From positions 136,497 through 200,496 of the forward strand of contig DUBB01000043.1 in the NCBI GenBank assembly GCA_012960535.1: DNA of 64,000 nt, in the 5' to 3' direction. The position numbers and the translations under genes are program-made. This document shows positions 1 to 64,000 of this stretch, piece after piece; position 1 is the first letter of the stretch, and every line of letters starts with the position of its first letter. The notes beneath the pieces were generated by a model, which saw nothing but the letters and a program-made list of their open reading frames with translations, had not been told where the DNA came from and did not search any database. The DNA comes from Gammaproteobacteria bacterium. Lineage in GTDB: Bacteria; Pseudomonadota; Gammaproteobacteria; Pseudomonadales; Azotimanducaceae.

Positions 1-431
1 TAACGGGGAAAGTCCTAACGCGAGGACTAAGCAGATCCGGCAAAAACGGTTTTCCATGTTTTACTTCCCTGGTACGATAGCAGCCTGAAGTGACTCCTAT
101 TTCTAGCTATTTTTAGCTATCCCTATCCCTATGCTAACTCTCTACAATAGGTTCTTGCACTAGAAATAGCCGCAAATCTACTTGTAGAATCGATCACACT
201 ATCTGCGTCTGGGTGCCAGTTAATTCTGAATTACCGTCCATCTGATCACAATGGAGATCCAAGATTCCAGAAACCTTAGCGCGATCAACTGCCGTCAACC
301 CAGCTAGTATAACCATACCGATGGTTGCAATTTATTTTGATCGAGGGGTACATTAACAATATGAAATACCTGCTGGCATCGATTCATAGTTAATTCAGTG
401 GACTTATACAGGTTAATGAAGGAGGTAATTA
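1..431. other. Left-edge non-coding stretch
   Basis: No convincing gene is seen on either strand. There is a short run of related pentamers and hexamers (CTATTT, AGCTAT, CCCTAT) around 98-132. The only functional element recognised is a strong ribosome binding site (GGAGGT, 421-426) for the VOC gene that follows. A promoter for that gene presumably lies here but no clear -35/-10 pair was seen. Confidence 0.5.
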
Positions 432-1268
432 ATGAACAGATACGATCGCACAACGGGCGATGTTGGCAATATCATGTCCCTTGAACATGTCAATTTAACG
501 GTTCCCAATCAAAATACTGCGCTCTCCTTTTACTGCAGGGCACTTGGCTTGACTCGAGATCCCATTATCGATTTTGGCACCCATAACCTCTGGATCAATG
601 CCGGAGACGAGCAATTTCATCTACCAACGGGACCGGCCCAGATAATAAGAGGCGTAATTGGGCTGGTCGTTCCTGACTTAGCACAGTTGGCAGCGCGCCT
701 AACCCGCGCTAAAAAAGGACTTGCTGATACAAAATTTGCTTTCAAGGTTCATGTAAACCACATTATGGTAACCTGCCCCTGGGGCAACCGCATCCGTTGC
801 CATTCACCAGCAGGCTTTAACGGCATGAACCTGGGAATGCCCTATATCGAACTTGATGTTGCCAATGGCACAGCCAAAAGTATTTCAGACTTCTACTCGA
901 GAGTATTCAAAGCACCAGTCATGGAACGCAAGGCAGCGTGCAGCATTCAGATCGGAACAAGGCAGACTATCACATTCAAAGAAAGTCGCCGCGAGCAGAA
1001 GCCTTATGATGGACACCACATTGCCATTTATCTCGCGGATTTTTCCGGGCCACATACTCAACTGGAAAAAATGAACTTAATTACTGAAGAATCAGATGCG
1101 AACCAATACAGATTCGAAATGATCTGTAACAGGAAAGGAAAACCTGTTTACCAGATTGAGCATGAAGTCCGCAGCCTGCACCATCCCCTGCATGGTCGGA
1201 GCCTGGTTAACAGAAATGCAAATCAATCCTTCTTCAACTATCGAAAAGGTTTTGACTTTCACAGCTGA
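432..1268 (+). CDS. VOC-superfamily (glyoxalase/extradiol dioxygenase fold) protein
   Basis: The 278-residue protein reads as two betaalphabeta-beta-beta (VOC) modules. Residues ~16-95 begin with a typical LEHVNLTVP strand, and a second module starts near residue 137 (MPYIELDVANG). The C-terminal part (RIEHEVRSL-like, LVNRN) resembles a group of uncharacterised two-module VOC proteins. VOC proteins use a divalent metal for isomerisation, epimerisation or ring cleavage, but metal ligands could not be placed with confidence, so no reaction is assigned. The ATG start is supported by an excellent GGAGGT site five bases upstream. A thioesterase gene follows 86 bases later on the same strand and may be cotranscribed. 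A minus-strand ORF over its 3' end is taken to be a shadow. Confidence 0.75.
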   Translation: MNRYDRTTGDVGNIMSLEHVNLTVPNQNTALSFYCRALGLTRDPIIDFGTHNLWINAGDEQFHLPTGPAQIIRGVIGLVVPDLAQLAARLTRAKKGLADTKFAFKVHVNHIMVTCPWGNRIRCHSPAGFNGMNLGMPYIELDVANGTAKSISDFYSRVFKAPVMERKAACSIQIGTRQTITFKESRREQKPYDGHHIAIYLADFSGPHTQLEKMNLITEESDANQYRFEMICNRKGKPVYQIEHEVRSLHHPLHGRSLVNRNANQSFFNYRKGFDFHS

Positions 1269-1354
1269 TATCTCTTTCATTGGCAAGAAAGACCCTGCTG
1301 TAACGGGCCCAAAATAACCTAAAGTACCATCCACAAACTGAATATTGAGCATCG

Positions 1355-2200
1355 ATGAACGCCCTTGACCAAGCTACTGAAATTACTGAAGTACCGGCTC
1401 ATCGCGATGACGATGCTTCAGATCAGGTTAAATTATATGACGTTACTATTTCATCTGACTGGAATGTCATGATTGGACCCAATGGCGGCTACATTGCAGC
1501 CATTTTGTTAAAGGCTATGAAAAGCAGCATAAACGCTAAACCGACCCGTTCTATCACAGTACATTTCCTGTCAGCATCGACGCCTGGCCGCGCGCAGCTA
1601 AGAATCGAAATCCTCAAGCAGGGCCGTTCTCTATCAACCTGCACGGGTCTCCTGACCCAAGGCAAGCGAACTATTGCAGTCGCAACTGCCACCTTTGCTG
1701 GACAACGTCTGGCTATTGATTTCTGCGATCTGCAGATGCCAGACGTACTGCCACCGGAGCAGATTCCAGTCATATCCAGAATGAATCCTGACTCGCCGCA
1801 TTTTGTACCTTTTCGGAAGCACTACGACCAACGCCTTGCCGTAGGTGCCATCCCTCCGGATAACAATGGCAGTGGGTTAGTGGGTGGCTGGACTCGTTTC
1901 AAATACCCACGTGCCTTCGATGATCTCGCTATCCTGGCAATTTCTGATTCATGGTTTCCCAGTGTCAGCGCCAGGCATACATCCGAGAACCTGCAGGCAC
2001 CCACCATCGATCACACCGTGCATATTCTTGCAGACCTACCGCTGGCTACCGTTAACGAGGATGACTTCTTACTGGTTGAATTTTCTACCCAGATTGCGGC
2101 ACAAGGCTACCTGGTGGAGAACGGGCGTATCTGGGCACGGACCGGTCAATTATTGGCTACATCACGGCAACTGGCGGTCATGCTACCTCAGAATAATTAA
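1355..2200 (+). CDS. Acyl-CoA thioesterase family protein (double hotdog)
   Basis: The 281-residue protein matches the TesB-like/thioesterase-superfamily architecture. An N-terminal hotdog domain contains the conserved GPNGGYIAAILLKAM turn (about residues 42-56) and a strand beginning SITVHFLS (about 67-74). A second, weaker hotdog domain follows in the C-terminal half. Members hydrolyse acyl-CoA to free acid and CoA in the cytoplasm. Chain-length preference cannot be read from sequence. The start has only a weak upstream ribosome site. Its neighbours are a VOC protein upstream and a convergent GPH-type transporter downstream, 50 bases away. Together with the acyl-CoA synthetase at 3820 it fits a local fatty acyl or aromatic acyl-CoA theme. 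Confidence 0.75.
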   Translation: MNALDQATEITEVPAHRDDDASDQVKLYDVTISSDWNVMIGPNGGYIAAILLKAMKSSINAKPTRSITVHFLSASTPGRAQLRIEILKQGRSLSTCTGLLTQGKRTIAVATATFAGQRLAIDFCDLQMPDVLPPEQIPVISRMNPDSPHFVPFRKHYDQRLAVGAIPPDNNGSGLVGGWTRFKYPRAFDDLAILAISDSWFPSVSARHTSENLQAPTIDHTVHILADLPLATVNEDDFLLVEFSTQIAAQGYLVENGRIWARTGQLLATSRQLAVMLPQNN

Positions 2201-2250
2201 CCGAAAAAGACTGACTCTGATTTAACCCACCGGACTTTTCCACTGCGACT

Positions 2251-3651
2251 TCAACTTGCCTCCGATGCCGTTCTCGTGTTGATTTTTCGACGAATCCGGT
2301 CATGCTCGGTTGCATCCAGCGTGAACCTGGAAAATAAGATAGCACCAATGGTGTAACAAACCAGCGGTGACAGCCCATAAAGGCTTACCATGACCACTTG
2401 AACCGTCTGCGACTGCTGTACATTAGGTTCAAAGCCTGCAAACTGAAGAACATAACCGGTAACCAGTATCATCACGCCAATGGCACTTTTCTGAACAAAG
2501 TTGAAAGCAGCAAAATAGGAGCCTTCTTTTCGCTCACCCGTTAAATATTCGTCATAATCGATAATATCACTCTGCACTGAGGGCGCTATGGTTCCGCCGC
2601 AGCCCGCGGATAAACCTGCAAAGAAGGCGAGCACAAAAATCAATATCACTCGATGATCCATATTATCCAGGAAAGGTAATACAAACATGCCGCCAAAGGA
2701 TAATCCTGTCAGCATCATCGAAAATATCCACAGGGGAATTTTCCCTACCTTTTTTGAAAGAGGGATCCATAGGGGCACGGAAAATGTCGAAGGGATCATA
2801 TAGGACAAGATAATCAAGGGTGCCAGGGACGGCGCGCCGACAACATACTGAGCAACATAAAGCGTCAATATAGCAATCACGGCACTACCGATATTTTCGA
2901 TAAAGGTGACAACAATGACGAGTTTTGCATGAGGGTTCTGCCAAACATCTTTAAACGCCCCAAAAGGCGTCTGGCCAATACGTCCCTGATATTCTGGCCT
3001 TTCGCGCAGCCGATAAACGGCAAAACCAATCAGCAACATAGTCACCAGGGCTGCGATGGCACTGAGTTGAAAAGCGACCGATCGAACGCTTTGTTCGCTC
3101 TCCTGTTCGGCATTAATTAGCAGTTGCATGCTGATCAGGGCAATAATCGAACCAATGGTATAGGCCCCATGACGTAGCCCATACAGGCGGCTCCGTTCAT
3201 GGTAGTCATCCGTCAACTCAGCACCAAAAGACAGGTGCGGTACCATGAACAAAGTCATCGCCGAATAAAAACCAATCACGCCGATGCCCATCCACACCAC
3301 CAAAGCACTCGCACTGAGGCTCGCCGGTGGAGAGAAAACCATTACAAAAAACACGCCTATGGGTAAAATACTTGCTAGCAGCCAGACCCGTCTTCGCCCC
3401 ATGCTATGTCGAGTCTTATCACTGAAATAGCCCACCAGGGGATCAGATATGGCATCCCATACCCTTGATACCCCAAATATAGTGCCCATGACCGCCGGCG
3501 GAATCAGTAAAACATCTGTGGAGAACTTCATGATATATAGTCCTATCAACAGATACATGTAGCCGACACCAACGGTAGGTGTAGCATAGGATGCGATCAA
3601 TCCCCAACTAAGCCTTGCTGTCGGCGGATTCTTGTTTCCAAACTGCTGCAA
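2251..3651 (-). CDS. MFS transporter of the GPH (sugar/cation symporter) type
   Basis: The 466-residue integral membrane protein has about 12 hydrophobic segments. The signature region near residues 57-85 (SRVWDAISDPLVGYFSD followed by RRRVWLL) is the MFS_2/GPH family hallmark: an Asp in the motif, then a basic loop. Family members are cation-coupled symporters of glycosides, pentosides or hexuronides, though many marine relatives have unknown substrates. The start is a TTG with an AGGGA site seven bases upstream. An internal ATG is possible, but it would cut into the first membrane helix. It is divergent from the acyl-CoA synthetase at 3820, sharing a 168-base intergenic region. The substrate is not inferred. 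Confidence 0.85.
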   Translation of the reverse strand: MQQFGNKNPPTARLSWGLIASYATPTVGVGYMYLLIGLYIMKFSTDVLLIPPAVMGTIFGVSRVWDAISDPLVGYFSDKTRHSMGRRRVWLLASILPIGVFFVMVFSPPASLSASALVVWMGIGVIGFYSAMTLFMVPHLSFGAELTDDYHERSRLYGLRHGAYTIGSIIALISMQLLINAEQESEQSVRSVAFQLSAIAALVTMLLIGFAVYRLRERPEYQGRIGQTPFGAFKDVWQNPHAKLVIVVTFIENIGSAVIAILTLYVAQYVVGAPSLAPLIILSYMIPSTFSVPLWIPLSKKVGKIPLWIFSMMLTGLSFGGMFVLPFLDNMDHRVILIFVLAFFAGLSAGCGGTIAPSVQSDIIDYDEYLTGERKEGSYFAAFNFVQKSAIGVMILVTGYVLQFAGFEPNVQQSQTVQVVMVSLYGLSPLVCYTIGAILFSRFTLDATEHDRIRRKINTRTASEAS

Positions 3652-3819
3652 TCGTTTCCCTAAGCTAAACTAATGACGCCCCCACTTTGTCAGGAAACGA
3701 ATAACCATTCAAGAATTCTTTCATTTCAACTATGGATCAAATTTCGGTATCCTGTGTGCTTTGTTTTTTTGCTAGAATGGCGCGCCGGTGACCTGGTTCA
3801 TACAAAGGAGCTTTACTCG

Positions 3820-5460
3820 ATGACCATGCAACAAACTCCACTACTCATGTCTCGTATTGTTGGCAGGGGTGCACAAGTAGACCCGCAAGAAGAAATTGTC
3901 ACTCTGATGGCAGAAGGAACACACAGGCAGACCTTGAAAACTACCTGGCAGCGGGCTAATCAATTAGCAGGCGCATTAGCAGCTCTGGGAATAAAGCCGG
4001 GAGATAGAGTTGCCAGCTTCATGTGGAACAATTATCGCCACCTGGAACTGTACCAGGCAGTGCCTTCGATGGGCGCAGTGTTGCATACGCTGAATATCAG
4101 GCTCGGTTCAACTGACCTGGATTACATCATCAATCATGCTCAGGACAAGGTCATCTTTATAGACGAAGACTTACTGCCATTGCTCAATCCTCTGCTGGAC
4201 AAAATACCTTCAGTCAAGAAATTAGTCATCTGTCGCCATGGCGAAGGGGGTGAAACGACCTTTGCCGACACAGCCGACTATGAAGATTTCATTACAGGCC
4301 AGCCAATGACATATAACTGGCCAGACCTCGATGAAAACGCACCGATGGGCCTTTGCTATACCAGCGGCACCACAGGCAAACCCAAGGGCGTCATGTACAC
4401 AAACCGTTCTACCTACCTGCATACAATGGCTCAAGCCATGACGGATTCCATGAGCCTGTCAGCTTTGGATGCAGTCTGCGGTATCGTGCCGATGTTTCAC
4501 GCTATGGGATGGGGGATCCCCTTTACAGCCTCCATGCTCGGATGCAAACAGGTCATGCCGCACCGGTTCATGGATGCCGAACGTCTACTCACACTGATGT
4601 GCGAAGAAGAAGTGACCTTGTCTGCTGGTGTCCCCACCATCTGGCAGGGTATCAAGGCTGTTCTGGAAGCAAACCCAAGCAGATTTGACACTAACCATCT
4701 ATCTCGACTGACCTGCGGCGGTTCGGCACCACCGGTATCGATGATGCGCTGGTACTCGGAAAAACACAGTATCGAAATGATTCAAGGCTGGGGAATGACC
4801 GAAACTAATCCTCTGGGAACACTCTCACGGAAAGTCGCAAAACGCTCCCATCTGAAACTCAGTGAAGACCAGCAGTTCGAAAACATTGCAAAAGCAGGAC
4901 TATCAATTCCTGGTCTGGAAATTGAAATATTTGATGAGCACTGGAATCCTCTACCCCATGATGGGGAGGCCGTGGGCGAGCTTTTGATTCGCGGACCCTG
5001 GATCTGCTCCGAATATTATAATGATCCCCAGCCTGACAAATTCCACGAAGACTGGTTGATTACAGGCGATGTAGCAAAGATAGACCCGGAACAGTATCTG
5101 ATTATTGCAGATCGATCCAAAGATCTCATAAAATCGGGAGGCGAGTGGATTTCATCGGTAGACTTGGAGAACCACATAGTTTCACTGGAAGGCGTGCAGC
5201 AAGCTGCCGTGGTTGCACAACCCCACCCTAAATGGGATGAACGCCCGGTGGCATTAGTGATTCTTGTCGAAGGCACTAATGTAACGAAAGACCTGATTTT
5301 AGAACACTGTTCAGAAATTTTTGCTAAGTGGCAGCTTCCAGATGATGTCATCTTTGTACATGAGATCCCACTGACCTCCACCGGTAAGATCAATAAAAAG
5401 AATATTCGCGCTGACCTCGAAGCAGAGGGCTATCAGCTACCGGATCTCAGGCCGGACTAG
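3820..5460 (+). CDS. Long/medium-chain acyl-CoA synthetase (AMP-forming)
   Basis: This ANL-superfamily enzyme makes acyl-CoA from a carboxylic acid, ATP and CoA through an acyl-adenylate. The phosphate-binding loop (YTSGTTGKPKG) lies near residue 180, the GWGMTETNP motif near residue 323, and the hinge and C-terminal lid (TGDVAKID, DRSKDLIKSGGEW) are intact. The invariant C-terminal Lys is in STGKINKK. The chosen ATG gives 546 residues, the normal family size, and has an AAAGGAG ribosome site nine bases upstream. The reading frame is open back to 3673, but that extension looks non-homologous. The substrate is unknown. The enzyme resembles FadD-like medium/long-chain ligases such as the AlkK type. 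Confidence 0.9.
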   Translation: MTMQQTPLLMSRIVGRGAQVDPQEEIVTLMAEGTHRQTLKTTWQRANQLAGALAALGIKPGDRVASFMWNNYRHLELYQAVPSMGAVLHTLNIRLGSTDLDYIINHAQDKVIFIDEDLLPLLNPLLDKIPSVKKLVICRHGEGGETTFADTADYEDFITGQPMTYNWPDLDENAPMGLCYTSGTTGKPKGVMYTNRSTYLHTMAQAMTDSMSLSALDAVCGIVPMFHAMGWGIPFTASMLGCKQVMPHRFMDAERLLTLMCEEEVTLSAGVPTIWQGIKAVLEANPSRFDTNHLSRLTCGGSAPPVSMMRWYSEKHSIEMIQGWGMTETNPLGTLSRKVAKRSHLKLSEDQQFENIAKAGLSIPGLEIEIFDEHWNPLPHDGEAVGELLIRGPWICSEYYNDPQPDKFHEDWLITGDVAKIDPEQYLIIADRSKDLIKSGGEWISSVDLENHIVSLEGVQQAAVVAQPHPKWDERPVALVILVEGTNVTKDLILEHCSEIFAKWQLPDDVIFVHEIPLTSTGKINKKNIRADLEAEGYQLPDLRPD

Positions 5461-5553
5461 ACGGCCACCGCTGCCGGGAATAAGTTTGTCGAACATTAAT
5501 CATCGACCGAAGTCAGTAATTTCTGTATCGGGCGATTTTTAACGAGCCGAGAA

Positions 5554-5575
5554 TCAGGCCTGCGGTTCGGCCTGA
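5554..5575. terminator. Hairpin between convergent genes
   Basis: A 7-base-pair inverted repeat (TCAGGCC and GGCCTGA, 8-base loop) lies between the converging ends of the acyl-CoA synthetase (5460) and the small secreted protein gene (5592). No run of T follows on either strand, so intrinsic termination is only inferred from the position. Confidence 0.35.
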
Positions 5576-5591
5576 CTACCCTGTATCACCT

Positions 5592-6092
5592 CTATCGGTG
5601 CCGTCGATCACTGCGGTGCCTTCGATGCCCCGATGCATGGACACGATGCCGTCGCCGTGCATCAGGCCCAATGTACCAGACCGTGTCAGAGCCACGGTAA
5701 TATGAGTCCGGATAATAATAATCATCAAACTGTGAATGGTGGCCACCTCGGCCCTGCCTGTAACCTACTCGTACGACGATCGGACTGACCCAGCGCCGGT
5801 GGTTGCGATCATAACCACTGTAGTAATAAGACTGCGGTCGACCTGACTGGTACGCCCGTTGCGTTATGTGACTGCAGTAATGCTGTGTCTCACTAGGGTG
5901 GGTATCATATCGCCGAGTACCAAATCTTTTAGATCGTGATGCCATTATTTCGGCCGGTTCCACAACCCTGGGGCCAGCAGAGCCCTGTTCAGTCTCCGCT
6001 ACCTGATCAGACACCAAGATCCGTTCCGCGTGGCTATCCACCGTAAACACAAATGCAACAAGAAGAAAAAACAATCCTATCCCTGATTTCAT
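5592..6092 (-). CDS. Small secreted Tyr/His/Arg-rich protein of unknown function
   Basis: The 166-residue product begins with a clear Sec signal peptide: MKSGIG, a hydrophobic core FFLLVAFVFTV, and a probable cleavage after SHA near residue 22. The mature part is strongly biased, with repeated YYY, YYPDSYY, RRRHR and HRRHRSDRRHR tracts in the last 90 residues. It is therefore basic and probably unstructured, and could bind metal, nucleic acid or envelope polymer. No family was recognised. The ATG has a GAGGAT site about eight bases upstream. The gene stands alone between convergent and divergent neighbours. It is probably real, because the signal peptide, start signal and codon periodicity agree, but no function is proposed. 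Confidence 0.65.
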   Translation of the reverse strand: MKSGIGLFFLLVAFVFTVDSHAERILVSDQVAETEQGSAGPRVVEPAEIMASRSKRFGTRRYDTHPSETQHYCSHITQRAYQSGRPQSYYYSGYDRNHRRWVSPIVVRVGYRQGRGGHHSQFDDYYYPDSYYRGSDTVWYIGPDARRRHRVHASGHRRHRSDRRHR

Positions 6093-6209
6093 TACACTAT
6101 CCTCGCTGAAGGAAATCCTAATGTAACCCCTGCTACTTGAATGGAAACTGAACGGGCGACGACAGGCACAAAATTTGATCTAATAGCAGCCTTGTCTGTG
6201 AGGTCATAA

Positions 6210-6527
6210 ATGAGTAAAACTTTTAGCGTAGTCGCGTCTGTTGACGAAATACCAGAGGATGGACAACTCCGGGTTGTCATTGACGATATAGAAATATTAA
6301 TCTGTCACCATGCCCAGAGGTTCTATGCACTGGCATATTACTGTAGTCATGAGAACCTACCCCTGGAAGATGGGATGCTTGAAAACGGTTGTATTATCTG
6401 CCCCTATCATGGAGCCGAATTTTGCCTGAAAGACGGCAGTGTGCAAGCTTCACCGGCTTATGAGAACCTTAAAACCTATCCTCTGAAAATTATAGAAAAC
6501 ACTATTGCGATTTCGATTTCAAACTAA
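6210..6527 (+). CDS. Rieske [2Fe-2S] ferredoxin-like protein
   Basis: The 105-residue single-domain protein carries both Rieske cluster motifs: C45-S-H47 and C64-PY-H67-G, with the expected 16-residue gap between them. Small Rieske ferredoxins of this kind carry electrons to Rieske oxygenases or act as the small subunit of nitrite-reductase-like systems. No oxygenase subunit lies adjacent, so the partner is unknown. The TauD and P450 proteins elsewhere in the window do not normally use Rieske ferredoxins. A GAGGTC site precedes the ATG. It is divergent from the secreted protein gene at 6092. The fold assignment is firm; the role is open. Confidence 0.85.
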   Translation: MSKTFSVVASVDEIPEDGQLRVVIDDIEILICHHAQRFYALAYYCSHENLPLEDGMLENGCIICPYHGAEFCLKDGSVQASPAYENLKTYPLKIIENTIAISISN

Positions 6528-6599
6528 AACAGCCTTTCAACCAGAAAAATGGGCGTTGAATTAGAAGCTAGAATCTGGTGACTGACGACTCAAATAAAT

Positions 6600-6675
6600 C
6601 TTTTTCATGCCTTAAATAAAAACGCTTTTTTATGCTCTAAATAAAAATACCTTTTTATGCTCTAAATAAAAATAC
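6600..6675. repeat. AT-rich tandem repeat, three copies of 25-26 bp
   Basis: Three head-to-tail copies of a unit of the form CTTTTTATGCTCTAAATAAA plus AATAC run through this stretch (6600-6624, 6625-6650, 6651-6675). The first copy is the most diverged. Each junction brings an A5 run next to a T5-T6 run, so each could form a small A/T hairpin. The tract begins about 70 bases after the stop of the Rieske ferredoxin gene and may help end its transcript. Confidence 0.75.
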
Positions 6676-6729
6676 TTCCTACTCTCTCGTCTTTTGTGAG
6701 CGGATCCGGATGCCGCCTCTGCCGAGCCC

Positions 6730-6918
6730 TCATAAATCTGTGTATTCATCCTGAAGCGCTTTTTCCTGCTCAATATCAAGCGCACTTAGCGCCTCCATAT
6801 GAGCTGCAATGAAGGCTTCAGTATTTTCATAACGAGCCACCACATTACCTCGCCATATCACTACCAGACTTTCCTTATCCGTGTCCTTGAATACGCCCGT
6901 TTTCAATCGCTCATCCAT
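6730..6918 (-). CDS. Small hypothetical protein (62 aa)
   Basis: The short acidic protein has a compact predicted betabetaalphaalpha pattern: a strand pair SLVVIWRGNVVARYE, then a helix AFIAAHMEAL and a second helix rich in Glu. No family is recognised and there is no membrane segment. The ribosome site before the ATG is poor. It lies between two repeat tracts and is transcribed away from the hairpin-repeat array. Residue composition is protein-like rather than random, so it is kept at moderate confidence. It could be a small regulatory or accessory protein, but nothing supports a specific role. Confidence 0.4.
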   Translation of the reverse strand: MDERLKTGVFKDTDKESLVVIWRGNVVARYENTEAFIAAHMEALSALDIEQEKALQDEYTDL

Positions 6919-6943
6919 GCCAGTTCAGCCGAAACAAAGTCGG

Positions 6944-7173
6944 GTTAGTTTACCTACCAGCCACAGGGGTTTCCTTGAAACCCTTATGAATCAGTTTACC
7001 TAGAAACTACAGGGGTTTCCTTGAAACCCTTAGAAGTCAGTTTATCGACCAGCTACCAGGGGTTTCCTTGAAACCCTTAGAAGTCAGTTTACCGACCAGC
7101 CACCAAGGGTTTCAATGAAACCCTTAGAAGTCAGTTTACCGACCAGCCACCAAGGGTTTCAATGAAACCCTTA
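6944..7173. repeat. Five-copy 46-47 bp tandem array with internal hairpin
   Basis: Five consecutive units end at 6986, 7032, 7079, 7126 and 7173, a period of 46 then 47 bases. Each contains TCAGTTTACC-like sequence followed by a stem of nine base pairs with a 3-base loop. In copies 4-5 the arms are AAGGGTTTC and GAAACCCTT with loop AAT. In copies 1-3 the left arm is AGGGGTTTC, which still pairs through a G-T wobble, with loop CTT. The array sits directly upstream of the LLM gene at 7261. Confidence 0.9.
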
Positions 7174-7260
7174 TGTAGAAATTTCCTATCCAGTACTTTG
7201 TTGATGCAGACGGCAGTCATCAATGTCACAATAGCGCTTTTCTTAAAGGATTAGCCCGCT

Positions 7261-8178
7261 ATGCAAATTGGACTCATGTTATCTGTTTCCGAAGATGTCA
7301 ATGGTACTATTGAGAATGTTGTTGAAAATGCCAAGGCTGCGGAGTTAGAAGGCTTTTCCAGCCTGTGGATGGCTAATATCTTTGGTCTCGATGCCATCAC
7401 TACACTGGCGCTTATCGGTCAGGCTACCAAATCAATCCTATTGGGAACAGCTGTTACACCCACTTATCCCAGACACCCCACAGCACTGGCGCAACAGGCC
7501 CTGACTACCGGCGCCGCCTGCCAAGGAAGATTCACGCTGGGCATTGGCCTGTCACATCAAGTGGTCATCGAGAATATGCTCGGACTCTCCTACAGCAAAC
7601 CAGCCAGGCACATGAGGGAGTACCTGGCGGTCCTGTTGCCGCTGCTTCGAGGCGAGACAGTTTCTCACCAGGGCGAACTCTATCAGGTAAATCAGATCAA
7701 GCTAGCCATGCCGGGGCAAACCGAAGTACCCACTCTGGTTGCCGCCCTCGGCCCAGTCATGCTGAAACTTGCTGGCCAACAGGCTCAGGGAACTATCACC
7801 TGGATGACCGGACCAAAGACTCTGGAAGAACATATAATCCCAACCATCAATGCAGCAGCAGCGGCAGCAGGGAAACCCAACGCCAGGATCGCCGCTGGAT
7901 TTCCGGTACTCATTACCAATAATGAAGCCGCTGCCCGAGAACAGATAGGGAAATCCCTGCAGATTTACGGCATGCTACCTTCTTATCGCGCCATGCTTGA
8001 CAGAGAAGGTATTGCGGGGCCACAAGATCTAGCTCTGGTAGGCAGTGAAACTTCTGTAAGGGGTGCCATGGCAAGACTTCGGGATCTGGGTGTCACCGAA
8101 TTCTGCGCAGCGATCAGTGCCGATAATGATGAAGAGCAGAATCGAACCCGGGCATTTCTGGCAAGCGAGTGCCATTAA
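7261..8178 (+). CDS. LLM-class (luciferase-like) F420- or flavin-dependent oxidoreductase
   Basis: The 305-residue protein has the bacterial-luciferase-like TIM-barrel signature. It shows an N-terminal strand MQIGLMLS, then EGFSSLWMANIFGLDA, LLGTAVTPTYPRHP and GRFTLGIGLSH near residues 90-105. These enzymes transfer hydride using F420 or reduced flavin in the cytoplasm. Sequence alone does not separate the two cofactors, but a complete F420 operon in the same window favours F420. The ATG has an AAAGGA site about ten bases upstream. The gene converges with another LLM gene only ten bases away on the other strand. The repeat array at 6944-7173 occupies most of its upstream region. Confidence 0.85.
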   Translation: MQIGLMLSVSEDVNGTIENVVENAKAAELEGFSSLWMANIFGLDAITTLALIGQATKSILLGTAVTPTYPRHPTALAQQALTTGAACQGRFTLGIGLSHQVVIENMLGLSYSKPARHMREYLAVLLPLLRGETVSHQGELYQVNQIKLAMPGQTEVPTLVAALGPVMLKLAGQQAQGTITWMTGPKTLEEHIIPTINAAAAAAGKPNARIAAGFPVLITNNEAAAREQIGKSLQIYGMLPSYRAMLDREGIAGPQDLALVGSETSVRGAMARLRDLGVTEFCAAISADNDEEQNRTRAFLASECH

Positions 8179-8187
8179 GCAGCCGTC

Positions 8188-9108
8188 TCAATTTTCTGAA
8201 AATATCGGGATAACTTGCTCTATCAGACTCCGAGTCTGATACATGACATCCCGAGCACCCTCAGCGATAGGTATGAGCACGAATTTGGAGCACCCGGCGG
8301 CAATATACTCATTGATGCGGAAAATAATATCCTCTGCTTCACCGATGACCAGATAACGACTGGGATCCTGTTGGGTTCTTGCTGCCAGTCCCTTTATGGA
8401 CTGTTGGGAGACCTGTTCATCGGCATTTCCAAAACGAAATGAAAAAGTAGCACCATAGTGATCATCATCAATACGCCGCCCGGTATCCAGTAAAGCTTCC
8501 TTGATACCCTTGATAACCCGGGCAGTCTGTTCCGGTGTATCAATACCTGCCAGCCAGCCGGTACCGATCCGGGCGGTTCGACGCATAGCTGCCTCACTTG
8601 CGCCACCTATCCAGAGTGGCAGTTTTGGGTTAGCCGGTTTAGGTGAAATAGAAGCCCGGTCATAATTGAAAAACTCACCAGCAAAACTGACTTCTTCCTC
8701 CTGCCATAGCCGTTGCACCAGAGTAAGCGCCTCGTCAGCTTTTTTTCCCCGCCTTTTTGTGGGGATCCCGGTTGAACGATAATCCATGCTGAGGGCACTG
8801 CCAATGCCGAATGCCGGTAGCAGCCTGCCATCACTCAAGCGATCAATGGTGGCGCACTGCTTTGCAGTCAGTAGCGGATCCCTCAATGCAATACTGGCAA
8901 CATTCATTCCGAACCGAATTCTTTGTGTCGCCCCGGCAAGCGCAGCCATGGTTGACAGGGTCTCCAGGTTTGGTTCTCTTGATACCAATCGATCTGTTTG
9001 CCAGATAGAATCCAGCCCCCCTAATTCACACAATTCTGCCCATTGAAAATAGTCTTTACCCGTAGCAAAGGGAAATCGCGCTAATCCAATACCAATTCCA
9101 ATTGTCAT
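8188..9108 (-). CDS. LLM-class flavin/F420-dependent oxidoreductase
   Basis: A second luciferase-like monooxygenase-family protein, 306 residues from the chosen ATG. Its key stretches are MTIGIGIGLARFPF at the N-terminus, LGGLDSIWQTDRL, RIRFGMNVASIALRDP, DGRLLPAFGIG near residue 95 and LPLWIGGASEAAMRRTARIG near residue 165. The latter matches the subgroup where a Gly-Gly loop contacts cofactor phosphate. An upstream TTG would add eight residues, but the ATG at 9108 has a GAGGTGG site nine bases ahead and begins at the conserved strand. It is convergent with the LLM gene at 7261 and not very similar to it, so a recent duplication is unlikely. The substrate is unknown. Confidence 0.85.
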   Translation of the reverse strand: MTIGIGIGLARFPFATGKDYFQWAELCELGGLDSIWQTDRLVSREPNLETLSTMAALAGATQRIRFGMNVASIALRDPLLTAKQCATIDRLSDGRLLPAFGIGSALSMDYRSTGIPTKRRGKKADEALTLVQRLWQEEEVSFAGEFFNYDRASISPKPANPKLPLWIGGASEAAMRRTARIGTGWLAGIDTPEQTARVIKGIKEALLDTGRRIDDDHYGATFSFRFGNADEQVSQQSIKGLAARTQQDPSRYLVIGEAEDIIFRINEYIAAGCSKFVLIPIAEGARDVMYQTRSLIEQVIPIFSEN

Positions 9109-9611
9109 AGATGGTAGCCACCTCTGGTCCAACTTGCTCTTGAAAACAACTATATCTATTCCGAAAAATGCTAGCTGGCCGTTTTAACCAGTAACAAGGT
9201 CTATCTTGTTTCATAAACCCAGCCAGATGCAACTGGCATTATTATCCAAAACAATGTCAGGAAGAACAGCAACCGGCAATTACTTTTTCAGAGGCGTTTG
9301 CGTGGCAGGCTCATTATTAGGCCGATCCTGATCAAACCATCGGCCAGACAGGCCAAACTGAAAGTAACTATCAATTTGATCCTTCATAAGCCCTGCTGAG
9401 CGGTCACTATCACCGCGGTTAACTCAATCACTAAAGTCATGAATTCAGTGTATGCTCTGATATCATCAGGAGAGTGCGTCATTATTTAAAAGCCACCGCA
9501 AGAAAGTGGGCTTATTGTTTCAATCAAGACACATTAGATAGTCATAGACTCTATTATGTTCCTTAAAAAAGAACTGAACCTAATCCAGCCAATAAAAAGA
9601 GAGTATTCCCG
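9109..9611. other. Intergenic stretch with a possible coding remnant
   Basis: About 500 bases separate two divergent genes. On the minus strand an open stretch ends at 9280. It includes an ATG at 9387 and would encode 35 residues with a protein-like composition (FGLSGRWFDQDRP). It could be a small gene or the tail of a decayed one; no family is recognised. The rest shows no clear gene. Regulatory sites for the MDR gene at 9612 are presumably here. Confidence 0.3.
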
Positions 9612-10589
9612 TTGAAGGCAATTATCTGCAAAACCTTTCAGGCTCCAGAGAATCTTACGGTTACCGAGATAGCTGACCCAGTTCCAGAACCGCATGAGGT
9701 CCTGTTGAAAATCAGAGCCACTGGCCTCGGTTATGTCGATGCACTGACTGTGGCAGGTCTCTATCAGATAAAACCCGATCTGCCTTTTATTCCTGGCAAC
9801 GAGATCGTTGGTAGCATCGAATCACTGGGAAGCCAGGTGAAGCACTTGAGAGTGGGTCAGCGAGTATTGGCGATGCCTGCCAGAGGTGGTTTAGCTGAGA
9901 AAGTATGCCTGCCTGAGGCGAGCTGCATATCCTTGCCTGACAGCATCACGAGCACTGCCGCTGCTTCATTTCTGATAAATTACTGCACCGCCTACCATGG
10001 CCTGATCACCCTTGGTGCAATTAAAAAAGGTGAAAATATATTGATTCTTGGCGCCAGTGGTGGCGTCGGCATGGCAGCAATTGATGTTGCTATATCTCAG
10101 GGCGCAATAGTCTACGCTGCAGCTTCCAGTGAGAAAAAACGCAAGGCCTGTCTTTTGGCAGGTGCCAAGGAAACAATCGATTACAGCCAACCGCAGTGGC
10201 GAGACGAACTTAAGGTAAAACTTGATGGCAAAGCCCTTAACCTCGTCTATGATCCTGTAGGAGGAGAATACGCCGAACCGGCACTACGATCATTAAGCCC
10301 TGAGGGTCGATTTCTGGTGGTCGGTTTCGCCAGTGGCAGTATCCCAAAACTGCCTCTTAATCTAACCTTGCTCAAGCGAATTTCGATCATCGGGGTTAAT
10401 TGGGGAGGGTATATCGGTGCCCAACCCGGTGCATCCAGACCCGTGGTAAATGCTCTGATTCAATGGATTCATGAAGGCCATCTCCACCCGGATGCGGGAG
10501 AGACCTATCCCCTTGAACAATCAGGAATTGCCATGAAAAACATGTTGGACAGGAAAGCAATCGGTAAAACCATTATTTCTCTGGAGTGA
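9612..10589 (+). CDS. NADPH:quinone-oxidoreductase-type MDR dehydrogenase
   Basis: The 325-residue medium-chain dehydrogenase/reductase lacks the zinc-ligand pattern of alcohol dehydrogenases and resembles the quinone oxidoreductase/enoyl reductase branch. It has an N-terminal GroES-like domain (VGQRVLAMPARGG near residue 80) and a Rossmann domain with ILGASGGVGMAAID near residues 144-157. NADPH would be the hydride donor to an enone, quinone or 2-enoyl-CoA. The start codon is TTG with a weak purine-rich site; the next residues (MKAIICK) fit the family start. Its end overlaps or abuts the epoxide hydrolase gene, so the two are very likely cotranscribed. It is a diverged relative of the MDR protein at 21133. 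Confidence 0.85.
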   Translation: MKAIICKTFQAPENLTVTEIADPVPEPHEVLLKIRATGLGYVDALTVAGLYQIKPDLPFIPGNEIVGSIESLGSQVKHLRVGQRVLAMPARGGLAEKVCLPEASCISLPDSITSTAAASFLINYCTAYHGLITLGAIKKGENILILGASGGVGMAAIDVAISQGAIVYAAASSEKKRKACLLAGAKETIDYSQPQWRDELKVKLDGKALNLVYDPVGGEYAEPALRSLSPEGRFLVVGFASGSIPKLPLNLTLLKRISIIGVNWGGYIGAQPGASRPVVNALIQWIHEGHLHPDAGETYPLEQSGIAMKNMLDRKAIGKTIISLE

Positions 10590-10594
10590 AAGAT

Positions 10595-11737
10595 ATGAAC
10601 ACAGTATCCCCTTACATCATTGAAACGAGCGATCAGGAACTGGCTGACCTCAAACTGAGACTCGCCATGACCCGCTGGCCGGATAAAGAAACCCCCGCTG
10701 ACTGGAGCCAGGGTATCCCTCTTGCCTACATGAAGGAATTAAAGGACTACTGGGAATCCGAGTATGACTGGCCAGCCAGGCTGGCTAAAATAAACCAGTG
10801 GCCCGGTTACAAGACTGAACTACAGGGACTTAACATACATTTTCAGCATATCAGCTCAAATGAAGCCAATGCCCGCCCGTTACTGATGACACATGGCTGG
10901 CCCGGATCGATCATTGAATTTCAAAAAGTAATTGGCCCCCTCACCGACCCAGTGAATCATGGCGGCAAAGCCGAGGATGCTTTTCATCTCGTCTTACCTT
11001 CGCTACCCGGATTCGGATTCTCAGATAAACCCCGTGAACCCGGTTGGGGCATTGACAAAATAGCGGCAGCCTGGGATGAACTGATGGTTCGGTTGGGTTA
11101 CTCGCATTATTTAGCCCAGGGCGGTGACTGGGGCTCAATTGTCACGACTGCCATCGCCGTGCAAAACCTGGGGCACTGCCAGGGAATCCACGTAACCATG
11201 CCCATGGCTGCTCCCGACCCCGATACCATGAGCGATTTATCGGAGTTCGAACAGGAATGTCTAGCAGCCTACCAGTTTTACCAGGACAGTGACTCTGGCT
11301 ATTCCAAGCAACAAAGTACCCGACCACAAACACTGGGCTATGGCCTTGCTGATTCACCTACTGGCCAGGCTGGCTGGATCATTGAAAAATTCTACCAATG
11401 GATGGACTGCCAGGGACACCCGGAAAACATCGTCACCAGAGATGAGTTGCTGGACAATGTGATGATGTACTGGCTACCCGATGCCGGCGCGTCCTCAGCG
11501 AGAATCTACTGGGAAAGCTTCGGAAGTAATTCTCTGGATCAACCTGCTGTTGAAATACCGTTCGGTACCAGTATTTTTCCAAAAGAAATTTTCAAGACCT
11601 CAGAGCGCTGGGCTAAAAAACGCTTTAAGCAGTTGGTCTACTTCAACGTGCTCAGCGAAGGTGGGCATTTTGCTGCCTTCGAGCAACCGGTAACTTTTGT
11701 TACCGAGCTGAGGAATTGCTTTGCCCAGATGAGATGA
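10595..11737 (+). CDS. Epoxide hydrolase (EHN domain, alpha/beta hydrolase)
   Basis: The 380-residue protein has the N-terminal EHN cap region (residues 1-110, with SDQELADLKLRLAMTRWPD and the WES..YDW stretch). An alpha/beta hydrolase domain follows. The oxyanion motif is HGWPGS near residue 98, the nucleophile Asp lies in QGGDWGS near residue 177, and the closing His is in GGHFAAFEQP. This is the microsomal-type epoxide hydrolase set, which turns epoxides into diols. The ATG at 10595 has a GGAG site and follows the preceding MDR stop by five bases. A GTG at 10586 would overlap that stop. Pairing with an MDR reductase suggests joint processing of an oxygenated hydrocarbon. Confidence 0.88.
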   Translation: MNTVSPYIIETSDQELADLKLRLAMTRWPDKETPADWSQGIPLAYMKELKDYWESEYDWPARLAKINQWPGYKTELQGLNIHFQHISSNEANARPLLMTHGWPGSIIEFQKVIGPLTDPVNHGGKAEDAFHLVLPSLPGFGFSDKPREPGWGIDKIAAAWDELMVRLGYSHYLAQGGDWGSIVTTAIAVQNLGHCQGIHVTMPMAAPDPDTMSDLSEFEQECLAAYQFYQDSDSGYSKQQSTRPQTLGYGLADSPTGQAGWIIEKFYQWMDCQGHPENIVTRDELLDNVMMYWLPDAGASSARIYWESFGSNSLDQPAVEIPFGTSIFPKEIFKTSERWAKKRFKQLVYFNVLSEGGHFAAFEQPVTFVTELRNCFAQMR

Positions 11738-11832
11738 TGCGAGCACTCCGGTGCTTCTCTGGAGCCTGACGCATCTTATGCAAGACAAGACCATGAAATT
11801 TCCATTTGCTATTTATTCAACAGACTATTCGG

Positions 11833-12708
11833 TTAGCCCAGGCCAACCAATGGCGCTGCCAGTACGCGGTTCAGTAGTTCAGCCAGGCGGATCCCAGCCA
11901 GCGCCAACCGTTGCTTAACGACAGGCCAGTTCTGAGTGTAATAATCTGCAGGTAATTGAAAGCGCCTGCTGGCTAACCGCTGGCATCCTGATTCGGTTAT
12001 CTTGCAATAGCGGGTTCTGGGATGTCTGGCTATTGCAAAAGACTCATTGGCCCAAACAAGCGGGTCGAGCGTTGGTTTGACCTGTTGCGCTACTATATTG
12101 CTGGCAACACCCGAAAGTAATCGCTTTAAATCCTGTCGAGACATCTTGCTGCTAGCTATAAGGCAGTAATCCCAGACGCCATGCAGATTCTTACATTCTT
12201 CAAAACCACTGACCCGGACCTGATTGCCGCCTCGGTCATCTGCAAAACTGGCATGCAGAGGCTGATGTATATCACCCAGCCAATGGCCTAAGAACATCAT
12301 TGCCTGCAGACGAGCCCAGTCACTTAAATGGCGATTCGACAAGATGGCCTCGTGCTGGTCAATTGCACTTAAGATACATCCAGTAACACAATAACTTCGA
12401 TGCATGCTCGCATCACTCCTGTCAACATTGACGTAATGCCAGGTCGCCACAGCCTTATATTCTGACAAGCTTCTAATCTTGTCTGGCCAGGGGCACAAAT
12501 CACCAAAATTCGGAACATCCTCCTCTGAAATCAATACCTTATGCTCATTGGGAAGTGCTTTGATCAAATCCTGGATAGTACCTTTTACGCCAGGATCGAG
12601 ATGCTCATAAGCGATATCACAGACTAATTTATGCCCCATATCAGACCATCCATAGCTATCCAGGCCATAGCTGCCGATAATTATCAGACCGATCCATCTT
12701 ACTAACAT
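11833..12708 (-). CDS. Secreted S1/P1-family nuclease
   Basis: The 291-residue preprotein has a short signal peptide ending before Trp21. In this zinc nuclease family the mature N-terminal Trp is itself a metal ligand, and that residue is present, followed by H26. Other expected ligands are seen in LCPWPDKI, TWHYVNV, the LGHWLGDIHQPLH motif and the NLHGVWD motif. Such enzymes cleave single-stranded DNA and RNA, and 3'-nucleotides, outside the cytoplasm, often for phosphate or nucleoside scavenging. A GGGGAGAG site precedes the ATG. The gene is isolated, convergent with the epoxide hydrolase. The assignment is firm at family level. Confidence 0.88.
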   Translation of the reverse strand: MLVRWIGLIIIGSYGLDSYGWSDMGHKLVCDIAYEHLDPGVKGTIQDLIKALPNEHKVLISEEDVPNFGDLCPWPDKIRSLSEYKAVATWHYVNVDRSDASMHRSYCVTGCILSAIDQHEAILSNRHLSDWARLQAMMFLGHWLGDIHQPLHASFADDRGGNQVRVSGFEECKNLHGVWDYCLIASSKMSRQDLKRLLSGVASNIVAQQVKPTLDPLVWANESFAIARHPRTRYCKITESGCQRLASRRFQLPADYYTQNWPVVKQRLALAGIRLAELLNRVLAAPLVGLG

Positions 12709-12845
12709 ACTTAGCTCTCCCCTGGTTTCTGGTTACTCGTGCTCAATGAAGCGATAAAATGCCAACACATTCCCTGTGACCGAATCTGTCGGCCCCGAGA
12801 GCCTTATCATGGCGCATTGCCTGGCTAAGCAGCATTGACCAGCAC

Positions 12846-13376
12846 TCATACAAGCGCGGCCAGAAAGGCCCTGGCTTGACCTGGAGAATCCAATCTGACT
12901 ACCTTATATGGACTGCCTGCTTGATTATCGTAAATTCCTGCATAGCGTCTTTTTACTCCGTTGTAACTGGTCAGGGTCCAAAGCAAAACAGAGTCCTTTG
13001 ATAAAAATGTTCTAGCCCATGCTTCTCGATTACCAGTACCCGCCCATATTTCCTGTTTTCGCCAGATGCGCAGCAATGCTCGACTCAGAGCCCGCTTAAA
13101 AATACAAAGAAAACTAAAATCCAACCAAATAATAGTTTCCACCCGAGACCATTTCAAATCTTTTGTCCGATGGTAGTTACCATCTAAAATCCATTTCTCA
13201 CCACTCACCACTTTGCCCAGTTTGGTGATGAATTCAGACTCGGCCACCGGTGTCCAGTTTTGACTCCAGAACAAAGCATCCATTTCAATGACCGGTATCA
13301 TCAACCGTTTTGCCAGCGCTCGTGCAAAAATCGATTTGCCCGAGCCACTGGCTCCTACCACATTGATCCGTCTCAT
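12846..13376 (-). CDS. P-loop adenylate-kinase-like / FlaR-type topology-modulation protein
   Basis: The 176-residue protein starts with a strand and Walker A loop (NVVGASGSGKS, residues 4-14). It then shows the EMDALFWSQNW motif typical of the small adenylate-kinase-like proteins annotated as topology modulation proteins, and a WILDGNYHRT stretch. These bind ATP; their phosphoryl acceptor is generally not known. The ATG at 13376 is preferred because it sits directly before the conserved strand and has a GGGG purine site. The open frame extends upstream to 13430 without homology. There is no close partner gene. Confidence 0.75.
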   Translation of the reverse strand: MRRINVVGASGSGKSIFARALAKRLMIPVIEMDALFWSQNWTPVAESEFITKLGKVVSGEKWILDGNYHRTKDLKWSRVETIIWLDFSFLCIFKRALSRALLRIWRKQEIWAGTGNREAWARTFLSKDSVLLWTLTSYNGVKRRYAGIYDNQAGSPYKVVRLDSPGQARAFLAALV

Positions 13377-13799
13377 AATTACCCCTGAACAAGGCTTGCA
13401 GTATTTTGCAACTAGTAAATCCAATCCCACACAAGCACATTGCAGTTCAGCCCATCGATGGTATCCCAGCGACCAAGGTTTTCATCCAACATAACGGTTT
13501 CCCCAGCCTGGCCTGAACGAGCTAAAAAATAATTTAGCGCCCAGTGCATACCCGTTCTTTGCCCCGATCACCAAATCAAGCCGGCTTAGTACTGCTGATC
13601 CGGCCTGGGCCAAAAAAAGCCGGCTACCTTCTTTTTCCGGCAAGATCTTGGTCAGAGAAAATTCACATCGGCTTATCAGTCCAAACCATCCGAGCACTGG
13701 ATTTAGATGTCACTCGTGCCCAGCCTTAAAAGTGCCTCCCCAGCTCTTGCTGGAGCGCTAACTCGACTTTAATCAAAACCCTGGTCAACGCCCACTTTC
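13377..13799. other. Gene-poor stretch, possible decayed sequence
   Basis: No intact gene could be supported on either strand. Short open stretches exist on both strands, including a 26-codon minus-strand frame starting at ATG 13490. Its product reads like a C-terminal tail (GRWDTIDGLNC, WDWIY). They do not join into one recognisable protein. The region may be a gene remnant or a regulatory spacer. Confidence 0.3.
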
Positions 13800-14252
13800 T
13801 TAACGGCGCTTATCCAGCAAGTCTCTGAGCCAATCAATATGGCGGTTGATTCGGAAATCAGCCTGCACAGAAGTCGTAATAATCTGCTGCTGATCAATCA
13901 GAAAAGAAACTCTACGAACACCAATGCCAAGCGGGCCATTTACACCGTAGGATTTTATGACCTGTTTATCTGAATCGACAAGCAGAGGAAAGCTCAGTTT
14001 ATGCTGAGCGCTGAATCGCTGATGGCTTTCTCTGCTCTGCGGACTGATACCGGCTATATGCAAGTCATGGTGACTCAAATCAGTGTGCATATCACGTATG
14101 CTACAGGCTTGTTTAGTTCATCCTGGGGTGAAATCTGCGGGATAAAAATAGAGCATCAAAGGGCCCATGCTGACAAGGTCTACTAACCGTATCAACTCTC
14201 CGTGCTGATCAGACAATTCAAAATCGGGTGCTTTACTGCCTACCTTCAACAT
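13800..14252 (-). CDS. Selenocysteine-containing BCP-type peroxiredoxin (TGA at the peroxidatic position)
   Basis: Read through one in-frame TGA (14118-14120), this is a complete 150-residue thioredoxin-fold peroxidase of the BCP/PrxQ type. It has MLKVGSKAPDFEL, then LYFYPADFTPG, the TGA as residue 45, TKQAC with the resolving C50, SIRD, and a normal C-terminal half (AGISPQS, FPLLVDSD, YGV). In BCP proteins residue 45/46 is the peroxidatic cysteine in TPGCT, so the TGA replaces exactly that codon. The frame is undamaged on both sides, and a hairpin follows the TGA. The most likely reading is selenocysteine insertion; a nonsense mutation is the alternative. The ATG lies five bases after the MaoC stop, so the two form an operon. 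Automatic annotation would start it at 14090 and lose the active site. Confidence 0.82.
14084..14105 (-). promoter_or_regulatory. Candidate bacterial SECIS hairpin
   Basis: On the coding strand, bases 13-34 after the TGA fold into a stem of eight pairs: three pairs, a bulged A, then GCATA paired with TATGC. The apical loop is CGTGA. The loop begins 22 bases after the TGA, and G is its second base. Bacterial SECIS elements need an apical loop about 16-37 bases from the UGA with a G among its first two bases, so both rules are met. It would be bound by SelB. Confidence 0.65.
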
Positions 14253-14257
14253 GGGCC

Positions 14258-15094
14258 TTACTCGTAAGTGAATGTTCCCTGATCGATGACGATATCACCA
14301 TTTTGATTACTGGTCCTGAAAATAACCCTATCAGCGTCGAGCCACATTGACACGGTTAATGCATCACCAGGGTAAACCGGTTTTGAGAAGCGCGCATTCA
14401 TGGAACGAAATCGCCCTGCATCTCCAGCACAGAGTGCATGGAGTAGTCCTCGACCTGTAAACCCATAGGTACACAGACCGTGTAGAATTGGTTTTTCAAA
14501 CCCACCCATCGCTGCGAAGCTTGGATCGGAATGCAATGGGTTGCGATCTCCTGACAATCGATAGGTTAAAGCCTGATCTTCCCGGGTCTGATAGGTTATT
14601 GCGTGGTCTGCCTCCCGATCCGGAAATTCAATTCTGTCGCTGGGGCCTCGATCACCTCCAAAGCCTCCCTCCCCTCGACAGAACAGGGTAGACTTCGTCC
14701 TCATCAAAACTTTACCCGTATTAACATCCGTGGATTCTGATGTAAAAGCAATAACACCCGCACTCCCTTTATCATACACCCCAACAATTTCGCCGGTGCT
14801 TTCAATCTCTCCCTGAACGGGTATCTCTGCCAGCAATTCAATGCCCTGCTCACCATGAACCATCATAGCTGGATTAAAAGACCCTGCCGCTTTCATGGGA
14901 ACGCCTCCTCCACCAATTATTACCGCAAAGGTCGGAAAGACCTGTTGTTGGATATCCTTAGTATTCTCTGTTGCGTATTGCAGTTCCTCGGTTCCCGCGC
15001 CAATTCCCACCGCATATAGCAATGCATCTTTACCAGACCAACTGCGCCGCACGGGTGTCCCACGAGTACCTACGCTATCGGGATTGAGTGGCAT
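14258..15094 (-). CDS. MaoC-family dehydratase (2-enoyl-CoA hydratase 2 type)
   Basis: The 278-residue protein has two hotdog halves. The C-terminal half carries the hydratase 2 motif with catalytic Asp and His: YRLSGDRNPLHSDP near residues 179-192, followed by GFEKPILHGLCTYGFTGR. This is the arrangement of the hydratase 2 domain of peroxisomal multifunctional enzyme 2, which makes (R)-3-hydroxyacyl-CoA from trans-2-enoyl-CoA. The ATG at 15094 has a GGAG site eight bases upstream. The frame extends to 15133, but those residues are not family-like. The peroxiredoxin starts five bases downstream, which suggests translational coupling. It is divergent from TrhO. Confidence 0.88.
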   Translation of the reverse strand: MPLNPDSVGTRGTPVRRSWSGKDALLYAVGIGAGTEELQYATENTKDIQQQVFPTFAVIIGGGGVPMKAAGSFNPAMMVHGEQGIELLAEIPVQGEIESTGEIVGVYDKGSAGVIAFTSESTDVNTGKVLMRTKSTLFCRGEGGFGGDRGPSDRIEFPDREADHAITYQTREDQALTYRLSGDRNPLHSDPSFAAMGGFEKPILHGLCTYGFTGRGLLHALCAGDAGRFRSMNARFSKPVYPGDALTVSMWLDADRVIFRTSNQNGDIVIDQGTFTYE

Positions 15095-15395
15095 GAAATT
15101 CTCCAAATAAACAATTGTAAGGCAGTATAGCACTGGGAAATCTGTTTCGTCTTGGGCGGATTAATCGATAAAAACGAACTATTAAACAATTATGCTGCCA
15201 AAACACAGCAAATCCAGCGATAATGGGCACCAGGTTATCCAGGGCTAAGTTGTAGATTCCGATAGGCGGTGGTACTGAACCGCAATTTATCAATCAACAA
15301 TTCCAGCTGGCTTGACCCTTATGGCGCCTGCACTGTTTTCCCAGATGGAACAGTTCAGGCTATCCTTAGCAATCTCTGAAAAGGTCGTTCGATCA
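15095..15395. other. Divergent intergenic region (MaoC / TrhO)
   Basis: About 300 bases lie between two divergent genes and should contain promoters for both. The TrhO reading frame is open upstream to 15312, but that part has no family resemblance. No other gene was seen. Confidence 0.4.
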
Positions 15396-16382
15396 ATGGT
15401 CCAAAACGAAGCAGTATTATTCGTCATAACATCCTTCTATCTTTTCGTGAAAATCGATGAACCAGTAAAACTGCAAAAAGCGTGTATCCAATTCATGCTC
15501 GAAAATCAGCTAAAAGGAACCATGCTGATTGCAACTGAAGGCTTAAACGCAACAGTTGCAGGCCAGCGTGAAAGCATTGATGCTCTGCATGACTGGCTTC
15601 ATTTGGATATCAGGTTCACGCACCTCAAATATAAAAAATCCTATAGCAAAAACATGCCTTTCCTCAGGGCCAAAGTAAAGTTAAAAACAGAGATCGTGAC
15701 CCTCGGGCAACCTGGTCTGGATCCAGGAAGACAGGCGGGAACTTATGTTAAACCCGAGGACTGGAACCAATTGATACAATCTCCCGACGTCACCCTGGTA
15801 GATACCAGGAATGACTATGAAGTACAGATAGGAACCTTTCAAAACGCCATCAATCCCAACACAGCTTCTTTCAGAGAATTTCCGGAATTTGCCAAGACCG
15901 AGCTCGATCCAAAAATACACAAGAAAGTCGCTATGTTTTGCACGGGCGGGATTCGTTGCGAGAAATCAACAGCTTATTTGAATTCATTGGGCTTTGAAGC
16001 GGTTTATCACCTGGATGGCGGAATTCTCCAGTACCTTGAAGATATACCTGAGAGCGAATCTCTCTGGCAGGGAGAATGTTTTGTTTTTGATGAACGCGTC
16101 GCTGTCAATCATCGCCTGCAACCCGGCGGCTACCAGCAGTGTCATGCCTGCCGCCTGCCACTGAATGAAACGGACCTGGGCAGTGCAGATTATGTAAAGG
16201 GTGTTTCGTGCCCTCACTGTGTCTCAAAAACCACCCAGGCACAAAGAGCACGATTCCTTGAACGAGAAAAGCAGGTGCAACTGGCCAACGCCAGAGGTCA
16301 GACTCATATCGGTTCTGAGGCGAAAATTCATCAGCAGCAAAACCGCATAACCAAACAGCAACTCAAATCCCAACAGCCATAG
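15396..16382 (+). CDS. trhO: tRNA uridine(34) hydroxylase TrhO (rhodanese family)
   Basis: The 328-residue protein matches the YceA/TrhO family. An N-terminal alpha/beta domain contains KGTMLIATEGLNATVAG (residues ~40-56). A rhodanese domain follows with VDTRNDYEVQIGTFQNA and the active-site loop FCTGGIRCEKS, where C182 is the expected catalytic Cys. A C-terminal Cys-rich segment (CHACR, CPHC) follows. TrhO performs oxygen-dependent 5-hydroxylation of U34 in tRNA. The ATG at 15396 is chosen because homologs begin just before the LFVITSFYLF strand. An AAGGT site lies ten bases upstream. The gene stands alone. Confidence 0.92.
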   Translation: MVQNEAVLFVITSFYLFVKIDEPVKLQKACIQFMLENQLKGTMLIATEGLNATVAGQRESIDALHDWLHLDIRFTHLKYKKSYSKNMPFLRAKVKLKTEIVTLGQPGLDPGRQAGTYVKPEDWNQLIQSPDVTLVDTRNDYEVQIGTFQNAINPNTASFREFPEFAKTELDPKIHKKVAMFCTGGIRCEKSTAYLNSLGFEAVYHLDGGILQYLEDIPESESLWQGECFVFDERVAVNHRLQPGGYQQCHACRLPLNETDLGSADYVKGVSCPHCVSKTTQAQRARFLEREKQVQLANARGQTHIGSEAKIHQQQNRITKQQLKSQQP

Positions 16383-16466
16383 CACGGCTAAATTCCTATG
16401 GCCTGGCTTTAAGCCAAGAAACTGATTTTAACCTGGCCTTGGGTTATCCCTGGCAGACGCTGAGAG

Positions 16467-17078
16467 CTAAACACTAACCGCATACTGGTAGCCTTGACGA
16501 TCCTTTAGTCGAGCAAAATATGCCTTAGTAGCTGGTAGATCTTCCGTTATCAGGCCAAATTTTTCCGCCAGCATAAGAGAATAACCCATCATGATATCTG
16601 CTGCTGTAAACCGCTCCAGCAGATAATGGCTATCCTGCATAGCTGCTTCAATCGCTTCAAGACAGATCCTTGACCGCTGCTGGCCATCAGCAACGACTGC
16701 CACGATTCGGTCTTTTTCCTCCCGCACCAGGGTGTGCTGCGCAATATCACCCAGTGGTCGCGCGAAGGTTGCCTCCGCAAACCAGCACCACTGCAGATAT
16801 AAAGCCCCCTCAGCGGTACCAGCTTTGGGTTGCAATTGGCCCTTACCATAACGGTCCAATAGGTACTGTACCATGGCTCCAGACTCAAACATGGTTAACG
16901 CTCCATCATCCATCGCGGGCACTTTCCCGGTGGGAGATTTTGCCCGCCACCCTGGCGAAGCACGAAATTTCTTGGCAAAGTCAATGGTTTCTAACTTGCA
17001 GGGAATATCTAATTCATAGCACAACCAAATCACTCGCATAGAACGGGTTCCGCTGACATGATAAATCGTGATACTCAT
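16467..17078 (-). CDS. Glutathione S-transferase family protein
   Basis: The 203-residue protein has an N-terminal thioredoxin-like domain (SITIYHVSGTRSMRVIWLCYEL) with the glutathione gamma-Glu contact motif FESGAMVQYLLDRYG near residues 61-75. An all-helical C-terminal domain follows, with FTAADIMMGYSL near residues 151-162. Members conjugate or reduce electrophiles with glutathione in the cytoplasm. The ATG at 17078 is preferred over the in-frame codon at 17102, since it begins the first strand; a GAGAGG site lies upstream. It converges with trhO. It is distinct in sequence from the broken GST gene at 61606. Confidence 0.85.
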   Translation of the reverse strand: MSITIYHVSGTRSMRVIWLCYELDIPCKLETIDFAKKFRASPGWRAKSPTGKVPAMDDGALTMFESGAMVQYLLDRYGKGQLQPKAGTAEGALYLQWCWFAEATFARPLGDIAQHTLVREEKDRIVAVVADGQQRSRICLEAIEAAMQDSHYLLERFTAADIMMGYSLMLAEKFGLITEDLPATKAYFARLKDRQGYQYAVSV

Positions 17079-17511
17079 AATTTTGCGACCTCTCTCGCTC
17101 ACAGGATTTAGCGCAGGGTTGCCCTGATCATATCAGGGAATTCTTCAAAGCGATGCTTGCAACAAAGCTTCGGAATATCTATCTCTATGTCGATCTTAAT
17201 AACTATTTTAGTAGCTATCTTAGTAGTTAAATAAGTGCCTATATTACAATCTGCTTTTTTTGGTCAAGCCTGCAACGGCTTACGGATTAAGTTGACACAA
17301 CCCTGCTAACCTCGCCACATCTTTTCAACTACTGGAAAAGACCGGGCATCACTGAAATGGTTACCCTGGGCTGTAAAGAAACCTAAATAGAAAAGAAGCC
17401 AGATGCTCAGAAAATCACCTTTTCCGTGTGGGTTTATTTTAAACTACTGCACATCACATCAAGGTCTAAGACCTTGAATAGAAGAAACCACAGCCAGGCA
17501 CGGATAAACAC
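17079..17511. other. Intergenic stretch upstream of the sulfotransferase
   Basis: No gene was seen in these 430 bases between divergent genes. Near 17200-17232 there are short repeats of TAGTAG/TAACTA type. A perfect palindrome near the 3' end is listed separately. Confidence 0.4.
17459..17477. promoter_or_regulatory. 19-bp perfect palindrome
   Basis: TCAAGGTCTAAGACCTTGA has 9-base arms around a single central base and lies 34 bases before the ATG of the TPR sulfotransferase gene. It could be an operator for a dimeric regulator or a short hairpin in the 5' leader. No regulator gene is adjacent. Confidence 0.45.
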
Positions 17512-18876
17512 ATGGAGAAAGATCTAAAAAAAATAACAGCTCTGGAATCCTCAAGGGACTATGCCGCAGCAATTCAAGGCCTGTATTTAATGCTCGAACA
17601 AAGCCAGGAAGCGACAATTCGATTACGATTAGCCATGATGTTACTTAAAACCGGGCAAGTCGATTCTGCTCTTGAGCACTTTCAGTTGTGCAGCCAGGGA
17701 GATGAGGCTAATCATATTGTCACCCTCAATTACGGGCATACCCTTAAAGCAAAAGGGGAAAGCCAGCAGGCAGCGGAAAAATATATTCAATTAGCACACA
17801 TGGATGATGACAAAATTTCGGCTATAGGCTACTGGAGCCTGGCCAATCTCAAAAGCTATGAGTTCCAACCTGAGGATGTCAGTGATATTGCCAGGCATCT
17901 CAAAAATGAGGCGACGCCACCCGGTTACAGGGGGCTATTATTGCTCGGTCTGGCGGAAGCAAAAGATCAACAGGGAAACACAGATGCAGCTTTTAGCGCG
18001 CTTCAGCAAGGCAACAACATCATTGCCCAGCAACGCCCGTTTAGGGGGGATCTATACCAGCAACTCATCCAGGCACTGATAAGTAATTTCAAACCATCGA
18101 AAAGGATCCGCGCTAGTGACCAGGATACACCCGTTTTCATCATCGGCATGCCGCGCTCAGGAAGTACACTGGTAGAACAAATCCTGGCAAATCATTCACT
18201 CGTCGAATCGACTGATGAACTGCTTTTCCTGGGAGATATCTCCATAGAACTGGAAAATAAGGGTAGCTATGCCAAGGGATTAAGCAATCTCTCCACCAAC
18301 AAAGCCAACGCCTATGCAAATGAATATTTAACCAAAACGGCCATCTATCGCCATGCACCCAGTCCATACTTTATCGACAAAAATCCTAATAATTTCCTAC
18401 ATATTGGTCTAATCAAAACCCTCTTCCCGCAGGCCAAAATCATTAACATTGTTCGAGATCCTTTGGACAATGCGGTATCCGTTTTCCGTCAGTTTTTCAG
18501 CGAAGGCCATGAATACAGTTACGCTTTCGAGGGCATCGTCTTTTACTGGCAGGGCTATATTACATTAATGCAACATTGGCAAAGTCTTTTCCCCGATTCG
18601 ATCTATAACATGTCCTATGAGCGACTGGCAAAAGAACCGCACATCAGTATCCAGTCTCTGCTTGATTATTGTCAGTTGGATTCAGAACCCGCCTGCTTTA
18701 GGCCCGAAACTTCCAGTCGACCAGTGCTGACCCCCAGTGCCGCACAGGTCAGAAAACCAATTTCGGTATCAGCCATTGGCAGTGGCCTTAAATACAAGAA
18801 TCATTTAAAAGCACATCTACCTAAACTGGCCCTGATTCGAAAAAAAACAGAGGAAATCTTTGCCCTGTATCAATAG
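17512..18876 (+). CDS. TPR-containing sulfotransferase
   Basis: The 454-residue protein has an N-terminal helical-repeat part (residues ~1-190) with several TPR-like pairs, for example LRLAMMLLKTGQVDSALEHF and NYGHTLKAKGESQQAAEKYI. A sulfotransferase domain follows. The PAPS 5'-phosphosulfate loop is GMPRSGSTL at residues 212-220, and the 3'-phosphate motif is NIVRDPLDNAVSVFRQFF near residue 313. It would transfer sulfate from PAPS to an unknown acceptor. The TPR part may recruit a peptide or polymer acceptor. Such TPR sulfotransferases are common in marine proteobacteria. A palindrome lies just upstream. Gene neighbours do not indicate the acceptor. Confidence 0.88.
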   Translation: MEKDLKKITALESSRDYAAAIQGLYLMLEQSQEATIRLRLAMMLLKTGQVDSALEHFQLCSQGDEANHIVTLNYGHTLKAKGESQQAAEKYIQLAHMDDDKISAIGYWSLANLKSYEFQPEDVSDIARHLKNEATPPGYRGLLLLGLAEAKDQQGNTDAAFSALQQGNNIIAQQRPFRGDLYQQLIQALISNFKPSKRIRASDQDTPVFIIGMPRSGSTLVEQILANHSLVESTDELLFLGDISIELENKGSYAKGLSNLSTNKANAYANEYLTKTAIYRHAPSPYFIDKNPNNFLHIGLIKTLFPQAKIINIVRDPLDNAVSVFRQFFSEGHEYSYAFEGIVFYWQGYITLMQHWQSLFPDSIYNMSYERLAKEPHISIQSLLDYCQLDSEPACFRPETSSRPVLTPSAAQVRKPISVSAIGSGLKYKNHLKAHLPKLALIRKKTEEIFALYQ

Positions 18877-19053
18877 CCACTGAGAGGATCTCTGTCAACA
18901 TCACGCCCTGCTGGAAGGGTCATATTAAGCGGCCATTTCTGCATTTTATCCGTCAAGTTTATACGCCCATACCTGGCCTCGTCTCAATCGCGACTTCACC
19001 CACCCGATAGCGAAATGTGTGTCAAACCTCTTATATTCTTGTAAAGTAATTAG

Positions 19054-19872
19054 ATGACCTCGACCCAGCGCACCCTACAAGAAGTCGCCCAGCTGCAAGA
19101 TGATCAGATCTCTCTGGAAAGAGCTGCACTGCTCATCGCAGCGGAAATTCAGACTGATCTTAATGTAGATGCCTACCTTACAACACTCGATGGCCTGGCC
19201 CTGACATTAAAAAAGAAAATTAGTAAGGACCCTTCCATAGCCGCTCAGCAACTCATTGATTTCATTTACAAAGATGAACAGTTCAAAGGTAATATCAAAA
19301 ACTATTATGCTCCGGAAAACAGCTACTTGAATCGAGTTATTGATACCCGACAGGGCATTCCACTATCACTGGCATTAATTCACCTGGCGATCGGAAACCG
19401 ACTGGATATCAATATTCAGGGAATCAATTTCCCAGGTCACTTCCTGATCCGTTATGAGGCACTTGAAAACGGTATTATTGATCCATTTACGGGCAGAACA
19501 CTCAGCCAGAGCGACTGCGCTACCTTACTCAAGCAGGTAGTAGGTCCAGCAGCAGTCATGAATCCTGACCATTTACAGCAGGCAACCAATATAGGGATCC
19601 TGGCTAGGCTTATCGACAATCTGAAACAAATACACTGGCGAAACAAAAATTGGGAATCGGCAGGTCTTTGTCTGCAACAGCAGATCCTGCTGATGCCAGA
19701 ACACCACGAATTTCGAATTCAGTTTGGTGCTATGCAGGAAATGAAGGGCGATCGAACAGGCGCACAACAAACATACCTCGCTATACTTCAAGAATCCAAA
19801 AGCCAGAAAATAAAGGAAACCGCGGCGCAGCGCCTGTTAAGCCTCGAAAAAAAACCGCAGATCCTTCACTGA
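19054..19872 (+). CDS. SirB1/transglutaminase-like family protein
   Basis: The 272-residue protein belongs to the SirB1 N-terminal (UPF0162) family. It has YAPENSYLNRVIDTRQGIPLSL (positions ~85-106), GINFPGHFLIRY and a region IIDPFTG that together form a transglutaminase-like core. A C-terminal TPR-like part follows (RIQFGAMQEMKGDRTGAQQTYLAIL). The biochemical role is unknown; in enterobacteria homologs lie near prfA and kdsA, which is not the case here. The ATG has no clear Shine-Dalgarno sequence. It converges with the phosphotransferase gene. Confidence 0.85.
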   Translation: MTSTQRTLQEVAQLQDDQISLERAALLIAAEIQTDLNVDAYLTTLDGLALTLKKKISKDPSIAAQQLIDFIYKDEQFKGNIKNYYAPENSYLNRVIDTRQGIPLSLALIHLAIGNRLDINIQGINFPGHFLIRYEALENGIIDPFTGRTLSQSDCATLLKQVVGPAAVMNPDHLQQATNIGILARLIDNLKQIHWRNKNWESAGLCLQQQILLMPEHHEFRIQFGAMQEMKGDRTGAQQTYLAILQESKSQKIKETAAQRLLSLEKKPQILH

Positions 19873-19931
19873 ACGGCTTACACTCATTCCCCTGAGAGTA
19901 ATCCCCGCCGGAGCTTACGGGTAAACACAGA

Positions 19932-20957
19932 TTAGCCAATGCGAAGCAAATCCATGGCCGCTTCAGCCCTGCGGGCGACACCATCCTTCTGTCGAGTCAA
20001 ATCCACACCGTGATCCTCACCCATTGCGCCAACTAAATAGCGCTTGTACACACCCTGGCCAATGGCAGCAAGTCGCCAATGCTGAAAGGCTCGATAATAA
20101 TTGATGTTACTGAGGTCTCTGCCAGTCCTGCTACTGTAAAGTTCACACAGCCGATCCCTTGAAGGATACCCTCCGACAGCAGTCGGCGGCTGATCGCCTT
20201 CATCAACACCCGCTACTTCATCAGCACCCAGCCAATTATTCAGAAGGTAACCAAGGTCAGCCAGCGGATCACCCAGGGTACACAGTTCCCAGTCAAGTAT
20301 CGCCTGGACTCGATCGTTAGTGACTATCATATTTCCTAATCTGAAATCGCCATGCACAATACTGGCCCCGACCTGCAATGGCATACGCTCCATCAGCAAG
20401 GCAGAGCTAGCCTCCATTTCCGGTATTTCGTGCGTTTTAGATGCCTGCCACTGCTTGTTCCAGCGATTTAATTGACGGGCAAGATAAGCTTCCTTCCTGC
20501 CAAGCGTCGCCAATCCAATGGCATCCATGTCAACATCGTGGAGATCGCAAAGAATATCAATGACATGCTGACCCAAGTCCGGGCGATGCTCACCGGTAAT
20601 ACTTAATCCCGAGACGGCATCATTTAGCACTGTCCCTTCAACAAAATTCATTACATAAAAGTCAGCACCATTAATGCTGGCATCCTGGCATAAGCCAAGC
20701 GCCTCCGGGACGGGTACCTTGGTATCCCTCAAGGCATGAATAATCCGATATTCTCGACTCATATCGTGGGCACTTTCAAGCACATGACCCAAAGGTGGAC
20801 GACGTAATACCACGGCCTTTCCAGTCACATCTTCACACTTAAAGGTCAGATTTGAATGCCCCCCAGTAATCAACTGGAACTGAATTGGACCGCGCAACCC
20901 GGGCACATGCTGTTCTAACCATTCAGAAACCTTTCCTTCTGATATTCCTTCAGGCAT
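19932..20957 (-). CDS. ACAD10/11-type phosphotransferase (APH family)
   Basis: The 341-residue protein has an aminoglycoside-phosphotransferase/protein-kinase-like fold. It shows a Gly-rich ITGGHSNLTF loop near residue 30, VVLRRPPLGHVLESAHDMSRE, the catalytic loop IVHGDFRLGNMIV and the metal site ILDWELCTLGDPLADLGYL. It resembles the stand-alone bacterial relatives of the kinase domain of human ACAD10/ACAD11, which phosphorylates 4-hydroxyacyl-CoA during catabolism. That role is an inference from family and context. The ATG at 20957 has an AGGAG site eight bases away. It is divergent from the MDR gene at 21133. Confidence 0.85.
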   Translation of the reverse strand: MPEGISEGKVSEWLEQHVPGLRGPIQFQLITGGHSNLTFKCEDVTGKAVVLRRPPLGHVLESAHDMSREYRIIHALRDTKVPVPEALGLCQDASINGADFYVMNFVEGTVLNDAVSGLSITGEHRPDLGQHVIDILCDLHDVDMDAIGLATLGRKEAYLARQLNRWNKQWQASKTHEIPEMEASSALLMERMPLQVGASIVHGDFRLGNMIVTNDRVQAILDWELCTLGDPLADLGYLLNNWLGADEVAGVDEGDQPPTAVGGYPSRDRLCELYSSRTGRDLSNINYYRAFQHWRLAAIGQGVYKRYLVGAMGEDHGVDLTRQKDGVARRAEAAMDLLRIG

Positions 20958-21132
20958 ACATTTTCTCCTATAAATACTCAAAGTAGCTGAGCTGATACCA
21001 TGCTCATGCGCCGTCTCCAGATAATAAAACCACTGCCCCGGACGGTTGACCCACCACAAGCCATTTTGCCTGAGGTTAGCAACTATGTGCTATCGTGTCT
21101 TGGCCCATTATACATCGCATATGAGGACAAAC

Positions 21133-22161
21133 ATGAAAATCAGAACGGCACGGTGTCACTACATCAGCGATGATATTAATACCCTGATACTGGACCATAT
21201 CGAGATTGCGGACCCCCAGCCAGACCAGGTACAAATACGAATTAAAGCCTGTGCGGTAAATTTTCCCGATATTCTCATGATCCAGGGTAAATATCAGTTC
21301 AAACCCCTGCTGCCATTCGCGCCAGGGGGAGAATTTTCCGGCGATATCATCGCGGTCGGCAAGGACGTGACCAACTTTAAAGTGGGTGATCGGGTCGTTG
21401 GTTCCGACCGAAGCGGTGGTTTTTCAGAGGCCATCAATCTGCCATGCAGCCAGTTAAAACAAATACCAGGTGATCTTTCCTACGCAAAGGCAGCGACCTA
21501 CTCAACAGCTTATCTAACAGCCTTTGTGGCATTAACCATTCGCGGTAGCCTGCAAGCCGGGGAAACACTGTTAGTGCATGGCGCTACCGGTGGTGTTGGC
21601 ATGGCAGCCGTGGATCTCGGAAAGTTTCTCGGCGCGAAGGTAATCGCCACCGGTGGAACGGATGAAAAACTCGCCGTCGTAAAGTCTCGCGGTGCCGATC
21701 ATGTTATTAATTACAGCCAGGTTGACGGTAGCCTAGGTGGCTTTCGAGATCAGGTAAAGGAACTTACCCAGGGTAATGGAGCCGATGTCATCTATGATCC
21801 CGTAGGCGGGTCTGTTTTTGATGAATCTATGCGCTGTATTAACTGGGGAGGCAGGATCCTGACTATCGGTTTCACCAGTGGTGTCTGGCCAAAAGCCGCG
21901 GTCAATCACATATTAATCAAACAAATAGCCGTTATAGGGGTCCGCGCCGGAGAAATTGGGCGTAGAGATCCCCAGTTAGGTCATCGATGCCGCCAGGAAC
22001 TCTATCAACTGCTAACAGATGGTTTAATCGATCCCCATGTCTGTGCTGGATTCCCCCTGGAAAACGCAGTGGGCGGACTAAAAATGCTTGAACAGAGAAA
22101 AGTAGTGGGCAAATGCGTGATTACTATGAACGGTTATTCAGTCAAGTCATCACCGCTCTGA
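21133..22161 (+). CDS. NADPH:quinone-oxidoreductase-type MDR dehydrogenase
   Basis: The 342-residue enzyme shares the architecture of the MDR protein at 9612. It has a GroES-like domain with NFPDILMIQGKYQFKP and PFAPGGEFSG, then a Rossmann domain with LVHGATGGVGMAAVDLGK near residues 144-161, and a VIYDPVGG motif. No structural zinc cysteines are present. It probably reduces an alpha,beta-unsaturated carbonyl or quinone with NADPH. The ATG at 21133 has an AGGA site seven bases upstream; an open frame extends to 21046 without homology. Its 3' end overlaps the convergent CoA-transferase gene by 28 bases. Confidence 0.85.
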   Translation: MKIRTARCHYISDDINTLILDHIEIADPQPDQVQIRIKACAVNFPDILMIQGKYQFKPLLPFAPGGEFSGDIIAVGKDVTNFKVGDRVVGSDRSGGFSEAINLPCSQLKQIPGDLSYAKAATYSTAYLTAFVALTIRGSLQAGETLLVHGATGGVGMAAVDLGKFLGAKVIATGGTDEKLAVVKSRGADHVINYSQVDGSLGGFRDQVKELTQGNGADVIYDPVGGSVFDESMRCINWGGRILTIGFTSGVWPKAAVNHILIKQIAVIGVRAGEIGRRDPQLGHRCRQELYQLLTDGLIDPHVCAGFPLENAVGGLKMLEQRKVVGKCVITMNGYSVKSSPL

Positions 22162-23354
22162 GCAACCACGATGCTACCGTTCTCGGCAAAAGCTGATATG
22201 GCCTCAGTGCTGTATCCCATCTCTTGAAGTATTCTGACAGAGTCCTGGCCAATCGCAGGAGGATCTCGCGGCGGCATTTTCGCTACCCCTTCCACCTGAA
22301 TTGGATTTGCAACTGTCCACTGAAAATCCGGGTCTTTCGACTCGGTTTCGACTATCACGCCGTTTTCAATGAGTTGGGCATCGGTTATCACATCGGCAAG
22401 CTTTTCAACAACACTGTAGGTCAGGTTCTCAGCATCCAGAGCAGTGCATGCCTGGCTAACTGTCAAGGCTGAAAAAGCCTTACCAATCATCTCCCGGAGT
22501 TGATCTCGATGATGCATCAGATCTCTGATAGTCTTAAAACGCTCATCTTCGAGCCACTCGGGATGCCCAAGACAGCGAGCAACGCCTGGCCATTCTTTTT
22601 CTGGGTTCGGCAGCACCAGCACAAGATAACGGTTTTCCTTGGTCTGGTAGATCATCGAAAACGGTGACCTATAGCCTTTCGCATCCAACAGCTCAGACAA
22701 GTCAAAGCCAGCAATAGCACCCTGCAAATGCATGCCGTTTGACCAGCAGCCATTCGCTGTCAGCGAAGTCTGTACGTAGCCTCCCTCACCTGTCCTGTCT
22801 CGCTTATAGAGGGCCATCATTATCCCGGCAAAAAGCGTCATTGCAGAAGCATGATCGCCCACCCCGCCTAGTGGAACGGTGGGTGATCGTTGATGCGGCT
22901 TAAGTAAATCTGTAATCCCGGTTCTCGCCCACCAGGCGGTGGTATCATAACCACGGCGCTCCCGATCTGGGCCGCGTGTTCCAAATGCAGTCAATTGGGC
23001 AACGATCAATTCTGGATTTCGTTGCTTGAGCTCATCATACGTTAACTCGAACTGTTTTAACTGGTCTTCCCGAAAATTCAAGATCAACACGTCAGCTTGA
23101 TCCAACAGGCGATGCATAATTGCCCTGCCTTCTTCCTGATACAGATCAATAGCAATATCCTGCTTGTTTCGAGAAGTCAGTGCCCAGTTGTAATCGCTTC
23201 TATGGCGGCCATGTAACAAACGGTAAGCATCGCCTGCTGGTGCTTCAACTTTGATGACCTTGGCACCAAAATCAGCAAAAATAGTGGCTGCTCCAGGGCC
23301 AGCAACAAAAGAGGCAGCATCGATCACAGTAAGATTTTCGAATAAATAGGTCAT
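22134..23354 (-). CDS. Family III CoA-transferase (CaiB/BaiF type)
   Basis: The 406-residue protein has the family III fold signatures: LENLTVIDAASFVAGPGAATIFADFGAKVIK-like N-terminal motif split over residues 6-32, EAPAGDAYR, NFREDQLKQFELTYDEL and the catalytic Asp in GVGDHASAM near residue 170. Such enzymes move CoA between carboxylates. The start is uncertain. ATG codons occur at 23366, 23360 and 23354, none with a good ribosome site, and 23354 places Met two residues before the conserved strand. It diverges from the acyl-CoA synthetase at 23424, giving two alternative ways of activating an acid. Confidence 0.85.
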   Translation of the reverse strand: MTYLFENLTVIDAASFVAGPGAATIFADFGAKVIKVEAPAGDAYRLLHGRHRSDYNWALTSRNKQDIAIDLYQEEGRAIMHRLLDQADVLILNFREDQLKQFELTYDELKQRNPELIVAQLTAFGTRGPDRERRGYDTTAWWARTGITDLLKPHQRSPTVPLGGVGDHASAMTLFAGIMMALYKRDRTGEGGYVQTSLTANGCWSNGMHLQGAIAGFDLSELLDAKGYRSPFSMIYQTKENRYLVLVLPNPEKEWPGVARCLGHPEWLEDERFKTIRDLMHHRDQLREMIGKAFSALTVSQACTALDAENLTYSVVEKLADVITDAQLIENGVIVETESKDPDFQWTVANPIQVEGVAKMPPRDPPAIGQDSVRILQEMGYSTEAISAFAENGSIVVAQSGDDLTE

Positions 23355-23423
23355 CGCCATTTGCATCAAGGGATCTTATTGCCTATCTTAGCGCAACTCG
23401 GTTTAGTGAGAGAACTTATTATT

Positions 23424-25121
23424 ATGTACACAACGCTACAATCCGTCTGGGATGAACTATCCGCAGAGGGCGGGCCATTTGAAATAGAGGAGATCCTTGT
23501 TCGAGGATCGCCTATGAAAACATTCAAATCCGCACCACCCAGTTTACGGGAAATCTGGCTAGCATCTGCTATTCATGGGGATCGTGACTATCTGGTCTAT
23601 GAGGACCAACGATGGTCCTATACTGAGGTCCACAGGATGGTAGGTTCCATTGCTGCATGGATGGCTAATGAGAACCTGGTTCAGGGCGACAGGGTTGCCA
23701 TAGCCTTACGTAACTATCCGGAATGGATGATCTGTTATTGGGCTGCAGTCGCTTCTGGTCTCACCGTTGTTGGCATGAACGCCTGGTGGATCGAGAACGA
23801 ATTAGATTATGCGATGCATGATGCTATGCCGAAGATCCTGTTCTGTGATGAACAGAGGCTAAACAGATTCAATGCTATTCGCGAAAATCATGCCCAGGTC
23901 AAGGTAGTTGGTATTCGCCTGACAGAACCTGCAGACCAGGTATTTAACTTTGCTGAAATCGCACTATTCCCTGGCGAACTGCCCGATACGGTTATCCAGC
24001 CCGATGAAGATGCGTGCATTTTCTACACCTCTGGAACAACAGGCAGACCTAAGGGTGCCCAGCAAACCCATCGCGGCTGCGTACACAACATTATGAATAT
24101 GGGGTTCTGGGGCCAATGCCTCTCCCACACCATGTCTAAACTACATGGCAGAGCAAGGTTGGATCCGCAGCAAGCGCCACCGATTTCAGCACTGGTCACC
24201 ACCCCTTTATTTCATGTCACTGCAAACAACTGCTTGGCTCAAGCATCGACTGTTGCGGGGGGGAAGCTGGTCCACATGTACAAATGGGATGCAACGGTTG
24301 CCCTGCAGCTCATCGAAAAGGAGAGAATTAGCAATCTTACCGGCGTACCCGTTATGAGTCGTGAGCTGATCAGTCATCCCGACTTCAGTCAATACGATAC
24401 TTCCAGCCTGATTTCAGTGGGCGGAGGCGGTGCGCAGCTGCAACCTGACTTGGTATCTAAAATAGATAAGGCGATCAGTACTGCAAGACCAGGCACAGGC
24501 TATGGGATGACCGAGACTTGTGGGATTATCACCTCCATCGGTGGTGACTTTTTTATTGAAAACCCAGAAAGTTGCGGCAGGGCAATGCCCTCATTTGAAG
24601 TAAAGACCGTCGATAGTGATGGAAGCACAACTATGCCAGGTGAGCCAGGTGAACTCTGGGTAAGGGGTGCGGCAGTGATAAAAGGTTATCTTAATCAGGC
24701 AGAAGCGACATCAGAAAGTCTCACCGATGGCTGGTTACATACCGGTGACGTTGCCAGAATTGATGAAAATGACTTCATTTATATCGTTGACCGGGTCAAG
24801 GACATGGTACTCAGAGGCGGGGAGAACATCTATTGTTCAGAAGTAGAAACCGTCTTATTCCAGATGGATCAAATCGCCGAATGTAGCGTCTTCGGAATCG
24901 CCGATGATCGACTTGGTGAAGAAGTCGGCGTTGCCATATACTGCCGAGAGCAGCTGCCAACAACTGCTGAACAGGTTCGCGATTTCTGCAACACCAGGAT
25001 GGCTAAACATAAAATTCCACGGTACATCTGGATGCTTGATGAACCGCTTCCTCGAAATGCCAGCGGTAAATTCCTGAAACGGGAATTGCAAGGCCAATTG
25101 CCTATTGACCAGGCACAATAG
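23424..25121 (+). CDS. Acyl-CoA synthetase (AMP-forming), second copy
   Basis: The 565-residue ANL enzyme has a phosphate loop YTSGTTGRPKG near residue 204, GTGYGMTETCG near residue 358, GWLHTGDVARIDE and DRVKDMVLRGGENIY, and the catalytic Lys in NASGKFLKR. It belongs to a different subgroup from the enzyme at 3820, as shown by an extra segment CLSHTMSKLHGRARLDPQQ after the phosphate loop. The subgroup with class-I-like acyl ligases is common next to family III CoA-transferases. The ATG at 23424 is preferred over an in-frame GTG/ATG at 23361, which overlaps the divergent gene. The substrate is unknown. Confidence 0.88.
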   Translation: MYTTLQSVWDELSAEGGPFEIEEILVRGSPMKTFKSAPPSLREIWLASAIHGDRDYLVYEDQRWSYTEVHRMVGSIAAWMANENLVQGDRVAIALRNYPEWMICYWAAVASGLTVVGMNAWWIENELDYAMHDAMPKILFCDEQRLNRFNAIRENHAQVKVVGIRLTEPADQVFNFAEIALFPGELPDTVIQPDEDACIFYTSGTTGRPKGAQQTHRGCVHNIMNMGFWGQCLSHTMSKLHGRARLDPQQAPPISALVTTPLFHVTANNCLAQASTVAGGKLVHMYKWDATVALQLIEKERISNLTGVPVMSRELISHPDFSQYDTSSLISVGGGGAQLQPDLVSKIDKAISTARPGTGYGMTETCGIITSIGGDFFIENPESCGRAMPSFEVKTVDSDGSTTMPGEPGELWVRGAAVIKGYLNQAEATSESLTDGWLHTGDVARIDENDFIYIVDRVKDMVLRGGENIYCSEVETVLFQMDQIAECSVFGIADDRLGEEVGVAIYCREQLPTTAEQVRDFCNTRMAKHKIPRYIWMLDEPLPRNASGKFLKRELQGQLPIDQAQ

Positions 25122-25136
25122 GTTCGGTGGCTAAGC

Positions 25137-27197
25137 TTAACCGGGCTTTCTTCGGTGTCTACCGGAACCCTTTTTAGTTAGATCGGGCAAACCTGAATGC
25201 TGGGTGCGGAAGGATCGCTTTGGCTTATGTAAGGTCGAATACTGCGTTCGCGGGACCAGGTGCGCGCGGCTGTTGCCAATCAGATCAGTGCGCCCCATGT
25301 GCCGCAGCGTGCGACGCAGTAACGGCCAGTTCAGTGGATCATGATATCGCAGAAAAGCCTTATGCAATCGTCGATTGACAGCGCCCTTGACCACCTCAAC
25401 TTCACCTTTCTCGCGAGATACCCGCTGTAGTGGATTGCGCGCTGAATAATACATGGCTGTAGCGGTAGACATCGGTGAAGGGTAAAAACTCTGAACCTGA
25501 TCCGCCTTGAAACCTTTTTCTTTAAGCCATAAGGCCAGGTTCAGCATATCCTCACTGCTGGTACCAGGATGTCCGGCAATAAAATAGGGGATAAGATACT
25601 GTTCCTTGCCGGCCTCCCTGGAAAATTTATCAAACATTTCCTTGAACTGATCGTAACTACCGATTCCCGGCTTCATCATTTTCGACAAAGGCCCTGCTTC
25701 GGTGTGCTCTGGAGCGATTTTCAAATAGCCGCCAACATGCTCCTTAACCAGCTCCTCCACATAGGCCGGGGTTTCCACGGCGAGATCATAGCGAACTCCC
25801 GATGCGATCAGCACTTTTTTAATGCCAGGTAGCTTGCGGGCTTTTCGATACAAATTAATCAACGGCGTCTGGTCAGTATTGAGGTTCTTGCAGATGCCCG
25901 GATAAACACAGGAGAGGCGCCGGCATTTTGATTCAGTTTCAGAATCCTTGCAGGCCAATCGCCACATATTGGCCGTAGGTCCACCCAGGTCCGAAATAAT
26001 ACCGGTAAAACCCGGTGTTCTATCCCGTATCCTTTCTATTTCATTAAGGATTGATTCTTCGCTACGGCTCTGTATAAGCCTGCCTTCATGTTCGGTAATG
26101 GAGCAAAAAGTGCATCCACCAAAACAACCCCGCATGATATTGACGGAAAAACGGATCATCTCGTAGGCCGGTATCTTTTTATTCCCATACATGGGGTGGG
26201 GTACCCGCTGATACGGAAGATCGAACACCGCGTCTATTTCCTGCGTTGAAAGAGGAATCGGTGGCGGATTCAGCCAGACCAGTTTATCACCGTGACCTTG
26301 AACCAGGGTTCGCGCATTGCCTGGGTTGGTTTCCCTGTGCAGGATTCTGGATGCCTTAGCGTACATCACCGGATCTTCAACAACCTGCTCAAAACTGGGT
26401 ATGACAATACAGGTCTCGCCCTGATTATTGTTATCCAACGGTTGAGTAATTCGAACCGATTGCACTGAGACATCATCACTAAGCCTGGACTCATCCAGAA
26501 TCTTTGTATTTTCAGGCAACTCACTCCTGACAAATGCGGTCCCTCTCACATCCCTGATAGTCTCAGGCAGTTCTCCTTTTGCAAGGCGATGTGTTATCTC
26601 CACTAAAGCGCGTTCAGCGTTACCGTATACCAGGATATCAGCCTTCGAATCGAGCAGTACTGAGCGGCGTACTTTTTCACTCCAATAGTCAAAATGGGCA
26701 ATACGCCTCAAACTTGCCTCGATGCTGCCGATAATGATCGGTACCTGCTTATAGGCTTCTTGGCAGCGCTGAGCATAAACGATAACGGCCCTATCGGGTC
26801 TAAGCCCTGCCTGATTGTCAGGTGAGTAGGCATCTTCCCGGCGTACTTTCTTATCAGACGTATATCGATTGATCATCGAATCCATATTGCCGCTAGCAAC
26901 ACCAAAATAGAGATTCGGCCTCCCCAAGGCCTTAAAGGGCTCTACACTGGACCAGTCAGGCTGAGCAATTATACCCACTCGAAACCCCTGAGCTTCCAGT
27001 AAGCGGCCGATGACAGCCATTCCAAAACTGGGGTGATCGACATAGGCATCGCCGGTCACAATAATCACATCACAGCTGTCCCAGCCCAGAGCCTGCATTT
27101 CCTCACGGCAGGTCGGCAGGAAAGGCGCAGTTCCATAGCACTCCGCCCAGTATCTGGGGTAATTAAATAACGCCCTGGCTGCGGTTAACTGGCTCAT
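25137..27197 (-). CDS. ygiQ: YgiQ-family radical SAM protein
   Basis: The 686-residue protein has the full YgiQ layout. An N-terminal cobalamin-binding-like domain ([17 protein letters not shown], residues ~43-59) is followed by a radical SAM domain with [11 protein letters not shown] near residue 360, LGGPTANMW and a YVPYFI-type HPGT segment. The last 70 residues are basic and end in RHRRKPG. The three Cys of CxxxCxxC bind a [4Fe-4S] cluster. The precise reaction of YgiQ is not established. The start ATG is the usual family start ([11 protein letters not shown]). It converges with the acyl-CoA synthetase. Confidence 0.92.
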
Positions 27198-27584
27198 AAT
27201 CCTTAACTCACGAGAAAGCCGTCATTGTAGTGAAAAACAACCCAAGCTCAATCATTTACTTACCTGTTATATTAACAGCTGGTTTAACCTGCTAATGGTC
27301 AACAAGCAATTATTCTGATTTCTACCGGTCCGGTGAAGATGCTTACCTATCAAACAGGTTTATTTCCTTCATATTATCTTTAAAATTCTGCTTATTCCTG
27401 CTACCTTTCGCTTTTTCAAAAATTGCATGTTAGTACTGCCTGTCTAGTGTTTCTTTTTGCTTCAACTGCTCAACACAAAATGACAGAATAGTATGCAAAG
27501 ACAATTTCTAAAGGTTGGTAGCGCCGTTAATTACTCTGTACAGTATATGAATCGAGATAGGTTATTCAGTTGGAACAAATACAC
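27198..27584. other. AT-rich intergenic region upstream of pckG
   Basis: No gene was seen in these 390 bases between divergent genes. A palindrome CTGTTA-TAT-TAACAG lies at 27264-27278, closer to the ygiQ start, and could be an operator. The rest is AT-rich and presumably holds the promoters of ygiQ and pckG. Confidence 0.4.
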
Positions 27585-29387
27585 ATGATAAAACACAAGC
27601 GTTTGAACCACTGGATCCAGAATATTGAAGCACTGTGCAAGCCAGACAGTGTCGTGATATGCGATGGTAGCCGCTTGGAATTCGACAGCATGATGGACCT
27701 GCTGCAGGATGCAGGTGTTGCCAAACAACTCAATCCCAGTATCAGACCCAACAGCTATCTTGTAAGATCAGATCAAAAAGATGTTGCCAGGGTTGAGAGC
27801 AGAACGTTCATTTGCTCAGAACAACCCGAGGATGCCGGCCCCACAAACAACTGGGCCGACCCAGCTGAAATGAAATCAACCCTGGAAAATCTATTCAAAG
27901 GGTCTATGACGGGCAGAACCATGTACGTCATTCCATTCAGCATGGGACCAATTGGTTCTCCGATAGCGCATATTGGCGTAGAGATCACGGACTCTCCCTA
28001 CGTTGTAGCCAGCATGCACATAATGACCAGGGTCAGCTCCGCTGTTTTGACCGAACTCGGAGAAGATGGCGACTATGTTCCCTGCATACACTCCGTGGGT
28101 AAACCTCTGGACAACCATAGCGATGATGTACCCTGGCCATGCAATCCAGATAATCTATATGTCGCACACTTCCCGAAAACGAGGGAAATATGGAGCTTTG
28201 GATCAGGCTATGGCGGCAACGCTCTATTAGGTAAAAAGTGTTTTGCGCTTAGGATAGCCTCTGCCATGGCACGCGAAGAAGGCTGGCTGGCCGAGCATAT
28301 GCTAATTCTCAAACTCACCAACCCACAAGGGGTCGCTCGTTATATTGCTGGCGCTTTCCCCAGTGCTTGTGGCAAAACCAATCTGGCCATGCTGGTGCCA
28401 TCAATGCCGGACTGGAAGGTTGAAACGGTAGGCGATGATATCTGCTGGATGAAATTTGGTGATGATGGCCAACTGTACGCCATAAACCCAGAAGCCGGTT
28501 TCTTTGGTGTTGCACCCGGTACTGGCATGGAGACTAACCCCAATGCCATGCTCAGCCTTAAGGAAAACTGCCTGTTTACCAACGTGGCCGAGACCGACGA
28601 GGGTGATATCTGGTGGGAGGGCATGACAGAAGAGGCTCCGGCACACCTAATCGACTGGCTCGGCCAAGACTGGACGCCCGAGAGCACGGAACCAGCAGCC
28701 CATCCTAATGCAAGATTTACAGTATCAGCGTCTCAATGCCCAGCAATCGCCCAGGAATGGCAGGACCTCCAGGGTGTTCCAATCAGTGCCATCCTGTTTG
28801 GCGGCAGACGAGCGACTGTTGTCCCGTTAGTCAATGAAGCCGATTCCTGGGAACAGGGCACCTTTTTCGGTTCTATCGTGTCCTCAGAAAAAACAGCTGC
28901 AGCGGCCGGTCGTATTGGCGAGCTGCGTAGAGACCCCATGGCCATGCTGCCTTTCTGTGGCTATAACATGGCCGACTACTGGCAGCACTGGATCCACCTG
29001 GGTCAGCAGCACAAAGATCAACTGCCAAAGATATTTTATGTTAACTGGTTCAGAAAGGACGCCCAGGGACGTTTTATGTGGCCAGGTTTCGGAGAAAATT
29101 CCCGGGTCTTAAAATGGATCTTCGAACGCTGCGAGGGAACAGCTGAGGCGTTATCCACACCTATCGGCAAATTACCAACGCTGGATAGCATCGACTTCAG
29201 CGGCTTGAACATGACAGATGAAGAAATAGCCTCCCTTTTACGCGTAGAGATCCAAGGCTGGCTGGAAGAACTGCCACTGATCCGGGACTACTACCAACAA
29301 TTCGGTGATAAGCTGCCCACGGAGCTCAATCATCAACTGAACCAGATGCAGCAGAAGCTCGAAGCGGCAACTCAAAGTGCGAGCTAA
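27585..29387 (+). CDS. pckG: Phosphoenolpyruvate carboxykinase (GTP)
   Basis: The 600-residue enzyme is the GTP-type PEPCK, which interconverts oxaloacetate and PEP with GTP for gluconeogenesis. Its P-loop variant [13 protein letters not shown] (residues ~260-272), the preceding [17 protein letters not shown] and the C-terminal NWFRKD and [10 protein letters not shown] motifs identify the family. Most well-known enteric gammaproteobacteria use the unrelated ATP-type enzyme, so this one is a modest taxonomic hint. The ATG at 27585 has a GGA site ten bases upstream; a TTG at 27570 is also in frame. It lies alone on its strand. Confidence 0.95.
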
Positions 29388-29506
29388 TACCTTCTATCGA
29401 CAAGATCGGGCCTAATCACGGTATTCAACCCAGTTCTAACCTGACTGATTGTGGACATTATCTGAGCAGGTTAGGACCACTGATTTAGTATTTCTGGCTG
29501 CAGGGC

Positions 29507-30673
29507 CTAATCCAGTCGTTCGATAATTGTACCGGTGCCAATACCACCACCGCAGCACATTGCAATAAGCGCGTAACGGCCATCTGTCCGCTCGAGCTCG
29601 TGCAGCGCCGTCGTAATCAGGCGAGCGCCCGTACTACCGGTCGGATGTCCCAACGCAATGGCACCGCCATTCACGTTGACTTTACTGTGATCGACACCCA
29701 GGTCCTGCTCCCAGGCCAGCACGACAGAGGCAAAAGCCTCATTGACTTCAAATACATCAATGTCCTCAAGGGTCAGGCCAGCTCGTTTGAGCACCTTTCT
29801 GGTTGCCGGTATCGGACCCTTTAACATCGTCACCGGATCAACCCCAACTAAAGTCGTTGCTACAATTCTCGCCCGGGCCTTCAAACCGTGGGTTTTACAG
29901 GCCTTGTCGCTGGCCATAATAATCGCAGCAGCACCATCAGAGACCTGCGAGCTAGAACCGGCTGTATGTATGGATTGACCAGGTACCGGCTCAAGGCCAG
30001 CCAGCGCTTCAAGGCTCGTCTGCCTGAGACCTTCATCACGGTCAATGATCTGCGTTTTACCGGTCGCTTCAAACTTCTCGTTGAGTATGGGCGCTTCAAC
30101 GGGCACAATTTCTCTTGAAAAGCGCCCCTCCTGCCATGCCTGAATCGCTTTCTGCTGACTTTCCAGTCCAAACTGATCAGTATGGCTGCGAGTAACCTGG
30201 TATTCTTCAGCAATCATAGACGCGCCCATAAACTGGCTTGTGGGCTGATAATGGCTGGCATAACTCTCACCCATGGGTGAACCGTCTTTCATATTCGAGC
30301 CCAGTGGTACCCGGCTCATCATTTCAACACCGCAGCTCATCACTATTTCTTCGAGTCCAGATGCGACCATTGATGCCGCCATGGAGGTAGCCTGCTGACT
30401 TGATCCACACTGGGAATCAACGGTTGTTGAAGCCACTTCAAGTGGTAATCCCTGCGACAACCAGGCTATTCGGGAGATATTAAATGATTGCTCGCCTACC
30501 TGGGACACGCATCCGCCAATGACCTGATCTATATGCTCTGGTGAAATTCCACTTCTATCGATAGCTGCTTTTTGAACCTTGCCAAGCAGATCGGCAGGTT
30601 TAAGACCCGCAAGACCCTTACCGCGTTTTCCAATGGCACTACGACAAGCCTCAACAATATAAACGTCACCCAT
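29507..30673 (-). CDS. Acetyl-CoA C-acyltransferase (thiolase)
   Basis: The 388-residue thiolase has the nucleophilic C89 in VDSQCGSSQQA, the GGAIALGHPTGSTG loop near residue 340 with the catalytic His, and CCGGGIGTG at the C-terminus with the second Cys. It would cleave 3-ketoacyl-CoA with CoA or run in reverse. The sequence around C89 and the long loop after residue 130 resemble the steroid/lipid catabolic thiolases of mixed actinobacterial and proteobacterial origin more than FadA, but this is by eye. The ATG at 30673 has an AAGGG site. It lies downstream of the permease gene on the same strand. Confidence 0.9.
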   Translation of the reverse strand: MGDVYIVEACRSAIGKRGKGLAGLKPADLLGKVQKAAIDRSGISPEHIDQVIGGCVSQVGEQSFNISRIAWLSQGLPLEVASTTVDSQCGSSQQATSMAASMVASGLEEIVMSCGVEMMSRVPLGSNMKDGSPMGESYASHYQPTSQFMGASMIAEEYQVTRSHTDQFGLESQQKAIQAWQEGRFSREIVPVEAPILNEKFEATGKTQIIDRDEGLRQTSLEALAGLEPVPGQSIHTAGSSSQVSDGAAAIIMASDKACKTHGLKARARIVATTLVGVDPVTMLKGPIPATRKVLKRAGLTLEDIDVFEVNEAFASVVLAWEQDLGVDHSKVNVNGGAIALGHPTGSTGARLITTALHELERTDGRYALIAMCCGGGIGTGTIIERLD

Positions 30674-30759
30674 ATCCACACCCTTTCCCTGTAAATTAAC
30701 AAACGCTCTAAGCATAAGGCCCTGACAACACCAAGGCAACCTGACCCATCAAAAATCAA

Positions 30760-32154
30760 CTAGCTGACATCTTGTGAATGCTGCCCAGTGGAACTTCTCG
30801 CTACTTTTAAGCCAACCCCCCGACTCCAGAGATAAAAAGCCAAGCCGAGTATCGTTCCCGCCAATACCATTACCCATTCGTACGGCCAGAGTAACGCTGC
30901 CGGACTACCCGGCAGATAAAGACAGAACAGGCCACAGGACAGCAGCAATGCCGACCCACCTACCCAGTTGCCATGCCGGACCCGGAATGGCCGGGGCATT
31001 TCCGGTTCAGTCTTCCTTAATTTCAAAAAAGACCAGGTCACCATGATGTAGGCAATAACCACTGCAAAACTACCCGCATCCACCAGCCAGACCAGGACCG
31101 TTCTACCAAACAGGGGAGAAATACAACTGAGCAGGCCAATCAGCAATATACTGACGTAAGGCGTATTAAATCTTGGATGCAACTTCGCAAACACCGCCGG
31201 TATCATGCCGGATTCTGCCAGGGCATACAGTATTCTACTGCCCCCTATCACAAAAGCATTCCAGCTGGTTAAGATCCCGCCAATACCGGCAACCAACATA
31301 ATGTTACCCATGGTCTGGCTTCCCCAGACTGTCGCCATGGCGTCGGCGGTGGCCATATCAGTGGAATGTAATGCCGCACCATCGAGTGCCCAGGCGACTG
31401 CCAGTGTAATCCCCATATACCATAACGCCGCTAACAGCACTGACCAGACCAGCAATTTGCCAATCAGTGCTGGGTCCAGTTTAATTTCCTCTGCCGACTG
31501 TGGTATGACATCAAATCCAACTAAAAGCGCCGGAACCATGACCAGAACACCCAGGACGCCAACGCCACCCTTAACAAACAAGGGGCCATCAAATGACGAT
31601 TCATAGCTGAACACACCGGCTATGAAAGACAACCCCACCAGAAAAAACAACACTGTTATCAGGGTTTGAAGAAAAGCAGCAAATCGAATTCCTATAAAAT
31701 TAATAAACGTCATCAACACAGATCCGGCCACGCCTACCAGCACCATAGTGAGGTACACGGCCTCACCCTGAACGGACCAAAGATAGACCAGACGAAAATC
31801 AGGAAACAGGTACTCGAGCGCCGTCGGCAAGGCCGCAGACTCGAACACACAAACGGTAACGTAGGCCATCATAATTGCCCAGCTGGCAACAAAAGCCGGG
31901 CCGTATCCCAGCGCCCGCAGAACATACACATGCTCTCCACCTGCTTTTGGCATGGCCGCCGCCAATTCAGCATAAGTCAGGCTGATTAACATGACCGCCA
32001 CAGAACCAATCAGGAAGGCAACAACGGCACCCATGGCACCGGCCCGTAGTATCCATTCGCCGCTAAGCAGCACCCAACTCCAGCCAATCATTGCACCAAA
32101 AGCAAGGGCAACCACATCTCGCCGCAATAGCGATTTCCTAAAGCCTGTATTCAA
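30760..32154 (-). CDS. APC-superfamily amino acid permease
   Basis: The 464-residue integral membrane protein has about 12 transmembrane segments. The first APC motif, LAFGAMIGWSWVLLSGEW, lies at residues 17-34 with the unwound helix 1 (G-x-G-like GAMIGW). A hydrophilic consensus follows with ELAAAMPKAGGEHVY near residues 63-77. Such transporters carry amino acids or amines with H+ or as exchangers. The substrate is unknown. The start is TTG, but a GAGGAG site lies nine bases upstream, making it convincing. It is divergent from ilvD and upstream of the thiolase. Confidence 0.85.
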   Translation of the reverse strand: MNTGFRKSLLRRDVVALAFGAMIGWSWVLLSGEWILRAGAMGAVVAFLIGSVAVMLISLTYAELAAAMPKAGGEHVYVLRALGYGPAFVASWAIMMAYVTVCVFESAALPTALEYLFPDFRLVYLWSVQGEAVYLTMVLVGVAGSVLMTFINFIGIRFAAFLQTLITVLFFLVGLSFIAGVFSYESSFDGPLFVKGGVGVLGVLVMVPALLVGFDVIPQSAEEIKLDPALIGKLLVWSVLLAALWYMGITLAVAWALDGAALHSTDMATADAMATVWGSQTMGNIMLVAGIGGILTSWNAFVIGGSRILYALAESGMIPAVFAKLHPRFNTPYVSILLIGLLSCISPLFGRTVLVWLVDAGSFAVVIAYIMVTWSFLKLRKTEPEMPRPFRVRHGNWVGGSALLLSCGLFCLYLPGSPAALLWPYEWVMVLAGTILGLAFYLWSRGVGLKVARSSTGQHSQDVS

Positions 32155-32286
32155 ACGCTAACGCTCCTCAAATCCATCGTTTTCATTATGCTTGGTGATG
32201 CTCAGACCTACAATACTGACTTCACCTTATCGAAGCTGACAGCCAATTATGTTATCTTTGCTTTGCTTAAACCAAGGGATCTGAAA

Positions 32287-33957
32287 ATGACTGACTCACG
32301 CAAACGCCCCTATTCTTCGGTGGTCGTTGACGGCCTTGAAAAAGCGGCCGCCCGAGCTATGCTGCATGCCGTTGGCTTCAGCTCAGAGGACTTTCAGAAA
32401 CCACAAATAGGGATTGCTTCTACCTGGAGCAATCTAACGCCCTGCAATATGCACATCAATGATCTGGCTGAAGCCGCCGCGATAGGCATCGAAGACCAGC
32501 AAAGCAAGGCCATTACCTTCAATACCATTACAGTCAGTGATGGCATTTCCATGGGTTCACCCGGCATGCGCTACTCTCTGGTTTCCAGAGAGGTAATTGC
32601 GGATTCCATTGAGACTGTGGTTGCCGGCCAGGGTTTCGACGGTTTTGTTGCCATTGGCGGCTGTGACAAAAACATGCCCGGCTGTGCTATGGCCATGGCC
32701 AGGCTTAATCGACCCAGCATATTTGTTTACGGGGGAACAATCCAACCAGGCAAAGATCGCAGAGATGTTATCTCGGTATTTGAAGCTGTTGGTCAATATG
32801 CCAGTGGCAATTTATCTGAAATCGATTTGAAGGAAATCGAAGCAACTGCGATTCCCGGTCCCGGTTCCTGTGGTGGCATGTATACCGCCAATACCATGGC
32901 ATCGGCCATCGAGGCGCTGGGTTTGTCTCTGCCTAATTCTTCTGCGCAGGAAGCCATCTCTGACAACAAACGTCGAGACAGCCAGGCCGCGGGTGAAGCC
33001 GTAGTGAAACTAGTTGAACAAGACATAAAGCCTTCCGACATACTTTCCCGGGAAGCTTTTGAAAATGCTATTACTGTCACTATTGCATTGGAAGGTTCGA
33101 CCAATGCCGTTCTTCACCTGCTGGCAATTGCTCATGCTGCAGACATACCCTTGACCATTGATGACTTCTCGCGGATAGGCAAGCAGGTTCCAGTACTGGC
33201 CGACATGAGGCCCGCAGGGCAGTACTCAATGAGCGAATTAATCCAGATCGGCGGTATTCAACCGCTTATGAAAACCTTGCTTGAGGCGGGCCTGCTGCAC
33301 GGTCACTGCCTCACGGTAACGGGTAAGACTCTCGCCGAAAACCTGGCCGATGTTGCGCCTTATCCAACTGATCAGCAGGTGATCAGGCCCATGACAAATC
33401 CGATCAAAAAAGACAGTCATCTTGTCATTCTACGGGGGAATCTCGCTCCAGAAGGCGCTGTTGCTAAAATAACAGGCCACGAGGGCTTGCAATTCACTGG
33501 TACAGCAAAATGTTTCAAAGGCGAAGAAGCAGCACTGGAGGCCATTCTAGCAGGGAGCGTTGTTGCGGGTGACGTCATCGTAATACGCTACGAAGGGCCA
33601 AAGGGTGGTCCTGGCATGCGGGAAATGCTGTCCCCCACCAGCGCACTCAATGGTCGAGGCCTGTCCGCTGATGTGGCTCTCATTACCGACGGCCGATTCT
33701 CAGGTGGTTCACATGGCTTTGTCATAGGCCATATCACACCGGAAGCGTTTCTCGGAGGCCCCATTGCGCTGATCAAAGATGGAGACAACATCATCATCGA
33801 TGCCCAGGAACAAACCATTACGGTCGAATTAGATCCCAAAGAACTGGTCAAGCGAAGAGTCGCTTGGATTAGACCTGACCCTTATACCGAAAGAGGTGTA
33901 CTGGCAAAATATGCCAAACTGGTCAGCTCCGCATCTTTAGGAGCAGTGACTGACTAA
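32287..33957 (+). CDS. ilvD: Dihydroxy-acid dehydratase
   Basis: The 556-residue protein matches IlvD. Its cluster and substrate motifs include [10 protein letters not shown] (near residues 118-127), [14 protein letters not shown] (near residues 193-206), [10 protein letters not shown], the phosphate/Mg-binding EGAVAKI, and [12 protein letters not shown] followed by ITDGRFSGG at the C-terminus. IlvD converts 2,3-dihydroxy-3-methylacids to 2-keto acids in valine, leucine and isoleucine synthesis and needs an Fe-S cluster. An AAGGGA site lies eight bases from the ATG; the open frame from 32188 is not family-like. No other ilv genes are nearby. Confidence 0.93.
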
Positions 33958-34073
33958 CTGTGACCCAATCTGGCTCACTCACCCGGCGCAGGCTTTTAGG
34001 GCAGGCTGGCAAGGCCATTAACCCCTGGATTAAAGCCTACACCTTGTTGAGCCAACCTTCAGCCGGATCCCAG

Positions 34074-34109
34074 CTAACTTTGCAACTAACTTTGCAACTA
34101 ACTTTGTAA
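34074..34109. repeat. 12-bp tandem repeat, three copies
   Basis: CTAACTTTGCAA occurs twice exactly and a third time with one change (GTAA). It lies between the converging ends of ilvD and the thioesterase pair. Likely a slipped-strand short repeat. Confidence 0.85.
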
Positions 34110-34131
34110 CTGACACCCCGCTAGCTTTGAG

Positions 34132-34563
34132 CTAACTAAAGGCAGGGCTCAGCAGGTTACAGCGAGCCACGGCAACCGGCTTGTCAGCATTTGATTGCCA
34201 GATAGTGGCCTGGATATTCGATATTCTCCGACCCTGGCGAATAATAACCGCCCTACCAAATGTGTCCTGCATCCTGCCCGATCGAAGATAATCTACGGAA
34301 AAACTGGTGGTTCTGGGTAGATCCTGTTCACCTGTCCTGAACAACCATTCACTTAAGGCAGTCAGTTCCAGAAAACTACCAATGACACCACCATGCAAGG
34401 CCGGTAAATTCGGGTTACCCGTCAACTTTTCCTGTGCGGGCAAACAGGTCATCAGTTGCCCAGACTCTATCTTGATCTTCATTCCCAGGAAGCGAGCATA
34501 GGGCATCTTCGCCATTATCCGTATGGTTCTCTCCCCATAGTCCTGCAGCGCCCTCTGGCTCAC
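34132..34563 (-). CDS. PaaI-family hotdog thioesterase (downstream of pair)
   Basis: The 143-residue single hotdog domain shows the PaaI/YbgC-like pattern: LTGNPNLPALHGGVIGSFLELTAL near residues 47-70, with the HGG turn, and TTSFSVDYLRSG as the central strand. The active residues are probably the Glu in the helix after HGG and nearby polar groups. It is the second gene of a pair: its GTG start overlaps the stop of the upstream thioesterase by four bases. A GTG is used and no separate ribosome site is needed if translation is coupled. It resembles, but is not identical to, its neighbour, so the two may form a heteromer. Confidence 0.82.
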   Translation of the reverse strand: MSQRALQDYGERTIRIMAKMPYARFLGMKIKIESGQLMTCLPAQEKLTGNPNLPALHGGVIGSFLELTALSEWLFRTGEQDLPRTTSFSVDYLRSGRMQDTFGRAVIIRQGRRISNIQATIWQSNADKPVAVARCNLLSPAFS

Positions 34564-34991
34564 TCGATCATCCTGGTTGTACCCAGTGTATCCAGCATAA
34601 ATGTAGCCAGTGATTTAGCGACCGGGTCATGCATTGACGTCTGGTAGGCAACCGCCTTGACATAGGCCATATTTTGCTGGATAGCGTAGCATTCAGCCAT
34701 CACCATAATATCCAATTCTGGAACTGCAGGTCTGATAAAGTCGACCCTTAAATCCAGGGTTGCCATTGAAGTGCCATTTTCATACTGCGAATGAGTACGA
34801 ATGCACCAGCCACAGGCATTATCCAGCGTTGCGGTAATAGCGCCGCCATGCACACAGCTAGCTTGCGTATCCTGCAGGATATGCTCTGAGATCCTGAGCC
34901 TTACCCACAACTTAGATCCTTCTTCCCGGACGTACTCCATGCCCAGAACAACAGCGAAGGGTGGCAATTGCCTGATTTCCCCGTCAAACAC
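34560..34991 (-). CDS. PaaI-family hotdog thioesterase (upstream of pair)
   Basis: The 143-residue hotdog protein has the CVHGGAITATLDNACGWCIRTH turn and helix (about residues 42-63, residues split here only for description) and MATLDLRVDFIRPA as the central strand. The likely base is an Asp in the helix following HGG. The start is GTG with a GGGGAT site. It precedes, and overlaps by GTGA, the second thioesterase. The P450 gene lies upstream on the same strand, 145 bases away. The pair may release free acid from the acyl-CoA intermediates handled by the neighbouring catabolic genes. Confidence 0.82.
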   Translation of the reverse strand: MFDGEIRQLPPFAVVLGMEYVREEGSKLWVRLRISEHILQDTQASCVHGGAITATLDNACGWCIRTHSQYENGTSMATLDLRVDFIRPAVPELDIMVMAECYAIQQNMAYVKAVAYQTSMHDPVAKSLATFMLDTLGTTRMIE

Positions 34992-35089
34992 GCTCTATCC
35001 CCGTCTCTTTTGGCTCATTTTTCACAGACCCTAGAAAATCAACGTTGCCGGCAGAATCAAATCGCGCGGCGTGTATCGCATGCGGTTAG

Positions 35090-35113
35090 GTGTGTACATT
35101 CGCGTATACACAC
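35090..35113. promoter_or_regulatory. Inverted repeat upstream of the thioesterase pair
   Basis: GTGTGTA and TACACAC, separated by ten bases, lie about 100 bases before the first thioesterase start and just after the P450 stop. Related words (GTGTATCG) occur upstream at 35071. It could be an operator or, as RNA, an end-of-transcript hairpin for the P450 gene. Confidence 0.35.
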
Positions 35114-35136
35114 ACGCTGCAGATTCCCCAGGGCTG

Positions 35137-36438
35137 TTAATGGCAGTGTACTCTTACAGGTAATTCGGTAATCCCCCTGACGAAGCTAGAACGCACGCGT
35201 GTGGGCGGCCCACACACTTCGACGAAACTAAATCTTTTCATAATTTCCTGCCATACAATTCTCAACTGCATTTCAGCCAGCCGGTTACCCATGCATCTAT
35301 GAATACCAAAACCGAAAGCCAAATGGTGCCTTGCCGATGGCCTGTCTATCAGGAATTGATCTGCATTAGTGATGGCCTCTTCGTCTCGATTGCCGGAGAT
35401 ATACCACATAATGACCTGGTCACCCGCCTTAATCTGCTTTCCGCGTAATTCAAAATCAACATTAGCGGTCCGGCGCATATAGGGAAGAGGCGTCTGCCAT
35501 CGGATAATTTCGGAGACCATATTTGGAATCAAAGAAGGCTTTGATCTTAGTTTTTCGTACTCGTGCGGGTTTTCATTGAGCGCCAGCACGCCACCACTGA
35601 TGGAATTCCGGGTCGTGTCATTTCCACCGACGATTAATAAAATCAGGTTTCCCAGAAACTCGAAAGGCGCCATATCTCGAGTATCCTTACCATGAGCGAG
35701 CATGGATATTAAATCATTGCCCGGTTCTTTTGCCGCCCTTTCATTCCACAATCGGGTAAAATACTCCAAGCACTCCAGCATTTCAGTTCTTCTCTGCTGC
35801 TCAGATTCAATGACGCCATCTCCCGGATTGGCCGTGGCAATATCAGACCATCGGGTCAGTTTACGCCTGTCCTCGAACGGAAAATCAAACAGCGTGGCCA
35901 GCATCTGGGTGGTCAACTCAATCGAAACCCGATCTACCCAATTGAAGGTCTCACCCACCGGTAAGCTATCCAGAATACTGCCAGCCCGTTGCCTGATTAA
36001 GGGCTCTAGTTCTGCCAGATTCCGAGGCGCAACGACGCCACTGACAGTTGCCCGCTGCAGGTCATGCTTAGGCGGATCCATGGCTATAAACATGGATAAA
36101 TTCATGTCTTCCGGGTTCGGCTCACTATCCACCGGAGGCCCCAGCGCGATGCCATGCGCAGAAGAAAACAGCTCATGGTGCTTGTCAATAAACAGAATAT
36201 CCTCGAATTTGGTGATCGACCAGTAACGGCCTGTTTCAGGATGTTCATTCAGGTGTACCGGGTCTTCTTTTCGAAGCCTTTCAAAAAACTCAAACTGTCG
36301 GTTTTCCTCAAAAATACGGCCATCCACCATATTGATTTCCGCTAAGGGAACTGCGTAGGGATCAGTCACCACAGGCGGTGGCTCAGCACTAAATATTGAC
36401 GACTTCTGTTCGGATGCAATAGAGGTTTGCTCACTCAT
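35137..36438 (-). CDS. Cytochrome P450, CYP153-like alkane/fatty acid hydroxylase
   Basis: The 433-residue soluble P450 has the heme-binding loop FGFGIHRCMGNRLAE with C382, the ExxR helix in SEIIRWQTP, and the oxygen-binding helix I with GGNDTTRNSISGGVLALNE. The GGNDTTRNS and FGFGIHRC(M/V)GNRLAE wording and RPSARHHL match what is remembered of the CYP153 family. That family omega-hydroxylates medium-chain alkanes and fatty acids. CYP153 operons normally include a [2Fe-2S] ferredoxin and a ferredoxin reductase, but none is adjacent here. Start ATG is at the usual place. Subfamily would need a tree. Confidence 0.82.
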   Translation of the reverse strand: MSEQTSIASEQKSSIFSAEPPPVVTDPYAVPLAEINMVDGRIFEENRQFEFFERLRKEDPVHLNEHPETGRYWSITKFEDILFIDKHHELFSSAHGIALGPPVDSEPNPEDMNLSMFIAMDPPKHDLQRATVSGVVAPRNLAELEPLIRQRAGSILDSLPVGETFNWVDRVSIELTTQMLATLFDFPFEDRRKLTRWSDIATANPGDGVIESEQQRRTEMLECLEYFTRLWNERAAKEPGNDLISMLAHGKDTRDMAPFEFLGNLILLIVGGNDTTRNSISGGVLALNENPHEYEKLRSKPSLIPNMVSEIIRWQTPLPYMRRTANVDFELRGKQIKAGDQVIMWYISGNRDEEAITNADQFLIDRPSARHHLAFGFGIHRCMGNRLAEMQLRIVWQEIMKRFSFVEVCGPPTRVRSSFVRGITELPVRVHCH

Positions 36439-36581
36439 GACTAAAAGGACTTGTTCAAATATGAGCTTTTATATAACACGAATAGGTATAGAAGACACCC
36501 TATTCGACTTACCTGGTTGTCGATCATGGCCACTACCGGCATATCATTCACCAACACCGAGCATGGAGAATAATGAGTCTG

Positions 36582-37436
36582 TTAGCCCATGACCCAGTGA
36601 CCTTGGCCAACCAGTCGTACCTGACCACCCACCTCAATATTAAAATGCCTGTCATTCTTGGTCGCAGCTACATGGATGTGTGAAGGTCGACCCATCTCAA
36701 AACCCTGCCCGATCAATATAGTCACCTGCTTTGAACCAAAATATTCATATTCCACCAGATACCCGCCGAGCGCACAGCAGGCACTTCCTGTTGCAGCATC
36801 CTCCTCGACCCCCAGACCAGGTGCAAACATCCGGGCACGAATATGTTCCGCCATGTCTGCATCGGCCGGAGCAAACAAGAATACGGGCTGCTGACAATTC
36901 ACCTGACTACTGTCAAACCTTCGTAAAGCGGCCACGCTCAGCAGAGGAATAATAACAAACCCTAATCCTGCTGAGGCCCAGCAACAGGGATAGCGGCTAT
37001 CAATATCTTCCGATTTCAAACCTATTTCTTCGATTAAACCGGTTAAATCCTCAACCTCGGCTATCTGCATTTCATTTCTGGTAAAGAACTGAAACCCCGG
37101 TTCCTTAAAACTAACCGGTACCTTACCCCCTTCCAGGTTGAGTTCCACCTGAGAACTAGACTGCAGGCCAAAGGCCTTTCTAACAACAAAAGCCGAGCCC
37201 AGGACGGGATGACCGGCAAAGGGCACCTCCTCGTAGGGCGTAAATATTCGGGTATCAAAGCCCTGGCCGATGCTGCCACCCGTTACAAAACTGGTCTCAG
37301 AAAAATTAATTTCTCTGGCTATAGTCTGCATGACGCTATCGGACAATGGCTCGGACGGGATTAAAGTGGCCAGTTGATTGCCGCTATAAGGCCCCAGAGC
37401 AAAAACATCGGTAAAATAAAACGGACAGTCAGGCAT
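36582..37436 (-). CDS. PhzF-family isomerase/epimerase-like protein
   Basis: The 284-residue protein is of the PhzF/diaminopimelate-epimerase fold. It starts with MPDCPFYFTDVFALGPYSGNQ in two pieces: the strand FYFTDVFA and the GNQLA motif. NFSETSF follows with the conserved catalytic Glu46, then the PFAGHP motif. The second half has VEEDAATGSACCALGGYL near residues 211-228. PhzF proper isomerises DHHA in phenazine synthesis, but no phenazine genes are nearby, so the true substrate is unknown. The ATG lies two bases after the TauD-like stop, so the two genes are an operon; an open frame extends further upstream inside that gene. Confidence 0.85.
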   Translation of the reverse strand: MPDCPFYFTDVFALGPYSGNQLATLIPSEPLSDSVMQTIAREINFSETSFVTGGSIGQGFDTRIFTPYEEVPFAGHPVLGSAFVVRKAFGLQSSSQVELNLEGGKVPVSFKEPGFQFFTRNEMQIAEVEDLTGLIEEIGLKSEDIDSRYPCCWASAGLGFVIIPLLSVAALRRFDSSQVNCQQPVFLFAPADADMAEHIRARMFAPGLGVEEDAATGSACCALGGYLVEYEYFGSKQVTILIGQGFEMGRPSHIHVAATKNDRHFNIEVGGQVRLVGQGHWVMG

Positions 37437-37438
37437 GC

Positions 37439-38251
37439 TTAAAATGGCCTGTCGCCCTGCACGGTAACCCGTGTACCACTTCGCGTATTCGGAAAATAAT
37501 CCCACACGGCAAGATGTTGAGTACACCGATTATCCCAGATCGCCACGGCGTTTTCGGTCCAGCGGAAACGGCAATGAAATGCCGGATGCTTTACGTGTTG
37601 AAACAGGAATTGAAGCAATGCACTACTCTCTTCACGGGACAGCCCCAGTATTGCCTTAGTAAACCCCTGATTGACGAAAAGAGCTTTCCTACCCGTTTCC
37701 GGATGAGTACGAATGACCGGATGATTGGCATGAGGGTTAGCGCGTTGCGGCTTGTGATCACCATAGAATCCAGAATAATTCGCTTCATGACGAGCTGATA
37801 AGGGTTCCAGCATTTCCTGTATCGGGCTTGACAGCGCCTCATAAGCAGCATACATGTTCGCCCAGAGCGTATCTCCTCCAGTAGCCGGCACGGTCTGTAA
37901 ATACAAGATACTGGCTTTAGGCGGCTGTTCATCTGCGGATACATCAGAATGCCAGACCTCACCATTATTACGATGTGAATCAGCGTCCGTATGGATGGCC
38001 ATCAGTGCTGGATTGTCATGTCGATAAGGTGCTGCTGGGTGTATGTGCAATTCACCAAAGTCCCTGCCCAGCGACAGATGCTGTTCTGCTGTCAACTCCT
38101 GATCTCTGAAAAAAACCACAAGATGCTTAAGCCAGGCATGCTGTATCTCGGCCTTTACGGGTTCAGACAGTTTATCCGCCAGATTAACTCCACCGATCAC
38201 TGCACCAATAGACGCTGTCAACGGCTCAACATTGATTAGCTGATATTGCAT
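37439..38251 (-). CDS. TauD/TfdA-family 2-oxoglutarate dioxygenase
   Basis: The 270-residue non-heme Fe(II)/2-oxoglutarate dioxygenase has H101-x-D103 in EVWHSDVS, a distal His in CTQHLAVWDY near residue 245, and the 2-oxoglutarate Arg in GTRVTVQGDRP. It would hydroxylate a substrate with release of CO2 and succinate, as in taurine or 2,4-D utilisation. Which substrate is not evident. An AAGGAG site lies upstream of the ATG. It is followed by the PhzF-type gene with a 2-base gap, so they are cotranscribed. No sulfonate transporter is adjacent. Confidence 0.9.
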   Translation of the reverse strand: MQYQLINVEPLTASIGAVIGGVNLADKLSEPVKAEIQHAWLKHLVVFFRDQELTAEQHLSLGRDFGELHIHPAAPYRHDNPALMAIHTDADSHRNNGEVWHSDVSADEQPPKASILYLQTVPATGGDTLWANMYAAYEALSSPIQEMLEPLSARHEANYSGFYGDHKPQRANPHANHPVIRTHPETGRKALFVNQGFTKAILGLSREESSALLQFLFQHVKHPAFHCRFRWTENAVAIWDNRCTQHLAVWDYFPNTRSGTRVTVQGDRPF

Positions 38252-38538
38252 AGTATCTCCTTATGGCACGATTAAAAGGCACGACTAAAAGGCGCAACGA
38301 ATGTTTTTACAACTAATTCAACTGGAAAACCAGATGGCCTGCCCACGCACCGCCCAGCAAGACACGCGGATTATGCATAACAAGTATATCCCGTCCGCAC
38401 CATTTACGGGTAGATTAGACAGCGCTCGCTGGTCAGCAGTATAGATGTCAGACAGGACTTCCCTGGCAAAGCAAATCAGCTCTTTCTTTCCCAGTGAGCA
38501 GCAGATATGTTAATGCCTTAAACAACCGGACTGACAAC

Positions 38539-39633
38539 ATGAATCCATCAATGAATGAAATTGGCTTCTACGGCCTGGCAGGTGCACCTAAAAGCCCTCG
38601 CGATCTCATTGAGGAAATCGTTACCGCAGAAAACATGGGCCTTGGCAGCTGTTTCCTGTCGGAACGTTTTAACATAAAGGAAATCGCCACCCTGTCTGGA
38701 ATCGCGGGTGCTAGCTCAAAAAACATCGGCATTGTTACCGCAGCCACCAACCAAAACACTCGCCATCCCATTGTCACCGCTGCATTCGCGTCAACGATGC
38801 ATTTCCTGACTCAAGGTCGATTCAGTCTCGGATTAGGCAGAGGCATTGATCCTTTATTCAAGGCCCTCGGATTATCAAACCTGACCACAGCCATGATGGA
38901 GGATTTTGCCGGACTGATGCGACGACTTCACCAGGGTGAAACAATCATCAATCATAGTGGTCCTGCTGGAAGCTGGCCAGTTTTACGTCTGGACCCCGAT
39001 TTCAATGAAACCATTCCATTGACTCTGATGGCATTCGGTCCCAATTCTTTAGAACTGGCCGGACGCTGCTACGATGCGGTAGTACTCCATACCTTCTTTA
39101 CCGATGAAACCACCAGCAGAGCGGTCAAAACCGTAAAGCAGGCAGCGGCAAAGGCAGGTAAAAATCCCCAGAACGTACGTGTCTGGTCCTGTCTGGCAAC
39201 CGTGGGTGATCATCTCGACTACCCGGTTCGATTAAAGAAAACAGTTGGTAGGATGGGAACTTACCTGCAAGCCTATGGTGACCTGATGGTCAATACCAAT
39301 CAGTGGGACCCGAAAGTTCTGGAAAATTTCAGGCGTCATAAATTGATCAAAAATTTTAACGGTTCGCTGGATCAAAAAGCCACTACCTCTGAATTAGAGC
39401 AAGTCGCTGAACTGATTCCACAGACCTGGCTGGCAAATGCGGCAACCGGAACACCGGAAAATTGTGTCGCAGCAATACAACACCAATTTGAACTCGGTGT
39501 GGATGGGGTCATACTACACGGCGCATCCCCTGATGAACTGGCCCCTGTTATCGAAGAATATCGCCGCCAAAGAAGTCCCGGGAGTTTTGATCACCTGCCA
39601 GCAAACCCAGCGCTGCCACCCTTTAAAACTTAA
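38539..39633 (+). CDS. LLM-class F420/flavin-dependent oxidoreductase
   Basis: The 364-residue LLM-family protein starts MNPSMNEIGFYGLAG and has LGSCFLSERF, NIGIVTAATNQNTRHP, GRFSLGLGRGID (near residues 93-104) and IPLTLMAFGPNSLELAG (near residues 155-171). It belongs to a subgroup with an N-terminal GFYGLAGAP motif similar to certain mycobacterial F420-linked proteins. Cofactor and substrate are inferred from context only. The ATG at 38539 is chosen; ATG 38551 is also possible, and the frame is open to 38494. It is divergent from the TauD-PhzF pair and converges with the phosphotransferase at 39647. Confidence 0.82.
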   Translation: MNPSMNEIGFYGLAGAPKSPRDLIEEIVTAENMGLGSCFLSERFNIKEIATLSGIAGASSKNIGIVTAATNQNTRHPIVTAAFASTMHFLTQGRFSLGLGRGIDPLFKALGLSNLTTAMMEDFAGLMRRLHQGETIINHSGPAGSWPVLRLDPDFNETIPLTLMAFGPNSLELAGRCYDAVVLHTFFTDETTSRAVKTVKQAAAKAGKNPQNVRVWSCLATVGDHLDYPVRLKKTVGRMGTYLQAYGDLMVNTNQWDPKVLENFRRHKLIKNFNGSLDQKATTSELEQVAELIPQTWLANAATGTPENCVAAIQHQFELGVDGVILHGASPDELAPVIEEYRRQRSPGSFDHLPANPALPPFKT

Positions 39634-39646
39634 CCCGGCAGCAAAG

Positions 39647-40693
39647 TCAGAAGGTTTCAAGGTCGCGGCACATGGTCGCACTGCGGGTCGCCATTGCCAT
39701 GAACATATCATTGCCTCGTGGGGTTTCACCCACGATCATCGAGGCAATAACAGCCATTATCATTCCAGCCGGTGCATAATTCCGGTAATAACGAAAACAA
39801 TCATCCAGCCCCAGTTCAACGCGATAACTCTTTAATACATCCAGATAAAACCCCAGCAGTGCACGCTCTTCCTTTGCTCGAACTTCGGGCAAAAGAGACG
39901 TTCCCAGGAAATAACTCACATCTGCTAGCGGACAACCTGTGCTGAGCGATTGCCAGTCAACCACGGTAAGAGGATAAGGACCACCAAACATCATATTATC
40001 GAGCCGGTAATCGACATGGATCAGTACCGGCGGTTCATTGCCGTAGATGGCTTGATAACTAGGCAGAAACGCAGACAAACGATCGGTCGCTGTCAAATCC
40101 CACTGCGACAATCGATGTGCATAACGCTGCAGATAGCCAGGCTTAACACCGTCATAAAACTGGACCAGCAAGTTTTCATCGGCACCCGAATCAGGCTCAC
40201 CGCCCAGCATGGGATGGCTGGCCAGGTTAACGTCTCCCCACCGAGGCCCCTGCAACCGGGCAAGTTGTTCCAGTGCCAGAGCAGCCTGATCAGGAGAACA
40301 CCCGTTAAGTTGGTCTCCCTGCTCACCCGGCGCCAGATCTTCCATCAATATTACAAAATCGTGGGTTGCTTCTTCGATCGCTGCAAAAAATACCACCGGC
40401 GTCTGGATATCCACCGTAGCCTGGATTTCCCGATAGAAGAAAACCTCTTTCAAATAATTTCCCTGAGCAATTCCGGTCTGCCTGCTGACTGGATCCAGTG
40501 AAGGAAACTTACCAACGACACTGTCCGGCACATCGGCACCGGTGAGCTTAAAACGAACGTTTTCCCCTACCTGCCCCGTGCCAATTGACTCGCTGGAGAA
40601 ATCGGTAACACGGCCTAAGCCGTTTGAGGAAAATACCGAATTCAGCCAGGCGACACTGATATCATCGGGGTTAGATATTATGGGAATGGTCAT
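39647..40693 (-). CDS. APH-family phosphotransferase (kinase-like), second copy
   Basis: The 348-residue protein has the APH/choline-kinase-like fold: GTGQVGENVRFKL near residue 39, VVGKFPSLDPVSRQTG, the HRD-like loop IHVDYRLDNMMFGG and the metal-binding TVVDWQSLSTGCPLADVSYFLG. It differs from the ACAD10/11-like protein at 19932, being closer to the ecdysteroid/choline kinase-like branch. Its acceptor is unknown. The ATG sits upstream of the first strand. The gene is last in the minus-strand series that begins with npdG, with only the SDR, enoyl-CoA hydratase and LLM genes upstream. Confidence 0.8.
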   Translation of the reverse strand: MTIPIISNPDDISVAWLNSVFSSNGLGRVTDFSSESIGTGQVGENVRFKLTGADVPDSVVGKFPSLDPVSRQTGIAQGNYLKEVFFYREIQATVDIQTPVVFFAAIEEATHDFVILMEDLAPGEQGDQLNGCSPDQAALALEQLARLQGPRWGDVNLASHPMLGGEPDSGADENLLVQFYDGVKPGYLQRYAHRLSQWDLTATDRLSAFLPSYQAIYGNEPPVLIHVDYRLDNMMFGGPYPLTVVDWQSLSTGCPLADVSYFLGTSLLPEVRAKEERALLGFYLDVLKSYRVELGLDDCFRYYRNYAPAGMIMAVIASMIVGETPRGNDMFMAMATRSATMCRDLETF

Positions 40694-40766
40694 AGCCGGG
40701 CCTCTTTAATAGCAATGTCTTGACTGTTCCAGACTCGGACTAGCTTGTAAAGCAATCGATACTGTA

Positions 40767-41555
40767 TTAGCTGCCCTTGTTGAATCTGGCAAAGAGCCCC
40801 CCCAGGTTCCTGATCAGTCTGCGGGGCTGAAACTGACTGAGCATCACAGCAGCCTCATTAACCAAACCCGGTATATGAACGACCTGCTCATCCATCATGG
40901 CATCAAAACCTGCCTGGGCCACCCCTTCTGCTGTTGAAACCAGCGTTTCCGGCAATTGAGAAACAGTTGTACCCGATACCATCTGCGTTAAGGTAACCCC
41001 TGGACACAGTGCAGTTACGGTAATACCGGTACCGCGTAATTCTTCCGCAAGCGCTTCAGAAAGAGATAATACATAAGCCTTACTCGCAGCGTATTGAGCC
41101 AGACTCGGTACCGGGTGGAAAGCGGCAACTGAAGCCACGTTAAGGATTTTACCTAACCTCCGTTTTTTCATTCCAGGAAGGAAATACCGGGTCAGCTGAG
41201 TTAACGATCTAATATTCAAAACCAGCAATTCATCCAGATCATCCTCGGATGTGTCAATGAACGAGCTCTGTCCTGAAACTGCCGCATTATTGACGAGGAT
41301 ATCAACTGTCACATTAAGATCCTCAACGGCCTTGATTAACCTTTCTGCGCCCGCTTTATCCGATAGATCACAGTTGATGATGTCTACCCTGATGGGCCCT
41401 GCCAGTTCCTGTGCTATCACCTGCAGCCGATCCTGCCGTCGAGCCGTAAGAATAAGGTTAATCCCCTTGGTCGCCAACAACCTGGCAAAGGCTTCGCCGA
41501 TACCCGATGATGCGCCCGTTACCAGGGCTGTTCCTTTCTGTGACTGCAGGCTCAT
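40767..41555 (-). CDS. Short-chain dehydrogenase/reductase (SDR)
   Basis: The 262-residue SDR has the nucleotide motif TGASSGIG (residues 14-21), the NNA motif (ILVNNAAVSG), a catalytic Ser in ASVAAFHPV, and YAASKAY with the catalytic Tyr-Lys. It would oxidise or reduce an alcohol/ketone with NAD(P)H. A classical SDR without a signature for a special substrate. The start ATG has no strong ribosome site. It lies in the minus-strand series between the enoyl-CoA hydratase gene and the phosphotransferase. Confidence 0.87.
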   Translation of the reverse strand: MSLQSQKGTALVTGASSGIGEAFARLLATKGINLILTARRQDRLQVIAQELAGPIRVDIINCDLSDKAGAERLIKAVEDLNVTVDILVNNAAVSGQSSFIDTSEDDLDELLVLNIRSLTQLTRYFLPGMKKRRLGKILNVASVAAFHPVPSLAQYAASKAYVLSLSEALAEELRGTGITVTALCPGVTLTQMVSGTTVSQLPETLVSTAEGVAQAGFDAMMDEQVVHIPGLVNEAAVMLSQFQPRRLIRNLGGLFARFNKGS

Positions 41556-41741
41556 ATTTTATTTCCCGTGGGTGCCAGCCTAATCATTCAGATCCCTTTA
41601 CCTTCTGGTCTTCTCATTCTCATTCTCTTTTTCTTTCTCATTGTCAAGCTGGTAATGCGGCGCCACTGAACAAAGATAGAGGGCTAGCTGGTCCAGGCCC
41701 AGAGCTGACATTCCACGCAATAATAGAGTTAGAAATTGATT

Positions 41742-42503
41742 TTACAGCGCAGAAAAATCTGCAGGGCGCTTTTCCAGAAAAGCTTTAACTGCTTCGCGGT
41801 TAGCCGCACCTCCAGACAGACTGGCCAGGGCTTGACTTTCTGCCGCCACCGCTGCCTTCATTGAATCACGAAGCGGCTTCATCATCAGGGTCTTTGTCTG
41901 CATAAGCGAGGTCAGGGGCAATTCAGCAATAATGCGCGCTTTATCCATCACCTGCTGCATAAAAACGTCATCGGAAAAAATCTCCATAACCAAACCAATA
42001 TCAAGGGCTTGGGTTGCTGAAACCCACTCTGAGGACAGCAAAATCCAACTGGCTTTCTGGTGACCCAGCAATCGCCCAAAAGTAAACGTACTGGCTGCTT
42101 CAGCCGTTAACCCAAGTGATGAAAATGGGCACCGAAAGCGAGCACTGTGCGCTGCAAAAGCCATATCTGCCAATCCTAAAATGGTGCAACCAATGCCAAC
42201 GCCCAAACCATTTGCTGCAACTATAAAGGGCTTTGGGAAATCAATTATTGCATCAAGCATGCCGTTCAAACCATGCTTTGGCACAGCCTGTGCCGGCCCC
42301 ATAGCCTTCAGGTCAGCACCCGCACTAAAAGCACGTCCAGCACCTGTAAGTACCAGGACCTTGGTTGTCACATCTGCTGCCGCATCCAAAAAAATATCGC
42401 ATAGCTCGTCCATCATGGCACTGTTAAACGCATTTAACGCGTCTGCGCGGTCCAGCTTGACCAACCTGACACCCTCTTCAACCTGTGAACTGATTACCGC
42501 CAT
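41742..42503 (-). CDS. Enoyl-CoA hydratase/isomerase (crotonase family)
   Basis: The 253-residue crotonase-fold protein has the oxyanion-hole motifs GAGRAFSAGADLKAM (residues ~54-68) and AANGLGVGIGCTILGL near residue 95. The ATG at 42503 has an AGGAGG site six bases ahead; the frame extends upstream to 42551 without homology. In place of the canonical catalytic Glu-Glu pair, its second motif is FSSLGLTAEAASTF, which retains one acidic residue near the usual place. Hydratase or isomerase cannot be decided. It is on the strand of the F420-LLM series. Confidence 0.85.
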   Translation of the reverse strand: MAVISSQVEEGVRLVKLDRADALNAFNSAMMDELCDIFLDAAADVTTKVLVLTGAGRAFSAGADLKAMGPAQAVPKHGLNGMLDAIIDFPKPFIVAANGLGVGIGCTILGLADMAFAAHSARFRCPFSSLGLTAEAASTFTFGRLLGHQKASWILLSSEWVSATQALDIGLVMEIFSDDVFMQQVMDKARIIAELPLTSLMQTKTLMMKPLRDSMKAAVAAESQALASLSGGAANREAVKAFLEKRPADFSAL

Positions 42504-42630
42504 CGGACCCTCCTGATCTCTGCTTATTGCTGTCACACACCTTTGCCCCATCTTGGTCTGGAAACCGACTCAATCGCCCATTGTAGTTTCTCGGACAATT
42601 CACTGCTACTTGTCCCGTTACATCTGCTCT

Positions 42631-43773
42631 CTAGGTCTTTCGGAAAGGTGAATACTGCTCTATATAATCGATCTCTTCGGTGACATGGATTCTTTCTTCC
42701 TTTAAAAAACGATCCACTGCCTCCTTGAAACCCGAGTGAGCTATCCAGTGCGCACTATAGGTTTGGGTTGGCAGGTAACCTCGAGCCAGCTTATGCTCAC
42801 CCTGCGCACCCGCCTCAACCCGAGCCAGTTTGTGATCAATAGCATACTCTATTGCCTGGTAGTAGCAGACTTCGAAATGAAGGAAAGGGTGATCTTCAAT
42901 ACAGCCCCAGTTTCGGCCAAACAAACAGCTATCGCCAATAAAATTAATAGCCCCAGCCACATACGATCCAGCCCTTTTACACATGACCAACAAAATCCGC
43001 TCAGCCATGTGCTGGCCAACCAGAGAGAAGAATTCACGCGTCAGGTAAGGTCGGCCCCACTTCCTGTTACCCGTATCGATGTAGAACTGATAAAAGGAAT
43101 CCCAATGATGTTCTCTGATGTCAGAACCTGTTACCAATTCAATTTCTATATCATTAGCTCGCGCGTCCCTGCGTTCCCGCCGAATGTTCTTTCGCTTTTT
43201 GGAAGACAGATAGGAGAGAAAATCTTCAAAGTCAGTATAGCCCTGGTTAAGCCAATGATATTGCTTATGCGTTCGCTGCAACCAGCCTTGCTTGCCCAGC
43301 GCCTGCCACTGTTCCTGGTCGACAAAATTAAGGTGAACCGATGACACGCCGAGTTCTTCAGAAACAGTCCGCAAACCTTCACTAAGATAATCATTCAACT
43401 CATTAGAACGGCTTAGCAGGCGGCGACCAGTGGCCGGTGTAAACGGAATTGCACTGAGAAACTTAGGGTAATAGCTACCGCCAGCTCGCTCAAATGCATC
43501 GGCCCAGCTGTAATCAAAAATATATTCGCCCTGGGAATGGCTCTTCAGATACAGCGGCATGACCGCGACAGTCTCCTCTGCCTCGGACTCCAAAACAAGA
43601 TGATAAGGTGCCCACCCGGTTTCAGCCGCCACTGAGCCACTTTGCTCCAGGGCATTGAGAAATGCAAAACCGACAAATGGATCAACCTCGGTGCCTGTGG
43701 GGTGGGCGCAACTGTCCCACACCTGCTGGCCAATTTCCTGAATGCTTGCAACTGCCTTTACGGTGTAGCTCAT
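42631..43773 (-). CDS. FemAB-like GNAT-fold protein (DUF482 / peptidoglycan-biosynthesis-like)
   Basis: The 380-residue protein resembles the DUF482 (FemAB-like) family: HLNFVDQEQWQALGKQGWLQR-type segment split by other residues, QYHWLNQGYTDFEDFLSYLSSKKRKNIRRERR near residues 166-196, and a C-terminal half with GAGAQGEHKLARGYLPTQTYSAHW-like pattern. FemAB-type proteins are Gcn5-like transferases that use aminoacyl donors; the DUF482 substrate is unknown. The ATG is preceded by an LLM stop with a six-base gap, so it is cotranscribed with the LLM genes. Whether it has anything to do with F420 is not known. Confidence 0.82.
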   Translation of the reverse strand: MSYTVKAVASIQEIGQQVWDSCAHPTGTEVDPFVGFAFLNALEQSGSVAAETGWAPYHLVLESEAEETVAVMPLYLKSHSQGEYIFDYSWADAFERAGGSYYPKFLSAIPFTPATGRRLLSRSNELNDYLSEGLRTVSEELGVSSVHLNFVDQEQWQALGKQGWLQRTHKQYHWLNQGYTDFEDFLSYLSSKKRKNIRRERRDARANDIEIELVTGSDIREHHWDSFYQFYIDTGNRKWGRPYLTREFFSLVGQHMAERILLVMCKRAGSYVAGAINFIGDSCLFGRNWGCIEDHPFLHFEVCYYQAIEYAIDHKLARVEAGAQGEHKLARGYLPTQTYSAHWIAHSGFKEAVDRFLKEERIHVTEEIDYIEQYSPFRKT

Positions 43774-43779
43774 CGAGCC

Positions 43780-44814
43780 CTATAAAATTTCAGACGCGAT
43801 CAGTTCGAGAGCAGCGGGCTGCCCAGCACCAATTAACATGCTGCCGACAAAACCAGAGCTGCCCGCCTTTTTCCAGGCTTTGAGTTGCTCCTTAATATGT
43901 TCGGCTGGACCCACCAGATGACAGGCATCTACCAGTTCATCCGGCACCGCCGCCATGGCTTTATCTTTCTGCCCCGTCAGATACAGATCCTGAATCTTGA
44001 CCGCAGCATCTGCAAAGCCCAGCGCTTTCGCATAGTCATTATAAAAATTCTTATCGCGGGCCCCCATTCCACCAATATACAGCGCCATACTGCCTTTTAT
44101 CGGCATTCGGCAGGCATCTATGTCATCCCCCATAATGCAGGTGATAAACGGCGCCACATCATAGTCCAACATCGATCTTCCCGACTTTGCAAGGCCTTTT
44201 TCTATACTGGGCATCAACACCCCTGGATTGGTGGGATCCATCCAGATCGGAAATACACCATCGGCCACTTCGGCACTGCCAACTAACCCATTCGGCGTAA
44301 TTGACGCTGTATAAATGGGGATGGAAGTATCGGCCTGAAGAATACTTTTTAAGGGTTTACCGAGTCCGGTCCCGTCGTCGCCCTCATAAGGCATACTATA
44401 ATGAAAGCCTTGATGTTCAACAGGACCCTGTCGGGCAAAGATTTGTTTCATAATACTGACATATTCTTTTATTCGTGTAACCGGCTTGCCATAAGCCACG
44501 CCATGCCAGCCTTCCACTACCTGCGGGCCTGAAGCACCCAGACCAACAAGGAATCGACCATTTGAGAGTTGGTTCAATGTCATGGCTGTCATCGCTGTGC
44601 AAGCGGGAGACCTTGCCGGCATCTGCATAATGGCGGTACCCACTTTTATCTTTTCTGTTTGCGCCAGAATCCAGGCGGCTGGGGTCACTGCATCTGAACC
44701 ATAAGCCTCAGCAGTCCATATGGAGTCGTAACCGAGATCTTCTGCGAATTTAATCCTGTCGATATCAATGTTCATCATTTTGCCGCCGTATCCGGCAATC
44801 ATGCCTAATTTCAT
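43780..44814 (-). CDS. LLM-class F420-dependent oxidoreductase
   Basis: The 344-residue protein has an N-terminal KLGMIAGYGGK strand, LGYDSIWTAEAYGSDA, KVGTAIMQMPARSPA, NGRFLVGLGASGPQVVEGWHG near residues 86-106 and a typical C-terminal half. The GLGxSGP and EAYGSDA words are characteristic of F420-linked LLM proteins of mycobacteria (by memory). The ATG at 44814 begins at the conserved strand; the frame is open to 44868. It is the third LLM gene in tandem downstream of fbiC. Genes on both sides are on the same strand with 6-67 base gaps, consistent with one operon. Confidence 0.88.
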   Translation of the reverse strand: MKLGMIAGYGGKMMNIDIDRIKFAEDLGYDSIWTAEAYGSDAVTPAAWILAQTEKIKVGTAIMQMPARSPACTAMTAMTLNQLSNGRFLVGLGASGPQVVEGWHGVAYGKPVTRIKEYVSIMKQIFARQGPVEHQGFHYSMPYEGDDGTGLGKPLKSILQADTSIPIYTASITPNGLVGSAEVADGVFPIWMDPTNPGVLMPSIEKGLAKSGRSMLDYDVAPFITCIMGDDIDACRMPIKGSMALYIGGMGARDKNFYNDYAKALGFADAAVKIQDLYLTGQKDKAMAAVPDELVDACHLVGPAEHIKEQLKAWKKAGSSGFVGSMLIGAGQPAALELIASEIL

Positions 44815-44881
44815 AGTCTCTAATCTCTTATTAAATGTGTTCTCATTAACGGCTCTGGTAAGCTTCAAAACCGCCGTTATG

Positions 44882-45889
44882 CTATGCCATCAACCTCGCC
44901 AGCAGGGCCTTTGCATGCTGCTCATCCCTGGACGGAAAACCAGCCATGGTCCGATCAATCAATGATCCAAAACGACTCTTGAACAGATCAACAGCCTGCT
45001 CTGGTTCTCCAATAACAGCAAACTCGCCTAATATATCATCGCTAATCAAGCCACCCATGTCATCCCAGCGACCCTGCTTGGACAAGCGATTCAGTTCAGG
45101 TTGCAAATCACCCCAGCCATGTATACCAAGCACAGGGGCGTAGGCTGGAGTCGATCCATAAAAAGCAATCTGCTTACAGACCGCTGCTTTGGTCGACTCA
45201 AATTCTTCTTCGGTATTACCGCTGACAACAAAGCCTGGGTACGAGATCTCAAAGTCCTGCCTTTTTTTACCAGCCCGGGCAAGGCCCTTCTGCACGGCGG
45301 GCAGGGTCACTTCACGAATGTATTTCTCGGTAGTAAAACCATGAATAATAATGCCATCGGCCACTTCACCGGCAACCTCCGTCATCAAGGGTCCTACTGC
45401 TGCCAGTAATACTTTCGGGGCACCATATTGAACATCTTGCGGTGTAAACATCGGTGTCATCAAAGAATGTGTATAAAAATCACCCTCAAAATGAAGTGTT
45501 TCCCCGTTATGCCAGCAATTCCAGATCGCCCTCATGGCCATAATAAATTCCCGCATCCGCGCAGCCGGTTTCGACCAGGGCATACTGAAGCGTTTGGTTA
45601 TATGGGGTCGAATCTGGGACCCGAGCCCCAGCACAAACCTGCCTTTCGAAAAACTATTCAGATCATGTCCTATATTCGCCAGGTTCATAGGCGTGCGCGA
45701 AAATGCCACAGCTATCGATGTCACCAATTCGATCTGTTCGGTTTCCTTTGCAGCCAGCAGCAATGGGAAAAAAGGGTCATGGGCGGTTTCTGCTGTTACC
45801 GCGCCATCATAGCCCATTGCCTCCAGTCGCCTGGCACGGCCAGATACGCCATCCAGTCCCGCCATTAATCCGCCATCAATCCGCATCAT
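44882..45889 (-). CDS. LLM-class F420-dependent oxidoreductase
   Basis: The 335-residue protein has MRIDGGLMAGLDGV at the N-terminus, AMGYDGAVTAETAHDPF, LVTSIAVAFSRTPMNLAN, GRFVLGLGSQIRPH near residues 83-96 and PKVLLAAVGPLMTEVAGE. The ETAHDPFFPL and GLGSQI words fit a known F420-dependent LLM subgroup. The ATG is directly preceded by AGGAGG; a second ATG follows at once. It starts six bases after the preceding LLM stop. The substrate is unknown; in mycobacteria relatives are thought to act on enones or lipid intermediates. Confidence 0.88.
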   Translation of the reverse strand: MMRIDGGLMAGLDGVSGRARRLEAMGYDGAVTAETAHDPFFPLLLAAKETEQIELVTSIAVAFSRTPMNLANIGHDLNSFSKGRFVLGLGSQIRPHITKRFSMPWSKPAARMREFIMAMRAIWNCWHNGETLHFEGDFYTHSLMTPMFTPQDVQYGAPKVLLAAVGPLMTEVAGEVADGIIIHGFTTEKYIREVTLPAVQKGLARAGKKRQDFEISYPGFVVSGNTEEEFESTKAAVCKQIAFYGSTPAYAPVLGIHGWGDLQPELNRLSKQGRWDDMGGLISDDILGEFAVIGEPEQAVDLFKSRFGSLIDRTMAGFPSRDEQHAKALLARLMA

Positions 45890-45895
45890 TTCCTC

Positions 45896-46891
45896 CTAAA
45901 AACTGAACTCATTGCCAGTGAATGCCTGGTAGGTAGCCTGTGTATCTTTAGGCGAGACGCAGGATATAATATGCGTGGTTATACCACCTGCGGCATATTC
46001 CCTTATCCTGTCCTGGCACGCCTGTTTACTACCGATAATCGCTATGTCGTCAACTAGCTGATCATCCAGGGCCCCGGTTGTTTTTTCACGATCTTTCTGA
46101 GCCCAGCCCTCCCTGATGGTCGACGCGACCCCCTCGTAACCTGCCCAGCTCAGAAACGCATTATAAACAGGGGTTGCATAATAGGGCGCGAACCCAGCTC
46201 GTATCATATCTCTCGAAGATGCCACATCATCACTCACCACAACCTGATGCCGGCACACAATTTCGATGTCTTCTAACCGCTTTCCTGCTCGCTCCGCACC
46301 CACTTTAATATGCTGCATCATTTTTGGCAGTGCATCTTTTGGGAACAGGTTCAAAATGACACCATCACTGAATTCTGCTGCAGCTTCCAGCATTTTTCCC
46401 CTCAGGGCCGCCATATAGACCGGTTGAGCCGAATCTTCAAGAGGCAACTGACGATAACCCCTGCTTTTTACCGTGACCCCGTTAAAGTCTGATTTTTCAC
46501 CTCTCAACATGCTCTGTATTAACTGCACGGTCTCTTTTACACGGGTAAGCGGTTTCTCAAAGTGTAAACCATGCCAGTTTTCCATCATGGTCTGACTCGA
46601 CGATCCCAAGCCCAGTATGAACCTTCCCTCGGACAGTTTATGCAGCACGTGGGCCGTGGATGCCAGCACCGCCGGTGTTCTTGAAAAGACCGGAATAATG
46701 GCCGTACCAATACGGCAGCGCTGCGTATTTAATGCAACTGCTGCTGCAGTGGTCAGGGCGTCAACGCCAGAACTGTCAGCAAACCAAAGGTCATCATATC
46801 CTTCCGCTTCAGCCCACTTAGCGGTTTCTATTGTTGCCTCAACACCCCGCGGGTCAGGCAGGGTTAACGCTGTTCTCTGCGGTACCGCCAT
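45896..46891 (-). CDS. LLM-class F420-dependent oxidoreductase
   Basis: The 331-residue protein shows EGYDDLWFADSSGVDALT, RIGTAIIPVFSRTPAVLA, GRFILGLGSSSQTMMENWHG near residues 88-107, and a long C-terminal part with IAIIGSKQACQDRIREY. A GAGGAG site lies seven bases before the ATG. It is the first LLM gene after fbiC, 133 bases downstream, and shares the GLGSSSQ/ENWHG words with the gene at 43780, so the two probably derive from one ancestor. The F420 assignment rests on the operon context and family resemblance. Confidence 0.88.
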   Translation of the reverse strand: MAVPQRTALTLPDPRGVEATIETAKWAEAEGYDDLWFADSSGVDALTTAAAVALNTQRCRIGTAIIPVFSRTPAVLASTAHVLHKLSEGRFILGLGSSSQTMMENWHGLHFEKPLTRVKETVQLIQSMLRGEKSDFNGVTVKSRGYRQLPLEDSAQPVYMAALRGKMLEAAAEFSDGVILNLFPKDALPKMMQHIKVGAERAGKRLEDIEIVCRHQVVVSDDVASSRDMIRAGFAPYYATPVYNAFLSWAGYEGVASTIREGWAQKDREKTTGALDDQLVDDIAIIGSKQACQDRIREYAAGGITTHIISCVSPKDTQATYQAFTGNEFSF

Positions 46892-47024
46892 TTGGTCTAC
46901 TCCTCATTTATCTTATAGATCCTATTCAACGCTGCATCAGCCGTGATTAACACTGCTACCGACAATCTACTCGAAGCGGCGGACTGCTGCGATCGAAACC
47001 AAGTGCGCCGACACCTTCGAGCTC

Positions 47025-49523
47025 TTATATTATATCAGCACCGCTGATCACCTCGGTTGTATCAACGCTCGATCTGACCAGAACCACTTTTGTTCTTTTA
47101 CCTCTTTCATAGCGCTTTGCAGAGGTATAGACAGGTTCTATCAGCGTAGTGGCCCCAAAGGATTTCTGCTTCTGCAATTCAGATACTTCGCCGTAAGTGG
47201 TCGTGCGCTGCCTCGGTGTTCGACCAGACGCCACTATCAATTCTTCCATTGCTTCCGGGGCCGTCTCCTGACCATGACTGGCACCCGCTGCCCGGGTAAT
47301 GGTTTCATTCATCAAGGTGCCGCCAAGGTCATTCACCCCCGCCTGCAGACAGGCTTTGACACCTTGATGCCCTAATTTGGTCCATGATGCCTGGATATTC
47401 TTAAATACCGGATTCAGCGCCAGACGTGACACCGCATGAATCAGCACCGCTTCCCTAAAGGTAGGACCTTTCCTTGCATGCCCTTTCAGATACAGTGGTG
47501 CCTCCATATGAATAAATGGCAGGATGACAAATTCGGTGAACCCTTGTGTCCGCTCCTGCAGTTGTCTCACTCGCAGCAGGTGCCTGGCAACATGGTGATA
47601 ACCTTCGATATGGCCATACATAATAGTGGCAGTGGTATTAAAACCTTCAGCATGGGCCGCCTCCATGACCTCCAGCCACTGACTGGTATTGATTTTATCC
47701 GGGCAGAGGGTTGCTCGAACCTCATCATCAAGGATTTCGGCGGCCGTCCCTGGAAGCGTGTCTAAACCAGCTTCCTTTAGCTGTTTCAGGAAGTCACCTA
47801 TGGGTAGATTCAGGGTCTGAGCACCCTGCCATACCTCCAGGGGTGAGAATGCATGAATATGCATGTCCGGCACGACCTGTTTTATAGAATGGCAGATATC
47901 GATATAGGTCTGACCAGTATATTCCGGATGAATACCACCCTGAAGGCAAACCTCCGATGCACCTCGATCATAGGCTTCCCTGGTTCGGCGCATCAGCTCT
48001 TCAGGTGACAGGTCATAAGGTCGACCGCGTAGGTTTTCACTCATCTTCCCTTTTGAAAAAGCACAGAACTGGCATTTGAAATAGCACACGTTGGTGTAAT
48101 TAATATTTCTATTAACGCAATAGGTCACCTCATCACCACAGAGATTTCTGCGAACCTGGTCCGCCGCCTGACAGACATGCGTAAAATCATCACCGCGTGC
48201 CTGAAGCAGCCTGACAATTTCAGTTTCCTGAAGTTTTTCTCCTGCACTGGCTTTTGCCAAAATCAGTTTTAAGTCTGATCCGGGGCCAATCCTAGGAATC
48301 TGGGTCACTCGTGCCAATTCAACCTTCGGTGGCTGCGGTGTCTCACCCGCTGCCCAGGTTTCATCTCTTGCAAAACCCTGGCCATCTACTGCGCCCAGCA
48401 CCTGAGCCACCAGGCCAGCATCCACCCATCGATCAAGATCCTGCACATGCGAAGGGTACAAAGCCAAACGCTCTAATAGTATTTTTCCTTCACTGGCAGT
48501 TTCAGCAGCAAGATTCTTTAGATGCGGCCATGGCGCTTCAGGATTTACAAAATCGGGTGTCACAGGCGATACACCCCCCCAATCATTAATACCTGCATTA
48601 ATAATCTGATTAAACACACCAGGACTTAAATTTGGGGGCGCTTGTATATTCATCTGTGGGCCAAAAATCAGCCTGGCCATGGCGATAGTCCATAACAATT
48701 CATCTACATCCGGCTCTTCTGCATTAGCCATAAGCGTCCCAGGCTTGGCCCGGAAATTTTGAATAATAATTTCCTGTATATGACCGAAAGGTTCATTGGC
48801 GGACCTCAACGCCAAAAGAGAAGTGATTCTTTCCCGTCTTGTTTCACCTATTCCAATCAGGATGCCCGAGGTAAAAGGGACATTGGCTTCCCCCGCCAAT
48901 CGAATGGTTTCCAGCCGTCTGGCCGGAACCTTATCCGGTGAACCATAATGCGGCATACCCTTTTCTGTGAGTCGATCTGATGCTGACTCAAGCATGATCC
49001 CCATGGATATAGATACCTTGCGCAGTTCCTTGAATTCGCTAAGCGTCAACAAACCAGGATTCAGATGAGGAAACAATCCAGTCTCATCAAATACCAACTC
49101 GGCCATATCCCTCAGGTAAGACAGGGTTGAATCCTGCCCTAGTTGCTTAAGACCTTGACGCGCTGCTGAATATCGCGCTTCAGGTTTATCTCCAAGGGTG
49201 AACAAAGCTTCCTTACAGCCGGCCCGGGCCCCGTCTTGAGCTATCTTGAGAACTTCATCCGGGGTTAAATAGGGTGCCTTAAGTTTTCTCGGGACCTTCG
49301 CAAAAGTACAATAGTGACAGACATCCCGGCAAAGATGGGTCAGAGGAATGAATACTTTCCTGGAGTAGGATATTGAATTCTGATGGGCCTGGTCCCGCAA
49401 AGAAGCCGCCACAGCCATCAGCGCCTGGTTATCCGTCGCCGCACTCAAAATGAGTGCTTCTTCATCAGATAATCCATTGCCACGACTGACCTGATCTAAC
49501 AATTCTTGGTTCTTCACCTTCAT
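47025..49523 (-). CDS. fbiC: FO synthase FbiC (CofG-CofH fusion)
   Basis: The 832-residue protein has two radical SAM halves. The N-terminal CofG-like half has C65, C69 and C72 in LCRDVCHYCTF, and the C-terminal CofH-like half has C480, C484 and C487 in VCYFKCQFCAF. Together these make the deazaflavin FO from tyrosine and the ribitylaminouracil intermediate of riboflavin synthesis. The fusion is the form typical of actinobacteria and some other bacteria; archaea and cyanobacteria have separate genes. It ends the cof cluster. Its ATG overlaps the cofC stop by four bases (ATGA). The three LLM genes lie 133 bases further on. Confidence 0.95.
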   Translation of the reverse strand: MKVKNQELLDQVSRGNGLSDEEALILSAATDNQALMAVAASLRDQAHQNSISYSRKVFIPLTHLCRDVCHYCTFAKVPRKLKAPYLTPDEVLKIAQDGARAGCKEALFTLGDKPEARYSAARQGLKQLGQDSTLSYLRDMAELVFDETGLFPHLNPGLLTLSEFKELRKVSISMGIMLESASDRLTEKGMPHYGSPDKVPARRLETIRLAGEANVPFTSGILIGIGETRRERITSLLALRSANEPFGHIQEIIIQNFRAKPGTLMANAEEPDVDELLWTIAMARLIFGPQMNIQAPPNLSPGVFNQIINAGINDWGGVSPVTPDFVNPEAPWPHLKNLAAETASEGKILLERLALYPSHVQDLDRWVDAGLVAQVLGAVDGQGFARDETWAAGETPQPPKVELARVTQIPRIGPGSDLKLILAKASAGEKLQETEIVRLLQARGDDFTHVCQAADQVRRNLCGDEVTYCVNRNINYTNVCYFKCQFCAFSKGKMSENLRGRPYDLSPEELMRRTREAYDRGASEVCLQGGIHPEYTGQTYIDICHSIKQVVPDMHIHAFSPLEVWQGAQTLNLPIGDFLKQLKEAGLDTLPGTAAEILDDEVRATLCPDKINTSQWLEVMEAAHAEGFNTTATIMYGHIEGYHHVARHLLRVRQLQERTQGFTEFVILPFIHMEAPLYLKGHARKGPTFREAVLIHAVSRLALNPVFKNIQASWTKLGHQGVKACLQAGVNDLGGTLMNETITRAAGASHGQETAPEAMEELIVASGRTPRQRTTTYGEVSELQKQKSFGATTLIEPVYTSAKRYERGKRTKVVLVRSSVDTTEVISGADII

Positions 49524-50212
49524 TTCTCCCCCGAAAAGAACGCTCTAAGTCTTTCCTCAACAGCCAATTCCTGGCAGCAAAGGTAAGTATGGGACCCTAC
49601 GCCCGTTAAAGCCAGTCGATCTAACATTCGCCACAGGTCCTCAGGTGTATCAATATCCAGCCCAATCCCAGGAAGTTTCAATATGACCGGCTCTATCTCA
49701 TTATCTCGAGCCATGCGTAAATGTCGACGAAAACTATCTTTGCCAAAACCAAAAGGTAAACAGTCCGGCGGGGAACAAACCACGCAGTTAGAACCTCCCA
49801 GGTCTTCAGCCGGGACAATACAAACCCCCGGTTTTTCCCGGATCGTAATACCATCTAAAACAATATCCAGTTCTTCTGTTGATACCAGCGGCAAATCACC
49901 CGGTAGAAAAACCAGGTTCTCTACACCTCTCCCTGCCAGTAACTCTGCAGCATACGTCATAGCGGCTATTAAGCCCGCATCCTCAGGTTCAGGAAGGATG
50001 GTCACTGCATAGGGTTGGCACAATTCAGCAACTGCAGAATCTCCGGTAACGACACATATTTCATCAATATAAGAACAAGCTTCGACAGCGGTAAGAACAT
50101 CTTTTACCATGCTCTTGAACAATGTCTGTCGTTCACCGGGCTCAAGCACACTGGCCAGTCGTTGCTTGGCACCGGCCAGCTGCTTAATCGGAATGACAGC
50201 CACGGTACTCAT
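49520..50212 (-). CDS. cofC: CofC guanylyltransferase (FbiD), F420 side-chain activation
   Basis: The 230-residue nucleotidyltransferase has VAVIPIKQLAGAKQRLA at the N-terminus (GTP-binding loop), EICVVTGDSAVAE, LVFLPGDLPLVSTEEL near residue 105 and GIGLDIDTPEDL at the C-terminus. CofC activates a phosphorylated 3-carbon acid with GTP. The acid is 2-phospho-L-lactate in archaea, PEP in actinobacteria and 3-phosphoglycerate in the Mycetohabitans type. Which one is used here cannot be read by eye. The natural start is the ATG at 50212, which overlaps the cofD stop as ATGA; the longer frame to 50221 uses a TTG. It overlaps fbiC by four bases. Confidence 0.92.
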   Translation of the reverse strand: MSTVAVIPIKQLAGAKQRLASVLEPGERQTLFKSMVKDVLTAVEACSYIDEICVVTGDSAVAELCQPYAVTILPEPEDAGLIAAMTYAAELLAGRGVENLVFLPGDLPLVSTEELDIVLDGITIREKPGVCIVPAEDLGGSNCVVCSPPDCLPFGFGKDSFRRHLRMARDNEIEPVILKLPGIGLDIDTPEDLWRMLDRLALTGVGSHTYLCCQELAVEERLRAFFSGEK

Positions 50213-51186
50213 GCTTGGCAAAGCTCACTGGCGAATTTCAATACATCCTTTGCCAGTTGTTGCCTATCTGGCAGGGATGTCATCACTGTTTTGACAACCA
50301 ACGGCACCATACCCAGCGCCTGTACTGCTATCGCTTCACTGGCATCTGCGAGATCTAAAACAAAGCCATCAAGCAACCCAGGATACCGATCTGCATAATA
50401 CTCGGCCACACCCAACGCAGAACTGGGCATGTTTAATTCTGCCATCATTTTCGCAGCAGGTCCCTTCAGGGCAACACCTGCCACTATCGGAGACACGGCA
50501 ATAACCGGTGCAGCATGTTCCGTCATCAATTCAGCTGTATCGTCCAGATCCAGTACCGGCGCCACACTGACGAACGGATTAGACGGACAAATGATAATAG
50601 CGCCCAGATCGGGATCCTGCAGGGCACGGCTAAACCCGGGACACCGGTTCGCACTGTCAATTCCAGAAAACGAGTAACCGCTGATAGCAGGCTCACAGTG
50701 ATCACGAACAAAATAATGCTGGAAGGCCAGCACTTCACCGGATTGACAGTGAATAAGCGTCGCAACCCGGTCATCGGTCATAGGCACAAGCTTATGTTTT
50801 ATGTTCAGCGACTGGCAAAGATCATGGGTAACCTGTGACAGTAATTTGCCTTTGTTCAGCTCACTCGACCTAACAACATGTGTTGCCAGGTCTTTATCAC
50901 CCAACTGGAACCAGGTGTCACCCCCCAGCTGCTCCAGCGCGCTTAGGAATTGCCAGGTTTCTCCTGTCTGACCCCAGCCACTTTCACGGTCAGCAAGGTC
51001 GGCCAGGGTATACATTACAGTATCCAGGTCCGGACAAATGGTAAAACCCAGATGATCAAAGTCATCGCCTGTATTAGCCACTATAGTAAGCTTGTCTGCC
51101 TGCAACTGACAAGAAAGTCCAAGCACCAGTTTGGCACCGCCAACACCACCTGAAATGGCTAAGCAACTTTTTGTTGCGGCAATCAT
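50209..51186 (-). CDS. cofD: CofD transferase (FbiA), lactyl/guanylyl transfer to FO
   Basis: The 325-residue protein begins with a conserved SGGVGGAKLVLGL loop (residues ~12-24), then IVANTGDDFDHLGFTICPDLDTVMYTL with the TGDD motif, and QLGDKDLATHVVR. CofD joins the activated side-chain acid to FO to give F420-0 (or dehydro/3PG versions). Its C-terminal region matches the family. The ATG has no strong ribosome site but is 8 bases after cofE. The cofC start overlaps its stop. Complete in length. Confidence 0.95.
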   Translation of the reverse strand: MIAATKSCLAISGGVGGAKLVLGLSCQLQADKLTIVANTGDDFDHLGFTICPDLDTVMYTLADLADRESGWGQTGETWQFLSALEQLGGDTWFQLGDKDLATHVVRSSELNKGKLLSQVTHDLCQSLNIKHKLVPMTDDRVATLIHCQSGEVLAFQHYFVRDHCEPAISGYSFSGIDSANRCPGFSRALQDPDLGAIIICPSNPFVSVAPVLDLDDTAELMTEHAAPVIAVSPIVAGVALKGPAAKMMAELNMPSSALGVAEYYADRYPGLLDGFVLDLADASEAIAVQALGMVPLVVKTVMTSLPDRQQLAKDVLKFASELCQA

Positions 51187-51194
51187 GGCATCCC

Positions 51195-51974
51195 CTACCT
51201 GAACATATCCAGCTGTTTTGGCCTCAGAAGTGGTTGTACACCCTGCAGTTCAGCATCCTCTGGCTCGACTGGGCAATAACCCCGGGCGATGACTACTGGC
51301 GTTTTTTCAGTCGTCTGCCCCATTATCAAAGAGGCCGCTGCCGCTAGCTCATCCGCTGCGGCAACCTGGGTAACCAGCAATTCTCTGCCATATAAATCGG
51401 TACCCCCGATATAGTCCTCCAGCGCGGTAAAACCAGAAACGCCGATAGCCAGACCAACAGTACCCATGCGCCAGGCTCGACCGACCGAATCGTTAATGAT
51501 CACGCCGACGTCAATACCGTATTTAGCGCTAACAGCCCTGCGTAGACGAGCCGCACTGGCATCTGGATCGATTGGCAATAACAGTAGCAGGTCATCACCA
51601 TCCACGCCCTCTACATTGATATTAGACTGGTCTATTCCTGCATTAGCCTGAACGAAGCCCAGATTCTGCTCAACGATAAGAACCCCCGGTCGTTTTCGAA
51701 CAACCTCATTAGATTCATTCAAGATGACCTGGACCTTTCTTGGATCCTTGTCTACTTCCAGGGCCAGCGAACGGGCGTCAGCTGAGGGTGAAACTGTGTT
51801 TAGGTCGACATACCGGTCCTCGGCCTTGGAAACAATTTTCTGCGCTAACAGAATCACATCATCGACCTGCAATGATTCGTTGATACTCGACAAACCTGCA
51901 TCAATCAGGTCCAGCAGATTATCTCCCGGCTCAACCATGGGTATATTCGGGACGCCAAATAAAGTTAGATTCAT
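51195..51974 (-). CDS. cofE: CofE coenzyme F420:L-glutamate ligase
   Basis: The 259-residue protein adds gamma-linked Glu to F420-0 with GTP. It has VILLAQKIVSKAEDRYVDL, a conserved VGVIINDSVGRAWRMGTVGLAIG region and GGTDLYGRELLVTQVAAADELAAAA near residues 193-217 (quoted in parts). It corresponds only to the N-terminal domain of mycobacterial FbiB; the C-terminal nitroreductase domain is absent. That domain reduces dehydro-F420-0 in the PEP pathway, so its absence favours a non-PEP side-chain route. The ATG overlaps the npdG stop as ATGA. Confidence 0.95.
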   Translation of the reverse strand: MNLTLFGVPNIPMVEPGDNLLDLIDAGLSSINESLQVDDVILLAQKIVSKAEDRYVDLNTVSPSADARSLALEVDKDPRKVQVILNESNEVVRKRPGVLIVEQNLGFVQANAGIDQSNINVEGVDGDDLLLLLPIDPDASAARLRRAVSAKYGIDVGVIINDSVGRAWRMGTVGLAIGVSGFTALEDYIGGTDLYGRELLVTQVAAADELAAAASLIMGQTTEKTPVVIARGYCPVEPEDAELQGVQPLLRPKQLDMFR

Positions 51975-52642
51975 GTTGTAACCGGCTCACCTGTTATGAC
52001 AATACCCGCCCCATCTATCTTATGGTGTCGATTAATGGAAATCAGCACGGATGTCATCGCTTCTGCTGCTGCCGCATTTGCCAGAGGTCCTGCATGCCAG
52101 CCTTTGAGCCCAAGGGCTTGCACCAGATCAATTACTGTCTGGCGAGCAGCCCGCTTATTACCGGTTACCAGCACATCACAGGCAATTGCATGATCTTCCT
52201 GCAGGTGCATAGCGCCTACATTCTGGAAGGCAGACACGACGCTGACATTATCGCCTAAATGCTGCTGGGCCTGCTCGGCTGCAGACCCGGCTTCCGGTAA
52301 CTGTACCGTACCCACTTTGGGAGGTACCAAAGGAACGGTGACATCAATCAGAACCTTGCCATCAAGTGCCTGGCTGACTGAATCAAGGGTGCTGAGCTGG
52401 TGTGCAAAGGGCACCGTCAGGACCACTAGGTCAGCGAGTTGTGCAGCACTAACATTATCGTGACCGGTAACATTAAGATCTGGAAATTCAGTGACCAGCT
52501 TATTGGCCGCCGCCAGACCTTTATCCAGGGTACGTGAACCAATGTGTATTTGGAACCCTGCTCGCGACCACTGTCTGGCAAGCCCTCCACCTAAATCTCC
52601 AGTACCACCTAAAATGGCAATGGATCGAATCTTATCGGTCAT
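51971..52642 (-). CDS. npdG: NADPH-dependent F420 reductase (Fno/NpdG)
   Basis: The 223-residue protein has SIAILGGTGDLGGGLA at the N-terminus, the Rossmann loop for NADP, VVLTVPF near residue 78, and AFQNVGAMHL and GWHAGPLANAAAAEAMTSVLI in the C-terminal half. It passes hydride between NADPH and F420. It is the first gene of the cof cluster, so it sets the supply of reduced F420. The ATG has an AGGAAAGTGAGGAT leader with GAGG in the right place. It is followed by cofE with a four-base overlap. A near copy of its leader lies 142 bases upstream. Confidence 0.93.
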   Translation of the reverse strand: MTDKIRSIAILGGTGDLGGGLARQWSRAGFQIHIGSRTLDKGLAAANKLVTEFPDLNVTGHDNVSAAQLADLVVLTVPFAHQLSTLDSVSQALDGKVLIDVTVPLVPPKVGTVQLPEAGSAAEQAQQHLGDNVSVVSAFQNVGAMHLQEDHAIACDVLVTGNKRAARQTVIDLVQALGLKGWHAGPLANAAAAEAMTSVLISINRHHKIDGAGIVITGEPVTT

Positions 52643-53096
52643 ATCCTCACTTTCCTGTAATTAAATAAAAAAAGTTAACTCGTTTATCTGATCCTTGCCC
52701 TGCAGACGAGATCCACGCAAGGCGCTGCATTATTCCCTAAGTATCCCCCGGGAACAACTTAGGGGACAATCGCCGGTCAGTCATATCCCTACTTTCCTGT
52801 AAGCCCAAGGATCAAACTTATTGGGCTTATGGTGCATAGTTTGGCGAAAAATCCCGCATTAACAACCAGACCACCGAACATTCACGAATCACCGAGAAAT
52901 CCCTATCCAATCTAAAACGGGCAGCCGACCCGCTGCTGCAACCATACTAAACCAACTTTGCTACTGGAGTAAAAAACACATGCTTTCGAATTCACAACTC
53001 AACGCAACCATCGAACAATCGGGATAAACCCGAACAGCCTTGAAGTCGAGCAGCAGTCTGACAACATCCGTACCGCTACGGCATCAGGCAAAGCCC
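52643..53096. other. Upstream region of the F420 operon
   Basis: About 450 bases separate npdG from the TrmY-like gene and should hold the operon promoter. It contains a partial duplicate of the npdG leader (see next entry). Apart from that no gene was seen. Confidence 0.5.
52737..52784 (-). other. 15-codon leader-type ORF with duplicated npdG start region
   Basis: From the ATG at 52784 the frame encodes MTDRRLSPKLFPGDT and then TAG. The bases before and after its ATG (52778-52802) match those around the npdG ATG (52636-52660) at most positions, including TTACAGGAAAGT, the purine-rich site and ATGAC. It looks like a partial tandem duplication of the npdG 5' end. Whether the short peptide is made is unknown. 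Confidence 0.45.
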
Positions 53097-53693
53097 CTAA
53101 TCCGGTGATTCTACCAATTGGTGGAGCAAGGTAATGCACTGGGACGCAAACAAAAGTGTTGCACCGAGTGAAACCGTTTTGACACCCTGCCTTTTCATCG
53201 AATTGAAGGATTTCCTTGGCATAGGGACATGATCTGAAAGAATAAATACACTATCAGCACAGAGCTCAGTGCCAGAGGCCGGCTCACCCTTGTGATCCAA
53301 CAAATAACAGCTGCCCTCAGCAGCCAGCCTTTTTACCAACCACTCAAAGCTAATGGCTTCAACTTCAATACCATTTGCCGCAGTAATCATCTGGCCCTTA
53401 TGGAGCTGACTCGCCTCCTCTAATGCCACTGCACAGGCTGAAAGCAGAGCATATTCATGCAACCCGCCTAAATTTCCTATCCTTGATCCATCGATCAGTA
53501 AGGTCCGTGAATAATCCTTACTATCTTCCATCACCAAGTACAAACGAGTATCGCGGCGATGACCTTTAGAAATAAACAAAGCGTTAGTAATAATCCCGGC
53601 AATAAATTCAACATGCCCTGGGCTGCCAATAGATGCCAAAAACCGCTTGGGCTCAACAGGGGCACTATGACAACGGACAACAAAAGAAGGCAA
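53097..53693 (-). CDS. TrmY-family SPOUT methyltransferase (tRNA pseudouridine-54 N1-methyltransferase-like)
   Basis: The 198-residue protein resembles TrmY (DUF358). It begins PSFVVRCHSAP, has HVEFIAGIITNALFISKGHRRDTRLYLVMEDSKDYSRT-type content (in parts), an IGNLGGLHEYALLSA segment, and ends with the knot-forming FILSDHVPMPRKSFNS, VSLGATLLFASQC region. In archaea TrmY makes m1Psi54 in tRNA. Bacterial homologs occur in vibrios and other gammaproteobacteria, and their target is not established. The likely start is TTG at 53693: a GGAG site lies eight bases upstream and homologs begin with the same strand. The frame is open to a TTG at 53762. Confidence 0.8.
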   Translation of the reverse strand: MPSFVVRCHSAPVEPKRFLASIGSPGHVEFIAGIITNALFISKGHRRDTRLYLVMEDSKDYSRTLLIDGSRIGNLGGLHEYALLSACAVALEEASQLHKGQMITAANGIEVEAISFEWLVKRLAAEGSCYLLDHKGEPASGTELCADSVFILSDHVPMPRKSFNSMKRQGVKTVSLGATLLFASQCITLLHQLVESPD

Positions 53694-53817
53694 GTTCAAC
53701 TCTCCGGAAGGCCTGTTAACAGGTACGGCATTATGGCTGTTTCTTGAATAAACGGAAAACAAAATAACAATCTTTCAGATTAACCCCTACGGCAGGCAAA
53801 TAAGTTATCATGCTTAA

Positions 53818-55092
53818 GTGACTTCTTCAGCAACAAACTCTGACGCAGCCGGCAATTACCACCTGACCTGGTACAATCTCAGCAATGCCCTGTGGATGGG
53901 TAGCTTCAGCATCCAACAACTGCTGGTTATCTGGATTCTTGTGGGTGTACTCGAGCAATCCCCCGAAACTGTCGGCCTGGTACAGTTATTGATCGGTATT
54001 CCCGGATTAGTATTCATGCTATGGGGTGGCTTCATCGGCGATCGGGTAGACGGCAGACAACTCCTGATCCAGACGCATCTGCTCAGCGCCATTCCACCAC
54101 TATGCCTTGTCGTCATCATCTCTTATGGCCAGTTAGGATTAGCCAGCGTCATCGTATTTGCGCTAAGCGCTAATCTTCTCAACAGCGCGTCTAACCCGGC
54201 CCGAAATACCATATTGAATAGGGTCGCAAAGTCCAGGCTTCAATATGCTATCGGTCTTTCTACTGGAATAGGATCGGTAGCAACTATGATCGGTACCCGG
54301 GTTGCAGGAGAGATAGAAAGCGTGGGTTTATTCAATATTCTAATCTTCCAGGCAGTCTTTTTTGTCATTGGTGCCATTGCTCTCCTGGGCTTACCCAAAT
54401 ACCCCGTTGTCAAACAAAGCAGCAAAGCCGAGACGACCCAGCATCTGGATGAGGCGCCTACAGCGTCTATGCTGTCTACCATCAAAAATGGTCTACTCTA
54501 TACCTGGCGCTTCAAATTGGCCAGAGACCTGGTCGCTCTCAACTTTTTTTCCAGTTTCTTTAATGCAGGTGCCTGGCTGGTCGCCATTCCTTTTATCATC
54601 AGTCGGGTATACCAGGGTGATGCCCTGCTCTTGGCAAACATCACGGTCATCTTCTACTTTGGTTCGCTGATTGCAAATTTTGGACTGCTGCGATTTATGC
54701 CATTGGCCAGGCCAGGAAGACTCTATTTAATCATGCAACTCAGTAGAATCTTTGTACTTCTGCTCATTTGGATCCAACCTCATATCAGCGTATTCTGGTT
54801 CGCCGCTGCTTACTGGGGCTTTAATATGGGTGTAACAAACACCACATCGCGGCTGATGGTGCAAGAAATTGCCCTGCCTGAATACCGTTCCCGGTTGATG
54901 TCGGTTTATACTCTGGGCCTGATGAGTGCAGCACCGGTTGGCTCTCTCGTGCTCGGTTTTGTGATTGGCCAGTTTGGTTCACTAAATGCCCTGATACCGG
55001 GCATGATTTCATCCGTTATCATCTTCTGGATCGGTTATCACTATACTGCGATATGGCAGTATAAAAGCCCAACTGAACCGCTTTATGAATAA
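53818..55092 (+). CDS. MFS transporter
   Basis: The 424-residue membrane protein has ~12 hydrophobic segments. It contains the MFS motif A-like loop GGFIGDRVDGRQ near residues 69-80 between helices 2 and 3, and a charged central loop SSKAETTQHLDEAPT. Resembles drug:H+ antiporter-like or EntS-type MFS exporters without clear subgroup. The start is GTG without an obvious ribosome site. It is divergent from the TrmY-like gene, with a 124-base gap. Its function may include export of metabolites, but there is no direct evidence. Confidence 0.82.
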   Translation: MTSSATNSDAAGNYHLTWYNLSNALWMGSFSIQQLLVIWILVGVLEQSPETVGLVQLLIGIPGLVFMLWGGFIGDRVDGRQLLIQTHLLSAIPPLCLVVIISYGQLGLASVIVFALSANLLNSASNPARNTILNRVAKSRLQYAIGLSTGIGSVATMIGTRVAGEIESVGLFNILIFQAVFFVIGAIALLGLPKYPVVKQSSKAETTQHLDEAPTASMLSTIKNGLLYTWRFKLARDLVALNFFSSFFNAGAWLVAIPFIISRVYQGDALLLANITVIFYFGSLIANFGLLRFMPLARPGRLYLIMQLSRIFVLLLIWIQPHISVFWFAAAYWGFNMGVTNTTSRLMVQEIALPEYRSRLMSVYTLGLMSAAPVGSLVLGFVIGQFGSLNALIPGMISSVIIFWIGYHYTAIWQYKSPTEPLYE

Positions 55093-55786
55093 AAATGTTA
55101 GTGATCACCAACTTGTAATAGCCCTATACTTGTACATTTAAAGATTAGATTAATGTTTTCCACAAAATCTGTGGATAACTCTGGTGATAACTTCTCTAAT
55201 ACACGCCAAACCCTGCAACAATCCTGCTATTATGTTATTGATCAAATTTTAACCAATTTATAATAAATTATTAAAAATCAATAACTTATATAGACTCCTA
55301 AGTTTGATTTATGAACTTATTCAGATTCTTTCAATATATGGGGTCAGATGTGCATAACTTAACAGTAATCCTTTGAATATCCACACATAATAAGTGAAAA
55401 TGACTTCTCGGGCTCGAATTTCGACCACTGACCCCAACCTATTTTTCAATAAGATGACTAAAATCAGAGGATTACGGTAGATAATTTTTAGTCATGCTTT
55501 TTTAAAAATAAAGCCCTGAAATGCCTTCCGTGCGCTAACCCGTGAAAGACCACCTGATTTACGATGCCACCCTGCTCAGATAGCTGAGTCCAACCAGATA
55601 ATTCAGCATCAGCCCGGGTTTTATGCCAGATTGTTCACTTTTACTTAACCTAGGATAAGGATAGAATCCAGCGCTTACTGCACTTGCACTAAGTCATTTC
55701 CTTATCTGGGATTTCCTTTTTATACGGATACAGGCACTAGCGAAGCGTTATCAGTCAACTACCCCTTAAGAAAATTCGAGAGTGCC
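55093..55786. other. Long non-coding region with DnaA-box-like and IHF-like sites
   Basis: Nearly 700 bases carry no gene. Four 9-mers match the DnaA box or differ from it by one base: TTTTCCACA (55156), TGTGGATAA (55170, exact on the minus strand), TGTGCATAA (55349) and ATATCCACA (55377). An AT-rich block of about 60 bases runs through 55231-55292. It ends with AATCAATAACTTA (55276-55288), which fits the IHF consensus WATCAANNNNTTR. These are the parts of a bacterial origin, but the flanking genes are not the usual oriC neighbours, so the call is tentative. Confidence 0.35.
55340..55435. repeat. Inverted-repeat-bounded element (GGGGTCAG / CTGACCCC)
   Basis: GGGGTCAG (55340-55347) and CTGACCCC (55428-55435) are perfect 8-base inverted ends of a 96-base element. 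Similar GGGGTCAG-bounded palindromic elements are scattered in many gammaproteobacterial genomes. It overlaps the DnaA-box-like region. Confidence 0.45.
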
Positions 55787-56668
55787 ATGTTTCACGCCAA
55801 TTCAGCGCCAGCATCACAAACCTACTACTCGCAGAGATTACGGATGCATTACCTGGATTGGGGCAATCCTGCTAAGCCAACTGTTCTACTCGTTCACGGT
55901 ATTCAGGATCACTGCCACAACTGGGATTGGACGGCTGAAGTCTTAAAGACGGATTATCATGTGGTCACACCTGACCTGCGTGGCCATGGCGATTCCGAAT
56001 GGAATCGGGGATCAGCCTACAACCTCCTGGATTATGTTTTCGACATTGCCCAATTAGTGGATCAGCGAGGCTTGTCCCCTTGCCATATTGTTGGCCATTC
56101 CATGGGGGGTACGGTGGCCAGTATATTTGCCAGTTTGTTCCCAGAGAAAACCTTAAGTCTGACTTCCATTGAAGGTGTCGGAATCTATTGGCAGAATTTA
56201 CCGCAGCCGGGTTCCATTTCAGCTACGCTGCGGCAGTGGGCTCAAGACACTCGTAGTCTCGCCGGTAGAATACCGAAACGCTATCCAGACTTTGCCTCTG
56301 CTTTGCAAAGACTGATGACATCTAACCCGCATTTATCTGAACAACGAGCGCACCACCTGACCGCCCACGGCACCAATCAAAATGAAGACGGTAGTTTCAG
56401 TTGGAAGTTTGATAACTATACTCATTCGCAGCCATCAAGCCGGTTATCTACCCATGACATGATCGAGCTTTGGCAACAAATAAATTGTCCTGCTCTGCTC
56501 ATGAATGCCAGGCAAGGTTTTGAACATCGTATCGGACAAGATGAAACAGCGAGTCATTTTAAGCATTTAACGGCCCTTAATATTGATCAGGCTGGCCACT
56601 GGCTTCATCACGATCAGTTTGATCAATTTATCCAGGAACTGAAACGATTTCTGGCAAACTCAACCTGA
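55787..56668 (+). CDS. Alpha/beta hydrolase
   Basis: The 293-residue protein has the core alpha/beta hydrolase fold: LLVHGIQDHCHNWDW (oxyanion His-Gly, residues ~29-43), the DLRGHGDSEW motif, and the nucleophile Ser in VGHSMGGTVAS near residue 105. An acidic residue and the closing His (GHWLHHD) near the C-terminus complete the set. It could be a C-C hydrolase, esterase or lactonase; the sequence does not decide. The ATG has a GAGAG-like site. It stands alone after a long non-coding region and converges with the spermidine-dehydrogenase-like gene. Confidence 0.85.
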   Translation: MFHANSAPASQTYYSQRLRMHYLDWGNPAKPTVLLVHGIQDHCHNWDWTAEVLKTDYHVVTPDLRGHGDSEWNRGSAYNLLDYVFDIAQLVDQRGLSPCHIVGHSMGGTVASIFASLFPEKTLSLTSIEGVGIYWQNLPQPGSISATLRQWAQDTRSLAGRIPKRYPDFASALQRLMTSNPHLSEQRAHHLTAHGTNQNEDGSFSWKFDNYTHSQPSSRLSTHDMIELWQQINCPALLMNARQGFEHRIGQDETASHFKHLTALNIDQAGHWLHHDQFDQFIQELKRFLANST

Positions 56669-56895
56669 AAGGCAGCTTCAATTACTAACGCTAGACTGCA
56701 GGCTACTGCATTCGGCAGGCAAGCAGTATACAGGTGAGCGAAACAAGGTGAGCAGGCAGGCATCAACCTGGTTTATTTGCCACTGAGCTTCACCAGCCGT
56801 TTCTGGTTTGCTTCAACACACCCACTACTATCAATAAAAAGTCCGTTACCCGGCGGCTATTGTAAGTCACCAGCATCCCGGTGGTGCTCTCGAAT

Positions 56896-58734
56896 TTAAC
56901 CCAATTCCTTGATTGCCCTGTGGGCCATCATCATGGCGTATATCGCATCAGAACCCGCGGCTGAGTCAGTATTGGCTACGGTAATACGGCCAAATGGCTG
57001 CCGCCCTATTCTTGTTGAGTCTCCAGGTCCAGCAATAGTGTAGCCATGCGCCCATCGATTGACGGTAATACTCGCAACATCCCTGTCAAAATCAAACAAT
57101 GCCCTCGGCAACATACCATGCAGGTGAGCCCTGATCTCCAGCTCATAATCTTTGAATTTCAAACCCAGCATTTTGAATCTAGCTTCACGAAACTGCTCAA
57201 GCCTGGGGGCGCCAACAGTTTCGCCATAGGGGCAGCTGATCATCTGAATGACGCAAGGGTCATCAGGGGTCCTGGTGTACTCATAGCCACCCATGCTAAC
57301 CGGGAAGTCCATCAAAACTGCCTGATGCATATTACCAGGTGACATGGCCATGCCAATTTCCATTTCCTTAATAGCCCTCCAATTTCTTAAACCCACTGTA
57401 GTGTATTGCAATGGACTCTTAGACTGCAGCCTTAGCGCCGCAGCTTGATCTTCTGGAAGATCGGAAACAATATGCGGAATAATCATGTTGTAACAGGCCA
57501 TCACCACACCGGCGGCTTTTACCTGGTACGAGCGGTTGTCATTGATGTAATTGACAACAACATCGCTCGAATTTTCCGGCTCACCCCCATGGTAGATGTC
57601 AACTGCAGTGCTGTTTAACCTCACCCGCACTGCGTTGCTGGATTTATCCAGTTCTGCATAATTAAACTTTGATAATACAAGCGCTTCAGCGCTATGGCCT
57701 GTACCTATATCAGGAATCATTTTTTTCACCAAAGCACGTGCAATACTGGCATTGCCATCGGGGAAATGATGAATGTAGGGGTTGTCTTTATCGTATACCG
57801 CTTTCTTCACAAAACCCATCGCCCCACTGCGTTTAGCATCGCCAATACTCATGAGATCTGCGCCCGAACTTGCCCAGTCCAGGCCTGAATGTCGGGCCAT
57901 TCTCAACACGCCGGGGTCATCAACACCCAGGGTATTCTTCAGGTAATCAAAGTAGGAGTGAGTCTCAATGTAGTTCTTTAATTTCTCTTTTGGCACTTTT
58001 ATGGCCTGCACTGAGCCATTCAGCACACGAACTAACTGTTTTCTGCCTGCATCGCTTAACGGCGCCTGCTGTGCAGCTTCCTCGTTGGATATCTTTGCAC
58101 CCAATAACCCCTCAACGTAATTTGGATAATTGCAAAAAGGGTGCCTGACGACCTTATCCTGACCAAATATTTCTTTATTAAAGTAAGTAACCGCACCCAG
58201 ATTATTCCTTTCATAGAAACCAGTGTCATAGGCTGTTTTAAAGCGATTCAGATCGACACCAATATCTTTCAGCAGATTATGGACTACTTTATCCGCATGC
58301 AGGGGTTCGACCAGTGTCTGTGAACCGCCATAGCTTAAGCGTAACTGACCATTAATCACGTGTTCATTACGCTTTGCATGCCCGCCAAAATCATCATGAT
58401 TATCGAGGATTAGCACCCGCTTGTCTTTGCCATACTTCTGCTGATAGAAATAAGCCGCTGATAAGCCGCTGATTCCTCCACCAACAACAACCAGATCGTA
58501 GGTTTCTCTCAACCTGGTGGTGGCGCCCCAGTTCGAGCGTTGATTCCAGGCCCGGGCGTGGGCGGATTCATTTGATCCGGGGTGACTCCCCCTGAGACCT
58601 GTGAGCGCAGGAGGGTAGTAGGATGAATCCAGGGTGGCCATAGCAAATTGGCTGGTCGCAGCAAAGGGCAGCACAGAAGTTCCAGCAGCTAGCAGCGTTC
58701 CGTTGACAAAATCTCGTCTGGTGATCTCACCCAT
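56896..58734 (-). CDS. Tat-exported spermidine-dehydrogenase-like flavoprotein
   Basis: The 612-residue protein begins with a twin-arginine signal (TRRDFVNGTLLAAG) and a probable cleavage near residue 30. A segment YYPPALTGLRGSHPGS follows, and the FAD-binding motif VVGGGISGLSAAYFY lies near residues 83-97. The YYPPALTGLRGSHPGS and ILDNHDDFGGHAKRNE words match the spermidine dehydrogenase (SpdH-like) group of Pseudomonas and relatives. Such enzymes oxidise polyamines, but the true substrate here is unproven. It is likely periplasmic. The start ATG has a GGGG-type site. Convergent with the alpha/beta hydrolase. Confidence 0.85.
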   Translation of the reverse strand: MGEITRRDFVNGTLLAAGTSVLPFAATSQFAMATLDSSYYPPALTGLRGSHPGSNESAHARAWNQRSNWGATTRLRETYDLVVVGGGISGLSAAYFYQQKYGKDKRVLILDNHDDFGGHAKRNEHVINGQLRLSYGGSQTLVEPLHADKVVHNLLKDIGVDLNRFKTAYDTGFYERNNLGAVTYFNKEIFGQDKVVRHPFCNYPNYVEGLLGAKISNEEAAQQAPLSDAGRKQLVRVLNGSVQAIKVPKEKLKNYIETHSYFDYLKNTLGVDDPGVLRMARHSGLDWASSGADLMSIGDAKRSGAMGFVKKAVYDKDNPYIHHFPDGNASIARALVKKMIPDIGTGHSAEALVLSKFNYAELDKSSNAVRVRLNSTAVDIYHGGEPENSSDVVVNYINDNRSYQVKAAGVVMACYNMIIPHIVSDLPEDQAAALRLQSKSPLQYTTVGLRNWRAIKEMEIGMAMSPGNMHQAVLMDFPVSMGGYEYTRTPDDPCVIQMISCPYGETVGAPRLEQFREARFKMLGLKFKDYELEIRAHLHGMLPRALFDFDRDVASITVNRWAHGYTIAGPGDSTRIGRQPFGRITVANTDSAAGSDAIYAMMMAHRAIKELG

Positions 58735-59175
58735 GGACCCTTCCCCTACGTTGTATAGTCACAGCTAACCCGCAACCCTGGGATCCATTCTAGGCCATTA
58801 GCCGAAACTGGCAAGTCAAAGAAAGTTAGTAAAATCCTTTCCGATAGCCCTTTACAATCACCCTGCTCCAATCTGAAAACGCTCTCATCACCGCTTGTTT
58901 TCGATAAATGTCTATGCCCACCGTCATCCGCGGGAGTGGCATTGGTAGTACCTCACAACACCCTATATCCGGTCACTGCTGGCTGGCCTGGCTCCAGGTG
59001 GGGCAAAGGTTAATGGCCATCGATCGTTGCCAGCTAAAATTATTCTCCGGATTCTAAATGGGGCCGGAAGGTGTTATGTCACCACACCTTCAGGCCGTCA
59101 CCTGGTGTCATAACAGGTTGACTCGCGTGACCATCCCCCGGCAAGCTACGACCTCCATCAGTGAGGCTTTTGACA
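58735..59175. other. Intergenic region upstream of the acyl-CoA dehydrogenase
   Basis: The 440 bases lie between two divergent genes. A short open frame (ATG 58909, 49 codons) is not protein-like. The stem-like repeat at 59072-59115 is listed separately. Confidence 0.35.
59072..59115. promoter_or_regulatory. Large imperfect inverted repeat before the acyl-CoA dehydrogenase
   Basis: TGTTATGTCACCA and TGGTGTCATAACA are inverted copies (12 of 13 bases match) separated by 18 bases, 60 bases before the ATG at 59176. They could be an operator for a dimeric regulator of the acyl-CoA dehydrogenase gene, or a hairpin in its leader. Confidence 0.45.
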
Positions 59176-60342
59176 ATGACAGCACTCGAGGAATTCCGCA
59201 CAAAGGCAAGAGCATGGCTGGACCAAAACTGCCCACAAAGCATCAAGGGGCCCGGGGGTGTTCCGGTTGGCGGCAAGAAGTTAGCTGTCAAGGATGTGGA
59301 CGCAAAGCGCTGGCTCGATCTGTGCGCAGGAAAAGGCTATACAGTACCAATGTGGCCGAAGCAGTATGGGGGTGCCGGTCTCAGCAAAGACGAATACCTG
59401 ATCCTGCTCGAAGAAATGCGCCGCATCAATGCGAGATCCCCTCTGCAAGGCATGGGCATCGGCCTGATCGGACCCACACTCAACGAATTCGGCACAGCTG
59501 ATCAAAAACAACGCCACCTGCCACCTATCGCTCGCGGTGAAATACGCTGGTGTCAGGGTTACAGTGAACCCAACGCTGGTTCAGATCTGGCCAGCCTGCA
59601 GACCCGTGCTGTTGCAGATAAGGATAATTTTATTATCAATGGTCAGAAAATCTGGACCTCCGGTGCTGATCGTTCGGACTGGATGTTCTGTCTGGCCAGG
59701 ACCGACCCCAATGCGCCTAAGCATGAAGGCATCAGCCTGCTGCTGCTTGATATGGACCAGCCCGGTGTAACGACACGCCCTATTCGCTTAATCAGCGGTG
59801 ACTCTCCTTTCTGTGAAACATTCTTCGACAATGCCATCGCACGAAAGGACGACCTTGTTGGCCCAAAGAACCGTGGCTGGGCAATCGGTAAGAGGCTGTT
59901 ACAACATGAACGCTCGGGTATAAGGATACTGATGGGAGGAGCGGTTAAAACCGCCCCATTGAAAAATCCTTTTCTGCAACTCATCAAGACTTACGGCGCC
60001 GACAGCGCTCTTACCAACCAGATTATCCTTCATGAGATGCGCGACAAGGCCTACCGCCTGACCCAGAGCCGTATAGTCGCTGAATCAGTAGACGGTCAAA
60101 CACCCGGTCCACAAAGCTCCATCATGGAACTGGTGACAGCCGAATTGGAAAAGGAAGATGCCAACATCAAGGCCTTGCTTCGCGGATTTCAGGGACTCGG
60201 CTGGGAAGGTGAAGGCTTTACAGAAGCAGAAATCGCAGCAACACGCCACTATTTCAGCGTCAAGCGGCGCTCTATCGCTCGCGGTTCCAACGAGGTGCAA
60301 CGTAATATCATCGCTAAACGTGTCCTTGGTTTACCGGATTGA
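59176..60342 (+). CDS. Acyl-CoA dehydrogenase
   Basis: The 388-residue flavoprotein has the acyl-CoA dehydrogenase architecture. N-terminal helices are followed by the flavin motif RWCQGYSEPNAGSDLASLQTRA (about residues 124-145, quoted in part), then FIINGQKIWTSGAD and the C-terminal RSIARGSNEVQRNIIAKRVLGLP. It dehydrogenates an acyl-CoA and passes electrons to ETF. The catalytic base is not certain; the GSNEVQRN region fits the FAD-binding end. The ATG at 59176 has a GAGG site ten bases upstream; the GTG at 59161 is an alternative. It follows a large inverted repeat. Confidence 0.9.
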   Translation: MTALEEFRTKARAWLDQNCPQSIKGPGGVPVGGKKLAVKDVDAKRWLDLCAGKGYTVPMWPKQYGGAGLSKDEYLILLEEMRRINARSPLQGMGIGLIGPTLNEFGTADQKQRHLPPIARGEIRWCQGYSEPNAGSDLASLQTRAVADKDNFIINGQKIWTSGADRSDWMFCLARTDPNAPKHEGISLLLLDMDQPGVTTRPIRLISGDSPFCETFFDNAIARKDDLVGPKNRGWAIGKRLLQHERSGIRILMGGAVKTAPLKNPFLQLIKTYGADSALTNQIILHEMRDKAYRLTQSRIVAESVDGQTPGPQSSIMELVTAELEKEDANIKALLRGFQGLGWEGEGFTEAEIAATRHYFSVKRRSIARGSNEVQRNIIAKRVLGLPD

Positions 60343-60479
60343 TCGGCTAGGCCACTTCTGCCCGGTTTTACCAAGCATGCACTTTCAAGTCCCTCCAGAA
60401 TAGTGCCCGGGCGACGCTTGAAACGAGTGTTCTCATTCAATCGGTTGTAATACCAGCAAGTGCAGCTTCTGTCCTGATC

Positions 60480-61235
60480 CTAAATACCTCCACCACGCTG
60501 ACTGGACGAACGTTCTTGCATCAATTCAGTCAGGGAAGTCTTTGCCAGACCATTGGCATCAAAATTATCAGCGTGTAACCAGGTTTCAAAATTACCACGT
60601 ACTTCTGGCCATTCATCATCAAGAATCGAGTACCAGGCGGTATCCCGACTCTTGCCTTTGAAAATCATATGATTGTAAAAAACACCTTCGAAGCGAAATC
60701 CGAGGCGACGGGCGGCATGCCGTGATTTTTCATTTAGAGCATTGCAACGCCAGTGTATACGCCGATAATCAAGATCATCCATCGCATGACTAATCATCAG
60801 GTAAAGCGCCTCGGTTGCCGCTCGAGTTCGCTGCAGCGTTGGCGCAAACCAGATATGGCCAATTTCGATCACACCCATTAGCGGGTTGATATCGAGAAAA
60901 CCGGCCTGACCACTATATCGACCTGAATCCAATGCCCGTATGGCATAAAAAATGGTTTCAAAACTAGCCGATTGCTGGCGCATATTGACTTTAAACGAGT
61001 CCTCGTCCGGCCAGGGTCCGTAGACCATGTAGTCCCAGATACGTAAGCCTGCATCAGAGTCATGCGATGCATGATACAGATCACTGGCGTGTACGGCTGC
61101 ATTTTGGGGTTCGAGTACAACATACCTTCCTTTAAGGGATGAGCGCGAAGGTACCAATGCCGATGGCATTTGATTTACCTCGTCACCCGTTAAGGGCCTG
61201 GGATAGATTTTTTCGAATGTATTGCTGTCCGACAT
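60480..61235 (-). CDS. GNAT-family N-acetyltransferase (RimJ/RimL-like)
   Basis: The 251-residue protein has the COG1670-type pattern: SLKGRYVVLEPQNAAVHASDLY, GFLDINPLMGVIEIGHIWFAPTLQRTRAATEALYLMISHAMDD-type core (near residues 125-170) and NALNEKSRHAARRLGFRFEGVF with the acetyl-CoA-binding helix. It would acetylate a protein or small molecule amine. The ATG start is standard. It stands alone between the convergent acyl-CoA dehydrogenase and a divergent gene fragment. Confidence 0.85.
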   Translation of the reverse strand: MSDSNTFEKIYPRPLTGDEVNQMPSALVPSRSSLKGRYVVLEPQNAAVHASDLYHASHDSDAGLRIWDYMVYGPWPDEDSFKVNMRQQSASFETIFYAIRALDSGRYSGQAGFLDINPLMGVIEIGHIWFAPTLQRTRAATEALYLMISHAMDDLDYRRIHWRCNALNEKSRHAARRLGFRFEGVFYNHMIFKGKSRDTAWYSILDDEWPEVRGNFETWLHADNFDANGLAKTSLTELMQERSSSQRGGGI

Positions 61236-61605
61236 TGCTTTTTATGCTCTTCAAACAGTTTTAATAAATTGTAGTTCCGGGTAAATATGGCTATGTCACA
61301 ATATCCAACTAACATCGACCCACACAGACCCTCGTGGCGATCCACACAAGAACAGCATTTTCAATGCCGAGCAATGCTTTCCCGTGTTGTCTGGCTAGTG
61401 TCTCGATCAGCTAGCGCGATGTCAATGGGCCCTGGCTGCGAGATCAACGCAATCAATTAATCCTGGAACTGAAACTATCGCTGGTAACCTTAACCTGAAA
61501 AGAACGCCTGAACTTTACAACCACACCGGGCAGGCTTAACAACAGCAAGGGATAACCCTATATTTTTAGGCTTGACCATAAAATTCTCATATACTGGCGC
61601 CAGAT
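61236..61605. other. Intergenic region before the broken GST gene
   Basis: No gene was seen in these 370 bases. An AT-rich stretch near 61560-61595 could hold a promoter for the GST relic. Confidence 0.3.
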
Positions 61606-62285
61606 ATGATTGAACTCTACACGTCTGCTACGCCCAATGGCCACAAAGTTGTCGTTACGCTGGAAGAACTTGACACCCCTTACGAGGTATTCCCCACGAA
61701 CCTATCTGCTAATGATCAGAAAACACCGCAGTTTCTGGCCATGAACCCTAATGATAAAATTCCTGTCATTAAGGACAGTGAAAATGATGATCTAACAGTC
61801 TTTGAATCTGGCGCAATCATGATTTATTTAACCGAAAAGACAGGGCGGCTGCTTCCCAGCTCTGGGCCAGCCAGACATAGCGTAATGCAATGGCTGATGT
61901 TTCAAATGGCGGGGATTGGACCCATGATGAGCCAGGCCAACGTTTTCTTCAGATACTTCCCGGAAAAATACAACCTGCAATCGACCGGTACTAGCATAAA
62001 ACCCGGCGCCTGTTTGAGGTGCTTGATCAAGGCCTGGAGGACAGGCAATGGCTTGTAGAGGAATACTCGATTGCTGATCACGCTAACTGGTGCTGGGTCA
62101 GAACATACCGCTGATCCGGGGTATCACGCGATGGTCTGGAAAACCTGGAAAACTGGCTGGGGCAGATGAAAACAGGTCCTGCCTGTCAGAATGGCATTAA
62201 AGTACCTGCACCCCCTAAGACGATGCTCGAAGGAGAAGAACAGAAATCATTCGTAAAAGGAGCCCAGCCCATAGTGCAGCGCTAA
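61606..62285 (+). pseudogene. Broken glutathione S-transferase (YghU/Ure2-like) gene
   Basis: Residues 1-130 read as a normal GST N-terminal domain ([33 protein letters not shown]). Near 61980 the frame is lost by about one base. The rest continues in another frame as [34 protein letters not shown], then a TGA at 62112-62114 where relatives have Trp, and SGVSRDGLENLENWLGQM to a TAA at 62283. So at least one frameshift and one nonsense change are present. The reading frame ends in the converging LLM gene. This TGA is not expected to be selenocysteine. Confidence 0.82.
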
Positions 62286-63181
62286 AAGATCGAAAATAAT
62301 TCCTCAAAGGCGATCATCTGGCCCCCATTAGCTGACGAAGGGACCAGAATCGGCGTCTTAATACCGGCATCAAACCAGGCTTCCAGGCCATCCCGAACCT
62401 GGGTTGCACTACCAAACAAAGTGGTATCTGCCAGCCATCTATCGGTCAGAAAGTGGGGAATCTTGTCGCGGTCTCCAGCCTCCAACGCTTTTTCTATTCC
62501 GTTCATCTCGTCAACGTAACCGGCTTCTTTCCAGTAATTGCGGTAATTTGGCAGCATCGCATAGGAAGTCAAGGTTCTTCTATTGATCGCTTTGGCCGCT
62601 TCAATATCGTCGTTGATACAAGTAGGAATCATATCACCTATAAAGAAATCACTACTGCGTGTTGACTCTGATATGACTGAAAGAGACTGCGCCATATGTG
62701 ACCTTACACCATTGGCGAATACCATCCCTCCGGCTATTTCTTCCGCTAAAGCAATCATCTTCGTTCTTAATGTTGCCAGAACAATAGGCGGTAACTCACC
62801 CGCCCGGGGCACCTCTTTCAACTGGGCCACAAATTCCCGGGTATCCGATAACGGCTTACCCCCATCCAAGCCACGCTGCTTTAGCGCTGGCGCATGGCTG
62901 ACACCAATTCCGAACTTGAACCGTCCGCCTGATACCTCATGTATAAACGACACGGTACTCGCAAAATCGACCAGTTGCCTGAAATAAATTGGCATAATGC
63001 TGGTACCAAATTCAATCTCGTTGGTGGCATGGGCCAGGGCCTGGCAAAGCGCCAGGGAATCGCCAAGGCTGGGGCCAAAAATACCCGAGAAACCTCTTTT
63101 TTCTATTTCCTGCGCTAATGCTATCGTTGCAAGACGCCTTCCGGGTACTGCAGCCAAACTAAGTGCTGGCATTCTAGTCAT
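62282..63181 (-). CDS. LLM-class F420/flavin-dependent oxidoreductase
   Basis: The 299-residue LLM protein has EKRGFSGIFGPSLGDSLALCQALA, EIEFGTSIMPIYFRQLVDFA, GRFKFGIGVSHAPALKQRGL near residues 86-105 and VLATLRTKMIALAEE. It lacks the longer C-terminal insertions of some relatives. An AAGGA site lies six bases before the ATG. Its stop lies within the end of the broken GST gene, with a four-base overlap of the two regions. It is the seventh LLM member in this window and is diverged from the others. Cofactor inferred from genomic context. Confidence 0.83.
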   Translation of the reverse strand: MTRMPALSLAAVPGRRLATIALAQEIEKRGFSGIFGPSLGDSLALCQALAHATNEIEFGTSIMPIYFRQLVDFASTVSFIHEVSGGRFKFGIGVSHAPALKQRGLDGGKPLSDTREFVAQLKEVPRAGELPPIVLATLRTKMIALAEEIAGGMVFANGVRSHMAQSLSVISESTRSSDFFIGDMIPTCINDDIEAAKAINRRTLTSYAMLPNYRNYWKEAGYVDEMNGIEKALEAGDRDKIPHFLTDRWLADTTLFGSATQVRDGLEAWFDAGIKTPILVPSSANGGQMIAFEELFSIF

Positions 63182-63295
63182 AATTTTTCCTTAATGTGTA
63201 GCACCAAGTGAACCCCACTTGACACTAGAACGAATTTAAATTTCAAGCAACGCCATTAACCCATGCATATGGATCAAGGAAATGCGCTGAATTAG

Positions 63296-63712
63296 CTAAA
63301 CTGGTACTATATGAAATCGAAGCGCTGCCAGTAGATCCTCTTGTTTTTTCTGCCAGGCCTGGGCAACGCTGGCTTCCCAGATATCTCCTGCACCCTCTTT
63401 TACTGAAGCAACTACAGCGGTAAGGAGATCCGGGTACATATCCTCTTTTACAAAATACGAATCGGCGTGGGTCTTTGTCTCAAATCGCAGGTAGTCTGCT
63501 TCTTGGTGATAATCCTCAACAAAGAGTAACCTGATAATTTCAGCAACCATTTTACCTCTTACAATATCATCTAAATGTGACATGAGATCTTCTGCATCAG
63601 GTTGCAGATCAAAGTATCGCTTGTAGACAGCCCCTGAAAAATCATCCATGACTTCGGCTGCCCGTTCCAGAGATTGTTCAATTATATCTTGGTTCTTAGC
63701 TAATACTTCCAT
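63296..63712 (-). CDS. Single-domain globin-like protein
   Basis: The 138-residue protein has the helical pattern of bacterial single-domain hemoglobins. A first helix region VMDDFSGAVYKRYFDLQPDAEDLM matches the usual F-Y-x-R-F-F-x-x-x-P start, RFETKTHADSY carries H82 at the place of the proximal heme ligand, and the C-terminal half (LLTAVVASVKEGAGDIWEASVAQAWQKKQEDLLAAL, in parts) matches the G and H helices. It would bind oxygen, NO or another ligand through heme, or be a heme-free globin sensor. The ATG has a GAGGAA site. It is divergent from the DsbA-like gene. Confidence 0.68.
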   Translation of the reverse strand: MEVLAKNQDIIEQSLERAAEVMDDFSGAVYKRYFDLQPDAEDLMSHLDDIVRGKMVAEIIRLLFVEDYHQEADYLRFETKTHADSYFVKEDMYPDLLTAVVASVKEGAGDIWEASVAQAWQKKQEDLLAALRFHIVPV

Positions 63713-63787
63713 TGATTCTTCCTCTAACTATAGCCAAATCATATGCCACTGTGACTATAATCAAAAGACAGGTTCAGGACAATTACT

Positions 63788-64000
63788 ATGGCAAAACGAT
63801 CTTCGTTCTTACGCAAACAGAAACTTGCTGCACTAAGCATCGGTCTGGCGGCTCTGGGGAGCCTAGTATATCTATTAGTCTTGAGCACCACAGATGAATC
63901 AGCCCAGGGTATTTTCACAGAGGGCAAACATTACTCTGTGGTAGAAAGTCCACGACGAATAAGAGGTGAAAGAGTTGAGGTAATGGAGTTTTTCTCATAC
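63788..64000 (+). CDS. DsbA-like thiol:disulfide interchange protein (partial)
   Basis: The 71 residues visible before the window ends show an N-terminal membrane anchor or signal segment (KLAALSIGLAALGSLVYLLVLS). FTEGKHYSVVESP and VEVMEFFSY follow, matching the start of DsbA-family thioredoxin domains (F-x-x-G-x-H-Y ... V-x-E-F-F-S-Y). The active CxxC lies beyond the window. It probably catalyses disulfide formation in the periplasm. The ATG has an AGGA site eight bases upstream. Confidence 0.78.
   Translation, partial: MAKRSSFLRKQKLAALSIGLAALGSLVYLLVLSTTDESAQGIFTEGKHYSVVESPRRIRGERVEVMEFFSY

What the first reader, a model, noticed from the sequence alone, without database searches (positions are those of the whole stretch)
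13800..14252. Candidate selenoprotein: BCP/PrxQ-type peroxiredoxin with TGA at the peroxidatic cysteine
The frame is intact on both sides of one TGA at 14118-14120. The surrounding residues (FTPG-U-TKQACSIRD) match the BCP active site, where the U position is always the peroxidatic Cys and the Cys five residues on is the resolver. A plain nonsense mutation would hit this exact codon only by chance. Sec-containing peroxiredoxins are known in some bacteria, but gene callers usually truncate them; here the caller would start at 14090 and lose the active site.
Basis: partly seen in the sequence, partly recalled or inferred. Interest (0 to 1): 0.88.

Follow-up and report, generated by a model that had tools for sequence, protein, structure and literature searches.

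The report
Selenocysteine-containing PrxQ-type peroxiredoxin gene
A gammaproteobacterial genome encodes a peroxide-destroying enzyme whose active-site cysteine is, by all sequence evidence, replaced by selenocysteine through a recoded stop codon; the gene is real and conserved, but enzymes of this kind were already known.

Summary
Confirmed. Minus-strand frame 14252-13800 encodes a 150-residue PrxQ/BCP-type peroxiredoxin with one in-frame TGA (14118-14120) at the peroxidatic position, FTPG-U-TKQAC. It is almost certainly a selenoprotein. (1) The own genome holds selA, selB, selD and a tRNA-Sec with a UCA anticodon. (2) Thirteen genomes, 12 of one genus and one of a sister genus, carry the gene with TGA at that exact codon; 17 homologs from other genera have TGC/TGT. 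(3) dN is below dS on both sides of the TGA. (4) A hairpin, GCAUA-CGUGA-UAUGC, starts its loop 21 nt after the UGA. It fits the bacterial SECIS layout, though its energy is marginal; it pairs in 13 of 13 Sec genes and 1 of 17 Cys genes. (5) Two other TGA-containing Prx groups have the same CGUGA at the same distance on different stems (25 of 26 and 3 of 3 pair). TGA still ends 14 of 48 window ORFs. Against: selA and selB were not found in 4 of the 13 drafts. Sec-Prx of COG1225 (Bcp) has been reported since 2005, so this is a new member of a known kind. The interesting extra is the shared SECIS loop on the Arg-Asp codons.

The parts
13800..14252 (-). PrxQ-type selenoprotein gene, 150 codons plus TAA, read through one TGA
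14118..14120 (-). TGA codon 45, read as selenocysteine at the peroxidatic position (TPGU, TxxU motif)
   Evidence: TGA in 13 orthologs, TGC/TGT in 17 homologs of other genera
14103..14105 (-). TGT codon 50, candidate resolving Cys
   Evidence: aligned with the second Cys of 5epf; Cys in 12 of 13 Sec orthologs, Arg in L051
14087..14101 (-). bSECIS-like hairpin GCATA-CGTGA-TATGC; 21 nt lie between the TGA and the apical loop (14092-14096)
   Evidence: codons ATA CGT GAT invariant 13/13; five pairs formed 13/13 in Sec genes, 1/17 in Cys genes

Best explanation
The gene encodes a selenocysteine-containing PrxQ/BCP-type peroxiredoxin. During translation SelB, carrying Sec-tRNA(Sec), binds the hairpin GCAUA-CGUGA-UAUGC just after the UGA and selenocysteine is inserted at residue 45 (inferred from the conserved element and the machinery genes). 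The selenol attacks peroxide and becomes a selenenic acid; Cys50 then forms a selenenylsulfide with it, which a thioredoxin-like partner reduces (inferred from the PrxQ family and its conserved residues; not shown here). The Sec form most likely replaced an ancestral Cys once, near the base of this genus and a sister genus (inference; moderate tree support).
For: Machinery in the own genome: selA and selB side by side and selD beside tRNA-Sec, all on contig C42. Orthologs: 13 with TGA at codon 45, 17 homologs with TGC/TGT. Among the listed matches (list cut) from 369 genomes of the class only the window's own gene carries a TGA. dN below dS on both sides of the TGA in the six pairs compared, e.g. 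0.128/1.396 before and 0.186/1.102 after for L022 versus L024. SECIS: ATA, CGT, GAT are the only codon-invariant columns of 62 amino-acid-conserved ones in the Sec set; none of 39 in the Cys set. The five pairs form in 13/13 Sec and 1/17 Cys genes. CGUGA at 21 nt recurs in 26 FTGGU-type genes with another stem (25/26 paired) and in 3 STPGU-type genes with a third, six-pair stem and a 7-nt loop (3/3). TGA is a normal stop elsewhere: 14 of 48 window ORFs of 150 codons or more.
Against: The window's own minimal hairpin is weak: -4.4 kcal/mol for 22 nt and -6.5 for 50 nt with the hairpin forced, against a published limit of -7.5; 7 of 13 orthologs reach the limit with the forced 50-nt fold. The unconstrained 66-nt fold shows the hairpin in 7 of 13. 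selA and selB were not found over cut-off in 4 of the 13 genomes with the TGA gene (G002, G005, G006, G014), although G002 and G006 have selD and a tRNA-Sec match just under the cut-off; in G014 selD was not found either. The gene (C43) and the machinery (C42) lie on different contigs of one draft assembly. There is no protein evidence.
Confidence: 0.96

Rival explanations
1. Nonsense mutation: the gene is a pseudogene, or only the 96-aa downstream ORF is expressed.
For: Under table 11 the only listed ORF is the 96-aa one from 14090.
Against: The same stop in 13 genomes at the same codon; dN below dS on both sides; a nuclease-like neighbour kept in 11 of 11 other same-genus loci and a rhodanese-like one in 10 of 11; a frozen hairpin.
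Confidence: 0.01
2. The TGA is read as another amino acid by a code change, or by leaky read-through without selenium.
For: The frame is open past the TGA; 4 of 13 genomes lack a selA or selB match over cut-off.
Against: TGA ends 14 of 48 window ORFs. The TGA sits where homologs have Cys, and the full Sec machinery is in the own genome. Without Sec or Cys at position 45 the enzyme would lack its catalytic residue (family knowledge).
Confidence: 0.02
3. UGA is read as Sec, but the CGUGA hairpin is not the SECIS: its codons are frozen for another reason, such as coding constraint or common descent.
For: Arg-Asp is a conserved peptide here, the minimal hairpin is weak, and the free fold shows it in only 7 of 13.
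Against: The Cys homologs keep Arg-Asp but use an Arg codon other than CGT in 15 of 17 and pair in 1 of 17. Three Prx groups hold one loop motif at one distance on three different stems.
Confidence: 0.08

Closest known systems
Selenocysteine-containing peroxiredoxin, COG1225 (Bcp), TxxU motif, of the Sargasso Sea and GOS selenoproteomes (PMC1088965, PMC2398784) and the 2022 review PMC9312934
   Same: PF00578-type protein, TPGU = TxxU motif with Sec at the peroxidatic position
   Different: Here it is placed in a genome with its machinery, a restricted clade and a defined hairpin. No sequence from those papers was compared here.
PrxU of Eubacterium acidaminophilum (NCBIfam NF040737; link of the model to that protein recalled)
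   Same: Sec peroxiredoxin
   Different: Only 44.6 bits against a cut-off of 270: a different Prx subfamily, from a strict anaerobe
Cys-containing PrxQ/BCP thiol peroxidases (NCBIfam NF006960; PDB 3drn, 5epf)
   Same: Best curated match (117.2 bits) and best solved relatives; catalytic residue and second Cys five residues on, in 5epf
   Different: Below the NF006960 cut-off of 140; Sec in place of the peroxidatic Cys

Membership tests
Bacterial selenoprotein | In-frame UGA at a position where homologs have Cys | tested here: met
   13 TGA versus 17 TGC/TGT
Bacterial selenoprotein | selA, selB, selC, selD in the genome | tested here: met
   all four over cut-off in G000; 4 of the 13 genomes with the TGA gene have no selA or selB over cut-off
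Bacterial selenoprotein | bSECIS layout: loop 3-9 nt, upper stem 4-16 bp, G in the first two loop positions, loop 16-37 nt after the UGA | tested here: met
   loop 5 nt (CGUGA), stem 5 bp, G second, 21 nt
Bacterial selenoprotein | bSECIS free energy of -7.5 kcal/mol or lower | tested here: inconclusive
   own gene -6.5 with the hairpin forced in 50 nt, -11.2 for the unconstrained 66 nt that contains it; 7 of 13 reach -7.5 when forced
Bacterial selenoprotein | Sec in the protein | not testable with these tools
   needs 75Se label or mass spectrometry
PrxQ/BCP peroxiredoxin | AhpC-TSA domain and PxxxTxxC/U motif | tested here: met
   PF00578 120.4 bits; PADFTPGU
PrxQ/BCP peroxiredoxin | resolving Cys five residues after the peroxidatic residue (recalled as a PrxQ feature; not universal in the family) | tested here: met
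   Cys50; Arg instead in L051 of G034
PrxQ/BCP peroxiredoxin | NCBIfam NF006960 (thioredoxin-dependent thiol peroxidase) cut-off of 140 bits | tested here: not met
   117.2 bits; best of 13 NCBIfam matches all the same, so it is described as PrxQ-type and not filed under that equivalog

The most novel reading that the evidence does not exclude
In this family the bSECIS loop of peroxiredoxins lies exactly on the conserved Arg-Asp codons (CGU GAY), 21 nt after the UGA, on three different stems in three Prx groups. A Cys-encoding Prx gene would then be one base from a Sec codon and a few mostly synonymous changes from a working SECIS, so Cys-to-Sec switching of Prx enzymes could recur on this ready-made platform.
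Probability: 0.3. Interest if true: 0.55.

Novelty: new member of a known kind. Interest (0 to 1): 0.35.

Why it matters
It adds a well-supported, clade-wide selenoprotein that table-11 ORF calling cuts to a piece without its active site, in a family where the Sec trait is common (selA over cut-off in 48 of the 61 genomes of that family, against 5 of 36 from other families of the order). Sec and Cys forms of one gene in sister genera, with a clean SECIS difference, make a good system for asking how and why a Cys enzyme turns into a Sec enzyme.

Tried and rejected
Rfam over the whole window at gathering thresholds: no match. NCBIfam Sec-Prx model PrxU: far below its cut-off. Read-through scan of the window for further selenoproteins (at least 15 codons before and 40 after the TGA, little overlap with other ORFs): 16 candidates, the given gene among them; I judged the other 15 by eye only, saw no known active site, and searched none of them in a library. 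Own-genome scan with the pattern TGAAC-N19-CGTGA: 6 places, 2 of them the two Prx genes; the other 4 have short frames and no paired stem in the five-pair register. Genome-contig scan: of 26 loci only L052 (94% identity, MAG 'Gammaproteobacteria bacterium isolate NAT84') is a close relative; the other 25 are at 47% or less and were not used. L052's contig coordinates equal those of the G011 match, so it is probably the same record as L023.

Literature searches under PrxQ and 'bacterioferritin comigratory protein' listed no paper on a bacterial Sec form (listings only); the family is in print as 'Prx, COG1225'. Papers seen: passages of PMC13188914, PMC1088965, PMC1794560, PMC2398784, PMC9312934 and PMC5029168, and section 5 of PMC13188914 in full; the rest as listings. 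For the loop on Arg-Asp codons I ran one search and saw only its listing, so I do not claim that it is unpublished. The Sec clade has support 96/85 with all columns but 85/62 with the active-site and hairpin columns left out: one origin is likely, not shown. A first reading that the 3 STPGU-type genes lack a paired stem was wrong: it holds only for the 5-nt-loop register; with a 7-nt loop six pairs form in 3 of 3.

Full report
Observation. The finding's coordinates hold an open frame on the minus strand from ATG 14252 to TAA 13802-13800, with one TGA at 14118-14120, codon 45. Under table 11 only 13800-14090 (96 aa) is listed. The read-through product is an AhpC-TSA/Redoxin protein. It is closest among NCBIfam models to the thioredoxin-dependent thiol peroxidase NF006960, though below its cut-off (117.2 of 140). 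Its best match among solved structures is 3drn, named a BCP homolog; the TGA aligns with the Cys of TPGCTKEAC in the second best, 5epf.

Machinery. The window lies in a 4.24-Mb draft genome of 53 contigs, 93.6% complete, 3.7% contamination. selA (569.7 bits) and selB (425.8) are adjacent on C42. selD (255.3 bits, in a 742-aa ORF) lies beside a tRNA-Sec (49.8 bits, cut-off 47, anticodon loop CUUCAAA) on the same contig. ARAGORN calls a Lys tRNA over this stretch. The Prx gene is on another contig, C43, so the link rests on the assembly and on the agreement of relatives.

Relatives. One search covered 97 genomes, own included. I used the 30 loci it fetched, the best match of 30 genomes; one further match of similar strength (G017:C87) was not fetched. 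Thirteen have TGA at codon 45: the own genome, 11 of 14 others of the genus, and G034 of a sister genus. Seventeen, from other genera of the family, have TGC or TGT. The three same-genus genomes without the ortholog are G003 (73% complete), G009 (84%) and G012 (72%). In 369 genomes of the class the listed matches (the list is cut) hold no other TGA. selA is over cut-off in 9 of the 13 TGA genomes and in 14 of the 17 Cys genomes, 2 more having fragments, so Cys is kept where Sec would be possible. selB shows the same 9 of 13. selD is over cut-off in 9 of 13, not the same nine. The four without selA and selB are G002, G005, G006 and G014, 93, 62, 96 and 80% complete. G002 and G006 carry selD and a tRNA-Sec match with the CUUCAAA loop just under the Rfam cut-off (45.8 of 47); G005 has a selD fragment and a tRNA-Sec of 56 bits; in G014 neither was found over cut-off. 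A gap at the selA-selB place in these drafts is the likeliest reason, but this was not shown.

Selection and descent. dN is below dS before and after the TGA in all six pairs compared; the closest pair, L022/L023, has few changes (after: 0.03/0.063). A nuclease-like gene lies near the Prx in 11 of 11 other same-genus loci and a rhodanese-like gene in 10 of 11 (names given by eye, no library search). A gene with MaoC-type domains lies beside it in G000, G011 and G013, and also in two Cys loci (L038, L039), which points to one orthologous place. The Sec genes form one side of a branch with support 96/85, or 85/62 without the active-site and hairpin columns.

SECIS. After the UGA all 13 Sec genes read ATA-CGT-GAT-ATG over Ile-Arg-Asp-Met. 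Of 62 amino-acid-conserved columns only Ile, Arg and Asp never vary in codon (Met has one codon and was not counted); in the 17 Cys genes none of 39 is invariant. The RNA is a 5-bp stem with the loop CGUGA, 21 nt after the UGA. It meets the published loop, stem, G and spacing limits (PMC13188914 section 5). In the lower part one pair changes on both sides in one sequence (10 of the 13 sequences). The energy limit is not clearly met: own gene -6.5 with the hairpin forced in 50 nt, 7 of 13 at or below -7.5; the free 66-nt fold shows the hairpin in 7 of 13.

Shared loop. Besides the 13, one search listed 34 matches with a TGA (its list is cut); all 34 were fetched and examined. In 29 the TGA aligns with the peroxidatic position and CGUGA begins 21 nt later. 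Of these, 26 belong to an FTGGU-type group, whose CGCUG-type stem pairs in 25 of 26; one of the 26, L114, also holds a TAA in its match. The other 3 are of an STPGU type; they do not pair in the five-nt-loop register but form a six-pair stem with a 7-nt loop, CGUGAUC, in 3 of 3, with one pair changed from G-U to A-U in L101; that register is full in 0 of 13, 0 of 26 and 0 of 17 of the other sets. The remaining 5 (four UxxC types, one TPNU type) lack the loop. One FTGGU-type gene is in the own genome, about 8 kb from selB (C42:105754-106125). In the Cys PrxQ set the Arg codon is CGT in 2 of 17. The loop sits on Arg-Asp codons found in all three groups and in the Cys set; whether this is common descent or repeated use cannot be told here.

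Mechanism. Shown: the codon, its conservation, the frozen hairpin, the machinery genes. Inferred: SelB binding, Sec insertion, peroxide reduction by the selenol, resolution by Cys50 and reduction by a thioredoxin-like partner. G034's copy has Arg in place of Cys50, so it would need another resolving thiol.

Known ground. Sec-Prx of COG1225 had 43 genes in the Sargasso Sea set with a TxxU motif (PMC1088965, passages), and a 2022 review lists 'Peroxiredoxin (Prx), COG1225 (Bcp), TxxU' (PMC9312934, passages). So the kind is known and this gene is a new member. The named relative found is a MAG, 'Gammaproteobacteria bacterium isolate NAT84'; finer taxonomy and habitat were not determined.

Noticed in passing
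L078:12755-13126 (G000:C42:105754-106125, outside the window): A second Prx with TGA at the peroxidatic position (FTGG-U-TLQC) and a CGCTG-CGTGA-CAGCG hairpin, about 8 kb from selA-selB.
   Followed up: yes
L079:3642-5870 (G000:C42): selD sits in a 742-aa ORF with a long N-terminal extension, perhaps like the Ndh-SelD fusions described in the GOS paper (PMC2398784, passages); the extension was not searched.
   Followed up: no
L001:1499-1596: ARAGORN calls a tRNA-Lys (ctt) where Rfam gives a tRNA-Sec (1501-1589) with a UCA anticodon.
   Followed up: partly
L051 (G034): Sec PrxQ ortholog with Arg instead of the resolving Cys (TAQARGIRD).
   Followed up: no
L083, L084 (G002, G006): Genomes with the Sec Prx, selD and a tRNA-Sec match but no selA or selB over cut-off, at 93 and 96% completeness.
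   Followed up: partly
L094, L107, L112, L113, L109: TGA-containing Trx-like matches in relatives: four with a UxxC motif and one with TPNU; the sequence after the TGA lacks the CGUGA loop.
   Followed up: no
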